Below, piece by piece: positions 1 to 35,732 of a stretch of DNA of 35,732 nt. The notes beneath the pieces were generated by a model that was not told the DNA's origin, did not search any database, and saw only the letters and a program-made list of their open reading frames with translations. Positions within the stretch are counted from its first letter, which is position 1. Every line of letters begins with the position of its first letter. Source of the stretch: Nitrospirota bacterium. Its GTDB lineage: Bacteria > Nitrospirota > Nitrospiria > Nitrospirales > UBA8639. The stretch is from NCBI GenBank assembly GCA_003696975.1, contig RFGT01000182.1:1-35732 (forward strand), written 5' to 3'. Position numbers and translations under genes: made by a program.

Positions 1-2
1 GT

Positions 3-178
3 CCTCCCTATCAAGGACGTGCATGCGAGATTCACTCGGCTCTCCAAACCCGCCGATTGATGGCACAGATTATCAATGGGCTACAGTTTCAGGCTGAGCA
101 AATGTCTCACGCTTTTGATTATGCTACCTGGCGTTCGCGAAGGAATATGTGAAGGTGCTTGGGCTGGACATAAACTGA
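3..178 (+). pseudogene. Tail of an unrecognised gene, apparently frameshifted, cut by the window edge
   Basis: From base 3 an open frame runs in from the left edge and encodes a plausible helical stretch (MAQIINGLQFQAEQMSHAF) before stopping near base 150. A second frame covering about 115-178 continues with LAFAKEYVKVLGLDIN and a TGA at 176-178. The two pieces read naturally as one C-terminus if a single frameshift lies near 115-135. I do not recognise the family. It may equally be chance open sequence, because only about 175 bases are visible. Confidence 0.25.
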
Positions 179-199
179 TCGACTACTATTTATGGTATA

Positions 200-224
200 G
201 TATAAAGTCAAGCAACGACCCCAT
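200..224 (-). repeat. Dispersed 25-bp repeat, left copy
   Basis: On the minus strand this reads ATGGGGTCGTTGCTTGA followed by an AT-rich tail. A second copy at 35459-35483, in the same orientation, matches at 23 of 25 positions. The AT-rich inverted repeat TACTAT/ATAGTA (184-202) overlaps its end. Both copies lie about 50-120 bases beyond the stop codon of a minus-strand gene. The rest of 179-320 holds nothing else I can identify. Confidence 0.55.
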
Positions 225-320
225 ATCCCAATAGGACTCGACCCTTTTATACTCTACATGCTCAAGACATTGCCAATGTAGCTGGTAGCAGGAAGGTTTG
301 TAAAAGAACAAAGAGGTCGG

Positions 321-1610
321 TCATTTGAGCATTGAGTTCTCTCCTGGCGAGATTGGCCCCTCAAGGGCCCGCAGATCAAGTCCTTCGATCTCCTGGAGGG
401 TCTTTCCCGCTATGCCCTGGAGGTCTCCATACATCCCGACGGTGGCCTGCATGACGCGCTGGATTTGCTCCTCCCGTTTGGCCCATTGCTTCAGAATGGC
501 TCGTTTTTCTTTGTCCAAATCCTCCTGCATTGTGGAAAAGGCTTCCACAATGGCCTGCACTCGCTGGCGAAATCGGGGACCGGTAAGATACTGGTAGATC
601 ATCTCCATTTTGGTCTGCTGGCCTTCTGACGCATGACGTGCCATCGCAACCTCGATGAGCATGTGGCGCAAGGACATGGCCACGGGCAGCATGGCTCTAG
701 GATGGGTCACCCAGACCCCGTCTACATGGTCAAACGTGTCCACCCCTTTGGGAAGCGCTTGGCTGACCAGCACCGCCAGTTCGGCTTTGGCGGCTCGCTG
801 GTCATCCCGCAACTTCACCAGCCAGCCGTCACTCCAGTGTTTGGTGCGCTTGGACTCCCACAAAATAGTCCCGCACGCCTGGCCCAAAGGCCCCATGACT
901 CGCTGCAGCACATCGCCCCCATGTTCACCTTTGGGAACAGGCTGAATGGTGTCTCGAGGAAATTTCGCACTCAGCAGCGATTCCACCTCCAACTCCTGCA
1001 CTTCTCCTTGAAGCTGCTGGGACCCTTGCTCGGCCCTGCGCTTTAGCTCCTCAATCTGTTTTTGCATTGAGGCAATCGTCTGCTCTTTCTCCAAGACCTT
1101 CAGCTTGAGCGCCTCCTCGGCTTCCTGTTTGGCCTGCTCACGAATACTCGTCAGCGCCTCTTGCACCCGTTTTTCCACAGTCAGATCGAGTTCCCGCTTT
1201 GCATCGTCCAACTCGCGCTGCTTGCGCAGAAGATCCGCCTGGACTTTCTGAGCCTCGGCCAGTTTTTCCTCGCGTTGCTTGAGCAGCTCCTGAAGCTCTT
1301 GGAGTGCACGTCCTCGCTGTTCCAGCTCGTGTTGGACGGTCTGTTTGGCTTTCTGAGCTTCTTCTGCAATGATTTTCGCTCGCTCCTCTTGGAGTGTTTG
1401 CGCAACTCGTTCCTCAACTGAGGCCATAGCCTGGCGAAGCGCTTCCTCGCGCTCGCGTACTGACGCCTCACGCTGGGCTGTTTCCGCCTCTTTTTGCGCA
1501 AGCCGCTGCTCATATTCACGCCGGGTGGCTTCCAGCAGTGGAGCGGCGAGTGACTCGGTGAGCTTAATTGGGGTCTTACAGTTCGGACAAATAACCGTAG
1601 GCTCGCTCAT
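321..1610 (-). CDS. DUF2130 protein: zinc-ribbon half, long coiled coil, nuclease-like C-domain
   Basis: This 429-residue protein matches the DUF2130 family, whose function is not established. It has a CPNC pair at residues 8-11. Residues about 30-215 are strongly charged and rich in Glu, Gln, Lys and Arg, as in a long coiled coil. The globular C-domain begins near 212. It contains GGDVLQ (Asp233) and, 19 residues later, WESK (Glu252, Lys254), an arrangement like the D...E-x-K core of PD-(D/E)XK nucleases; that link is my inference. The ATG at 1610 is chosen over the in-frame GTG at 1622 because GAGGG lies five bases before it. It follows the cupin gene by 45 bases in the same direction, so the two may be co-transcribed. 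Confidence 0.85.
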   Translation of the reverse strand: MSEPTVICPNCKTPIKLTESLAAPLLEATRREYEQRLAQKEAETAQREASVREREEALRQAMASVEERVAQTLQEERAKIIAEEAQKAKQTVQHELEQRGRALQELQELLKQREEKLAEAQKVQADLLRKQRELDDAKRELDLTVEKRVQEALTSIREQAKQEAEEALKLKVLEKEQTIASMQKQIEELKRRAEQGSQQLQGEVQELEVESLLSAKFPRDTIQPVPKGEHGGDVLQRVMGPLGQACGTILWESKRTKHWSDGWLVKLRDDQRAAKAELAVLVSQALPKGVDTFDHVDGVWVTHPRAMLPVAMSLRHMLIEVAMARHASEGQQTKMEMIYQYLTGPRFRQRVQAIVEAFSTMQEDLDKEKRAILKQWAKREEQIQRVMQATVGMYGDLQGIAGKTLQEIEGLDLRALEGPISPGENSMLK

Positions 1611-1655
1611 GGGATCCCTCACTGATGAGCCAATGCGTTTCCCAAGGTTCCCGTA

Positions 1656-1931
1656 TCATTTGGAACGATAGCCATACAGCCACCGAGCCGTCGTCTGGCC
1701 AATATTCCGCACGGAATGGGATGCACCAGCAGGAATAAACAGTTCCTCTCCAACTGGGGGATAATACCGTGTGCCGTTGATCTCCACTTCTAATTGGCCT
1801 TCCACCACAAGAATAACTTCATCCGTCGTATGGACGAAGTCTTCCCATCGTCGGCCCGGCGGATCAATCCACAGATCACAACTAAATCCGCGGGATGCCC
1901 ACTCACGAGCAATCGCTTCTTGATCAATCAT
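1656..1931 (-). CDS. Small single-domain cupin protein
   Basis: This 91-residue protein is essentially one cupin beta-barrel. It shows the usual two-motif layout: a stretch around VHTTDEVILVVEGQLEVEING, then PVGEELFIPAGASHSVRN. Acidic and His residues in these two motifs could bind a metal, though motif 1 lacks the classic HxH pair. Such proteins may bind a small ligand or be minor dioxygenase-like enzymes; no substrate can be inferred. A strong ribosome binding site (GGGAGGGA) precedes the ATG. It lies upstream of the DUF2130 gene on the same strand, with a candidate promoter at 1961-1989. Confidence 0.8.
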   Translation of the reverse strand: MIDQEAIAREWASRGFSCDLWIDPPGRRWEDFVHTTDEVILVVEGQLEVEINGTRYYPPVGEELFIPAGASHSVRNIGQTTARWLYGYRSK

Positions 1932-1960
1932 AAGATGTCCCTCCCTGCTATGGCTGCGTA

Positions 1961-1989
1961 TCTATGAGGAACCGGATTGATCCTGTCAA
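1961..1989 (-). promoter_or_regulatory. Candidate sigma-70 promoter for the cupin gene
   Basis: A perfect TTGACA -35 (1984-1989) is followed by 17 bases and a weak CATAGA -10 (1961-1966). The start codon lies about 30 bases further on. The -35 is strong and the -10 poor, so this is a sequence-based guess. The surrounding 1932-2217 shows no convincing gene. Confidence 0.4.
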
Positions 1990-2217
1990 GTCAGGGAATA
2001 GAGGTTTTTAGGCCACTCGCTCGCCTCCCTTATTCGATCTGCTCTATCTGCTCCGTCACCATTTGGAAACCTTGTGAACCTCAAGGCGTAGGGGTCACGG
2101 TGCCTCTCTGGAAGGCATGCCGTAACAAGGTATGTCGTGCATGACGACGAATGATCGAAGTATGACGTCATCGTGAACCTCCTGTTTACCAATGGTTATC
2201 ACGGGCTTACGGCATGG

Positions 2218-2619
2218 CTATGGAGTCGCTTGAACGACATCAGCCTCCCATGAGACATGTGCCGGACACCACTGCCAGACTCCGAGGCTGATGATCCGCG
2301 TCAGTCCGGCGGGAATACACGCTGTTCGGCTGACCGTCACTTTGCGGTTGACGAGTCGGGTTGAATCGCCGCATCGATTCAAATATTCGGCCCCGTTGAT
2401 CTCACCCAAATCCGCATGTGGAACAAAAAACGCTACAAAAGGGATCGGCAACACGGCGATCGAAGAATCGTCCACCCATTCACCTCCGGAACAATGGGCG
2501 AGTGTGGCATCAGTCCGGCGAATATCGTCTTTAATCAATGTGGTGGTGCAAGCAGTAGCCATCGTGGTGACCACGAGCAACAAGAGGACCTTGCCGCCGA
2601 GGATGAAGGTATTTTTCAT
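2218..2619 (-). CDS. Small predicted lipoprotein of unknown function
   Basis: This 133-residue protein starts MKNTFILGGKVLLLLVV and has a hydrophobic signal segment ending in MATAC, a plausible though imperfect lipobox; the Cys would be lipidated after signal peptidase II cleavage. The mature part has a second hydrophobic patch (SSIAVLPIPFVAFFVP) and several cysteines that could pair outside the cytoplasm. The C-terminal pattern LTRIISLGVWQWCPAHVSW loosely recalls the end of Bor-type lipoproteins (a glycine-containing hydrophobic run, then an aromatic segment), but this is not strong enough to name it. The ATG at 2619 is chosen because GGGAGG lies six bases upstream; a longer frame to 2676 lacks a ribosome binding site and adds nothing like a signal peptide. 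Confidence 0.65.
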   Translation of the reverse strand: MKNTFILGGKVLLLLVVTTMATACTTTLIKDDIRRTDATLAHCSGGEWVDDSSIAVLPIPFVAFFVPHADLGEINGAEYLNRCGDSTRLVNRKVTVSRTACIPAGLTRIISLGVWQWCPAHVSWEADVVQATP

Positions 2620-2722
2620 TGATAGACCTCCCAATAACTCGTGTGAGTGAATGCCCGTGGTTACAGGCTCGGACAACTGGATATCCCGACACCGATAAAC
2701 TGCTTATAATGGAATATTGGTA

Positions 2723-2751
2723 CTTATGCGATCAATCTTGACATGTGTCAA
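2723..2751 (-). promoter_or_regulatory. Candidate promoter with a TTGACA palindrome upstream of the lipoprotein gene
   Basis: On the minus strand TTGACA (2746-2751) is followed after 17 bases by CATAAG (2723-2728). The -35 is one arm of a perfect 6-2-6 palindrome, TTGACA-TG-TGTCAA on the plus strand (2738-2751), so it may also be an operator. The resulting leader to the ATG at 2619 would be about 100 bases. Confidence 0.4.
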
Positions 2752-2753
2752 TT

Positions 2754-2772
2754 TTCCTCTGGGAAAGAGGAA
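2754..2772. other. Short perfect hairpin
   Basis: TTCCTCT and AGAGGAA form a 7-bp stem around a 5-base loop. No T-run follows on either strand, so it does not look like an intrinsic terminator. It sits just beside the palindromic promoter and may be part of a regulatory region. Confidence 0.35.
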
Positions 2773-2797
2773 CCGTAACGAAAAACGAGGAAGAGGA

Positions 2798-2950
2798 ATG
2801 TCCAAAAAGCTTTCTGCTTACATCGAACCTTGGCGCTTGAATAGGCTGGTCACAAGAGGCCCTGAATTGCGCCCAGCATTGGCGAAAGATTTTTGCGTTC
2901 GGACACTGCCGACCACAGGCCAACCGACACAATTGCCTCGGATGGCTTGA
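2798..2950 (+). CDS. Possible 50-residue small protein, doubtful
   Basis: The only support is a good purine-rich ribosome binding site (GAGGAAGAGGA) directly before the ATG and a 50-codon frame beginning MSKKLSAYIEPWRLNRL. The product is basic, with no membrane segment or known motif. It lies in otherwise gene-poor sequence, so it may be a chance frame or the start of a broken gene. Confidence 0.2.
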   Translation: MSKKLSAYIEPWRLNRLVTRGPELRPALAKDFCVRTLPTTGQPTQLPRMA

Positions 2951-3039
2951 TCATTCGCCAATATCGACACAGCGGGAGACTATCTCTCGTTCCCCGCATC
3001 GCTCCCGCACACGGCGCTGTACCTGGCTGCGGTCGTTTT

Positions 3040-3153
3040 CTAGAGCCTCAGCAGTCGCTCCGCATGGGCCGCAACATTCCCCGAAACCGGATAAACCGCG
3101 CAGGTCTCTCCTCCGTGGACTGCGACATAGTCCTCGCGCGGTAGATGCCTCAT
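3040..3153 (-). CDS. Tiny coupled reading frame C (37 aa), possibly a remnant
   Basis: It begins at an ATG overlapping the stop of the preceding frame (ATGA at 3150-3153) and encodes a mixed soluble-type sequence that includes REDYVAVHGGETCAVYPVSG. No family is recognised. It is the third in a row of minute frames on this strand, each starting in an ATGA overlap. This could be a genuine translationally coupled set or the decayed remains of one longer gene. Confidence 0.2.
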   Translation of the reverse strand: MRHLPREDYVAVHGGETCAVYPVSGNVAAHAERLLRL

Positions 3154-3251
3154 TTCCTGCCAGGACGAGAGTCGCCGTCAATTCCAGCACTCACGGCTTG
3201 CTCTGCTGTCCCTGCCACGGGCTGCCGGACCCGGGGGATGTTGGCGGTCAT
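3150..3251 (-). CDS. Tiny coupled reading frame B (33 aa), possibly a remnant
   Basis: It begins in an ATGA overlap (3248-3251) with frame A and ends in an ATGA overlap with frame C. The product is MTANIPRVRQ followed by a small, Gly/Ala-rich sequence with no recognisable domain. Confidence is low; its interest lies in the chain of overlaps and its place at the 3' side of tRNA-Gln. Confidence 0.15.
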   Translation of the reverse strand: MTANIPRVRQPVAGTAEQAVSAGIDGDSRPGRK

Positions 3252-3388
3252 GGCCGGAACCTCCGGCGTTTCCTTGCAGGTTGGTCCCGTGGTGTGAACT
3301 TCAACCCTTGGGCAAGCAACCAGACGGCGGCATCCTCAAGCTCGATCCTCTCCGGTATCGTCCGGGCTGACTCGGGTGTGAGCGTCAT
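3248..3388 (-). CDS. Tiny coupled reading frame A (46 aa), possibly a remnant
   Basis: It starts at ATG 3388 and includes ERIELEDAAVWLLAQGLKF, a convincing amphipathic helix, then a basic tail rich in Arg and Lys. The frame stays open upstream of the ATG for some 60 further bases (GFGCTVCESFWRIARAV), so the true start or gene could extend further. No family is recognised. The basic tail could bind nucleic acid, but this is only a composition argument. Confidence 0.25.
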   Translation of the reverse strand: MTLTPESARTIPERIELEDAAVWLLAQGLKFTPRDQPARKRRRFRP

Positions 3389-3574
3389 GAGCACCGCTCT
3401 TGCGATCCGCCAGAAAGATTCACACACTGTGCAGCCGAAGCCATAACGCCATAGGGAAGTCTGGATAAACCCCAGGGTGAAACAGTGACCAAAATCGTGA
3501 TCAGCGAAGTTATCCGCGTGGGACCGGGGGTGGAAGGAGTGTCAGAAGTTCTGGAAAAGACAGAAAAAACAGAA

Positions 3575-3648
3575 TGGCTGGGGGACCAGGATTCGAACCT
3601 GGGCAGTCAGATCCAGAGTCTGACGTCCTGCCGCTAGACGATCCCCCA
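3575..3648 (-). tRNA. tRNA-Gln (anticodon CUG) with encoded CCA
   Basis: The minus strand folds into a full cloverleaf. The 7-bp acceptor stem is TGGGGGA/TCCCCCA with discriminator G, then CCA at 3577-3575. The anticodon stem TCAGA/TCTGA encloses the loop CTCTGGA, giving anticodon CTG for codon CAG. The T arm carries GGTTCGAATCC. The U1-A72 pair and G73 are typical of tRNA-Gln. It begins 14 bases after the gltX stop on the same strand, so it is probably cut from the gltX transcript. Confidence 0.95.
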
Positions 3649-3662
3649 AGCCTACTGGCAGC

Positions 3663-5090
3663 TTAATCGAGGTGGCCCTTGCAGTCAAGGGAGTGGAGCA
3701 CCCGCTCAAGCCGTTGGAGTGTGCGCTCCTTTCCCAACAGCAGCATCACATCATAGATGCCAGGGCTAAAGGTCCGGCCCGTCAGCGCCACGCGAAGAGG
3801 CTGCGCCAATTTCCCCATCTTAAGTCCATCCTCATCAAGCACCCGGTGGAGTACGGATTCAAGTGTCTCTTTGGAAAAGGTCTCCAAGCCTTCTACGTAC
3901 TCAGCAAACTTGCGAAGGCTCGGCAGAATATCGGGAGTGAGAAATTTCTTGGCTGCCTCCTCATCGATGGCAATGGGGTCGGTCACGTAGGGAAGAGCCC
4001 ATTCCGCCATCTCCACCAAAGTTTTCGCCCGTTCACGAAGAGGTGGGATCAAGGCCTCTATTCCTCCCACAGGTTGGACTGGCCCATGAGGATCATAGCC
4101 TTTCGCCTTCAGAAACGGAATGAGGAGCTCCGCCAAGCGTTTCGAGTCGGCTTGCTTGATATACTCGCCATTCATCCACAGGAGCTTGTCGGGATTGAAG
4201 ACCGCGGGAGATTTTTGAACATGATCAAAGGAGAATTTTTCGATCATCTCCTCGATGGAAAACAGCTCCTGGTCGCCATACGCCCAGCCCAATCGGACCA
4301 GATAGTTGACCATGGCTTCGGGCAAATACCCCATATCCCGATAGGCGAGAATCGACGTCGCTCCGTGCCGTTTGGACAGCCGTGTTTTATCAGCCCCCAA
4401 GATCATAGGCAAATGGGCAAACTTGGGCACGGGATAGCCTAAAGCGTCAAACAAGGGGATCTGCCTTGGGGTATTGTTGACATGGTCATCCCCGCGAATC
4501 ACATGGGTGATCCCCATCAGTGCATCATCGATCACTACGGAAAAATTGTAGGTGGGGTATCCGTTGGATCGGAGAATGATCAAGTCATCCAGCACCGTAT
4601 TGTCGAATTGGATATGACCCTTGATAAGATCGTTGATAACCGTCACTCCTTCTTGGGGAGACTTGAAGCGAAGAGCGGCAGGCTGCGTGGGGGTGAGAAT
4701 CCTTTTCTCCCGGCATCGGCCGTCATACTTCACGGGTTCACCCTTTTCCTGCGCCTCCTTTCGTCTGGCCTCAAGTTCCTCCGGCGTGCACACGCACCAG
4801 TAGGCAAGCCCGCGGTCAAATAATTCCATAGCCTTCTGGCGATAGAGCTCCAGCCGATCAGTCTGACGATACGGACCCTCATCCCACGTGAGCCCCACCC
4901 ATCGGAGGCCCTCAAGAATGGCGGCAATCGCCTCCTCCGTGGAGCGATCGCGATCCGTATCCTCAATCCGCAAAATAAAGGTCCCTCCCTCATGCCGGGC
5001 ATACAGCCAATTGAACAAAGCAGTTCGCACCCCTCCAATGTGGAGATACCCCGTGGGACTTGGAGCAAAGCGCACGCGAATCTCACTCAT
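3663..5090 (-). CDS. gltX: Glutamyl-tRNA synthetase
   Basis: This 475-residue class I aminoacyl-tRNA synthetase joins glutamate to its tRNA using ATP. The HIGH-like motif appears as HIGG at residues 17-20 after FAPSPTGYL. The KMSKS-like loop is LSKRHG. A zinc-type cluster C-x-C-x24-C, with Glu where E. coli has the last His, lies near 100-130 (WCVCTPEE ... GRCREK). AAGGAGA lies seven bases before the ATG. In bacteria without glutaminyl-tRNA synthetase this enzyme is often non-discriminating and also loads tRNA-Gln with glutamate for later amidation by GatCAB. The placement directly before tRNA-Gln(CUG) fits that, but the sequence alone does not prove it. Confidence 0.97.
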
Positions 5091-5241
5091 CCCTATCTCT
5101 CCTTGCCCTTGATAGCCCTGCGTTCACCATCCATTGACAACCTGTCTTCTCAGCTAGCCAAAAACCCTAAGATGGGTTACACCTTAACAAAGTTTCTAAA
5201 GAGTGGCTACTCTTGCGCTATTGCCCCAACCAATGCTGAAA

Positions 5242-5264
5242 GGTAGGGGGCTGAAAACCCTACC
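5242..5264. other. Inverted repeat between gltX and tRNA-Ala
   Basis: GGTAGGG and CCCTACC form a perfect 7-bp stem around a 9-base loop. No T-run follows on either strand. It sits upstream of gltX on one strand and just before the tRNA-Ala promoter on the other, so it could be a leader hairpin of gltX or a chance structure. Confidence 0.35.
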
Positions 5265-5278
5265 CTGCCCCAAGCGCC

Positions 5279-5307
5279 TTGACCGTCGCGGTGTTGCATG
5301 TTAGATT
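5279..5307 (+). promoter_or_regulatory. Sigma-70 promoter of tRNA-Ala
   Basis: TTGACC (5279-5284) and TAGATT (5302-5307) are separated by 17 bases. The tRNA begins about 38 bases downstream of the -10, a normal distance for a short 5' leader removed by RNase P. Confidence 0.6.
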
Positions 5308-5344
5308 CAAGTTCCAGTGATCATCTCCGAAACAAGAGTGACGT

Positions 5345-5420
5345 GGGGCTGTGGCGCAGTTGGGAGCGCGCGTGAATGGCATTCACGAGGTCGCCGGTTC
5401 AATCCCGGCCAGCTCCACCA
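5345..5420 (+). tRNA. tRNA-Ala (anticodon GGC) with encoded CCA
   Basis: The acceptor stem GGGGCTG/CAGCTCC contains the G3-U70 wobble pair, the main identity element for alanyl-tRNA synthetase. The anticodon stem CGTGA/TCACG holds the loop ATGGCAT, so the anticodon is GGC (codon GCC). The T arm is GCCGGTTCAATCCCGGC, and ACCA ends the gene at 5420. A run of seven T follows at about 5424-5430, which may serve as the termination signal. Confidence 0.96.
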
Positions 5421-5530
5421 ACTCTTTTTTTCCCATTTTCTTCCCCACCATATTCAAAAATGGATAACCCGCTGATCTTACGATTCTGGTAAGCACGCAC
5501 GGACTCGCTTCCTCGAAGATACGAGACCCC

Positions 5531-7375
5531 ATGGTGCACATCGACAACATCAGCAAAGCATACCCAACCAAACCGCTTTTTTCCCAAGCTTCGGCCCATC
5601 TTCGCCCCAACGCTCGGGTCGGGCTCGTCGGCCCCAATGGTACTGGGAAGACCACTCTACTGCGCATGATTCTGAATGAGGAGACGCCTGACACCGGTTC
5701 AATCCGCACCAGACCGGGATTACGCATTGGATATCTCCCGCAAGAGCTAGACATGCCTCCTCACCAGACGGTCCTGGAAGCCGCCCATCGCTTCCAGTAT
5801 CCCGAGCATGAGGCCAAACGTATCTTGTCTGGCCTGGGATTCACCGAATCTGACTGGCATCGCCCCCTTGAGACCTTTTCTGGTGGATTCCGCATGCGCG
5901 TGGCGCTGGGGCATCTTCTTCTCTCAACCCCAGATGTCCTGATGCTGGACGAACCCACTAACCATTTGGATCGCGCAACCCAGGCTTGGCTGGAAACCTT
6001 TCTTCTTGCTTCGAACATGACCATGCTAGTCATCAGCCATGACACGCGGTTCCTCGATCGCCTCGCGACCCACATTTGGGAAATTCGGAACTATCACATT
6101 CATGAATATCGCGGCAACTACACCGCGTTCACAACCTTGCGGGCCCAGCGCGACGCACACCAGGCCACGGCCGCCAAGCGGCAAGCCAAGGAGGTGGCTC
6201 GCATCCAGCAATTCATCGACCGCTTTCGCTATCAAGCAAACAAGGCGCGTCAAGTTCAATCCCGCTTAAAACAACTGGAAAAGATCAAACGGCTAGAGGT
6301 GACACGCGATCCCAAGCGCCTCCGGTTCAAGTTTCCTGAACCGCCTCTCAGCGGCAAACAGGTCTTAACCCTTGAACGGATCACGAAGTCCTATGGAGAG
6401 CGGATCGTCTACCGGGATATCACGTTTTCCGTTGAGCGAGGCCAGCGGGTCGCCTTAGTGGGAGAAAATGGGGCCGGGAAGAGCACCCTGCTTAAATTGT
6501 TGGCTGGTGTGCTCGATTACGACTCCGGCACTCGTCACGTGGGGCATGGTGTCACGCTGCATTATTTTGCGCAACATCAGGCGGAAGCGCTTCATCCTGA
6601 ACATACGGTTCTCGAGTCGTTGGCCGAGGCGGCACCTCAAGCGGAGATGAACGTACTCAGAAGCCTGGCGGGGGTCTTTCTGTTTTCCGGTCGTGATCAA
6701 CACAAGCTCATCAAGGCCTTAAGCGGGGGTGAGCGCAACCGCGTGGCCCTCGCCCGCATGCTTGTGAATCCCGCGAATACTTTGCTTCTCGATGAACCCA
6801 CCAATCACTTAGATCCTGCCTCTGTTGAGGTTCTCACTGATGCCTTGGTCGATTTTCCCGGTACCATTGTCTTCATCTCCCATGACCCGACGTTTCTCAG
6901 TCGAGTGGCCACCCGGGTTGTGGAAATCGAAGATGGCCATCTGCGGGACTATCCCGGGGACTACGAGTACTATTTGTGGAAACGAGCCCAAGAGCTCGAG
7001 ACGCTCAGTCAGCGTGATGAGCACGAGCCCTCGCCCCAGATTCACCCCAAATCCGCCCGAACACCACAATCCCCCACAGCTTCCAAATCTCCGCGCATCA
7101 ATCCCCAGCGAGAGAGGACCAAAGCCATCACCCGCTTAGAAAAGCAACTGGCCCGCCTCGAAGAAGAGATCACCGCATGGGAAGTGCGAATCACCCAGCG
7201 GGCAACTGAACTGGCGAATCCGCATCTGTATCAGGATTTCACCCGCTGGCAGGCACTGTACCAGGAGCACGAAGAATGGAAGAAGACCCTGGAAACGCTT
7301 ACAACTCGCTGGGCCGACCTCGCCACGGAGCTTGAAACCCTTAAACAGAACGCGGCTTCATGCTCTTTGTCGTAG
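5531..7375 (+). CDS. ABC-F family ATPase (Uup/EttA-like)
   Basis: This 614-residue soluble protein has two ATP-binding cassettes and no membrane segments. Cassette 1 has Walker A GPNGTGKTT (34-42), signature FSGGFRMRVALG and Walker B VLMLDEPTNHLD. Cassette 2 has GENGAGKST, LSGGERNRVALAR and LLLDEPTNHLD. The linker between them is basic and helical, like the P-site tRNA interaction motif of ABC-F proteins. After a Pro/Ser-rich stretch the C-terminus (about 545-610) is a charged coiled coil, as in Uup. ABC-F proteins act on ribosomes, easing stalled translation or protecting from drugs; which of these applies here is unknown. The start is preceded by only a weak ribosome binding site. Its last 35 bases overlap the convergent rarA gene. 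Confidence 0.93.
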   Translation: MVHIDNISKAYPTKPLFSQASAHLRPNARVGLVGPNGTGKTTLLRMILNEETPDTGSIRTRPGLRIGYLPQELDMPPHQTVLEAAHRFQYPEHEAKRILSGLGFTESDWHRPLETFSGGFRMRVALGHLLLSTPDVLMLDEPTNHLDRATQAWLETFLLASNMTMLVISHDTRFLDRLATHIWEIRNYHIHEYRGNYTAFTTLRAQRDAHQATAAKRQAKEVARIQQFIDRFRYQANKARQVQSRLKQLEKIKRLEVTRDPKRLRFKFPEPPLSGKQVLTLERITKSYGERIVYRDITFSVERGQRVALVGENGAGKSTLLKLLAGVLDYDSGTRHVGHGVTLHYFAQHQAEALHPEHTVLESLAEAAPQAEMNVLRSLAGVFLFSGRDQHKLIKALSGGERNRVALARMLVNPANTLLLDEPTNHLDPASVEVLTDALVDFPGTIVFISHDPTFLSRVATRVVEIEDGHLRDYPGDYEYYLWKRAQELETLSQRDEHEPSPQIHPKSARTPQSPTASKSPRINPQRERTKAITRLEKQLARLEEEITAWEVRITQRATELANPHLYQDFTRWQALYQEHEEWKKTLETLTTRWADLATELETLKQNAASCSLS

Positions 7376-8735
7376 ACTGTCCCGCTTCCTTGTCGTGCGC
7401 CTGATCGGAACCGGGTGGCTGCACCGACAACGGATCGCCACCTGAAGGCTGATTGGGCTGATAATAGACGCGGCCTTGAAGCTCGGGCGGAAGGTGAGTC
7501 TGCTCAGTTGCCGCACCAGGATCCTGATGCACATAGCGATAACCTTTTCCATAGCCCAGATCCTTCATGAGCGAGGTCACGGCGTTGCGCAAATGGAGCG
7601 GGACCGGCAAATTACCCCAGGCCTTGGCATCAGCCAGGGCCTTAAGCAGCCCGGTATAAGAAGCATTGCTCTTAGGGCAAGTGGCTAGAAACGTGGTGCC
7701 CTGGGCCAGATTAATCTGGGCTTCCGGCAGCCCCACGACCTCCACGGCATAAAACACCGAAGTGGCCACGACCAGCGCCAGCGGATTGGCATTGCCGATA
7801 TCCTCCGAAGCAAAGATGACCATCCGCCGGGCGATGAACTTGGGATCTTCCCCGCCCTCCAGCATCCGTGCAAGCCAATACAAGGCGCCATCCGCATCGG
7901 AATCCCGCAGGCTCTTGATATAAGCGGAGATCAAGTTGTAGTGCTCCTCGCCCTTCTTGTCGTAGCGAAGGGTTTTCTGCTGGAGCATCCGAGCCAGTTG
8001 CTCGCGAGTGACCACGGTGGGTGCCTGCCCTTGCGCAGCGACTTGTGCCACCACAAACTCCAGAGCGGTCAAGGCCTGGCGCGCATCACCGTTGCCATAC
8101 TGGATCAGCAGCTCCCGCGCCTCCTCCGCGAGTGTGACTCCTGATTGGCCTAGCCCTCGCTCCGGGTCCCTTAGGGCCCGATCGATGATTTGGCCCATGG
8201 CTTCTTCATCCAAGGGATTGAGGACGACAACCATCGAGCGGGACAACAAAGGCGGAATAACCTCGAAGGAGGGATTCTGCGTAGTGGCCCCGATCAGGAT
8301 AATCTCTCCCCGCTCCACATGAGGCAGAAAGGCATCCTGCTGGGCTTTGTTGAACCGATGGATTTCATCGACGAATACGATCGTCCGCTGTCCAGAGACC
8401 GTTCGTCGCTGGATCGCCTCTCGGATCACTGCCCGGAGTTCAGGAATCCCGCTGGTGACCGCGGAAAATGGCACAAACGCCGCGCGGGTTTTCCGTGCGA
8501 TGATACCAGCCAAGGTGGTCTTTCCCGAACCTGGTGGTCCCCAGAGAATGAGCGAGGGGATTTGATCCGCTTCGATGGCCCGGCGCAATGGTTGATGCTC
8601 CCCCACCAAGTGATCCTGGCCAACGAGATCCGCAAAATCCCGCGGGCGCATGCGCTCGGCCAGTGGAGTGGCTGCTCGCTGTCTCGGCTCAGCGGGGGCA
8701 AACAACTCGGTCTGTGAATCTTCCGTGAAGGCCAT
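7341..8735 (-). CDS. rarA: Replication-associated recombination protein RarA (MgsA), AAA+ ATPase
   Basis: This 464-residue clamp-loader-like AAA+ ATPase is of the RarA/MgsA/WRNIP1 family, which acts at stalled replication forks and single-strand DNA ends. It starts with a poorly conserved tail, then PLAERMRPRDFADLVGQDHL, Walker A GPPGSGKTT, Walker B VFVDEIHRF and the sensor region GATTQNPSF. The C-terminal tetramerisation part includes ASEDIGNANP and the DLGYGKGYRY region. The ATG at 8735 is preferred over the GTG at 8738 because AGGG is then four bases upstream. Its 3' end overlaps that of the ABC-F gene tail to tail; the gene upstream is divergent. Confidence 0.95.
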   Translation of the reverse strand: MAFTEDSQTELFAPAEPRQRAATPLAERMRPRDFADLVGQDHLVGEHQPLRRAIEADQIPSLILWGPPGSGKTTLAGIIARKTRAAFVPFSAVTSGIPELRAVIREAIQRRTVSGQRTIVFVDEIHRFNKAQQDAFLPHVERGEIILIGATTQNPSFEVIPPLLSRSMVVVLNPLDEEAMGQIIDRALRDPERGLGQSGVTLAEEARELLIQYGNGDARQALTALEFVVAQVAAQGQAPTVVTREQLARMLQQKTLRYDKKGEEHYNLISAYIKSLRDSDADGALYWLARMLEGGEDPKFIARRMVIFASEDIGNANPLALVVATSVFYAVEVVGLPEAQINLAQGTTFLATCPKSNASYTGLLKALADAKAWGNLPVPLHLRNAVTSLMKDLGYGKGYRYVHQDPGAATEQTHLPPELQGRVYYQPNQPSGGDPLSVQPPGSDQAHDKEAGQSTTKSMKPRSV

Positions 8736-8837
8736 CACTCCCTCTCACACTTATCTTGAAAAACCTGCGACCGCTGTTGTAACCAGGGCGTCGTAGGAAA
8801 GAGGCCATATTAATCTTCAATCAAGCCGGAGGATGCT

Positions 8838-9635
8838 ATGAAAATCATGCTCAATGGGATTCATCTCGCCTATTCCGATCAGGGACACGGTGAACCGTTG
8901 GTCTTTTTGCATGCATTTCCCCTCCATCGAGCGATGTGGGAGGCGCAGGTGCAAGCCTTCGCAGAAGCCTTTCGCGTGATCACAATCGACCTTCGCGGGT
9001 TCGGCGAATCAGATGCGCCGATCTGGCGCTATTCCATCGAGCAATTTGCCGACGATGTTCACGCACTCCTAGATCACCTCTCTATTCCCCGCGCGACGTT
9101 TGTCGGGTTATCCATGGGAGGCTATACACTGCTGGCATTGTACCGGAAATACCGGAACCAGATACAAGCTCTTGTACTGGCGGATACGCGGGCGGAAGCG
9201 GATTCCGAGGAAGTCCGATCAGGACGCATGGCTATGGCGCAAACTGCGTATCACCAGGGCATGGATGCCATCGCCGAGATCATGATTCCCAAGCTCCTTG
9301 GCTCCACATCTCTCGCCTCCCGACCCAACGTGGTTCAAACGGTGCGTGCGATGATCGCACGCAATCAACCATCAGGCATTATTGGAGCGCTGATCGCAAT
9401 GGCCGACCGACCCGACTCCACAGCCCTGCTCCGGGAGATCACCTGTCCCACACTGGTCATCGTGGGTGAGGAAGACATTGCCACCCCTCCAGCCGAGGTC
9501 AAACGCATGGCGGACCAAATTCCAGGAGCCCGACTCGAAGTCATCCCTAGTGCGGGACATGCCTCCAACCTCGAGCAACCTGAACGATTTAATCAAGCCC
9601 TTCTCAGCTTTCTCCAGACAATGGGAAAATCATAA
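8838..9635 (+). CDS. Alpha/beta-fold hydrolase
   Basis: This 265-residue single-domain alpha/beta hydrolase resembles the 3-oxoadipate enol-lactonase/esterase group. The nucleophile elbow GLSMGG puts Ser at 92, the acid is Asp213 (VGEEDIA), and the catalytic His241 lies in SAGHASNLEQPERFN. The oxyanion region near HAFPLHRAMW (about 26-35) is usual for the family. A good ribosome binding site (CCGGAGG) precedes the ATG. There are no catabolic neighbours, so the PcaD-like resemblance should not be read as beta-ketoadipate degradation; a general esterase is equally likely. It has no signal peptide and is cytoplasmic. Confidence 0.88.
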   Translation: MKIMLNGIHLAYSDQGHGEPLVFLHAFPLHRAMWEAQVQAFAEAFRVITIDLRGFGESDAPIWRYSIEQFADDVHALLDHLSIPRATFVGLSMGGYTLLALYRKYRNQIQALVLADTRAEADSEEVRSGRMAMAQTAYHQGMDAIAEIMIPKLLGSTSLASRPNVVQTVRAMIARNQPSGIIGALIAMADRPDSTALLREITCPTLVIVGEEDIATPPAEVKRMADQIPGARLEVIPSAGHASNLEQPERFNQALLSFLQTMGKS

Positions 9636-9686
9636 AGCCAATGGCCGTAGGAGCCGGGACAACTGTCTCCTGTGCTCTCCCAAGAG

Positions 9687-9699
9687 CTTGTCTGACAAG
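9687..9699. other. Short palindrome in a convergent intergenic gap
   Basis: CTTGTC-T-GACAAG is a perfect 6-1-6 palindrome, too tight to fold as a hairpin and more like a protein-binding site. It lies between two convergent genes (hydrolase and folE), where an operator is unexpected. Just downstream, GGAT..TGGG/CCCA..ATCC (about 9702-9726) can form an imperfect stem without a T-run. Confidence 0.3.
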
Positions 9700-9790
9700 T
9701 CTGGATTTGGGAACACCCAGATATCCGCTGGTGGGCGGCGAGAAAAACAACAGAAGAGGATCAAAATAGGACAAGCTGCGTAGCTCTAAG

Positions 9791-10483
9791 CTACCGTCCG
9801 ATAAGCTTGAGAAATTCTTCCCGGGTTTGCTGCTGCGTGCGAAAGACCCCGACCATCTCACTCGTGACGGCCAACGCATTCTGCTTTTCCACGCCCCGCA
9901 TCATCATGCAGAGATGCTGCGCTTCCATGACCACTCCCACCCCATGCGGCTTGAGTGCGGTTTGCAGAGTTTCGGCAATCTGGACGGTCAACCGTTCCTG
10001 CACTTGAAGCCGCCGGCTGAAGGCTTCGACGATACGAGGAATTTTGCTCAATCCGACCACCCGCTTGTTGGGAATATACCCCACGTGGCATTTTCCAAAA
10101 AATGGAAGCAAGTGATGCTCGCACAGGCTGAAGAAGTCGATGTCTCGCACGATCACCATTTCCTCGTAGTCGATGGGAAACAAGGCACCATTCAACAGAT
10201 GAGGGATATTTTCACGATAGCCGCGAGTTAAAAAGTCCAAGGCCTTGGCCACGCGTTCCGGGGTTTTCTGCAATCCATTCCGCTGCGGGTTCTCCCCCAG
10301 GGCAGCCAAGAGTTGCGTGATCACGTGCTTGACGGTTTCAGGCCCCCCGTTTGTCTGGACAGGGCTTGCCGGGACCTTTCCTGCCATCTCCCCATGCGCT
10401 TGAAGGGTTTCGGGCCAGTTCTCTCTTGCGTCGAGGCGGCGTTTAGAAGATCTCAGGTTTTTGACTGGCTTGCGAGGGGTCAT
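9791..10483 (-). CDS. folE: GTP cyclohydrolase I
   Basis: This 230-residue protein converts GTP to 7,8-dihydroneopterin triphosphate, the entry step of folate, biopterin and related pterins, and the substrate of PTPS. The zinc-binding residues are seen in [10 protein letters not shown] (Cys, His) and HLCMMMRGV (second Cys). The first roughly 45 residues are a basic, poorly conserved tail; the core begins near [10 protein letters not shown]. The ATG at 10483 is chosen: it follows the TAA of the PTPS gene by one base (TAATATG), so translation is probably coupled. A longer frame to 10558 would lie inside PTPS. Confidence 0.95.
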
Positions 10484-10484
10484 A

Positions 10485-10985
10485 TTACGATTCCGTGGGG
10501 ATGCGCGTCTCAGCGCCGACGTATTCGAACACGTTATCGCGGGTTTCCACGAGCCCAATCTTCTTTAGACGTCCTGTGGGAATGGCATGCACGAGCTCTT
10601 CCCAAATGATACGCGCGAGATTTTCTCCCGTAGGTACAAGCTCCGTAAAGGCGGGATCATGATTGAGATGTCGGTGATCGAAGCGAGCAACAATACGCTC
10701 GCGGACGAGGTGATCCAACGCGCTAAGATCAAGCCGGAGGCCCTCTTGAGGATCCCAATCTACTTCCACAGTCACCAGGACCGTGTAATTGTGACCATGG
10801 CCGTGTGGATTATTGCATTTGCCATAGACCTTTTGATTGACATCATCCGGCAAAGCGGAGGTATGCAGCCGATGGGCCGCGCAAAACTGATAAGCCCGGG
10901 TGAGACTGATCCGTTCACGCCTTCCTGTTTCCTGTTCTCCACCGTGTTGCTTTACCACACCTGAGATCTCTGCTGATCCGCCCAT
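10485..10985 (-). CDS. 6-pyruvoyl-tetrahydropterin synthase family protein (animal-like PTPS)
   Basis: This protein of about 166 residues belongs to the PTPS/QueD fold. Zinc-ligand His residues are in FCAAHRLH and GHGHNY. The catalytic Cys is in [14 protein letters not shown], with DH in FDHRHLN and the substrate-anchoring Glu in [10 protein letters not shown]. The Cys segment is nearly that of human PTPS (GKCNNPNGHGHNY), unlike the KCGRLHGHS of E. coli QueD. It may therefore make 6-pyruvoyl-tetrahydropterin or a related pterin rather than only serving queuosine; both remain possible. The start is uncertain: ATG 10985 has GGGGAG seven bases upstream and overlaps the ferredoxin gene by 34 bases. 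The longer frame to 11051 would overlap by 100 bases. folE follows directly and makes its substrate. Confidence 0.88.
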
Positions 10986-11293
10986 TCCGTCGCTCCCCAC
11001 TTCTGCTCCGGTACCTGCACAATCACGTCGCCTAACACCCGAGCCTGACATCCCAAACGGTGATATGGTTCCGTCAAGGCTTCCCGATCGAGTAAGTCTT
11101 GTTCGTCAAAATCGATCTCCGAGAGATGATCCCCTCCCATGATCACCTCCACCCGGCAGGTCGAACACGAAGCATTTCCCCCACACTCGTGCTTTAAGGG
11201 AAATCCCAGCAATTCCGCAGCCTCCAGCAGCGTGACATTGTCCGGAACCTCACCGCTTTTCCCTTCTGGATGGAGAAAGGTCACACGCGGCAT
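10952..11293 (-). CDS. [2Fe-2S] ferredoxin, adrenodoxin-like
   Basis: This 113-residue electron carrier has a single plant/vertebrate-type 2Fe-2S domain. The cluster cysteines are in ECGGNASCSTCRV (C-x5-C-x2-C) and in LGCQARV further on, spaced as in adrenodoxin/Isc-type ferredoxins. The acidic segment GGDHLSEIDFDEQDLLD is the usual partner-docking helix. The ribosome binding site is strong (AAGGAGAGGAG). It is 36 bases downstream of the NuoF-like gene, which makes NADH-dependent reduction of this ferredoxin an attractive but unproven idea. It overlaps the start of the PTPS gene. Confidence 0.92.
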   Translation of the reverse strand: MPRVTFLHPEGKSGEVPDNVTLLEAAELLGFPLKHECGGNASCSTCRVEVIMGGDHLSEIDFDEQDLLDREALTEPYHRLGCQARVLGDVIVQVPEQKWGATEWADQQRSQVW

Positions 11294-11329
11294 TGCTCCT
11301 CTCCTTGTGTAATCATACCTGCCTCCACA

Positions 11330-12607
11330 CTACGCATGAAATGGACACCGCTGCAATGCCAAATGTTGCTCATATTCCTGGCGAAACAACCGCAGACTAT
11401 TTTGCACCAAGACGGCAGCTCCCGTCACTAAGGTGCAAAAGCCCGTGCCTTTCACAAACCCGCATATCTGCAGGAGCTTGTCCAAATCTTTCTCACTGCC
11501 CTCGCCCCGTTCAATCTTGGCCACTAAGGCTTCCAGATTTTCCGTACCAATCCGGCAGGGGGGGCATTGGCCACAACTCTCTTCCCGAAAGAACGTCGAC
11601 AGACGCAAGGTCTCCCGCACCATACAGGTACCGTCCGCGACCACGATAACACCCGCCGACCCCAAACCCGTCCCGGCTTTCTTGAGAGAATCGAAGTCCA
11701 TGGGCAGATCAAGTTGGTCGGGGCCCACCATAGCAAACGAGGGTCCTCCAGGGAAGACAGCCTTCACGCGGCGCCCTTCTTTCACGCCTCCCCCACACTC
11801 CTCCACAAGGTACCGAATCGGCGTGCCCATCGGCAATTCATACACTCCCGGCCGATTGACTGCTCCGCTCAAGGAAAAGAGCATGGTTCCCGGGCACTTG
11901 TCCGTACCCACTTTGGCGAACCATTCCGCCCCATTCCGGAGAATATGCGGCACATTGGACAGGGTTTCCACATTGTTCACCAACGTAGGCTTCCCATGTA
12001 GTCCAAAGTCCGTGGGATAGAAAGGAGGCTTTTGTTTGGGTCTGGCCGGACGGCCTTGCATGGATTCCAGCATCGCGGTTTCCTCACCGGCCACATAACT
12101 CCCATGCCCGTCAAAAATCTCCAGTTCCAGATCAACTCCCATTCCCAGAATATCCTGGCCGAGCAACCGGCGCGCCCTCGCCTGATCCAATGCCTTGATC
12201 AGAATACCTCGCTCCTCGACAAACTCGGCATTCAAGTAAATGTAGGCGGCTCGGGCGTTCACTGTATAGGCGGCAATGAGACATCCCTCGATGAGTTGAT
12301 GGGGGAAATGCCGGAGCAAGTACCGATCCTTGAACGTCCCTGGCTCATGTTCCCCGGCATTACACACGAAATAATGCTCGGTCACCCGATGGTGCAGGAC
12401 CTTTTCCCACTTTACCCCCGTGGGGAATCCCGCCCCCCCTCGCCCCCGAAGCCCTGCTCGCTTGAGTTCTTGGATCACCGCCTCGGGGTTGTTCTCCCGG
12501 AGACACTGCTGCCATGCCTCGTACCCACCCTGTCGGATATAGGGCTCGATTTCCCAGGGTTCTCCTTCCAGCGGGCGAAGCAGTCGAGGTTCAGGGGTTG
12601 TGAGCAT
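11330..12607 (-). CDS. nuoF: NuoF-like NADH-binding flavoprotein (orphan)
   Basis: This 425-residue protein of the NuoF/HoxF/FdsB family carries FMN, the NADH site and one 4Fe-4S cluster. Visible motifs are GLRGRGGAGFPTGVKW (dinucleotide/FMN loop), CNAGEHEPGTFKDR (FMN/NADH site), GEETAMLESMQG, and the cluster cysteines in ESCGQCPPCRIGT plus GFCTLV. The usual N-A-D-E at the flavin site reads N-A-G-E, so the Asp is replaced by Gly. No nuoE or other complex I gene is nearby; the next gene is a 2Fe-2S ferredoxin. The ATG at 12607 is preferred to that at 12628 because GAGAG lies six bases upstream. The promoter is probably 12658-12687. Confidence 0.88.
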   Translation of the reverse strand: MLTTPEPRLLRPLEGEPWEIEPYIRQGGYEAWQQCLRENNPEAVIQELKRAGLRGRGGAGFPTGVKWEKVLHHRVTEHYFVCNAGEHEPGTFKDRYLLRHFPHQLIEGCLIAAYTVNARAAYIYLNAEFVEERGILIKALDQARARRLLGQDILGMGVDLELEIFDGHGSYVAGEETAMLESMQGRPARPKQKPPFYPTDFGLHGKPTLVNNVETLSNVPHILRNGAEWFAKVGTDKCPGTMLFSLSGAVNRPGVYELPMGTPIRYLVEECGGGVKEGRRVKAVFPGGPSFAMVGPDQLDLPMDFDSLKKAGTGLGSAGVIVVADGTCMVRETLRLSTFFREESCGQCPPCRIGTENLEALVAKIERGEGSEKDLDKLLQICGFVKGTGFCTLVTGAAVLVQNSLRLFRQEYEQHLALQRCPFHA

Positions 12608-12657
12608 GGGATTCTCTCTTGTTATCATTTCAGTTGCAGCACCATGGTTGAGGGTTG

Positions 12658-12687
12658 ACTATACGGGGCACCCAGCGAGTCCGTCAA
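12658..12687 (-). promoter_or_regulatory. Sigma-70 promoter of the nuoF-ferredoxin-PTPS-folE operon
   Basis: TTGACG (12682-12687) and TATAGT (12658-12663) on the minus strand are 18 bases apart. The ATG at 12607 lies about 45 bases beyond the predicted start of transcription. All four genes downstream are closely spaced on this strand. Confidence 0.55.
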
Positions 12688-12723
12688 GATTTCAGGTTGG
12701 GAGTAAGAACATCGGGGAAGAGC

Positions 12724-12751
12724 TTGTCAACCGACATGAGCCTTCTATACA
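12724..12751 (+). promoter_or_regulatory. Candidate promoter of purE
   Basis: TTGTCA (12724-12729) and TATACA (12746-12751) are separated by 16 bases. Transcription would begin near 12758, leaving about 55 bases before the GTG start of purE. This supports that start over an upstream in-frame extension. Confidence 0.5.
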
Positions 12752-12813
12752 CTGGCTCCGCTTTTGCGGTCTGGTCCGAGCATCCACCAACCCCCCAAAA
12801 AGGAGGAACCACG

Positions 12814-13332
12814 GTGACCTCTCGGGAAGAGCGAGCGCCGCACGTGGCCATCATCATGGGAAGCAAAAGCGACTGGGAGACAATGCGCGTAGCAAGTGAG
12901 ACACTTGCCCAGTTCGATGTCCCGCACGAATGCCGAGTCATTTCCGCCCACCGCGCTCCCGATGCGTTATTCGAATATGTCGCTCATGCCGCCGAGCGAG
13001 GGATTCGTGTGATCATTGCCGGAGCAGGAGGGGCGGCTCACCTGCCAGGTGTGGTAGCTGCCAAAACCACGCTCCCCGTCCTCGGGGTCCCCATGCAATC
13101 AAAAAGTCTGCAGGGCTTGGACTCACTGTTATCCATCGTGCAAATGCCCAAGGGTATTCCCGTAGGTACATTGGCCATCGGGGAAGCAGGCGCGGCCAAC
13201 GCCGCATTGCTAGCCGTTCAAATTTTGGCACTCACGGATGCAGTACTTCACCGACGAGTATACGACTATCGAGCCGCACAGACAGCCCAGGTGCTCTCAG
13301 AGCAGGTTTCCCCGGTGAAGAGCGGATCCTAA
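12814..13332 (+). CDS. purE: N5-carboxyaminoimidazole ribonucleotide mutase
   Basis: This 172-residue class I PurE moves the carboxyl group of N5-CAIR to give CAIR in purine synthesis, normally with PurK, which is not in this window. Hallmarks are [12 protein letters not shown] near the N-terminus, the catalytic SAHRAP, and [15 protein letters not shown] followed by PVLGVP. The GTG start at 12814 is set by a perfect AGGAGG seven bases upstream. An open frame reaching back to 12655 has no ribosome binding site and is mostly upstream of the likely promoter. It is convergent with mdh, six bases apart. Confidence 0.95.
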
Positions 13333-13338
13333 GGGCTG

Positions 13339-14283
13339 TCAGCCCGGTTGCAGCAACCGGTCCACCTCTTCACAGAGTTCTCGCACGCCGCTCGCGGAAA
13401 CGGACAGCGCAGCCTGTTCTTCGGCGGTTAAGGCATATTCGAGAATTTCTTCCACTCCCTGTTTGCCCAGACGGACCGGTACCCCCATAAACAGATCGTG
13501 GATTCCATATTCTCCCTGACAGAGGGCGGCACAGGGAAGCACCTTTTTTTGGTCTTTCAAGATGGCTTCCACCATTTCAACTACGGAGGCCGCCGGAGCG
13601 TAATAGGCGCTTCCGCTTTTGAGCAAGTTGACGATCTCCGCTCCTCCCTCGCGGGTCCGCTTGATCAGGGCCTCAATGCGAGCAGGTGGAAGCCATTCTC
13701 GTATCGGCCTTCCCGCCACCGTTGTGTGATGCACAAGCGGGACCATGGCGTCTCCATGACCGCCAAGCACCATTGCCTGAACGTTCTGGACCGAGACATG
13801 GAGTTCCTGGGCAATGAACGCGCTAAATCGTGCCGAATCCAGCACGCCGGCCATTCCCACTACTCGCTGTTTGGGAAACCCGCTGACCCGATAAGCCACA
13901 TGAGTCATGGCATCCAAGGGATTGGAAACCACCAGGAGGATACAGTCCGGTGAATACCGGACCACATGTTGCACCACCGTCCGGACGATGTGGCTGTTGG
14001 TTTCTAGCAATTCGGATCGGCTCATGCCGGGTTTGCGAGCCACGCCGGAGGTGATGATCACCACAGCGGAGTCTGCGGTTTCTTTGTAGGTATTGGTGCC
14101 GATTACCTCGGTATCGTACCCGCAAACGGCTCCCGCCTGAACCAGATCCAAGGCCTTACCCTGGGGAAGGCCTTCCACAATATCTACCAGGACAATGTCG
14201 TAGCAGTTTTTTTCGGCAAGCCGCTGGGCGACTGAACCGCCCACGTGCCCTGCACCGACCACTGTAATCTTTTCTCGTGCCAT
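13339..14283 (-). CDS. mdh: Malate dehydrogenase (LDH-like type)
   Basis: This 314-residue NAD-dependent malate dehydrogenase interconverts malate and oxaloacetate, in the oxidative or reductive TCA cycle. The Rossmann start is [19 protein letters not shown]. An Asp after the second strand (VLVDIVEG) favours NAD over NADP. Substrate and catalytic regions appear as [11 protein letters not shown] (mobile loop Arg), [20 protein letters not shown] and the catalytic His of [16 protein letters not shown] precedes the ATG by five bases. It ends a minus-strand run after the NorD-like gene and a small conserved protein, 45 bases after the latter. Confidence 0.95.
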
Positions 14284-14328
14284 TGTTCACCTTTTCCCCG
14301 CCGTTGAAATGAATCGTTAGTCCCTTTA

Positions 14329-14727
14329 TCATTCTTCGTGTCCCGTCCATCCCCCCACTTTGAAGTTGATCGTGCAAACAAAATTTTCGCCATCGTAGAA
14401 ATTGATCTTGATCTTTTTCTTGCCATATTCCCTGGCTAAGAACTCTTCCGGAGCCTCAATCAGCTCCTGATAGCCGCCTGGGGGATAGGATCCTAATTCC
14501 TCGAAATTGACGATCATCCCAGTTTTGACTTCTTGGAGAATTCGCACGGAACACCGGGGGAAGACCTCCCAGAATTTCGCGTCGATTTCCTCCGGGGTGG
14601 GCTCGGAAGAGCCAGAACGATCTTTCTTGTCAAACTTGGCCAGTCGCCGGACATAGGGATATTGCTGGCCAGTAAATAACTTGTACAGCCATGGAGGCAC
14701 AGAGCGGGACTGGGGATTCTCTACCAT
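14329..14727 (-). CDS. Conserved protein of unknown function (132 aa)
   Basis: I do not recognise this 132-residue protein. It is soluble, with no signal peptide or membrane segment, has a basic N-terminal part (LYKLFTGQQYPYVRRL), and a C-terminal half that looks like alternating beta strands (KKIKINFYDGENFVCTINFK). Its GGGAGG ribosome binding site four bases before the ATG is strong and its codon use matches its neighbours, so it is very likely a real gene. It sits 31 bases after the NorD-like gene and 45 before mdh, suggesting one transcript. Confidence 0.65.
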   Translation of the reverse strand: MVENPQSRSVPPWLYKLFTGQQYPYVRRLAKFDKKDRSGSSEPTPEEIDAKFWEVFPRCSVRILQEVKTGMIVNFEELGSYPPGGYQELIEAPEEFLAREYGKKKIKINFYDGENFVCTINFKVGGWTGHEE

Positions 14728-14758
14728 CGAACCTCCCTTCCTACGCTAAGTTACTTAA

Positions 14759-17700
14759 CTATACCCTCGTCACCCGGCGATACAGCCCGGGCAGCCGGTC
14801 AGGAAGCTGATTGACGTCCTTGAGAACAACAAAGTGGACATCTCGGTACATCCGCGCGAGATAGTTGGGCGCCTGATGATCGATCGTCAGACAGAAGGGA
14901 ACCACGCCCGCCTGACGCGCCTCAGACAAGGCCCGTTTGGTATCTTCCAGGGCATACTCGTCCAGATATCCGTCATCCAACGGCTTGCCATCGGAGAGCA
15001 CCAGCAACACGCGGTGCCGTGCTTCACAGCAAAGCAACTTATACGTGGCATGCCGAATCGCGGCACCATCGCGATTTTGCTGCTGCGGGGAGATGGCGGC
15101 AATCCGCTGCATCCCCTGGAGCCGCCATGGCTCGGCGAAGTCCTTTAAGACAATAAACCGCACATCGTCCCGGCCCTGTCCGGAAAAACCGTACAAGGCA
15201 TAGTGATCCCCAATGGCCTCCAACGCTTCAGCTAAGAGGACCAAACCCTCTTGCTCTACATCTATTACCCGGCCGGCCCCTGACTCGATTTGCCGGCCAG
15301 TTGATCCGCTCAAATCGATCAACAACGCCACGGCGACCCGCCGTTCGCGTTTGTCCCGGCGGATATACAGCCTGTCCGTGGGTTCTATGCCTGCCTTCTG
15401 ATCCACGGCCTGTTGAATGACGGCATTCATGTCCAGATCTTCTCCCTCCGGTTGGCCAGCGCAGCGTCGCCACGTTTCCGGACGAATCGCCTCGAAATAT
15501 CGACGCAATGTGCGGATGAGTGGAGCATGGTGTTCGAGAATGGCACGGACGCGATCCGGATTTTCTTGCGCGCCGACATGTTCGACCACTTGGCACCAAC
15601 TCACTCGATAATCCTGCAGGCGGTAATCCCATTCAGGGTACAAAAATACCCGGCCTTCTCGAGTCCACCGGCTCGTTCCTGGAACCTCGCCTCCTTGAAG
15701 CCATTGTTTCAGCGGTTGAGCTTCTGAGGCATGCTCCTCCTGAAGAGCCTCCTGTGCCAGAGATGCTGGTTTTCCCGGTTTGTTGGACTCAGTGTTCAGT
15801 TGCCGAGGCGAAGCTTGTCCTGTACTCGCTCTGGGCTGACGCCCTTCCTCCCCTGTGCCAACCGTCTCTTCACCCGCAAGCGATTTTTCTCCCACCCAGT
15901 CGGGGCGCAGGGTCCCTCGATAAGCCCAGTTGGTCACAGGACGATACAGGGCCGTGGTCTCTTCCGCGGCCCGCGGTCCAAGCGCAATCGTAGAAGATCC
16001 AGTTTGGTCCCGTGGATCAAGTGTCTGGGCTTGGGGCGAAGCAGCCAGTGAGACCGTTCCCACCGACTGTTCCAGGAATTCATAGATCTGGTCGGCAATC
16101 CGAACGGTATCCTCGGGTGTAGCCTCCGGCGCCTGGATAGCCTGCGCCCGTGCCCAGGCTTGGTCCATCAACGGATAGAGATCTCGTGGAAAAGCAGGGG
16201 GCAATCCCCCATGTACCAATTTGACAAGGAGCGCCTCGATGACCATTTCCCGTACGCTCATGCCATGGAGAAGTGAGCGGGCCTCTGCAAGTTCCTTTGA
16301 CAGCACAGCAAGATCGGAACCGAGTCCAGGATATTCATGTTGAAGCCGAGCATCAATTCGTGCATCTTCAAGGATCGTCCAGAGATCTTGGATCATGCCA
16401 GGTTGAGGATAGAGGTCGAACAAATCAGCCAAGGTCGTGACCGGTGCCCCGTTGCCTGGTAATCGACCATAGCGCTTGGCAACGGCCTGGGCCATCTTCT
16501 GAAGCAGGGATGCGTCGAGGCAATAGGTTCCGAACGCCACATGGCCCACCTCATGAGCGGTCATCACAGTGTACCATCGAAAGTTGCGCTCTAATTCGGC
16601 ATAGCGATTCATGAAAACCGGCAAATACAACGTCCGCGTCTCAAGGTCAAACACAGGCCGACCTCGCCCGATGGAGTGAGCGTCTGATTGATGAGGAGAT
16701 GCATGAGGTATAACCTCCTCCTCCACAAGCGGTTCAATGGCAATCTCCTCTCCGCATATCAGACGAGCAAACCATGTGAGAGAACGCCGCACATGGCGCA
16801 GCGCCACACCCTGCAAGGCCTTCTCCACAGACGTCAGCGCCCTTGCCGTTTCCAAAGAAAAATAGGAAACGGCACCCTCGATACTGTATTCCAGCACCTC
16901 CAGCCCTCCGTGCACCCATACCTCAAACACCTGCGCAATTTCCCGGTCCTCGGTCTCCCATGCCATCTGATGAAAAAGCTCGGGACACCGCTGAAAGTAG
17001 GCCAGCGTGGCCGCCGCCGATCGTTCAGCCACCTGCGCACCATAGTGCAGGACCATCCGGTGCTGGGAGGGAGGGGAAATCCGTTGAAGAATGTTTCCAA
17101 TGTCGGCCAGGAAGGCTAAGGCTTTCTCTGGAGACTGGTCGGCGAGTCGCGAGCCAATACGAATGACAAGCGGACAACACGTTCGATCCGGCAATGCAGC
17201 GAGAAGCTGGGGGCTGGTCCGGAAAAACTCCAAAGTGCCTACATAATCAGGCTTGCCCAAGCTATTGAGGACGATCAGTTTCATCCCCCACTCCACCCAG
17301 TCTCGCACCTGCTCTACGTCAAGGACCGCGGCAATTTTAGGGCTCTCGCGGAAAAATTCGATTCCCACGACATAGTTGGCTTCAGCCAGTGCCAGTCCAA
17401 TTTCCGCCCACCGGGCCAACTGTTCGCGCCCTACGAGCGAAACCAGTTCCGGGGCATGGCGGAGAAACTCGTATGCGCAGTTGGCCGCCACTTCCGAAGG
17501 AGCGTCGGCGAGTTCCAAGGCATAATGCACGGCCGCTTGCCGGTCAGCCACTGTCTCCATCATGCCAAGGAGCCATGGGCTCTCACGAAGATATTTCATA
17601 GTGGTCGCTCCAGAGGAAGCCGCCAGACTCACTGCAAGATCAAGCCATGGGACCAGGAGATCCTCTCCACAACGTCTGAGAACATCCGGAAGGGCATCGA

Positions 17701-17911
17701 GGGCTCGAATGGCCAACCGCTCTGAGCGGGCATACAATTCTTCCCACAATTCAGCGGCCTGATCCGCCACGCCCGTATCGTTCAAGGCGGCACGCATCTC
17801 AGGAGGCACCACTGCTTCGAGGTGCCGTTCCCACCGGAGGCGAGGTTCATTCTGTGCATTGGGCATGGTAATGGACCAAAGACTCACACCCTTCGGATGT
17901 TCTACCCCCAT
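14759..17911 (-). CDS. NorD/CbbO-like von Willebrand factor A protein with helical repeats
   Basis: This 1050-residue cytoplasmic protein has three visible parts. The first roughly 380 residues contain degenerate helical repeats, each with a phrase like YLRESPWLL, FFRESPKIAAVL or FFRTSPQLLAAL. The middle has HEVGH (453-457) and, about 60 residues later, ILEDARID (Glu515), a possible metal site. The last roughly 200 residues are a VWA domain with the metal-binding DLSGS, then NRDGAAIRHA and VLSDGKPLDD, as in NorD and CbbO. Those proteins work with a MoxR-type AAA ATPase (NorQ/CbbQ) to insert metal or remodel a partner enzyme; no such partner is in the window. The start is uncertain: an ATG at 17866 (MPNAQNEPRL) is also plausible and neither has a good ribosome binding site. 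Confidence 0.85.
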   Translation of the reverse strand: MGVEHPKGVSLWSITMPNAQNEPRLRWERHLEAVVPPEMRAALNDTGVADQAAELWEELYARSERLAIRALDALPDVLRRCGEDLLVPWLDLAVSLAASSGATTMKYLRESPWLLGMMETVADRQAAVHYALELADAPSEVAANCAYEFLRHAPELVSLVGREQLARWAEIGLALAEANYVVGIEFFRESPKIAAVLDVEQVRDWVEWGMKLIVLNSLGKPDYVGTLEFFRTSPQLLAALPDRTCCPLVIRIGSRLADQSPEKALAFLADIGNILQRISPPSQHRMVLHYGAQVAERSAAATLAYFQRCPELFHQMAWETEDREIAQVFEVWVHGGLEVLEYSIEGAVSYFSLETARALTSVEKALQGVALRHVRRSLTWFARLICGEEIAIEPLVEEEVIPHASPHQSDAHSIGRGRPVFDLETRTLYLPVFMNRYAELERNFRWYTVMTAHEVGHVAFGTYCLDASLLQKMAQAVAKRYGRLPGNGAPVTTLADLFDLYPQPGMIQDLWTILEDARIDARLQHEYPGLGSDLAVLSKELAEARSLLHGMSVREMVIEALLVKLVHGGLPPAFPRDLYPLMDQAWARAQAIQAPEATPEDTVRIADQIYEFLEQSVGTVSLAASPQAQTLDPRDQTGSSTIALGPRAAEETTALYRPVTNWAYRGTLRPDWVGEKSLAGEETVGTGEEGRQPRASTGQASPRQLNTESNKPGKPASLAQEALQEEHASEAQPLKQWLQGGEVPGTSRWTREGRVFLYPEWDYRLQDYRVSWCQVVEHVGAQENPDRVRAILEHHAPLIRTLRRYFEAIRPETWRRCAGQPEGEDLDMNAVIQQAVDQKAGIEPTDRLYIRRDKRERRVAVALLIDLSGSTGRQIESGAGRVIDVEQEGLVLLAEALEAIGDHYALYGFSGQGRDDVRFIVLKDFAEPWRLQGMQRIAAISPQQQNRDGAAIRHATYKLLCCEARHRVLLVLSDGKPLDDGYLDEYALEDTKRALSEARQAGVVPFCLTIDHQAPNYLARMYRDVHFVVLKDVNQLPDRLPGLYRRVTRV

Positions 17912-17940
17912 ACAACGGCTTTATCTCGCAGGGGAGTGCG

Positions 17941-17970
17941 ATTATAGGTACCATTCTGGGACCTTGTAAA
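17941..17970 (-). promoter_or_regulatory. Sigma-70 promoter of the NorD-like gene
   Basis: TTTACA (17965-17970) and a perfect TATAAT (17941-17946) are 18 bases apart on the minus strand. Transcription would begin about 23 bases before ATG 17911 or 68 before ATG 17866. The divergent M28 peptidase gene has only a weak TACAAT-like -10 near 18017. Confidence 0.6.
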
Positions 17971-18057
17971 CACAACGGTTCGACAGACCTGAGTAGCCAA
18001 GCATAGAAAGTTGCTTTACAATATCTTCTGCTTCGTCATCTCGAATTGATTCATCCC

Positions 18058-19248
18058 ATGCCCTCTCCTCCTACCTCGGAACCCGTCGATCCCCGCACCC
18101 TTCCCATCTCCTCCGATCTCGCCAAGCGACTCTCGTCACATGTGGCTTACTTGGCGAGTCCTGACTTGCGGGGCCGCAGGCCAGGCACCCCCGGCAATCA
18201 GCAGGCTGCTCAGTATATTCGCGATTTTTTTGTCCACGTGGGACTTGAACCATTGGGCTCCCTCGGCGGGTACACGCAATCCATCTCGCCGACCATTGGC
18301 GACAATCTCATCGGTGTCCGGCGCGCCAGAACTCCTCATGCCAGAGAACGCTGGGTGCTCGTTGGAGCTCATTATGATCATCTTGGGGCAACTGATGGGA
18401 CGATCTATCCTGGCGCCGATGACAATGCTTCGGCGGTCGCCATTCTACTGGAAACCGCATGTGTGATGGCTCCGCTGTGCCGGTATTCTCTCGCCTTTGT
18501 GGCCTTCAATGCCGAAGAACCACCGTTTATTCGGACGCCTTTGATGGGGTCCCAGTATTTTGTCGATCACCTTCCCGCGGAGATGAGTTCGCCTGATCAG
18601 TTTCAGGCCGTGCTGATCATGGATCTTATGGGAGGAGTCCATTGGGTGCCGCTCTGCCAGACCGTATTTGTGGCTGGAGCGGAACAAAGTCCCCCATTGT
18701 ACCGCCATGTCAAACACTTAGCTACGGTTCACGAAGCCCGCAGTCTCCTCAGCATTCGCCCCATTGGCATGCACGTGATCGAGCAGATTCCACTTCTTGG
18801 GCGAACTCCGTTCAGCGATTATGACGCCTTTCGCAATGCAGCCATTCCGTATGCCTTCTTCTCTTCGGGCCGCACCCCTCGCTATCACCAGCCCACGGAT
18901 CTTCCCGACACCATTTATTACGAGAGAATGGCGGCGACGGTCTGGTGGTTCCACGACCTCCTTCACTCCATTGATCAGGATGATCTCCCGTATACGTTCG
19001 ATCCTCACCGCATTGAATTTGCCGATGAGTTGGCCACATTTCGCCCTCTTATTGCCCAAGCCGCCAATTGGGATACACGAATCCCGGGCACGTCCTACGT
19101 ATCATGGCTCAAGTTACGACAGGATGCCCAATGGGCCGCCCGAGTGAATCCCTCTCATCCAACCCAGCAAGATATTACCCGCCTCGAGCGGGCCTCTCTG
19201 CGCATGCAATGCTTGCTAGCCGACATTCCCGTAGCCTTTCTCCTGTAA
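18058..19248 (+). CDS. M28-family zinc aminopeptidase-like protein
   Basis: This 396-residue protein of the peptidase M28 family has two zinc ions in a carboxypeptidase-like fold. The ligands appear in order: His in GAHYDHLG, bridging Asp in GADDNASAVA, the Glu pair in FNAEE, Asp in IMDLMGG and His in YHQPTD. An FSDYD segment precedes the last motif, as is common. Unlike many M28 enzymes it has no signal peptide, so it may act in the cytoplasm; glutaminyl cyclases share the fold and cannot be excluded. The ATG at 18058 is taken rather than the TTG at 18046; neither has a good ribosome binding site. Confidence 0.88.
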   Translation: MPSPPTSEPVDPRTLPISSDLAKRLSSHVAYLASPDLRGRRPGTPGNQQAAQYIRDFFVHVGLEPLGSLGGYTQSISPTIGDNLIGVRRARTPHARERWVLVGAHYDHLGATDGTIYPGADDNASAVAILLETACVMAPLCRYSLAFVAFNAEEPPFIRTPLMGSQYFVDHLPAEMSSPDQFQAVLIMDLMGGVHWVPLCQTVFVAGAEQSPPLYRHVKHLATVHEARSLLSIRPIGMHVIEQIPLLGRTPFSDYDAFRNAAIPYAFFSSGRTPRYHQPTDLPDTIYYERMAATVWWFHDLLHSIDQDDLPYTFDPHRIEFADELATFRPLIAQAANWDTRIPGTSYVSWLKLRQDAQWAARVNPSHPTQQDITRLERASLRMQCLLADIPVAFLL

Positions 19249-19299
19249 AGGATCCGCTTTTCCTAAGACAAAGGGGATTCTCACAGCCTCCGGCATGGA

Positions 19300-19599
19300 C
19301 TATGCCTTCAATTGAGCCAAGAGCGTTTTGGCGTGATGGAGAGAGATTCCCTGAAGCTTGACTTGTTTCTGCCGGCCCTGATGTCCGGCACATAGATGCA
19401 CGGCTCGTTTGGGAATCCGAAACCAGTCGGCCAAGAATCGACACAAGGCCTCATTGGCCGCGTTGTCGACCGGAGGGGCCGCGACTCGAATCTTGATCGT
19501 GTCGCCGTGGAGCCCAACATATTCCGTACGGGCAGCCCGAGGTTGCACGGTCACCCGCAGCAGAACCCCATCGTTCGTTTCACGCAGAATCTGTTCCAT
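19300..19599 (-). CDS. DUF167/YggU family protein
   Basis: This 99-residue single-domain protein has the DUF167 signature: RVTVQPRAART at the start, then IKIRVAAPPVDNAANEAL and a C-terminal part ending in QVKLQGISLHHAKTLLAQL. The family is small, widespread and of unknown biochemical role. The ATG at 19599 is set by AAGGAG five bases upstream; an in-frame extension to 19623 lacks support. It is convergent with the M28 gene. Confidence 0.9.
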   Translation of the reverse strand: MEQILRETNDGVLLRVTVQPRAARTEYVGLHGDTIKIRVAAPPVDNAANEALCRFLADWFRIPKRAVHLCAGHQGRQKQVKLQGISLHHAKTLLAQLKA

Positions 19600-19739
19600 G
19601 CCATCTCCTTCCTGCTGCTTCACAAAAGGCCGCCGCTTTTTGCCTATAATCTAATCTACTGATCTTATCATACTGGCCTTGGCTGATCGTTGCGCCACAC
19701 CAACACGATTGAGGCACAGAGAGGATGGAAAGTTTATGC

Positions 19740-19768
19740 TTGACAAAAAATGAATTTGAGGGTATTCT
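19740..19768 (+). promoter_or_regulatory. Strong sigma-70 promoter of the Bfd-like gene
   Basis: TTGACA (19740-19745) is followed by exactly 17 bases and TATTCT (19763-19768). This is among the best promoters in the window. Transcription should begin near 19775, just before the Fur-box-like palindrome. Confidence 0.7.
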
Positions 19769-19778
19769 TCAACAAGAC

Positions 19779-19793
19779 TGAGAACAGTTATCA
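19779..19793 (+). promoter_or_regulatory. Fur-box-like operator
   Basis: TGAGAAC-A-GTTATCA is a 7-1-7 near-palindrome matching the Fur core TGATAAT-n-ATTATCA at 11 of 14 arm positions. It lies at about +4 to +18 of the predicted transcript, where a bound repressor would block initiation. Bfd genes are iron-repressed by Fur in E. coli, which supports this reading. Confidence 0.45.
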
Positions 19794-19822
19794 AAATCGT
19801 CAATCCAGGAAGGTGAAAGATC

Positions 19823-20020
19823 ATGTACGTATGTATCTGCAAAGGCGTCACGGAATCCGACGTCCGCAAGTTGGGCCAGCATGGGATTGTATGCCCTCAA
19901 GCCATCGCCTCCTCGCTAGGCTTGACCGACAGGAAGAACTGCTGCGGCCGCTGCTTGAAGAAACTCGATGAATTCGTGGCACTCGCCACCGGCGAGCAAC
20001 ACGCTGTGGGCTGTCGTTGA
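19823..20020 (+). CDS. bfd: Bacterioferritin-associated ferredoxin-like [2Fe-2S] protein
   Basis: This 65-residue protein is a single Bfd/Fer2_BFD domain. The four cluster cysteines are in MYVCICKGVTESDV (C-x-C) and NCCGRCLKKL (C-x2-C). Bfd binds bacterioferritin and passes electrons inward to release stored iron. No bacterioferritin gene is in the window, and Fer2_BFD domains also serve in other redox enzymes, so the name rests on size and motif. A ribosome binding site AAGGTGA precedes the ATG. A strong promoter and Fur-box-like site lie directly upstream. Confidence 0.88.
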   Translation: MYVCICKGVTESDVRKLGQHGIVCPQAIASSLGLTDRKNCCGRCLKKLDEFVALATGEQHAVGCR

Positions 20021-20123
20021 TCCGTTACGGCATCTTCTTGCTGACTCGTCCGGTTACCTTGTCTTTTGCACTTCATCTTCAATCTGAAGTTCCCCAAACG
20101 CTTTTACGCAGTGACGTACGCCT

Positions 20124-22073
20124 ATGTCAATTCAAGCTCCGTATGGGAGCTGGCGTTCTCCGATCACGCCAGATCTTATTGCCGCCCACACCATCAGATT
20201 TGGGGACTTGGCACTGGCCGGGGATACCCTTTATTGGCTTGAAACCCGACCTGCCGAAGGGGGGCGGACCGTTCTCCTCCGTCGCTCGCACACCGGAACG
20301 CCAGAGGTCTTAACTCCTCCCCCATATAACGTCCGCACCCGCGTCCATGAGTATGGCGGGGGAGCCTTTCTCGTCGCCTCAGAGGCGGTGTATTTCTCGC
20401 ATTTTCCTGACCAGCGCTTGTATCGGCTTGTTCCTGGCAAGGAGCCCTCTCCCATCACTCCTCCCCAGCCTCTGTTCTATGCTGATGGCATATTTGACCC
20501 CTATCGCCAACGTATTCTCTGCGTTCGCGAAGACCATTCTCTCAGCCAGGCAGAACCGAAAAATGCCATTGTGGGGCTTTCCCTCACAGCCGGTGCTCGT
20601 GACCATGCCGGCGACTTATTGATTGAAGGCCATGACTTCTATGCCGCTCCGCGATTGAGCCCTGACGGACGTTACCTGGCATGGCTGGCCTGGAACCATC
20701 CCGCCATGCCGTGGGACGGCACAGAGCTCTGGATGGCTGAAGTGCAACCTGACGGAACCCTCCGTTCTCCCCGAAAGATCGCCGGAGGACTTGACGAGTC
20801 TATCTTTCAGCCGGAATGGTCGCCCAGCGGGATCTTACACTTTGTGTCCGACAGGACTGGATGGTGGAATCTGTACCGATTCCAAGCGGAACACTCCGAA
20901 GCGCTGTGTCCCATGGAGGCAGAATTCGGCCAACCCCAATGGGTCTTTGGTCTCTCCACCTATGCGTTTGAGAGCGCCACTTCCCTCATATGCCTCTATA
21001 CCCAGCGCGGCATTTGGCACCTCGCTCGCCTCAATACCGAGACAGGCCGTCTGACGACGTTCGACCTGCCGTACACCGACCTGAGCCGAGTTAAAGTCGG
21101 CAATGGCCGGGTGTACTGCCTGGCCAGCTCGCCCCTCGATCCACCCGCGCTCATCCAGATCGACCTGGCTACACTCCAGCCGCAGACCCTTCGCTCATCG
21201 ACGACCGTCCCGCTCGACCGCAGGTATTTTTCGCTTCCCCAGCCGCTAGAATACCCCACGGAAGGCAATGGCACGGCCTATGGCTTTTTCTATCCCCCAC
21301 ACAATCCGGATTTCCACCCTCCTCCCGGAGCAGTGCCGCCATTACTCGTGAAAGTCCACGGCGGTCCAACCGGAGCAACCACGACGGCGTTCAACCTGCT
21401 GATCCAGTTCTGGACCAGTCGAGGATTCGCCGTCGTTGACGTGAATTACGGTGGGAGTACCGGGTATGGCCGAGCCTATCGGGAACGCCTCAACGGGCAA
21501 TGGGGAATTGTGGACGTCGGTGATTGCGTCAACGCGGTGCGACACCTCGTCGACCAAGGATTGGTGGATCACCAGCGGGTCGTCATCACGGGAGGCAGTG
21601 CCGGAGGCTATACGACACTGTGCGCTCTCACATTTCGTGACTGCTTCACTGCCGGATCCAGTTATTACGGCGTATCCGACCTGGAGGCATTAACCAAAGA
21701 GACGCACAAGTTTGAATCACACTACCTCGATACATTGGTGGGACCCTATCCCCAGTGCAGGGAGTTGTATCGCCAGCGCTCACCCCTCCATGCAATCGAC
21801 CAGCTATCGCGCCCTCTCATTCTCTTCCAAGGACTCGAGGATCCAGTGGTCCCGCCCAATCAAGCCGAGAGACTGTTCGAGGCCTTACGTGCTAAGGGTA
21901 TTCCCGTGGCGCTTTTGGTTTTCCCCGGCGAGCAGCATGGATTTCGCCGCGCCGACACCATGAAACGCGTCCTTGAGGCCGAGCTTTTTTTCTATGGCAG
22001 ACTTTTGAACTTCACCCCAGCCGATTCTATCCCCTCCATTGAGATCGCCAATCTCCCTTCTAATCGAGAGTGA
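20124..22073 (+). CDS. S9 family prolyl oligopeptidase/acylaminoacyl peptidase
   Basis: This 649-residue serine peptidase has an N-terminal beta-propeller (about 1-385) and a C-terminal alpha/beta-hydrolase domain. The catalytic triad is Ser492 (GGSAGGYTT), Asp573 (GLEDPVVPP) and His605 (GEQHGF). VKVHGGPTGATT before the catalytic part supplies the oxyanion hole, as in dipeptidyl and acylaminoacyl peptidases. It has no signal peptide and probably trims short or acylated peptides in the cytoplasm. The ribosome binding site is weak. Its stop codon abuts that of the convergent GYD gene with no base between. Confidence 0.93.
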   Translation: MSIQAPYGSWRSPITPDLIAAHTIRFGDLALAGDTLYWLETRPAEGGRTVLLRRSHTGTPEVLTPPPYNVRTRVHEYGGGAFLVASEAVYFSHFPDQRLYRLVPGKEPSPITPPQPLFYADGIFDPYRQRILCVREDHSLSQAEPKNAIVGLSLTAGARDHAGDLLIEGHDFYAAPRLSPDGRYLAWLAWNHPAMPWDGTELWMAEVQPDGTLRSPRKIAGGLDESIFQPEWSPSGILHFVSDRTGWWNLYRFQAEHSEALCPMEAEFGQPQWVFGLSTYAFESATSLICLYTQRGIWHLARLNTETGRLTTFDLPYTDLSRVKVGNGRVYCLASSPLDPPALIQIDLATLQPQTLRSSTTVPLDRRYFSLPQPLEYPTEGNGTAYGFFYPPHNPDFHPPPGAVPPLLVKVHGGPTGATTTAFNLLIQFWTSRGFAVVDVNYGGSTGYGRAYRERLNGQWGIVDVGDCVNAVRHLVDQGLVDHQRVVITGGSAGGYTTLCALTFRDCFTAGSSYYGVSDLEALTKETHKFESHYLDTLVGPYPQCRELYRQRSPLHAIDQLSRPLILFQGLEDPVVPPNQAERLFEALRAKGIPVALLVFPGEQHGFRRADTMKRVLEAELFFYGRLLNFTPADSIPSIEIANLPSNRE

Positions 22074-22385
22074 TCATTTCTTTTTCTTTCCCCAGGTCTC
22101 GCGAAGAATCTCTTTCCACTCCTCCCTCGAGACCGCCGGCATGGTTTTGATTTGAATGTGTCCCATGGAGGCATTGAGGACCGCCGCTTTCATGGCTGCC
22201 TGATTATTGGGGAATTCCAAGATCGCGACCACGTCATATTCACCCAGGCAATAAAAGGCATGAAGCAGCTTCCCGCCCAACGATTCGATGTTTTTCTTGA
22301 CTTGATCCGATCGCGAGACTCCTTTGGTTTTCATGGTCTCCAGGCCGCTGGGCGTGAATTTCACTAAGCTGACGTAGATTGGCAT
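22074..22385 (-). CDS. GYD-domain protein
   Basis: This 103-residue protein is of the GYD family, a ferredoxin-like alpha/beta fold of unknown role found in many bacteria. The signature is CLGEYDVVAILEFP, with an N-terminal strand MPIYVSLVKFTPSG and a lysine-rich tail. AAGGAGG precedes the ATG. It is separated by 37 bases from the exported triple-repeat protein upstream and might be co-transcribed with it. Confidence 0.88.
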   Translation of the reverse strand: MPIYVSLVKFTPSGLETMKTKGVSRSDQVKKNIESLGGKLLHAFYCLGEYDVVAILEFPNNQAAMKAAVLNASMGHIQIKTMPAVSREEWKEILRETWGKKKK

Positions 22386-22422
22386 CCTGCACCTCCTTTT
22401 GGAAAAAAGGTTATAGGCTTGT

Positions 22423-23358
22423 TTATTTGGCCCGTTCGATCACCAAGGCTTTGTCGTTCGGGAGCAGGATCGCTCGAATGCGGTCGCCGAATTTGAACTC
22501 TTCGGTCATCTTGGTCTTTTCCGTTCGTTCCACGCGAATCTCTCCCCGCTCGCCGCGCAAGACATAAAAATCGCCGTCAACCATCAACACCTCACCCTCC
22601 ACTACGCGGGTCTCCGGTTCTGCTGAACCTGCGGCCTGCTCCGGCATTGGCGACAGGGCAGAAGGTTTGCCTGATGTTTTCGGTGCAGGAGCCGCTTCCT
22701 TGGCCATGGCAGGCGCTGCTGGAGCTTCATGGATAATCACGCCGGGCAACTCATTCGGCCCCGCTCGCTCAATGGTCAAGGCTTTGTCGTTCATCAACGC
22801 CGTGGCTTTGATGCGATCGCCGAAATGAAATTCCTCGGCAATCTTGGTGTCCGGTGTGGCTTCTAGACGGATTTCACCCCGCTCACCGCGGACCACATAG
22901 AAGTCACCATCGATCATCAAGAGATCTCCGATAACGGTCTTGGTAGTTGGCCGTTGAGGGACCATTTGCCGCGGTTGTTGGGATTCAGGAGGCTTCTGCC
23001 CCCGTGCCATCGCGGGGGGTGTCTCCACGGGCTTGTTGATGGTGACCCCGGGAACGTCCGTCGGAGCGGCCCGCTCGATTCGCAAGGCTTGCCCATTCAT
23101 GAGCACAAGAGCCTTAATCCGGTCACCAAATCCAAATTCCTCGGTCACCTCGGTCTTGGAAGTGGCTTGAATTTGAATCTCTCCCCGCTCGCCGCGGACG
23201 ATGTACAGATCTCGATCGATCATGAGCAAATCTCCCACGATGGTTTTGGTGGGCTGCTGAACCTCAGGACCTTGAGCCAACACTTGCGGCACGGCTTCCC
23301 CTCCGGTCACCACCATCGCCACCAGAAGCAGACCTCTCAGGAGCCTCACGTTGTTCAT
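22423..23358 (-). CDS. Exported protein made of three 59-residue tandem modules
   Basis: This 311-residue protein begins with a signal peptide (hydrophobic LLRGLLLVAMVVTGG, cleavage likely near VLAQG). It then has three copies of one module at residues 39-97, 141-199 and 252-310, each running about GDLLMIDGDFYVVRGERGEI, then EEF-FGDRIKA and ending NDKALxIERA. The modules are joined by Pro/Ala-rich linkers of 40-50 residues. The strand-rich, charged pattern suggests a small beta-barrel such as an OB or SH3-like fold; that is inference. I know of no named family. It probably works in the periplasm or on the outer membrane. A GGGGGTGA ribosome binding site precedes the ATG. It follows ecfT by 150 bases. 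Confidence 0.8.
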   Translation of the reverse strand: MNNVRLLRGLLLVAMVVTGGEAVPQVLAQGPEVQQPTKTIVGDLLMIDRDLYIVRGERGEIQIQATSKTEVTEEFGFGDRIKALVLMNGQALRIERAAPTDVPGVTINKPVETPPAMARGQKPPESQQPRQMVPQRPTTKTVIGDLLMIDGDFYVVRGERGEIRLEATPDTKIAEEFHFGDRIKATALMNDKALTIERAGPNELPGVIIHEAPAAPAMAKEAAPAPKTSGKPSALSPMPEQAAGSAEPETRVVEGEVLMVDGDFYVLRGERGEIRVERTEKTKMTEEFKFGDRIRAILLPNDKALVIERAK

Positions 23359-23451
23359 CGTCGTCTCACCCCCTTCCCAATGGCTGTGTGCATGATGCGT
23401 GATGATGTGGCTGTAATCCTTACTTGTTGTTGGGAACGGACTTCCTAAAAT

Positions 23452-23470
23452 CCTACAAAATACCTGTAGG
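23452..23470. other. Inverted repeat upstream of the triple-repeat gene
   Basis: CCTACA and TGTAGG form a 6-bp stem with a 7-base loop in the gap between ecfT and the triple-repeat gene. It is not followed by a clear T-run on the minus strand. It could be an operator or a weak attenuator, or chance. Confidence 0.3.
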
Positions 23471-23508
23471 GTCGTCAGACCATTTTGTGTCGCGGTCCTC
23501 GGATTTAT

Positions 23509-24306
23509 TTATCTCCGCGCCATCATGGTTTCAATAGTACCATACCCGTGTACTCGCAACCAGACACACCCGAGTAAAACCCCAGCACAAACTCCCAGTG
23601 CCAGCACATCAACTCGAGTGAGAGTCGATGGCTCGATCACCCGTCTCCGCCGCCCAGGGCCAATGCCTTTGGACTCCAGGGCCATCGCGAGGAGATTTGT
23701 CCGGCGAAGCGTATGGCCAATCAGTGGGACTACCAGGAGAGAATAGCGCCGAATTTTTTGAACCATCGAGCCTGCGGCCATATCGAGCCCCCGAGAGCGC
23801 TGCGCTTGAAGAATTCCCGCAATACCCGTGATAAGTGTGGGGACCCACCGGAATGCCAGAGAAAGTGCAAACCCCACAGATTGAGGGACGCCCAATCGAG
23901 ACAGCGCATAGGTAAAATCCTCAATGGTGGTCGTGGACAGAAAGAGGATGCCGCTCATGACCATCGCGTTCAACCGAAGCCCCATGCCCACACCATGAAT
24001 GATGCCTTCCATGGTCACCACATACGTGCCTATCTTCACGATTGGTCGTTGTCCCTCGATAAAGATGGGCCACAACACCGCGCTATAAACAAACAACAGC
24101 ACCAGAAGCACCCACAGTCTCCGCACGTTGACCATGGCATGCGCGAGGGTAGTGCCAGCCAGAAGTCCCACTACGAGAACCGATAAATACCGGGGATCGG
24201 AAAACAACACCGCCATCGCAAAGGTGGTTAGAAGACCTGCGAACTTCGTGCGGGCGTCCAGCCGGTGAATCCAGGTCTCGGCGTCCAGATACAGCGAGTG
24301 TTTCAT
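23509..24306 (-). CDS. ecfT: ECF transporter transmembrane subunit EcfT
   Basis: This 265-residue membrane protein (about five or six hydrophobic segments) couples the ECF ATPases to the vitamin-binding S-component. The two coupling-helix motifs are present: AQRSRGLDM and ALESKGIGP. In the second, the usual Ala-Arg-Gly reads Ser-Lys-Gly. The start overlaps the stop of the S-component/ATPase fusion (ATGA, 24303-24306), so the two are co-translated. Confidence 0.9.
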   Translation of the reverse strand: MKHSLYLDAETWIHRLDARTKFAGLLTTFAMAVLFSDPRYLSVLVVGLLAGTTLAHAMVNVRRLWVLLVLLFVYSAVLWPIFIEGQRPIVKIGTYVVTMEGIIHGVGMGLRLNAMVMSGILFLSTTTIEDFTYALSRLGVPQSVGFALSLAFRWVPTLITGIAGILQAQRSRGLDMAAGSMVQKIRRYSLLVVPLIGHTLRRTNLLAMALESKGIGPGRRRRVIEPSTLTRVDVLALGVCAGVLLGCVWLRVHGYGTIETMMARR

Positions 24307-26753
24307 ACGATCTTCAGCGACGCTTGCACTTCTTCCACTGTGAGCAAGGTCACACCCCAGTGCTGGGCAAACCTCGTCACGGCCGGCAGTTCCAGTGAGG
24401 CGGCCGCCACGAAATCCGCATTGGCGAACACCTGCCGAGGCGGTCCGTCCATCATGAGCGTGCCATCCTGCATCACCAAGCAGCGTGAGGCATATCGGGC
24501 CACCAACTCCACGGTATGGGTGATCATGACAACAGTATGACCCTGTTGTTGGAGTCGCACCATGACCTCCAGCATGCAGTCGGTCTCTCGAGCATCCAGC
24601 CCGGTATTCGGCTCGTCAAAGATCAGAATCTTGGGGCGTGCCGCCAGCACCGAGGCCACGGCGACTCGCTGCCGTTCGCCTTTGGTCAAGGAAAAAGGAT
24701 CGCGCTGCTCAGTCCCTTCCAATCCAACGGCCTCGAGCGCTTCTCGCACCCGGTGCCGGCATTCCTCCGGAGGACATCCCACATTCTTCACGCCAAACGC
24801 AACTTCCTCCCATACGGTTTCCGCGAAAATTTGTTGATCGGGATTCTGAAACACATACCCAACCAGCGTCACCATACGCCGCATCTCGATTGTTCGCGTA
24901 TCATGGCCAAAAACGCGAACACTCCCTTCCCTGGGCATGAGCAACCCATTGAGCAGTTGAGCCAAGGTGCTCTTGCCTGAGCCATTCCGGCCCACGATGC
25001 CTACAAACTCGCCAGCACGGATGGTAACGGACACATGTTTGAGGGCAGGCCGATTCGCAGATTCATACCAATAGGATACGCGATCGAGTTCCAGCGCCGG
25101 AGTCGATGAGACAGCGCCGGCAAGGAACCGACGAGAGGCAGGAGCTTCGCGTATCATGGAAGGGACACACAGGGTCAAGCTATGACGGCGGGCAGCATCC
25201 ATGGCTTCTTCCAGCGTGATAGGAAGTTCTGGAAGCTTCAGGTGTTCGAAACACTGTGCGAAGGGAGTCGGACGAACACCAAACTGGAGGGCGATGTGGG
25301 GCTGGCGCAGGAACGCATCCGGCCTTCCCTCCCAGACGAGCATACCTTGATCCAGGAGACAGACTCGATCGGCCCACAACACAACTTCCGGGTCATGCTC
25401 AGTGAGCACGATTGTCACACCTCTCTGTCGCAGTTGATGCAGCAATTCAAGCAACTGCCTCCGGCCAACGGGATCCAAATCCGTCATCGGCTGATCCATC
25501 ACCACCACGGCCGGTTCTCGCACCAGCACGGATCCCACGACCAGGCGCTGGCGCTGTCCTCCGGAGAGCGACCCCGGATCGCGACGTTCCAACCCTGAGA
25601 GTCCAATCACCTCTAGGGTGCGGTGGATGCGGTCCTTCAGCGCGTGGATCTCTTCCTGACGCGCGTGTCCGCTCTCCAGGGGAACACGCAACTCAGCTTC
25701 CACGTTTGTGGAGATGAGTTGGGTATCGAAATCCTGAAAAACGACCCCGACGGTTTCCGCCAGCTTCCAGACAGGACAGTGAACCGTATCCACCCCCTTG
25801 ACTTGCACGCTGCCAGAAACTTCCCCCGGCCAAAAGTGTGGAACCAACCCATTCAGGGCATAACATAAGGTGGATTTGCCTGAGCCACTCCGCCCCATCA
25901 CCACTACCCATTCCCCGGGAAAGAGGTCGAGCGACACATGTGAAAGAGCGGGACGAGAAGATCCCGCGTAGTGAAACGTGAGATTGCGCACTGACAGAAG
26001 CGCCGACGACCGAGATCCCGGCTGTGAGGTCTGTTGGGAGAGCAGTGTCGCCCCTGGCGCCATCGGCGAATCCCTCTCCGGATCTCCCACTGGATCTCCT
26101 CCCCGATTTTTCACTCCCTCTAATTGAGGGGGCACAGGCCGGAGATCTCGATACAACAATCCCCACCGCTTGACCCGGGGATAGAGAAAGTACAAGAGCG
26201 GCGGGCCTAACAGTAAGCCCATAATCACGTTATTGAAAAAGATCGCTGGAGCCAGGACGGCAAAGGGGAGGAGGCCCAGTACCTCCACACCCCAGGCGAT
26301 CGTCGCAGCACAGGCCCACGAGGCCAGAAGACAGACGACGACAAACTCCACAGCTTGGCGCCACGACGTACAGCCAGGCTCACATCTTGAGGAGAGAGGA
26401 CCCATATTTCCCCACAAGAGATAGGGGATATATCCAAAAAGCATGTTGCCGGCAAATCCAAACACACTGGCCGGCCCCAACGTCCCAAAACAATCACCGA
26501 TGAGGTTCCCCAACCCCGCACCCCAGGCGGCCGCAGGGCCGAAGAGCAGGGACGTAACCAAGGGAATCGCGTTGGCTGGACGCAGCTCGGCAAACCCCGG
26601 AATCAGCGGAATGCCGACTTTGAATGGAATCAGAATCGCCGCATAGATCGCCGCGATTTGTGCGGTCAGGACAATCAGTCGCGTGTCGCGCCAGACATGG
26701 GAGAGTTCCGTTAGCCAACGGAGTGGTGACCATGGAGATATCTGAATCCACAT
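24303..26753 (-). CDS. ECF transporter fusion: S-component plus two ATPase domains in one chain
   Basis: This 816-residue protein contains three parts normally encoded apart. Residues 1-200 are a membrane S-component (about six segments, including LRPANAIPLVTSLLFGP and GNLIGDCFG). After a loose linker come ATPase 1 (Walker A GRSGSGKST 287-295, LSGGQ 396-400, Walker B VVVMDQPMTDLD) and ATPase 2 (GRNGSGKST 588-596, ILIFDEPNTGLD). Two oddities fall in one composite site: Gln421 replaces the catalytic Glu in ATPase 1, and ATPase 2 has LTKGE (689-693) for LSGGQ. The other site is intact. The substrate is unknown; ECF systems import vitamins or metal ions. ATG 26753 lies two bases after the nucleotidase stop; a TTG at 26759 is the alternative. 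Confidence 0.88.
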   Translation of the reverse strand: MWIQISPWSPLRWLTELSHVWRDTRLIVLTAQIAAIYAAILIPFKVGIPLIPGFAELRPANAIPLVTSLLFGPAAAWGAGLGNLIGDCFGTLGPASVFGFAGNMLFGYIPYLLWGNMGPLSSRCEPGCTSWRQAVEFVVVCLLASWACAATIAWGVEVLGLLPFAVLAPAIFFNNVIMGLLLGPPLLYFLYPRVKRWGLLYRDLRPVPPQLEGVKNRGGDPVGDPERDSPMAPGATLLSQQTSQPGSRSSALLSVRNLTFHYAGSSRPALSHVSLDLFPGEWVVVMGRSGSGKSTLCYALNGLVPHFWPGEVSGSVQVKGVDTVHCPVWKLAETVGVVFQDFDTQLISTNVEAELRVPLESGHARQEEIHALKDRIHRTLEVIGLSGLERRDPGSLSGGQRQRLVVGSVLVREPAVVVMDQPMTDLDPVGRRQLLELLHQLRQRGVTIVLTEHDPEVVLWADRVCLLDQGMLVWEGRPDAFLRQPHIALQFGVRPTPFAQCFEHLKLPELPITLEEAMDAARRHSLTLCVPSMIREAPASRRFLAGAVSSTPALELDRVSYWYESANRPALKHVSVTIRAGEFVGIVGRNGSGKSTLAQLLNGLLMPREGSVRVFGHDTRTIEMRRMVTLVGYVFQNPDQQIFAETVWEEVAFGVKNVGCPPEECRHRVREALEAVGLEGTEQRDPFSLTKGERQRVAVASVLAARPKILIFDEPNTGLDARETDCMLEVMVRLQQQGHTVVMITHTVELVARYASRCLVMQDGTLMMDGPPRQVFANADFVAAASLELPAVTRFAQHWGVTLLTVEEVQASLKIV

Positions 26754-26755
26754 TG

Positions 26756-28476
26756 TCAAGGGGCAAGAGGAGATAACGCGGCAGACGCCGAAACAATCTG
26801 AATTCGATGGTCACGAATGGCCGTGAGAGGGCCTCGTCTGAAAGCCTTAAGCAGGACATCGCGGATGGGAACCTGATGATCAATCCGCTGGCTGGCTTGC
26901 CTGAACATCGTGTAGCCATCGCCTCCGTCAGCCAGAAATGCATCGGTCACGATAAAATATCGTCCACTTGGATCAAGCGGCTTTCCCTTGACGGCGACCG
27001 CCTGAACCCGCGAGCCTGGAGGCATCGAGAGGTCATAGATTACCTGGAGGCCGGAAAGCTGAAGAAACCGTCCGGAGGCCTCAGGAAGAAATCGCGCACT
27101 GTTTTCTAGGGCAGCCAAAAGTTGCCGTCCTGTGATTCGCAGAGTCACCACTGATGAATCGAACGGCAAGGCTGACAAGACCTGGCCGAGCGTGACAGTC
27201 CCGGCTGGAATAGTAGCCCGAATCTGCCCGCTGTTGATCAGCGCGATATCCTGTGCGAATTCGCGGCACAACAAGTCCGCCAGCAGATTGCCGAAGTTGG
27301 TCTCCCTGGTTCGGACTGCAGCCCGTTCGCCCACGAGCGTGACGAGTGCTTGTCCAACCGGCTGAAGCGCCTGACGCGCAAATTGACGCCGGTACCGTTC
27401 CAACAGCGCTGCAACCTGAGGGTGAGAGGGAGGAACTTGGCCACCGGGAGATTGCGAGCCTTGGCACGGAGAATACGGCCGTGATCCACCAAGAGGTCCA
27501 GCCGGCCCAGTGTTCGGCCCTGACGGTGGGTCTTTACGAACACACGCCCGGGATCGGCAAGTTCCTGCACTGGGCGGTCCAGTTTGGGAGTCCACAGCCC
27601 ATCAAATCCTTCCGTATGTCCGCCGATGATGACATCAATCTCCGGAATATCTTCTAACAAGTCCAGGTCTTCGCGAGTATCTTGGTGGGTGAGTACCACC
27701 ACAAGATCCACCAGGCCGGCCTGTTTCCAGGCTCGGGCTTGAGCTTGAACCGTCTCCTGTGGATCACGTAAGGCCAGAACCTCGACCACCTCACGATTGA
27801 ACGTATCCGGGAAATTGCTGCGCCCGACCACACCGAGGAGCCCAATGGTCACTGATCCCACTTGAATGGTCGCAGTCCGCTGGCACGGCAGGGTGGCTCG
27901 GACACTCATCAGGTTCGTACAGAGAATGGGGAACTCGGCCCATTGGCGGAGTTGCCGTAGGTGTTCCAGGCCATAATCGAAGTCATGATTTCCAGCAACC
28001 ATAGCCTGGTATCCCAGGAGATTCATGGCCTTGATGTCCGGCTCACCTCGAAACCACGAAGAGAGAGGCGTCCCGACCAAGATATCTCCGGAATCCACAA
28101 GGAGCACATTGGAGGTCTCCTGCCGCACGCGGTCAACGACAGTCGCCCGCCTCGCGAATCCCCCTATATTAACCAGACCTGGCTGATCCAAAGGTAACGC
28201 GACCCCATGGTGTTCGCTGCTGTGCAAGATCGTGATCCATTCTTTTGCCCATGCCCACCTGGAAAATCCGCTGCTGAGGAGACCAACTCCTAGGATGGCC
28301 AAGAGGAGGAGACGTGAGCCTAACCGCAATGCCCCTCTCTTGCGCAGCCTGGTCGTAGAACTGGGGCCCCTGTTCCAATGAAGGCTCAACCGGCGTGGTC
28401 CGCGTAGGAGAGCAATCACACTACGGGATCGCTTGCCGGTCGAGTGCTCGTTGGATGCCGCCGTCAGCACAGGCAT
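26756..28476 (-). pseudogene. Exported 5'-nucleotidase (UshA/YfkN type) interrupted by a one-base frameshift
   Basis: Two overlapping frames make one protein of about 570 residues. The N-terminal frame (28476 to about 27447) has an Arg-rich start, a hydrophobic export segment (LGSRLLLLAILGVGLL) and the metallophosphatase motifs ILHSSEHHG, DSGDILVGTPLS, GNHDFDYG, LTHQD and GGHTEG. The C-terminal frame (about 27447 to 26756) has the substrate domain: TRETNFGNLLADLL, NSGQIRATIPAG and FLADGGDGYTMF. They join at RNLPV/GQVPPSHPQV if one G is restored near 27440-27450. This may be a true mutation or a sequence error, since both halves look well conserved. The start is uncertain. It lies 34 bases after egtB and ends two bases before the ECF fusion. 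Confidence 0.85.
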
Positions 28477-28510
28477 CCTCCCATCCCCCGGAGAAAAACA
28501 TCTCACCGAC

Positions 28511-29725
28511 CTAGCCGGGATGCACGCACCGAAAGCCTGCGTGAACATAGGGATAGTCCTGGCGAAACCAGTTTCGAAAGGATCGGCGCAGCAAATCTCG
28601 AGGGGTTGTGGGAGATGCGCCTTTCATCACGAAATGATCCTGATCGAAAAATCGCGCGGAGTATCCCGGATAGGTGGGGTAGGGCTCAAACCCTTCAAAC
28701 GGATGAAATGGCGTGGCTGTCCATTCCCATCCATTACCCACGAGTTGTGCTACGCCAAAGTCACTATCACCTGCGGGAGTGGCCGTCACGGGAATAGGAT
28801 CCCAATACGCGAAATGAAAATTTCCCCGTGATTCATCTGGAGGATCGTTCCCCCAGGGATAGGCCCGTTCATCTCCGTGGCGTGTGGCATAGGCCGCTCG
28901 GTGGAGCTGCGCTTCCGTCGGTAACGCCAGCCCCGCCCAATTCGCATACGCTTGGGCTTCCCGTTGGGACACATACACGGGGCAATGCGGCGGAAGAGGT
29001 ATCTCTCCAAACGTCGTGAGGAGAAACCACTGCCTACCTCGCCTTCTCCAAAATGGAGGGGGATTGGCGCCGTCTTCGACGAATTTCAGATATTGTTCGT
29101 TGGTCACCTTGTATTTGCTGATGGCAAAGGCCGGAACCTGCACGACATGGCGCTCAAATTCATTGTCCCACCCGAAGCCTTCCTCACGGGTGCGGCCCAG
29201 CGTTGCAGGCCCCTCGGGAATCTCAATCATGTGATGAATAGGTGGCGGAGCGGCTGGTAGTGGTCGAAGAGCCGGAGCTATCTTCATCGTGTTTGGCAGG
29301 CGATGAAGCAGATAGGCGGTTGTCTCCGCATGCATCCATCGATGCTCGATTGCCATATGGAGCACCTCTGGCGGTGCCTGGTCAAGCACGCGGTCGATTT
29401 CTCGCCGGACTTGTCCATTGTATTGGTAGACATCCTTGACCGCGGGCCAGTCTTGCGGGCGATCAGAAGACGCTTCTCCGACTGGAGGGTCGATGCCCGC
29501 TTCGAACAACTGGTCGAATTCTGGATGAAACGACGCTAATCCCAGAGTCCAACGGCAGATCTGATTCCAATCAAAAGCTTCTAAATGGCCTAGATAAAAG
29601 ATGAGTCGATGCCGCTCAGGAATGGGCCGTTCGTAAAGGGCATTCGGTTTGATCAATGAAAAGATGGCATCCGTACAGGCTCGGGCGGCGGTCAAAGCTG
29701 TACGCAATTCAACAGAAGCTGGCAT
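28511..29725 (-). CDS. egtB: EgtB-like sulfoxide synthase (DinB plus formylglycine-enzyme domains)
   Basis: This 404-residue non-heme iron enzyme is predicted to join a thiol to hercynine in ergothioneine synthesis. The N-terminal DinB-like four-helix part carries His47 (YLGHLEAF) and His128/His132 (IEHRWMHAE), matching in spacing the iron ligands His51, His134 and His138 of mycobacterial EgtB. Residues about 165-404 are the formylglycine-generating-enzyme-like domain (VPAFAISKYKVTNEQYLKF, GNGWEWTATPFHP, GFRCVHPG). It lacks that enzyme's role because of the DinB part. With no egtA or egtC here, cysteine or another sulfur donor may be used directly. The ATG at 29725 is chosen over 29731 because GGAG is then eight bases away. 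It is divergent from the transporter genes. Confidence 0.85.
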   Translation of the reverse strand: MPASVELRTALTAARACTDAIFSLIKPNALYERPIPERHRLIFYLGHLEAFDWNQICRWTLGLASFHPEFDQLFEAGIDPPVGEASSDRPQDWPAVKDVYQYNGQVRREIDRVLDQAPPEVLHMAIEHRWMHAETTAYLLHRLPNTMKIAPALRPLPAAPPPIHHMIEIPEGPATLGRTREEGFGWDNEFERHVVQVPAFAISKYKVTNEQYLKFVEDGANPPPFWRRRGRQWFLLTTFGEIPLPPHCPVYVSQREAQAYANWAGLALPTEAQLHRAAYATRHGDERAYPWGNDPPDESRGNFHFAYWDPIPVTATPAGDSDFGVAQLVGNGWEWTATPFHPFEGFEPYPTYPGYSARFFDQDHFVMKGASPTTPRDLLRRSFRNWFRQDYPYVHAGFRCVHPG

Positions 29726-29738
29726 GAGCATTTCTCCT

Positions 29739-29775
29739 TTACTGGTTCAAACGATTGATTACTAGCTCAAACGAT
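29739..29775 (-). repeat. Two tandem 17-bp repeats in the egtB leader
   Basis: The minus strand has ATCGTTTGAGCTAGTAA (29759-29775) and ATCGTTTGAACCAGTAA (29739-29755), identical at 15 of 17 positions with a 20-base period. The nearer copy runs into the egtB ribosome binding site. A two-turn period suggests two protein molecules bound on the same face of the DNA; translation control is another option. Confidence 0.5.
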
Positions 29776-29832
29776 GCGGTGTATCCACTGTCTCTCTTTC
29801 ACCATCTTCCGTATGAAGGACAAGGAGGATAG

Positions 29833-29858
29833 CATCCCTTGCGGGGATGTACTATAAC
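29833..29858 (+). promoter_or_regulatory. Palindrome next to a -10 box before the transporter operon
   Basis: CATCCC-ttgcg-GGGATG (29833-29849) is followed four bases later by TATAAC (29853-29858), a likely -10. No good -35 exists, and the palindrome fills the spacer where an activator or repressor could bind. The ATG of the ATPase gene lies about 55 bases downstream. Confidence 0.4.
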
Positions 29859-29911
29859 ACCCTGCACGCTTCAAGCAAAACTCAAGCCGTGGATCTTGAG
29901 GAGTATGATCG

Positions 29912-30658
29912 ATGTCCCTTCCCGCCTTGGACGTGATTGACGTCACCAAACGCTATGCCAACGGCGTGGTAGCCCTGCAGCACGTCTCACTCGCCGTGGC
30001 TCAAGGAGAAACCCTGGTCTTGATCGGCGAGAGCGGCTCGGGGAAGACAACGTTACTACGATTGTTTAATCGCATGGAACAGCCTACTACCGGTGTGGTT
30101 CGGATACAGGGACAATCTGTTGAGGACATGGATCCCATCACTCTACGACGCCATATCGGATACGTCCAGCAGGATGGTGGCTTACTCCCCCATTGGACAG
30201 TCCAGCACAATATCGGACTTGTCCCCACTCTCCTTCGCTGGCCCGCAGATCACATTTTTCAGCGGACCTCTACCCTCCTCGAATTGGTCAACTTATCCCC
30301 AAGCATCTACGCCGGCCGGTATCCCGCCGAACTATCCGGCGGGGAACGCCAGCGCGTGGCCTTCGCCCGCGCACTGGCCGCCGACCCGGACATTGTGTTG
30401 CTCGATGAACCATTCGGAGCACTCGATGCCATCACGCGCAATGAGTTGCAAGAACAATTTCTCAAGATCAAACACACCCTCCAAAAAACCATGGTGTTTG
30501 TCACGCATGACTTACATGAAGCTTTTCGCCTGGGTGATCGGATCGCCATTCTGCACGCGGGACAAGTCCGACAGGTGGACACCCCGCAAGCGCTCCTTGA
30601 GCACCCTGCCGATGCGTATGTTCGCACTTTGTTGGCCTATTATCGGAGGGAAGTATGA
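29912..30658 (+). CDS. ABC transporter ATPase of the betaine/ergothioneine uptake family (EgtV-like)
   Basis: This 248-residue cassette ATPase has GESGSGKTT, the Q-loop in IGYVQQDGGLLPHWTV, LSGGERQR, IVLLDEPFGALD and the switch His in VTHDLHEAF. It is closest to the OpuCA/ProV group but ends without the paired CBS domains that sense ionic strength in OpuA-type systems, which argues against classic osmoregulation. The next gene overlaps by ATGA (30655-30658) and provides the binding and membrane parts. GGAG lies eight bases before the ATG. Position between egtB and egtD suggests ergothioneine or its precursors as cargo; glycine betaine or choline remain possible. Confidence 0.92.
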   Translation: MSLPALDVIDVTKRYANGVVALQHVSLAVAQGETLVLIGESGSGKTTLLRLFNRMEQPTTGVVRIQGQSVEDMDPITLRRHIGYVQQDGGLLPHWTVQHNIGLVPTLLRWPADHIFQRTSTLLELVNLSPSIYAGRYPAELSGGERQRVAFARALAADPDIVLLDEPFGALDAITRNELQEQFLKIKHTLQKTMVFVTHDLHEAFRLGDRIAILHAGQVRQVDTPQALLEHPADAYVRTLLAYYRREV

Positions 30659-32241
30659 AGCCAAGACGCCATCTTGCGTTCGCTCTTGTCTTCATGGCGG
30701 TCTCCGGCGCTGGACTGCCCATGATGCAGGCACATGCGGAACCTCAGCCGACTCCCATCGTCATTGGATCAAAAAATTTTCTGGAAAGCCGCCTGCTTGC
30801 GGAGATCTTCGCCCAACTCATCGAAACTCATACGGCACTCCCCGTTCAGAGGCGGTTTGGCCTCGCGGGAACCCAACTCTGTTTCGAGGCCCTCAAACGA
30901 GGAGCCATCGATATGTATCCTGAATACACCGGGACGGGGCTGGTCAGCATTCTGGGGCTCCCTCCTCTTCCCAACCCCCGAGCAGTCCTGAATCGGGTCC
31001 GATCGGAATTCCTGCACCGCTGGAATCTATGGTGGCTCAGCCCGCTTGGATTTGAAAACGCTTATGCCCTGGCCGTACCGCGACGCCAGGCGGAAGCATT
31101 GGGCCTGCGAACGCTCTCCGATCTTGCGCGGGTTGCCCAGACTCTCACCGCAGGCTTCGGGTACGAATTTCTTCAGCGGCCCGACGGGCTTCCCGGCCTT
31201 CAGCGTCGCTATGGATTGACTTTTCAGCACGTGCGAGCCATGCAGCAGACCCTGAAATATCGTGCCGCCGCAGCCGGGAATATCGATGTGCTCGACGTCT
31301 ACACCACGGATGGCCGGCTGGCCGTGTACGACCTGGTTGTTCTGGAAGACGACAAGCGATTCTTTCCGCCGTATGAAGCCGCCGGAGTGATTCGAGGAGA
31401 GACGCTGGATCGACATCCAGAACTCGGGAAGGTGTTGGGACTCCTGACTAATGCCTTTGATGTCGCCACCATGCGCCGCTTGAACTTTCGACTCCAAGAA
31501 AAAGGAGAATCCGTGGAACAGGTCGCTCGAGATGCGCTCCGGTCCCTGGGACTTGAATCATCCACAACCCCTGCCGTCACCCCCAACACCTCTTCCTCTC
31601 CTGACAAATCTCTTGTCCCGTATATGTGGGCAAACCGGGAGCGCTTGGTTATACGGGCGGGGGAACATCTCGGCCTGACGGGAATTGCGCTAATCCTGGG
31701 AATTGTGGTGGCCGTCCCCCTCGGGTTGTTGCTCGAACGGCGGCGCACTGTCGCCGAACCGGTCATCCGGATAATCGGCACAGTCCAAACCATTCCCTCC
31801 ATCGCGCTCTTGGCGTTCATGATCCCCATATTCGGCGTGGGCGCCCTACCGGCGATTTTGGCCCTCTGGATGTATTCGCTCTTCCCCATCGTCCGCAATA
31901 CCTACTCGGGATTGCGCGATGCTGCCCCGGCCGCCGTGGAAGCGGCACGTGCTCTCGGCATGACGGAATGGCAACTGCTCTGGTGGGTGCGATTCCCATT
32001 GGCCGCACCGGTCATGATGGCGGGCGTGCGGACTTCCGCTGTGATCACCGTGGGCACCGCAACTCTGGCGGCATTTATTGGGGCAGGCGGACTTGGGGTC
32101 CCCATTGTCTCTGGATTACAAATGGCCAATACCACAATCGTGCTCTCGGGAGCACTACCTGCCGCACTCTTGGCTCTAGCCGTGGATGGAATATTGGGGC
32201 TTGTCGAGCGATGGATTCGCCCTCCCGGTCTCCCGCCATGA
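30655..32241 (+). CDS. Substrate-binding protein fused to permease (EgtU/OpuC-like, binding domain first)
   Basis: This 528-residue protein starts with a signal sequence (HLAFALVFMAVSGAGLP), then a periplasmic quaternary-amine-type binding domain at about 32-295: IVIGSKNFLESRLLAEI, DMYPEYTGTGLVSILG, VLDVYTTDGRL and LEDDKRFFPPYEAAG. After a Ser/Pro/Thr linker comes a permease of about six membrane segments (325-520) with the coupling loop EAARALGMTEWQLLWWVRFPLA. Known EgtU proteins of Streptococcus and Helicobacter have, as I recall, the permease first; here the order is reversed. It overlaps the ATPase gene by four bases. Substrate specificity cannot be read with certainty from sequence. Confidence 0.9.
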   Translation: MKPRRHLAFALVFMAVSGAGLPMMQAHAEPQPTPIVIGSKNFLESRLLAEIFAQLIETHTALPVQRRFGLAGTQLCFEALKRGAIDMYPEYTGTGLVSILGLPPLPNPRAVLNRVRSEFLHRWNLWWLSPLGFENAYALAVPRRQAEALGLRTLSDLARVAQTLTAGFGYEFLQRPDGLPGLQRRYGLTFQHVRAMQQTLKYRAAAAGNIDVLDVYTTDGRLAVYDLVVLEDDKRFFPPYEAAGVIRGETLDRHPELGKVLGLLTNAFDVATMRRLNFRLQEKGESVEQVARDALRSLGLESSTTPAVTPNTSSSPDKSLVPYMWANRERLVIRAGEHLGLTGIALILGIVVAVPLGLLLERRRTVAEPVIRIIGTVQTIPSIALLAFMIPIFGVGALPAILALWMYSLFPIVRNTYSGLRDAAPAAVEAARALGMTEWQLLWWVRFPLAAPVMMAGVRTSAVITVGTATLAAFIGAGGLGVPIVSGLQMANTTIVLSGALPAALLALAVDGILGLVERWIRPPGLPP

Positions 32242-32271
32242 GTCTCGCCGCGCTCACATGATCAAGACCCC

Positions 32272-32286
32272 TCGGGAGAGTCCCGA
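32272..32286 (+). other. Small perfect hairpin after the transporter operon
   Basis: TCGGGA-gag-TCCCGA forms a 6-bp stem with a 3-base loop about 30 bases after the permease stop. There is no T-run, so it is at best a 3'-end stabilising structure or a factor-dependent end. Confidence 0.35.
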
Positions 32287-32398
32287 TACAGGAATACATC
32301 GTGGTTTATCATGGAGATCAGTGTCTTAGCCTTATGAGGTCTCATTGGTTTGGTATTGGCTTGCACGCATGTTCCTTGTATGAGCAGGCACAAGTCGC

Positions 32399-32427
32399 TT
32401 GCCGAATCCTGACAATCTCTCTATAAA
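32399..32427 (+). promoter_or_regulatory. Sigma-70 promoter of egtD
   Basis: TTGCCG (32399-32404) and TATAAA (32422-32427) have 17 bases between them, with egtD starting about 98 bases further on. Just downstream, CAGCGCGA occurs twice (32445-32452 and 32459-32466), a possible regulator site. This suggests egtD can be transcribed apart from the transporter genes. Confidence 0.55.
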
Positions 32428-32524
32428 GTATGTCCTTGCTCCCACAGCGCGAATAATGCAGCGCGAGCGCAATCAAACCGGGACGTGAAACACGCAGATA
32501 ATCACCGAGGATGACGAGAGCAGC

Positions 32525-33505
32525 ATGACCCCTGACCATCCCCGCATCAGGATTGACGTCCATGGCAATGGCGGCACATCCGAGGAATGTCTCGAAGAGA
32601 TTCGTAAGGCCTTGCTTTCCTCGCCGCGTCGGCTACCCACTAAATACCTCTATGACGATCAAGGATCCGCGCTCTTTGAACATATCTGCCAGCTTCCGGA
32701 ATACTATCAAACGCGGACCGAGCGCCAAATTCTTGCCAAGTCGGCCGATGAGATCGTGGCCCACACCCGGGCTCGGGAACTCGTGGAGCTTGGCTCCGGT
32801 GCGGCGACCAAGACTCGATTGCTCCTCAACGCCATGGCCCGAGCCAATCAGCTTCATCGGTACATCCCCTTTGATGTGAGCGAAGGAATCGTCCGGCGAG
32901 TGGCGCAAGAATTGATCCAAGAATATGAAAGCTTGGAGGTCTATGGCGTCGTCGGGGACTTTCTCACCCACCTCGAACACATTCCACCGGGCGGACGGCG
33001 ACTTGTCGCGTTCCTTGGGGGCACCATTGGCAACCTCCAGCCCGAGGAAGCACAAGCCTTCTTGCGATCCGTCCACCAGGAAATGGCTCCCGGCGATTTT
33101 TTTCTTCTTGGAGTTCAGCTTATTACCGACACAGGCCGGCTGGAAGCCGCTTACAATGATCGAGCGGGCGTGACAGCCGCCTTCAACCAGAACATCCTGC
33201 GGGTGATGCGTGCAGTGGCGGGAGCAGACTTTCATCCTGAGCAATTTGCCCATGTGGCTCGCTATAATGCTCGACAACACCGGATTGAAATGTCTCTCCG
33301 TTCTCTCCGCGACCAGGATGTCCGCCTCACTGAGTTAGATTTGACCATTCACTTTGCGCGCGGGGAAGAAATCCTCACAGAAATCAGCACCAAGTATAAC
33401 CGCCACCACGTCGAAGCCTTGCTCCAGTCTGCGGGCTTTGTGCCGGTTGCCTGGCATACGGATCCCGAACATCTGCACGGACTTGCCCTGGCGAGAAAAC
33501 CGTGA
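32525..33505 (+). CDS. egtD: L-histidine N-alpha-methyltransferase (trimethylhistidine/hercynine synthase)
   Basis: This 326-residue SAM-dependent enzyme methylates histidine three times to hercynine, the first step of ergothioneine synthesis. It has the family start PTKYLYDDQGSALFEHI and LPEYYQTRTE, the SAM loop ELGSGAATKTRLLL and FDVSEGIV. Residues Tyr43, Tyr60, Asn170, Tyr210, Glu286 and Ser288 fall at a constant offset of +4 from Tyr39, Tyr56, Asn166, Tyr206, Glu282 and Ser284 of Mycobacterium smegmatis EgtD, which bind histidine. The TEIS motif supports histidine as substrate over related amines. GAGAG lies four bases before the ATG. The EgtE-like gene follows after 46 bases. Confidence 0.93.
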   Translation: MTPDHPRIRIDVHGNGGTSEECLEEIRKALLSSPRRLPTKYLYDDQGSALFEHICQLPEYYQTRTERQILAKSADEIVAHTRARELVELGSGAATKTRLLLNAMARANQLHRYIPFDVSEGIVRRVAQELIQEYESLEVYGVVGDFLTHLEHIPPGGRRLVAFLGGTIGNLQPEEAQAFLRSVHQEMAPGDFFLLGVQLITDTGRLEAAYNDRAGVTAAFNQNILRVMRAVAGADFHPEQFAHVARYNARQHRIEMSLRSLRDQDVRLTELDLTIHFARGEEILTEISTKYNRHHVEALLQSAGFVPVAWHTDPEHLHGLALARKP

Positions 33506-33551
33506 AAGGTGCAAAGCCGAAGTCTGGTCAGTTCAACCTGCCTCCGACCCA

Positions 33552-34673
33552 ATGAATCAGCGGCCTTCTACGATCTATCTCAACTATGCAGCCCTGTGCC
33601 CTCCTCGCCCAGAAGTTGAGCAGGAAATGGCACGAACCTTGGCCGAGCTCGGGCAGCGTCTGTACTCTGAAGCCGGGGTCCACTGGTATCGCCAATGCTT
33701 GAAGGACAGCCGGCGTACAGTCGCTGAGGCGTTTCATATCCCCGACTCAGCCACCATTGCCTTCACCGCCAATGCCTCACTCGCTCATTACTTGGCGCTG
33801 TCAGCCATCCATTGGCAACCTGGAGATGTTCTTGTCACCTCGACCCATGAAAATCCCTCAATTATTCGACAACTCCATACCCTCACCCGACGCGGGGTGA
33901 AAGTCATGGACGTGCATCCTATCACCCCCTCTCACCTTCTCACGGCTCTTGAGAGCCTGGCATCGGCACACCCAATCAAGGCCGTGGTGATGAGTCATGT
34001 CTCGCATGTGGATGGACGCCTCTTTCCCATTTCAGACATCAGCGCGCTTGCGCGAGCGAACGGCTTCCTTTTCCTCGTCGATGGCGCACAGGCGGCAGGG
34101 CACATTCCTGTGGATGTGGACCAGCTTGGCTGCGATAGCTACTTTTTCCCGGGACACAAGTGGTGCCGCGGGCCCTTGGGAACCGGCGTGCTCATTGTGA
34201 GCGACCAGTTCTGCGAAGTTGCCCCAGGCATTCAAATGCCACAATCCGATTTGTCCGACCCTCGAGCATCCCTTTTCGAGGTGGGCACCCAGAATATCGG
34301 TCTCATTGCAGGCTTGGCTCGAGCATGCGCGCTGGCCCAGGAGTCAGTACAGGCTCAGCAGGAGCCGATGGAGTCCCGGCGTTCTCTCGTCGCCACGCGC
34401 TTGCACCGGGAGTCAACCGTGGAAATCATGGAGTGGGAAGGGCCGCATGCACCGGGAATCGTCACGTTCCGGAGCCGGAGACCTGTGGAGACTCGGCACC
34501 TTGCAAGCACTCTGGAGGCCGAGTGGGGGATCGTCGTCAAGGCGTTTCCTAAGCCTTCTTCCGCCTGGAGCCATTCAACTTTTCGACTATCGTGGCTCGA
34601 CACAACGCCGACCGAGGAACTCTTGTGGGCTCTCGATCATATCTGCGCGGTGATTGCCCAGATGTCATCTTAG
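33552..34673 (+). CDS. Class V PLP enzyme, EgtE-like C-S lyase candidate
   Basis: This 373-residue class V aminotransferase-fold protein has the PLP Lys203 in FFPGHKWCRGPLGTG, the cofactor Asp in FLVDGAQAAGH, and SHVSHVDGRLFPI before it. It starts with INxA-type residues YLNYAALCPPRP. In the ergothioneine pathway EgtE, of this fold, cleaves hercynylcysteine sulfoxide to ergothioneine. Position directly after egtD makes that role likely, but sequence alone cannot separate EgtE from cysteine desulfurases or isopenicillin epimerase-like enzymes. ATG 33552 is chosen; the longer frame to 33354 lies within egtD. The ribosome binding site is weak, so coupling to egtD is likely. Confidence 0.82.
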   Translation: MNQRPSTIYLNYAALCPPRPEVEQEMARTLAELGQRLYSEAGVHWYRQCLKDSRRTVAEAFHIPDSATIAFTANASLAHYLALSAIHWQPGDVLVTSTHENPSIIRQLHTLTRRGVKVMDVHPITPSHLLTALESLASAHPIKAVVMSHVSHVDGRLFPISDISALARANGFLFLVDGAQAAGHIPVDVDQLGCDSYFFPGHKWCRGPLGTGVLIVSDQFCEVAPGIQMPQSDLSDPRASLFEVGTQNIGLIAGLARACALAQESVQAQQEPMESRRSLVATRLHRESTVEIMEWEGPHAPGIVTFRSRRPVETRHLASTLEAEWGIVVKAFPKPSSAWSHSTFRLSWLDTTPTEELLWALDHICAVIAQMSS

Positions 34674-34726
34674 CCATGGAACAGGATGAGAGCGATCAGT
34701 CCCTCGCACAGGAAAAACCAACGTGA

Positions 34727-35143
34727 TTATTCACCGGCTTGAAGATAGCCGCGTAACACATCCCTCCGCGCTACGATCCCAATCAGTTTTCCCGTGGCAT
34801 CAACAACAGGGACACGAATGAGGTGGTTGTTTTGGAGCACATCGATGAGCGTCACGAGATCCATGTTTTGCGTGGCGGAAACAGGACGGCATGACATAAT
34901 CTCTCCCGCTGTCACCTCTTGGAGCTTTCTTCCTTGCCTGAGGGCCTTGAGCAGATCGAATTCCGAGACAATGCCGACCAACCGTCCCGTCTCATCGACA
35001 ATGGGCACCGAGCCAAATCCTTCCATCATATAGGAGGCCAGCATCTCGGCCGAGGTATCTTTCCGGCCTGACTGCACATTCTTTTCCATCACCTGTCCCA
35101 CTGTCATCCGGCCGAACTTCGTCTCGCGCGGATTTGCTCTCAT
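34727..35143 (-). CDS. Protein with two CBS domains
   Basis: This 138-residue protein is just a pair of CBS domains (a Bateman module). Domain 1 runs from VGQVMEKNV to VGIVSEFDLLKAL, domain 2 from AGEIMSCRPV to IGIVARRDVLRGYL. Such modules bind adenosine nucleotides or SAM and signal energy or redox state; partner and ligand are unknown here. It is convergent with the EgtE-like gene. A purine-rich AAGGAG lies about 12 bases upstream with GAGG nearer the ATG. Confidence 0.9.
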   Translation of the reverse strand: MRANPRETKFGRMTVGQVMEKNVQSGRKDTSAEMLASYMMEGFGSVPIVDETGRLVGIVSEFDLLKALRQGRKLQEVTAGEIMSCRPVSATQNMDLVTLIDVLQNNHLIRVPVVDATGKLIGIVARRDVLRGYLQAGE

Positions 35144-35527
35144 GTCCTCATTCTCCTTTCTTCATTGATTTTCATGGATCCAGGGAAATCCCTACACCTA
35201 ACGCAGCACATCTCTTCGCGTCGATGGCGGAAAGTTGGTAGGCGGCAAGATACCACGACTCCAGGGGAGATTCCAGAGAACAAGACCGGGCACTCCGATG
35301 CTGTATTAAACCAAGGTGGAAAAAGGCGCAGCTTGGTCGATATTCTATTAGGCGACAGCAAAACACCGGCGGCAGTATCCGGGCAGTATTTGCCAGTGCG
35401 AGAACTCCGGGAACACGCTTTATAACTCCTGAGCAGTATGTCGCAAGATAACTGGCTTGTAAAAAATCAAGCAACGACCCCATTTCTATTTCGACATTTT
35501 TCATCTCAGGCCACTTCAGCGGTCGGT
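35144..35527. other. Intergenic region without a clear gene
   Basis: I see no convincing coding frame in these 384 bases. They hold the upstream region of the CBS gene and the right copy of the 25-bp repeat at 35459-35483. A frame on the minus strand (35504 to 35172) lacks a ribosome binding site and has no recognisable protein pattern. Confidence 0.45.
35459..35483 (-). repeat. Dispersed 25-bp repeat, right copy
   Basis: It reads ATGGGGTCGTTGCTTGA plus an AT-rich tail on the minus strand, matching the copy at 200-224 at 23 of 25 positions and in the same orientation. Like that copy, it lies shortly after the stop of a minus-strand gene that ends with GGTCGGTC just beyond. Confidence 0.55.
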
Positions 35528-35732
35528 CTAGTCACCGATCATTCGCTTGGGGTGTAAATCGCGGAGAAATTCGGCACAGGGTATGCAGTGAATCCCCTGC
35601 CGCATGATGCGATCTCGGCCGCGATACAGAAGGAAGCACTGCGCCTGAGGATAGTCTTCCTTGAAGGTTTTTAGCCCCCGTAGGTCCTGCGGGTGAATGT
35701 GTGGGGAATTTTTGACTTCGATGGCAGCCAAC
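35528..35732 (-). CDS. C-terminus of a DUF4143-type AAA ATPase, cut by the window edge
   Basis: Only the last 67 codons are present. AAIEVKNSPHIHPQDLRGL, then the FLLYRGR strand and CIPCAEFLRDLHP, is the usual end of ATPases with a DUF4143 domain, whose C-terminus is a PD-(D/E)XK-like fold with the E-x-K seen here. The biological role of the family is unclear; some act in defence or toxin-like contexts. The gene runs in from beyond base 35732. Confidence 0.8.
   Translation of the reverse strand, partial: LAAIEVKNSPHIHPQDLRGLKTFKEDYPQAQCFLLYRGRDRIMRQGIHCIPCAEFLRDLHPKRMIGD

Follow-up and report, generated by a model that had tools for sequence, protein, structure and literature searches.

A putative ECF importer of Nitrospirales in which one ATP site appears degenerate and the other consensus

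Each nucleotide site of an ABC system is built from the Walker A, Walker B, Q-loop and H-loop of one ATPase together with its partner's signature (PMC7756269, PMC7544095), and in ECF ATPases the Q-loop is followed by a Q-helix motif, X-P-D/E-X-Q-hydrophobic (PMC6828968). Comparable ATPases are found in group II EcfAA'T modules. In that of L. delbrueckii, a Glu-to-Gln change in either ATPase is reported to cause severe growth defects where uptake is needed, the mutant motors having ATPase activity not above background, and the double mutant is reported to bind two ATPs, close, drive the coupling helices and expel the S component (PMC10368641). In ABCB1, the substitution E556M is described as locking ATP in site 1 and stopping transport, which is regained through weaker ATP binding when G1178R, Q1180E and S474E are added (PMC7544095). 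Degenerate sites are also reported for the Bacillus subtilis type II importers RbsA and NupO (PMC11466899), and the idea is therefore not new for importers in general. A search of the open PMC literature, with subscription papers and supplements outside its scope, returned no description of a degenerate site in an ECF transporter.

The window analysed here is the whole stretch of 35,732 nucleotides from a Nitrospirota bacterium, and its relevant features are listed in Table 1. Translation and Pfam matches show that an S component and two ATPases, A1 and A2, are domains of one 818-residue chain, and the next gene encodes the sole T component match in the genome. The two ATPases named in the preliminary description thus share a chain that also bears the S component. 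The ATPases score 433.5 bits with the ECF ATPase model TIGR04520 (cut-off 315), a match in two stretches whose score sums the two domains, and ECF ATPase structures match A1 and A2 with Z about 30–33 in comparisons with an AlphaFold2 model. The S domain lies above the cut-off for the QueT family (PF06177) of ECF S components, and the T component is assigned by Pfam to the CbiQ family of ECF T components, scoring under the cut-off of the NCBIfam cobalt-specific CbiQ model. With S, A and T encoded together and a single T gene in the genome, the locus has the organization of a group I (dedicated) ECF system. We found no exporter transmembrane domains of the type I BSEP/CFTR-like kind; the membrane parts are the QueT-like S and CbiQ-like T components. 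The A2 sequence NPDQQI fits the Q-helix motif, and A1 DFDTQL has the D and Q, with Phe for Pro. In the T component, coupling motif 1 is S/A-R-G, and in coupling motif 2 Lys takes the place of Arg in 46 of 50 distinct T sequences (3 have Arg and 1 a gap), which makes the contacts with the two ATPases asymmetric as well.

Table 1. Positions in the window of the importer genes, their domains and ATP-site motifs, and the adjoining nucleotidase gene.
Feature	Position	Strand	Basis or remark
S-A1-A2 fusion ORF, 818 aa	24303..26759	(-)	translation; TTG start, ATG two codons downstream
S component domain, QueT-like, residues 29-193	26181..26675	(-)	Pfam QueT PF06177, 60.2 bits, cut-off 33.7
S-A1 linker, residues 210-250	26010..26132	(-)	predicted disordered, pLDDT <50
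ATPase domain A1, residues ~254-487	25299..26000	(-)	ABC_tran and ECF ATPase models; structure match
A1 Walker A GRSGSGKST, site I	25869..25895	(-)	two relatives (L023/L032, L029/L079) lack Gly4
A1 signature LSGGQ, site II, consensus	25554..25568	(-)	SGG in 46/46 rows
A1 Gln423 for catalytic Glu, site I	25491..25493	(-)	codon CAG; Q 22, E 20, D 4 in 46 rows
A1 switch His455, site I	25395..25397	(-)	kept in window copy; lost in 10/46 rows
ATPase domain A2, residues ~557-802	24354..25091	(-)	ABC_tran and ECF ATPase models
A2 Walker A GRNGSGKST, site II, consensus	24966..24992	(-)	Gly4 kept in 46/46
A2 signature LTKGE for LSGGQ, residues 691-695, site I	24675..24689	(-)	position 3 K 45, R 1 of 46
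A2 catalytic Glu716, site II, consensus	24612..24614	(-)	E in 45/45 readable rows, one masked
A2 switch His748, site II, consensus	24516..24518	(-)	H in 45/45 readable rows, one masked
T component, CbiQ family	23509..24306	(-)	Pfam CbiQ 107.3 bits, above cut-off
5'-nucleotidase, two overlapping frames (Metallophos ORF, 5_nucleotid_C ORF)	26756-28548	(-)	

The translation of the fusion gene contains LSGGQRQRLVVGSVLVREPAVVVMDQPMTDLD in A1 and FSLTKGERQRVAVASVLAARPKILIFDEPNTGLD in A2. Both substitutions named in the preliminary description, Gln for the catalytic Glu of A1 and LTKGE for LSGGQ in A2, are present at exactly the coordinates it gave (Table 1), and its placing of the two in one composite site is borne out. 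Because such a site joins the Walker B of one ATPase with the signature of its partner, Gln423 and LTKGE both belong to site I, which comprises the A1 Walker A, Walker B and switch loop with the A2 signature and, as judged from its motifs, is degenerate. Site II, made up of the A2 Walker A, Walker B and switch loop with the A1 signature, is consensus throughout (GRNGSGKST, Glu716 and His748 with LSGGQ), as had also been claimed. The geometry agrees with an AlphaFold2 model built from 31 aligned orthologues (mean pLDDT 85.3, pTM 0.71), in which both ATPase domains can be superposed on the fused dimer DppD in its ATP-bound form (8wdb_D; Z 33.4, rmsd 2.9 Å, 483 residues) and on nucleotide-bound BSEP (8pmd; Z 30.0, 3.0 Å, 449 residues), and the A1–A2 arrangement is predicted to be that of an ATP-bound head-to-tail dimer.

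A catalytic Glu lost in one ATPase, an altered signature in its partner, a shared composite site and a consensus second site are the hallmarks of a degenerate-site transporter, and the loss of the first-ATPase Glu together with alteration of the second signature in the same composite site is what is seen in BSEP/ABCB11 and other degenerate-site exporters (CFTR, TAP, TM287/288). These differ in having an exporter transmembrane fold, whereas the window protein is assigned to the ECF importers. LTKGE is changed at the same two positions as the BSEP signature, in which G is R and Q is E, compared with G to K and Q to E here (PMC7544095); S474E, another of the rescuing changes in ABCB1, precedes the Q-loop Gln at a position occupied by Phe in the window protein. 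With the group II modules of L. delbrueckii and L. brevis the locus shares the ECF ATPase fold and a T component, and A1 and A2 match their chains, but the aligned wild-type ECF chains have LSGGQ and Glu, and both Glu residues are reported to be needed (PMC10368641). The window protein naturally bears the change that was engineered as a dead mutant in the Lactobacillus ECF module (PMC10368641), and Gln423 is notable because the single Glu-to-Gln mutants of that module are dead. Group I fused-ATPase importers such as YkoEDC of Bacillus subtilis likewise have a dedicated S component, a T component and a double ATPase in one chain (PMC5037267); the window protein differs in carrying S in the same chain and in the replaced A1 Glu, the motifs of YkoD lying outside this comparison. 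RbsA and NupO also resemble it, with two ATPases in one chain and one degenerate site, but their second half is described as degenerate with the Walker A Lys lost, and here it is the first half and the Lys is kept (PMC11466899).

Relatives were found at E 1e-60 in 49 of 235 genomes of the order, some as fragments at contig ends, and in 19 of 295 genomes drawn from across the phylum, where the genome G182 matches in the two ATPases only. Their records include Nitrospirales bacterium NPIRA03 and Nitrospira sp., and one (L034) is labelled Nitrospinota. Removal of nine duplicates and eight fragment rows from 63 matches left 46 tree rows, consisting of 44 Nitrospirales copies, in all of which the T gene adjoins the fusion, and the outgroups L026 and L038. 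The A1 catalytic residue is Gln in 22 of the Nitrospirales copies, encoded by CAG or CAA, Asp in 4 and Glu in 18 (Q 22, E 20 and D 4 over the 46 rows). The A2 signature is L[TRSP]KG[EDA] in 44/44, with Lys at position 3 in every one and LSGGQ in none, so that homologues with both Glu and LSGGQ, which would have marked the window protein as an isolated variant, were not encountered among these copies. Gln and LTKGE are nevertheless not strictly linked, and the co-conservation that an alignment of homologues might have revealed is rejected: LTKGE occurs together with Glu (for example in L206, L207, L288, L290 and L293), also in other phyla, and 18 of the Nitrospirales copies have Glu. A clade of 16 tree rows with LRKGE, 15 of which have Glu in A1, is nested among Gln rows, and a tree uniting all 22 Gln rows, as for a single Gln origin without reversal, is rejected (p-AU 0.006), which leaves a return to Glu in the LRKGE clade or several origins of Gln. 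A quick 116-row tree resolves this region differently from the 46-row tree.

Change has been concentrated in site I. On the 46-row tree, Fitch counts for A1 are 2 at Walker A Gly4 (G 44, D 1, S 1), 4 at the catalytic residue and 6 at the switch His (H 36, Q 9, R 1), with 0, 0 and 0 at the same positions of A2. A1 evolves a little faster overall (8.36 vs 6.94 changes per column); allowing for this and taking events as independent, 12 against 0 gives a binomial p of 7e-4, and leaving out the catalytic residue, which prompted the finding, 8 against 0 gives p 0.008 on the same terms. When every motif position is counted and S/T and L/M swaps are set aside, there are 23 changes in site I and 2 in site II (p 6e-5).

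We also gathered ECF ATPase pairs from other phyla, finding at least 235 among the best-scoring or listed matches and using 230 after L033, L035, L195, L291 and L051 were dropped for gaps; the tree of these 230 is a quick one under a simple model, and its change counts are approximate. Among the matches listed, the A2 catalytic residue is Glu and the A2 switch His is His in all 230, with 0 changes at either, compared with 5 changes at the A1 catalytic residue (E 202, Q 22, D 5, N 1) and 27 at the A1 switch His, kept in 142 and lost in 88 (Q 71, N 5, P 4, R 3, Y 3, A 1, E 1). In the same set, signature position 3 is other than Gly in A2 of 171 pairs (39 changes) and in A1 of 8 (8 changes), and signature positions 2/3/4 have 18/39/5 changes in A2 and 0/8/0 in A1. 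The 8 changes at A1 Gly4 in this tree, again among the matches listed, include a contig-edge misreading (L095) and a gap (L240). Walker A Gly4 of A2 is Ala in 12 fused pairs among the matches listed (4 changes), for example as GENAAGK in L224 and L238 with the site otherwise consensus, which we regard as a mild change in a consensus site.

The kind of defect differs between groups. Among the matches listed, 134 fused pairs outside Nitrospirales include 71 that have lost the A1 His and one that has lost the Glu (L209), 43 fused Nitrospirales pairs include 26 that have lost the Glu and 10 the His, and 53 adjacent pairs include 7 that have lost the His and one the Glu, the last being L087, a frame-split Nitrospirales copy. 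The catalytic Glu is thus lost in 27 of 44 Nitrospirales pairs (the 43 fused and L087) vs 1 of 186 others among the matches listed, and from these alignments its loss appears nearly confined to Nitrospirales. A milder asymmetry, with the A1 switch His lost and the A2 signature altered, occurs in double-ATPase ECF systems of several phyla. The preliminary description had thought a degenerate/consensus pairing notable in an ECF importer; the pairing stands, but it is not unique to the window protein, and site asymmetry appears to be widespread in double-ATPase ECF systems with Glu loss as its extreme form. Both sites are consensus in catalytic residue, His and signature SGG in adjacent EcfA-EcfA' pairs (TIGR04520) from the phylum of L047 (Niameybacter), namely L093, L122-L138 and L140-L150 among the matches listed. 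L209 has an A1 catalytic Asn, Gln for the switch His and the A2 signature LGLAE, and appears to represent a separate loss of the catalytic Glu. In L044 and L045, adjacent pairs from records titled Spirochaetota and Spirochaetales, A1 Gly4 is Cys/Ser, the switch His is Arg and the A2 signature is LTRSR with Glu kept, and site I there seems more degenerate by another route.

Alteration of the signature predates the loss of the Glu, since the outgroups L038, L181 and L182 combine L-x-[KR]-G-[EQ] with an intact Glu, as do many pairs from the phyla of L040 and L050. Events are less strictly ordered for the His, because among the matches listed eleven rows have lost the A1 His with Gly still at signature position 3. 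Independent-pair tests on the 116-row and 230-pair sets gave no significant link between an altered signature and A1 defects.

The ATP-binding residues of A1 are conserved. Among the matches listed, the A1 Walker A Lys is kept in 229/230 pairs, the remaining one being a gap at a contig end, the Walker B Asp is kept in 230/230, and the Q-loop residue is G in 5 rows and D in 2. In 13 close pairs, dN/dS is 0.02-0.10 for S, the lowest of the three domains, 0.07-0.19 for A1 and 0.05-0.26 for A2; A1 is under purifying selection and is held about as firmly as A2.

Taking these observations together, we think it probable that the locus encodes a dedicated (group I type) ECF importer, with S and both ATPases in one chain and T in the next gene, in which site I binds but does not hydrolyse ATP and site II alone acts as motor, in the manner of BSEP or CFTR. 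Site I would still bind Mg-ATP, because the Walker A Lys, Walker B Asp, Q-loop Gln and second Gly of the signature are kept, and would act as a clasp. ATP binding would push the tethered S component off the T platform, and site II, as sole motor, would spend one ATP per cycle and open the dimer afterwards. The older basic signature, L-x-K/R-G-E, may loosen ATP at site I, such that loss of the Glu leaves the dimer unlocked, as reported for BSEP-like changes in ABCB1; by this analogy the basic signature may have permitted the Glu loss. This model of a loose clasp and a motor is drawn from the L. delbrueckii mutants, the ABCB1 rescue and the matching positions of LTKGE. Some observations sit less easily with it: site I may work in the LRKGE clade, because 15/16 of its rows have Glu in A1, the window copy retains A1 His455 and has Phe at the position of the rescuing S474E, and all rows but one with Glu loss among the matches listed fall in one order. 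We extend this tentatively, at somewhat under even chances, to double-ATPase ECF importers as a class: site I would clasp ATP and site II alone would drive the machine, and Nitrospirales would have completed the change by dropping the Glu where an older basic signature already prevented the clasp from locking.

An alternative is that both sites hydrolyse ATP, with Gln (or Asp) and the altered signature making site I slow, and that the asymmetry only tunes rates. This would accommodate the nesting of an A1-Glu clade among Gln rows, the complete set of A1 ATP-binding residues and the intact A1 switch His of the window copy, but we consider it unlikely given that a single E-to-Q change in either L. 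delbrueckii ECF ATPase is reported to fail (PMC10368641), and a need for hydrolysis at site I is difficult to reconcile with loss of the A1 His 27 times and of the A2 His never (230 pairs, among the matches listed). That relatives differ in the residue lost, be it Glu, His or Walker A Gly4, is as expected under relaxed constraint, and site I might instead be decaying, with A1 losing nucleotide binding and turning into a scaffold that has no selected role. The dN/dS of A1, as low as that of A2, the Lys at signature position 3 that is invariant in the 44 Nitrospirales copies, and the absence of any readable row among the matches listed that has lost the A1 Walker A Lys or Walker B Asp argue against decay, and we give it a smaller chance than slow hydrolysis.

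A degenerate first site is also reported for ABCC7 (CFTR) and ABCC9 (PMC7756269), which raises the question of whether the complex has turned, as CFTR and SUR did, into a sensor or an ATP-gated device rather than a pump; with importer S and T components fused or adjacent and conserved, the lowest dN/dS in the S domain and a consensus site II, this seems very improbable. The neighbouring gene is frame-disrupted in the same assembly, as might be expected were the Gln a sequencing error or a one-off variant, but Gln is present in half of the Nitrospirales copies, from different genomes and with two codons, by which this explanation is ruled out for practical purposes. We therefore favour a non-hydrolysing site I paired with a hydrolysing site II.

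As to the substrate, a QueC-family gene is present in the same genome and in 205/235 genomes of the order, although its family, PF06508, may include other roles; queuosine salvage is thus not obviously needed, and assignment of the substrate through queuosine auxotrophy is not supported. A 5'-nucleotidase gene directly precedes the S-A1-A2 fusion here and in several relatives, and thereby hints at a nucleoside-like substrate. Nucleotidase matches occur in 20/80 loci, a count that includes the window's own locus and duplicates and in which many loci are too short to show the gene. The two parts of the nucleotidase are in one frame in L021 and L027, and its split in the window is either an assembly error or a recent disruption. 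Elsewhere in the window, the protein encoded by 22423-23358 (-) contains three repeats that resemble one another and matches the BOF OB-fold family below threshold, and 29894-30592 (+) has an ABC ATPase domain match with two in-frame TGA codons, either because the frame runs by chance past the end of a gene or because the gene is broken.

The importer probably runs on a single ATP engine, which is impossible for its laboratory-studied relative, and it would bring the degenerate-site design of exporters and RbsA-type importers into the ECF class. An ECF importer with one site apparently off could show which ATP event expels S and which resets the module, and the natural series of residues (Glu, Asp, Gln and Asn; His, Gln, Asn, Tyr and Pro) may be used to trace how a catalytic site is given up. 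If the one-motor reading were true of the class, ECF importers would have arrived at the BSEP/CFTR solution on their own, and each molecule imported would cost one ATP instead of two.

Follow-up and report, generated by a model that had tools for sequence, protein, structure and literature searches.

What does an ABC transporter do inside a locus that seems equipped for ergothioneine synthesis, and what would it carry? The locus lies in a Nitrospirota contig (order Nitrospirales, family UBA8639), analyzed as a stretch of 35,732 nucleotides (hereafter the window). Bacterial ergothioneine importers have been described in non-producers, and accounts of known producers usually include no dedicated importer. 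EgtU (EgtUABC) of S. pneumoniae and other Firmicutes has been presented as an importer serving cells unable to make ergothioneine (PMC9732360), and our literature search found no paper describing an importer beside egtB/egtD. Based on the evidence presented here, the cluster probably directs ergothioneine synthesis and includes a high-affinity importer dedicated to a histidine betaine, either ergothioneine or its precursor hercynine.

All five genes were confirmed at the positions and on the strands given in the initial annotation, and the ORF coordinates bore out its layout of egtB opposite to the ATPase, SBP-permease fusion, egtD, and PLP genes across 28511-34673. The features and the grounds for assigning them are as follows.

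28511..29731, minus strand: egtB-like sulfoxide synthase, 406 aa (Pfam, NCBIfam scores, PDB match, conserved residues)
29732..29911, no strand: intergenic region separating egtB from the divergently oriented transporter operon (divergent order in most UBA8639 genomes)
29912..30658, plus strand: ABC transporter ATPase, 248 aa, ProV/OpuCA type (ABC_tran; no C-terminal CBS domains)
30655..32241, plus strand: SBP-permease fusion, with the SBP at residues about 34-300 and the permease at about 325-523 (OpuAC and BPD_transp_1)
30772..31374, plus strand: SBP ligand-pocket codons, residues 40-240 (pocket alignment; invariant in the UBA8639 alignment)
32525..33505, plus strand: egtD, histidine N-alpha-trimethyltransferase yielding hercynine (TIGR03438, 4uy6 match, pocket residues)
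33552..34673, plus strand: class-V PLP enzyme of 373 aa, a C-S lyase candidate for the EgtE step (Aminotran_5; usually adjoins egtD in UBA8639)

The fusion gene and the ATPase gene share 4 bases. The longest frame of the PLP gene opens at TTG 33354, within egtD, but translation more likely starts at ATG 33552. The region 29732..29911 is presumably a shared control region of egtB and the transporter operon; a consensus scan found no sigma-70-like site in it. The Pfam domains were FGE-sulfatase in the egtB product, ABC_tran in the ATPase, OpuAC plus BPD_transp_1 in the fusion, Methyltransf_33 in EgtD, and Aminotran_5 in the PLP enzyme. Since neither egtA nor egtC was seen among the neighboring genes, cysteine may donate the sulfur directly.

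The identity of EgtD, a single-copy gene in this genome and an ortholog of the enzyme in the mycobacterial egtABCDE pathway, is secure at the sequence level. The protein scored above the NCBIfam equivalog cut-off (TIGR03438, 354.8 vs. 290.9 bits) and matched M. smegmatis EgtD (4uy6) with 293 bits over an ungapped alignment of 305 residues. The conserved histidine-binding residues initially reported were recovered as well, with seven of seven checked positions of the mycobacterial enzyme (Y39, Y56, N166, Y206, M252, E282, and S284, which we take to be the numbering of its histidine pocket) identical in the window protein, each shifted by +4.

The egtB label needed more qualification. The FGE-like domain and the three iron-binding histidines that had been noted stood up to analysis, with candidate ligands H49, H130, and H134 (H, HX3H) near-invariant in 110 relatives and common to mycobacterial EgtB. 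The protein combines PF03781 (FGE-sulfatase, the C-terminal FGE-like domain) with a DinB_2-like stretch below the Pfam cut-off, and it remained below every NCBIfam cut-off, including that of the EgtB equivalog model (OvoA N-terminal 223 vs. 400, SenA 200 vs. 420, and EgtB 198 vs. 360 bits). Its top PDB relative was EgtB-IV (8vih, 183 bits), followed by OvoA. Neither Pfam nor NCBIfam placed an OvoA-type C-terminal methyltransferase domain in the protein, which ends at 406 aa, and the enzyme is therefore not a full OvoA. Going by these scores, the window enzyme falls on the OvoA/EgtB-IV side as a divergent member.

Similarly, the description of the last gene as EgtE-like held for its class-V PLP type and its place next to egtD, as in the mycobacterial pathway, while its identity as EgtE is a guess from position, with a score of only 64 against the 400 bits demanded by the NCBIfam EgtE model. 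The PLP lysine K203 together with D177, Q180, and R345 was near-invariant among relatives. These residues are plausible counterparts of the PLP Lys, Asp, Gln, and substrate Arg of MsEgtE (K203, D180, Q183, and R348), although they were matched without direct alignment and are common to the desulfurase superfamily. An anti-phage role was considered, but matches of the PLP enzyme to SspA/DndA at about 105 bits were taken as generic to that superfamily.

In the proposed pathway, EgtD would trimethylate histidine to hercynine, the EgtB-like iron enzyme would couple cysteine sulfur to hercynine, and the PLP enzyme may cleave the sulfoxide to release ergothioneine. The ATPase and the SBP-permease fusion would bring in a histidine betaine from the periplasm, import being the expected direction for a system equipped with a binding protein. 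The imported ligand would most likely be ergothioneine, through recapture of leaked product or salvage from neighbors, with hercynine as a precursor the less likely cargo.

The transporter is classified from its domains as a CBS-less ATPase with an SBP-permease fusion of the ProX/OpuC/EgtU class, and the fusion is the only OpuAC protein in the genome. CBS domains on the ATPase are present in many osmoregulated systems. None of the ATPases linked to egtB/egtD, including the 248-aa window protein, had a CBS-bearing C-terminal extension, whereas eight of nine unlinked comparison ATPases had 68-146 extra residues and all four that were scanned contained CBS domains. The SBP precedes the permease in the window fusion, which is the reverse of EgtU; the EgtU-like order occurs in three Acidobacteriota relatives (G130, G318, and G196). 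A close homolog of the fusion is found on a Gemmatirosa plasmid, with no egt genes nearby.

The SBP domain was closest to the F-III betaine-binding proteins, EgtUC included. Its model matched ergothioneine-bound EgtUC with a TM of 0.88, and F-III fold matches reached a TM of 0.89; the full-length model of the fusion was of moderate quality (pLDDT 67), and its permease half was left out of use. The pocket was mapped by motif, with the EgtU and AfProX reference residues taken from published text, and comprised K40, N41, F42, Y91, T94, F133, N135, Y137, E171, R175, Y216, and Y240. Both the aromatic cage of EgtU (N339, Y341, Y419, and Y443, corresponding to N135, Y137, Y216, and Y240) and its carboxylate set (K242, T296, and R379 plus E375, corresponding to K40, T94, and R175 plus E171) were kept completely. 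Because of this cage and the K/T/R set, we infer a carboxylated trimethylammonium compound as the ligand class. By contrast, the residues that define the SpEgtU subgroup and its ergothioneine specificity (G244, F293, and Y337) were absent, and every intact UBA8639 sequence carried F42, Y91, and F133 in their place; in SpEgtUC, the G244F exchange lowers the affinity about 100-fold. With F at the G244 position and a four-Tyr cage, the window pocket matches the published description of the glycine-betaine protein AfProX and resembles the ProX/OpuC importers in general (AfProX, OpuBC, and OpuCC). Thus, the family assignment of the initial annotation, which named EgtUV, is correct for the broad family and the F-III fold, but neither the published determinants nor the domain order qualify the transporter as an EgtU. 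These missing determinants do not exclude ergothioneine, because H. pylori EgtU (PDB 8dp6, 8dp7) binds it and also falls outside the SpEgtU subgroup. The SBP of a second, split lineage matched the ergothioneine-bound form of this protein with a TM of 0.90, and its reshaped cage (F in place of Y341, N or S in place of Y419) was conserved along with the linkage. H. pylori is, to our knowledge, not known as an ergothioneine producer; the window transporter, in contrast to EgtU, sits inside a synthesis locus.

Transporter and synthesis genes kept close company among the relatives. Across 98 Nitrospirales genomes, counted without regard to kinship, the transporter accompanied this EgtB in 53 of 53 cases, while 38 genomes had neither and seven had the transporter without EgtB, three of them incomplete and four carrying another lineage. 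In one mostly EgtB-less family (f3), EgtB, EgtD, and the transporter occurred in the same three of 37 genomes and the transporter in no other, and on these grounds the transporter was rejected as a general Nitrospirales osmolyte system. When 25 UBA8639-type egtB loci were found by sequence, 21 had the transporter within 3 kb, and EgtD adjoined the EgtB-like gene in most relatives. Gene order in relatives, which had been proposed initially as a check, was thus kept, and far beyond what a chance neighborhood would give. Where the cluster had split, the parts stayed paired with the transporter, egtB in two genomes from which egtD had moved away (G001 and G005) and egtD with the PLP gene in three from which egtB had moved away (G008, G017, and G020).

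The pairing also extended to a second phylum. In a random draw of 247 Acidobacteriota genomes, EgtD and the SBP occurred together in 71 (odds ratio 23) and lay at most 4 kb apart in 14 against 0.13 expected, both figures ignoring kinship. The transporters adjoining egtB/egtD fell into at least three lineages, some fused and some split, the later Acidobacteriota lineages being placed by quick trees only. The gene orders in other Nitrospirales families and Acidobacteriota included egtB-egtD-ATPase-permease-SBP, ATPase-permease-SBP-egtB-egtD, ATPase-SBPpermease-egtB-egtD, and divergent and convergent forms. In these rearranged loci, EgtD came from another lineage, with about 40% identity, and the transporters likewise belonged to other lineages. 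A producer with a transporter beside its synthesis genes had been called unusual; on the contrary, UBA8639 genomes have this arrangement as a rule, and it is common among Acidobacteriota. The underlying proposal, that an ergothioneine producer keeps a dedicated transporter among its synthesis genes, was strongly supported by this conserved, repeatedly rearranged linkage in two phyla and by the co-occurrence. The recurrence of the pairing with several different importers, in many bacteria both closely and distantly related, makes it probable that such bacteria combine synthesis with uptake of ergothioneine or of its precursor.

The closest competing explanation is that the transporter imports hercynine instead of ergothioneine, so that environmental precursor feeds EgtB. 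We consider this somewhat unlikely, as a cell with EgtD makes its own hercynine; the absence of the ergothioneine-specific EgtU residues would favor it, but the ergothioneine-binding H. pylori protein also falls outside the SpEgtU subgroup. Nevertheless, the three Acidobacteriota with permease-first fusions carried the transporter together with egtD, and the 12 kb examined contained no EgtB of this type, which makes hercynine chemistry the shared element. Moreover, a rhizobial relative of the split-lineage SBP has hutC and the gene of a HutH-type lyase as neighbors, a setting reminiscent of histidine betaine, and E. coli takes up external hercynine well (PMC9516567).

An unlikely alternative is that the transporter imports compatible solutes in general (glycine betaine, proline betaine, or choline) and accompanies the egt genes through a shared role in stress tolerance. 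The ProX-type four-tyrosine cage of the window clade with its K, T, R, and E demands no more than glycine betaine, and several close relatives of the window appear, from their isolate names, to be marine or host-associated MAGs. Such an SBP was also present without the searched EgtD in 20 of the 247 Acidobacteriota genomes, so the SBP family is not ergothioneine-only. However, this explanation fits poorly with a transporter that tracks EgtB in Nitrospirales, with linked ATPases that have no CBS extension, with a reshaped split-lineage cage conserved together with the linkage, and with several transporter lineages linked to egtB/egtD.

The rank order of the NCBIfam scores and the closest PDB relatives of the EgtB-like enzyme would be compatible with another product, of the ovothiol or selenoneine type, that is made by this enzyme and taken up by the importer. 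This is very improbable, given that a true histidine trimethylase adjoins the EgtB-like gene in most relatives, that OvoA acts on unmethylated histidine, and that its methyltransferase domain is absent. Gene order inherited by descent without functional meaning is scarcely credible: UBA8639 genomes do keep a longer stretch, with ECF transporter and 5'-nucleotidase genes beside egtB, but the different gene orders already contradict this reading, as do the recurrence with different EgtD and transporter lineages in a second phylum and the genes that remain paired after the cluster splits.

Returning to the preferred reading of synthesis combined with uptake of a histidine betaine, repeated pairing points to loss or sharing of ergothioneine by producers or to competition for it, or alternatively to hercynine circulating among soil, sediment, and sponge microbes. 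If so, the sequence definition of an ergothioneine transporter would widen beyond the EgtU signature. The two binding-protein types, ProX-like and with the reshaped F/N pocket, provide a concrete set for settling the ligand question. More tentatively, many ergothioneine producers in Nitrospirota and Acidobacteriota may run a closed make-and-recapture cycle, in which the egtB/egtD locus acquired a dedicated ABC importer of ergothioneine or hercynine on several occasions, drawing on different ProX/OpuC-class lineages, and ergothioneine would be an extracellular or periplasmic shared good and not a purely internal thiol. In AU tests, the UBA8639 and split lineages as one clade gave p = 0.051 for the SBP, 0.009 for the permease, and 0.19 for the ATPase, and one clade was not rejected once the Gemmatirosa fusion was allowed inside it.

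All five genes that the initial annotation had placed together as a candidate ergothioneine locus were present, on the strands and at the coordinates assigned to them. The gene names rest on Pfam and NCBIfam models, and the degree of support differed from gene to gene.

28511-29731, minus strand: EgtB-like protein, 406 aa (Pfam, NCBIfam)
180-bp divergent spacer between the egtB-like gene and the plus-strand genes
29912-30658, plus strand: ABC ATPase, 248 aa (Pfam, NCBIfam)
30655-32241, plus strand: fusion of substrate-binding protein (SBP) and permease, 528 aa, OpuAC binding domain first, permease second
32525-33505, plus strand: EgtD (NCBIfam equivalog)
33552 (likely ATG start) to 34673, plus strand: class-V PLP enzyme

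The genome (2.77 Mb, 273 contigs) encoded a single EgtD, and its one OpuAC protein was that of the cluster. EgtD scored above its NCBIfam equivalog cut-off and aligned without gaps to Mycobacterium smegmatis EgtD over 305 residues. At seven histidine-pocket positions (M. smegmatis numbering) the two enzymes carry the same residue, always shifted by +4, bearing out the conserved pocket proposed initially. The EgtB-like protein stayed below every NCBIfam cut-off (OvoA N-terminal, 223 bits; SenA, 200; EgtB, 198), and its closest solved structure was EgtB-IV (8vih, 183 bits), with OvoA second. The three iron-binding histidines previously ascribed to it have candidates in H49, H130, and H134, which were near-invariant among 110 relatives. 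Its best matches in named genomes were Nitrospirales MAGs, including a UBA8639 genome, followed by Acidobacteriota; the name UBA8639 is used here for the window's own family on the strength of these matches. The PLP enzyme reached 64 bits against the EgtE model (cut-off 400).

In the proposed pathway, EgtD would make hercynine, the EgtB-like enzyme would add the cysteine sulfur, the PLP enzyme would cleave the sulfoxide, and the ABC system would import a histidine betaine. Since neither egtA nor egtC was seen among the neighbors, the sulfur donor is probably cysteine rather than gamma-glutamylcysteine. Many UBA8639 genomes and family f4 of the Nitrospirales also carry a second PF10017-like methyltransferase (31-34% identical; loci L063-L073, e.g., L068:8803-9801, minus strand) with M252 replaced by S, Y39 mostly replaced by F, and no adjoining transporter; its product is possibly another amino-acid betaine.

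The linkage was kept across UBA8639 and, in rearranged form, in other Nitrospirales families and Acidobacteriota. In most UBA8639 genomes, egtB was divergent from ATPase-fusion-egtD-PLP, and where the cluster was split the transporter remained beside one of the two partners, namely egtB in G001 and G005, with egtD elsewhere, or egtD and the PLP gene in G008, G017, and G020, with egtB elsewhere. A sequence search gave 25 UBA8639-type loci, of which 21 had the transporter within 3 kb of egtB, and 55 others, of which 28 did; several of the remainder were short contigs. At L040 (G007), egtD and the PLP gene looked intact, whereas the coding sequences of egtB, the ATPase, and the fusion were each spread over several frames.

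In the other Nitrospirales families and the Acidobacteriota, EgtB was roughly 50-66% identical to that of the window, EgtD belonged to a different lineage (~40% identical), and permease and binding protein were separate units; the whole gene set was nevertheless adjacent again, in differing orders: egtB-egtD-ATPase-permease-SBP, ATPase-permease-SBP-egtB-egtD, divergent, or egtB-egtD convergent with the transporter. A fifth order, ATPase-(SBP-permease fusion)-egtB-egtD, occurred in Acidobacteriota G249, G140, G336, G290, and G322. A permease-SBP fusion (the EgtU order) followed egtD in G130, G318, and G196, with no EgtB of the window's type within the fetched 12 kb, and in G306, G351, and G359 the transporter adjoined egtD together with an EgtB that was more divergent (26-33% identical).

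Among 98 Nitrospirales genomes, 53 had both EgtB and the transporter, none EgtB alone, 7 the transporter alone, and 38 neither (Fisher p ~2e-20, ignoring shared ancestry). The seven comprised three incomplete genomes and four of f4 with a different transporter lineage (36-42% identical). In family f3, EgtB occurred in exactly 3 of 37 genomes, and EgtD and the transporter in the same three (p ~1e-4, ignoring shared ancestry). An even draw of 247 Acidobacteriota genomes gave 92 with EgtD, 91 with the SBP, and 71 with both; the two lay within 4 kb in 14 genomes against 0.13 expected, ignoring shared ancestry. The objection of common descent bears least on the f3 case and the differing gene orders. 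No f4 genome had EgtB; all four carried the transporter of the second fusion type, away from EgtD, and two of them, G051 and G057 (L051, L052), retained an EgtD 61-63% identical to that of the window.

EgtU-type importers are known in ergothioneine non-producers, and no description of an importer inside an ergothioneine synthesis locus was found in the literature searched, which was covered incompletely. The pairing of producer and transporter, initially thought unusual, is instead widespread. Quick SBP and permease trees separated the UBA8639 fusion, whose sister is a fusion encoded on a Gemmatirosa plasmid; the split genes of Acidobacteriota, Nitrospirales f2/f3, and a Synechocystis plasmid; a second fusion in Acidobacteriota (G249 and others) and f4; and a small fourth pair (G306, G327). 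AU tests did not decide between separate and joint recruitment of the UBA8639-fusion and split lineages, so we confine the claim to at least three transporter lineages beside egtB/egtD, which may have been recruited once or several times.

In fold, the SBP belongs with the F-III betaine-binding proteins. Engineered sensors ranked first in the structural comparison; behind them, the top natural match of the window SBP was ergothioneine-bound pneumococcal EgtUC (TM ~0.88), and that of the split-lineage SBP was H. pylori EgtU (TM 0.90 to the ergothioneine-bound form). At the published EgtU pocket positions (PMC9732360; pneumococcal numbering), the window SBP retains eight residues (K242, T296, R379, E375, N339, Y341, Y419, and Y443). 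Three others follow AfProX instead, with F replacing G244, Y replacing F293, and F replacing Y337; all intact UBA8639 sequences share this pocket. In the split lineage, position 341 is conserved as F and position 419 as N or, rarely, S. The transporter shares the fold but lacks published EgtU determinants, and on that account it is not classed as EgtU, although it may work like one.

Judged from its residues, the window pocket should bind a trimethylammonium carboxylate; glycine betaine, hercynine, and ergothioneine are indistinguishable by sequence alone. Two findings weigh against a simple osmolyte role: transporter presence tracks EgtB in Nitrospirales, and every intact linked ATPase lacks the CBS-bearing extension, unlike most of the comparison ATPases (68-146 extra residues in eight of nine; CBS domains in the four scanned). 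We consider a histidine-betaine importer the fairly probable function, with ergothioneine a likelier ligand than hercynine, and a general betaine importer unlikely.

A stand-alone two-CBS-domain protein is encoded convergently with the PLP gene (34727-35143, minus strand) and recurs in several UBA8639 genomes; because the cluster ATPase has no CBS domains, a regulatory link between them is conceivable. Adjoining the egtB region are an ECF-type transporter (23509-26759, minus strand; fused S-component/ATPases and T-component) and a UshA/5'-nucleotidase-like gene (26756-28548, minus strand), both kept beside egtB in UBA8639 (L034, L037, L039, L049, L162-L167) even after egtB left the egtD cluster. 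The latter gene is frameshifted in the window, so that its metallophosphatase part is read in one frame and its C-terminal domain in another, and is a single open frame of 521-667 codons in seven relatives, reflecting either decay or an assembly error. On the Synechocystis PCC 6714 plasmid pSYLB, the split lineage is represented by a permease-SBP fusion (L168:5013-6554) with the same F/N pocket and no egt genes nearby. On a Rhizobium leguminosarum plasmid (L177:3303-5810), a 45% relative of the split-lineage SBP directly follows hutC and a histidine-ammonia-lyase-type gene, a context suggesting possible catabolism of histidine betaine or ergothioneine.
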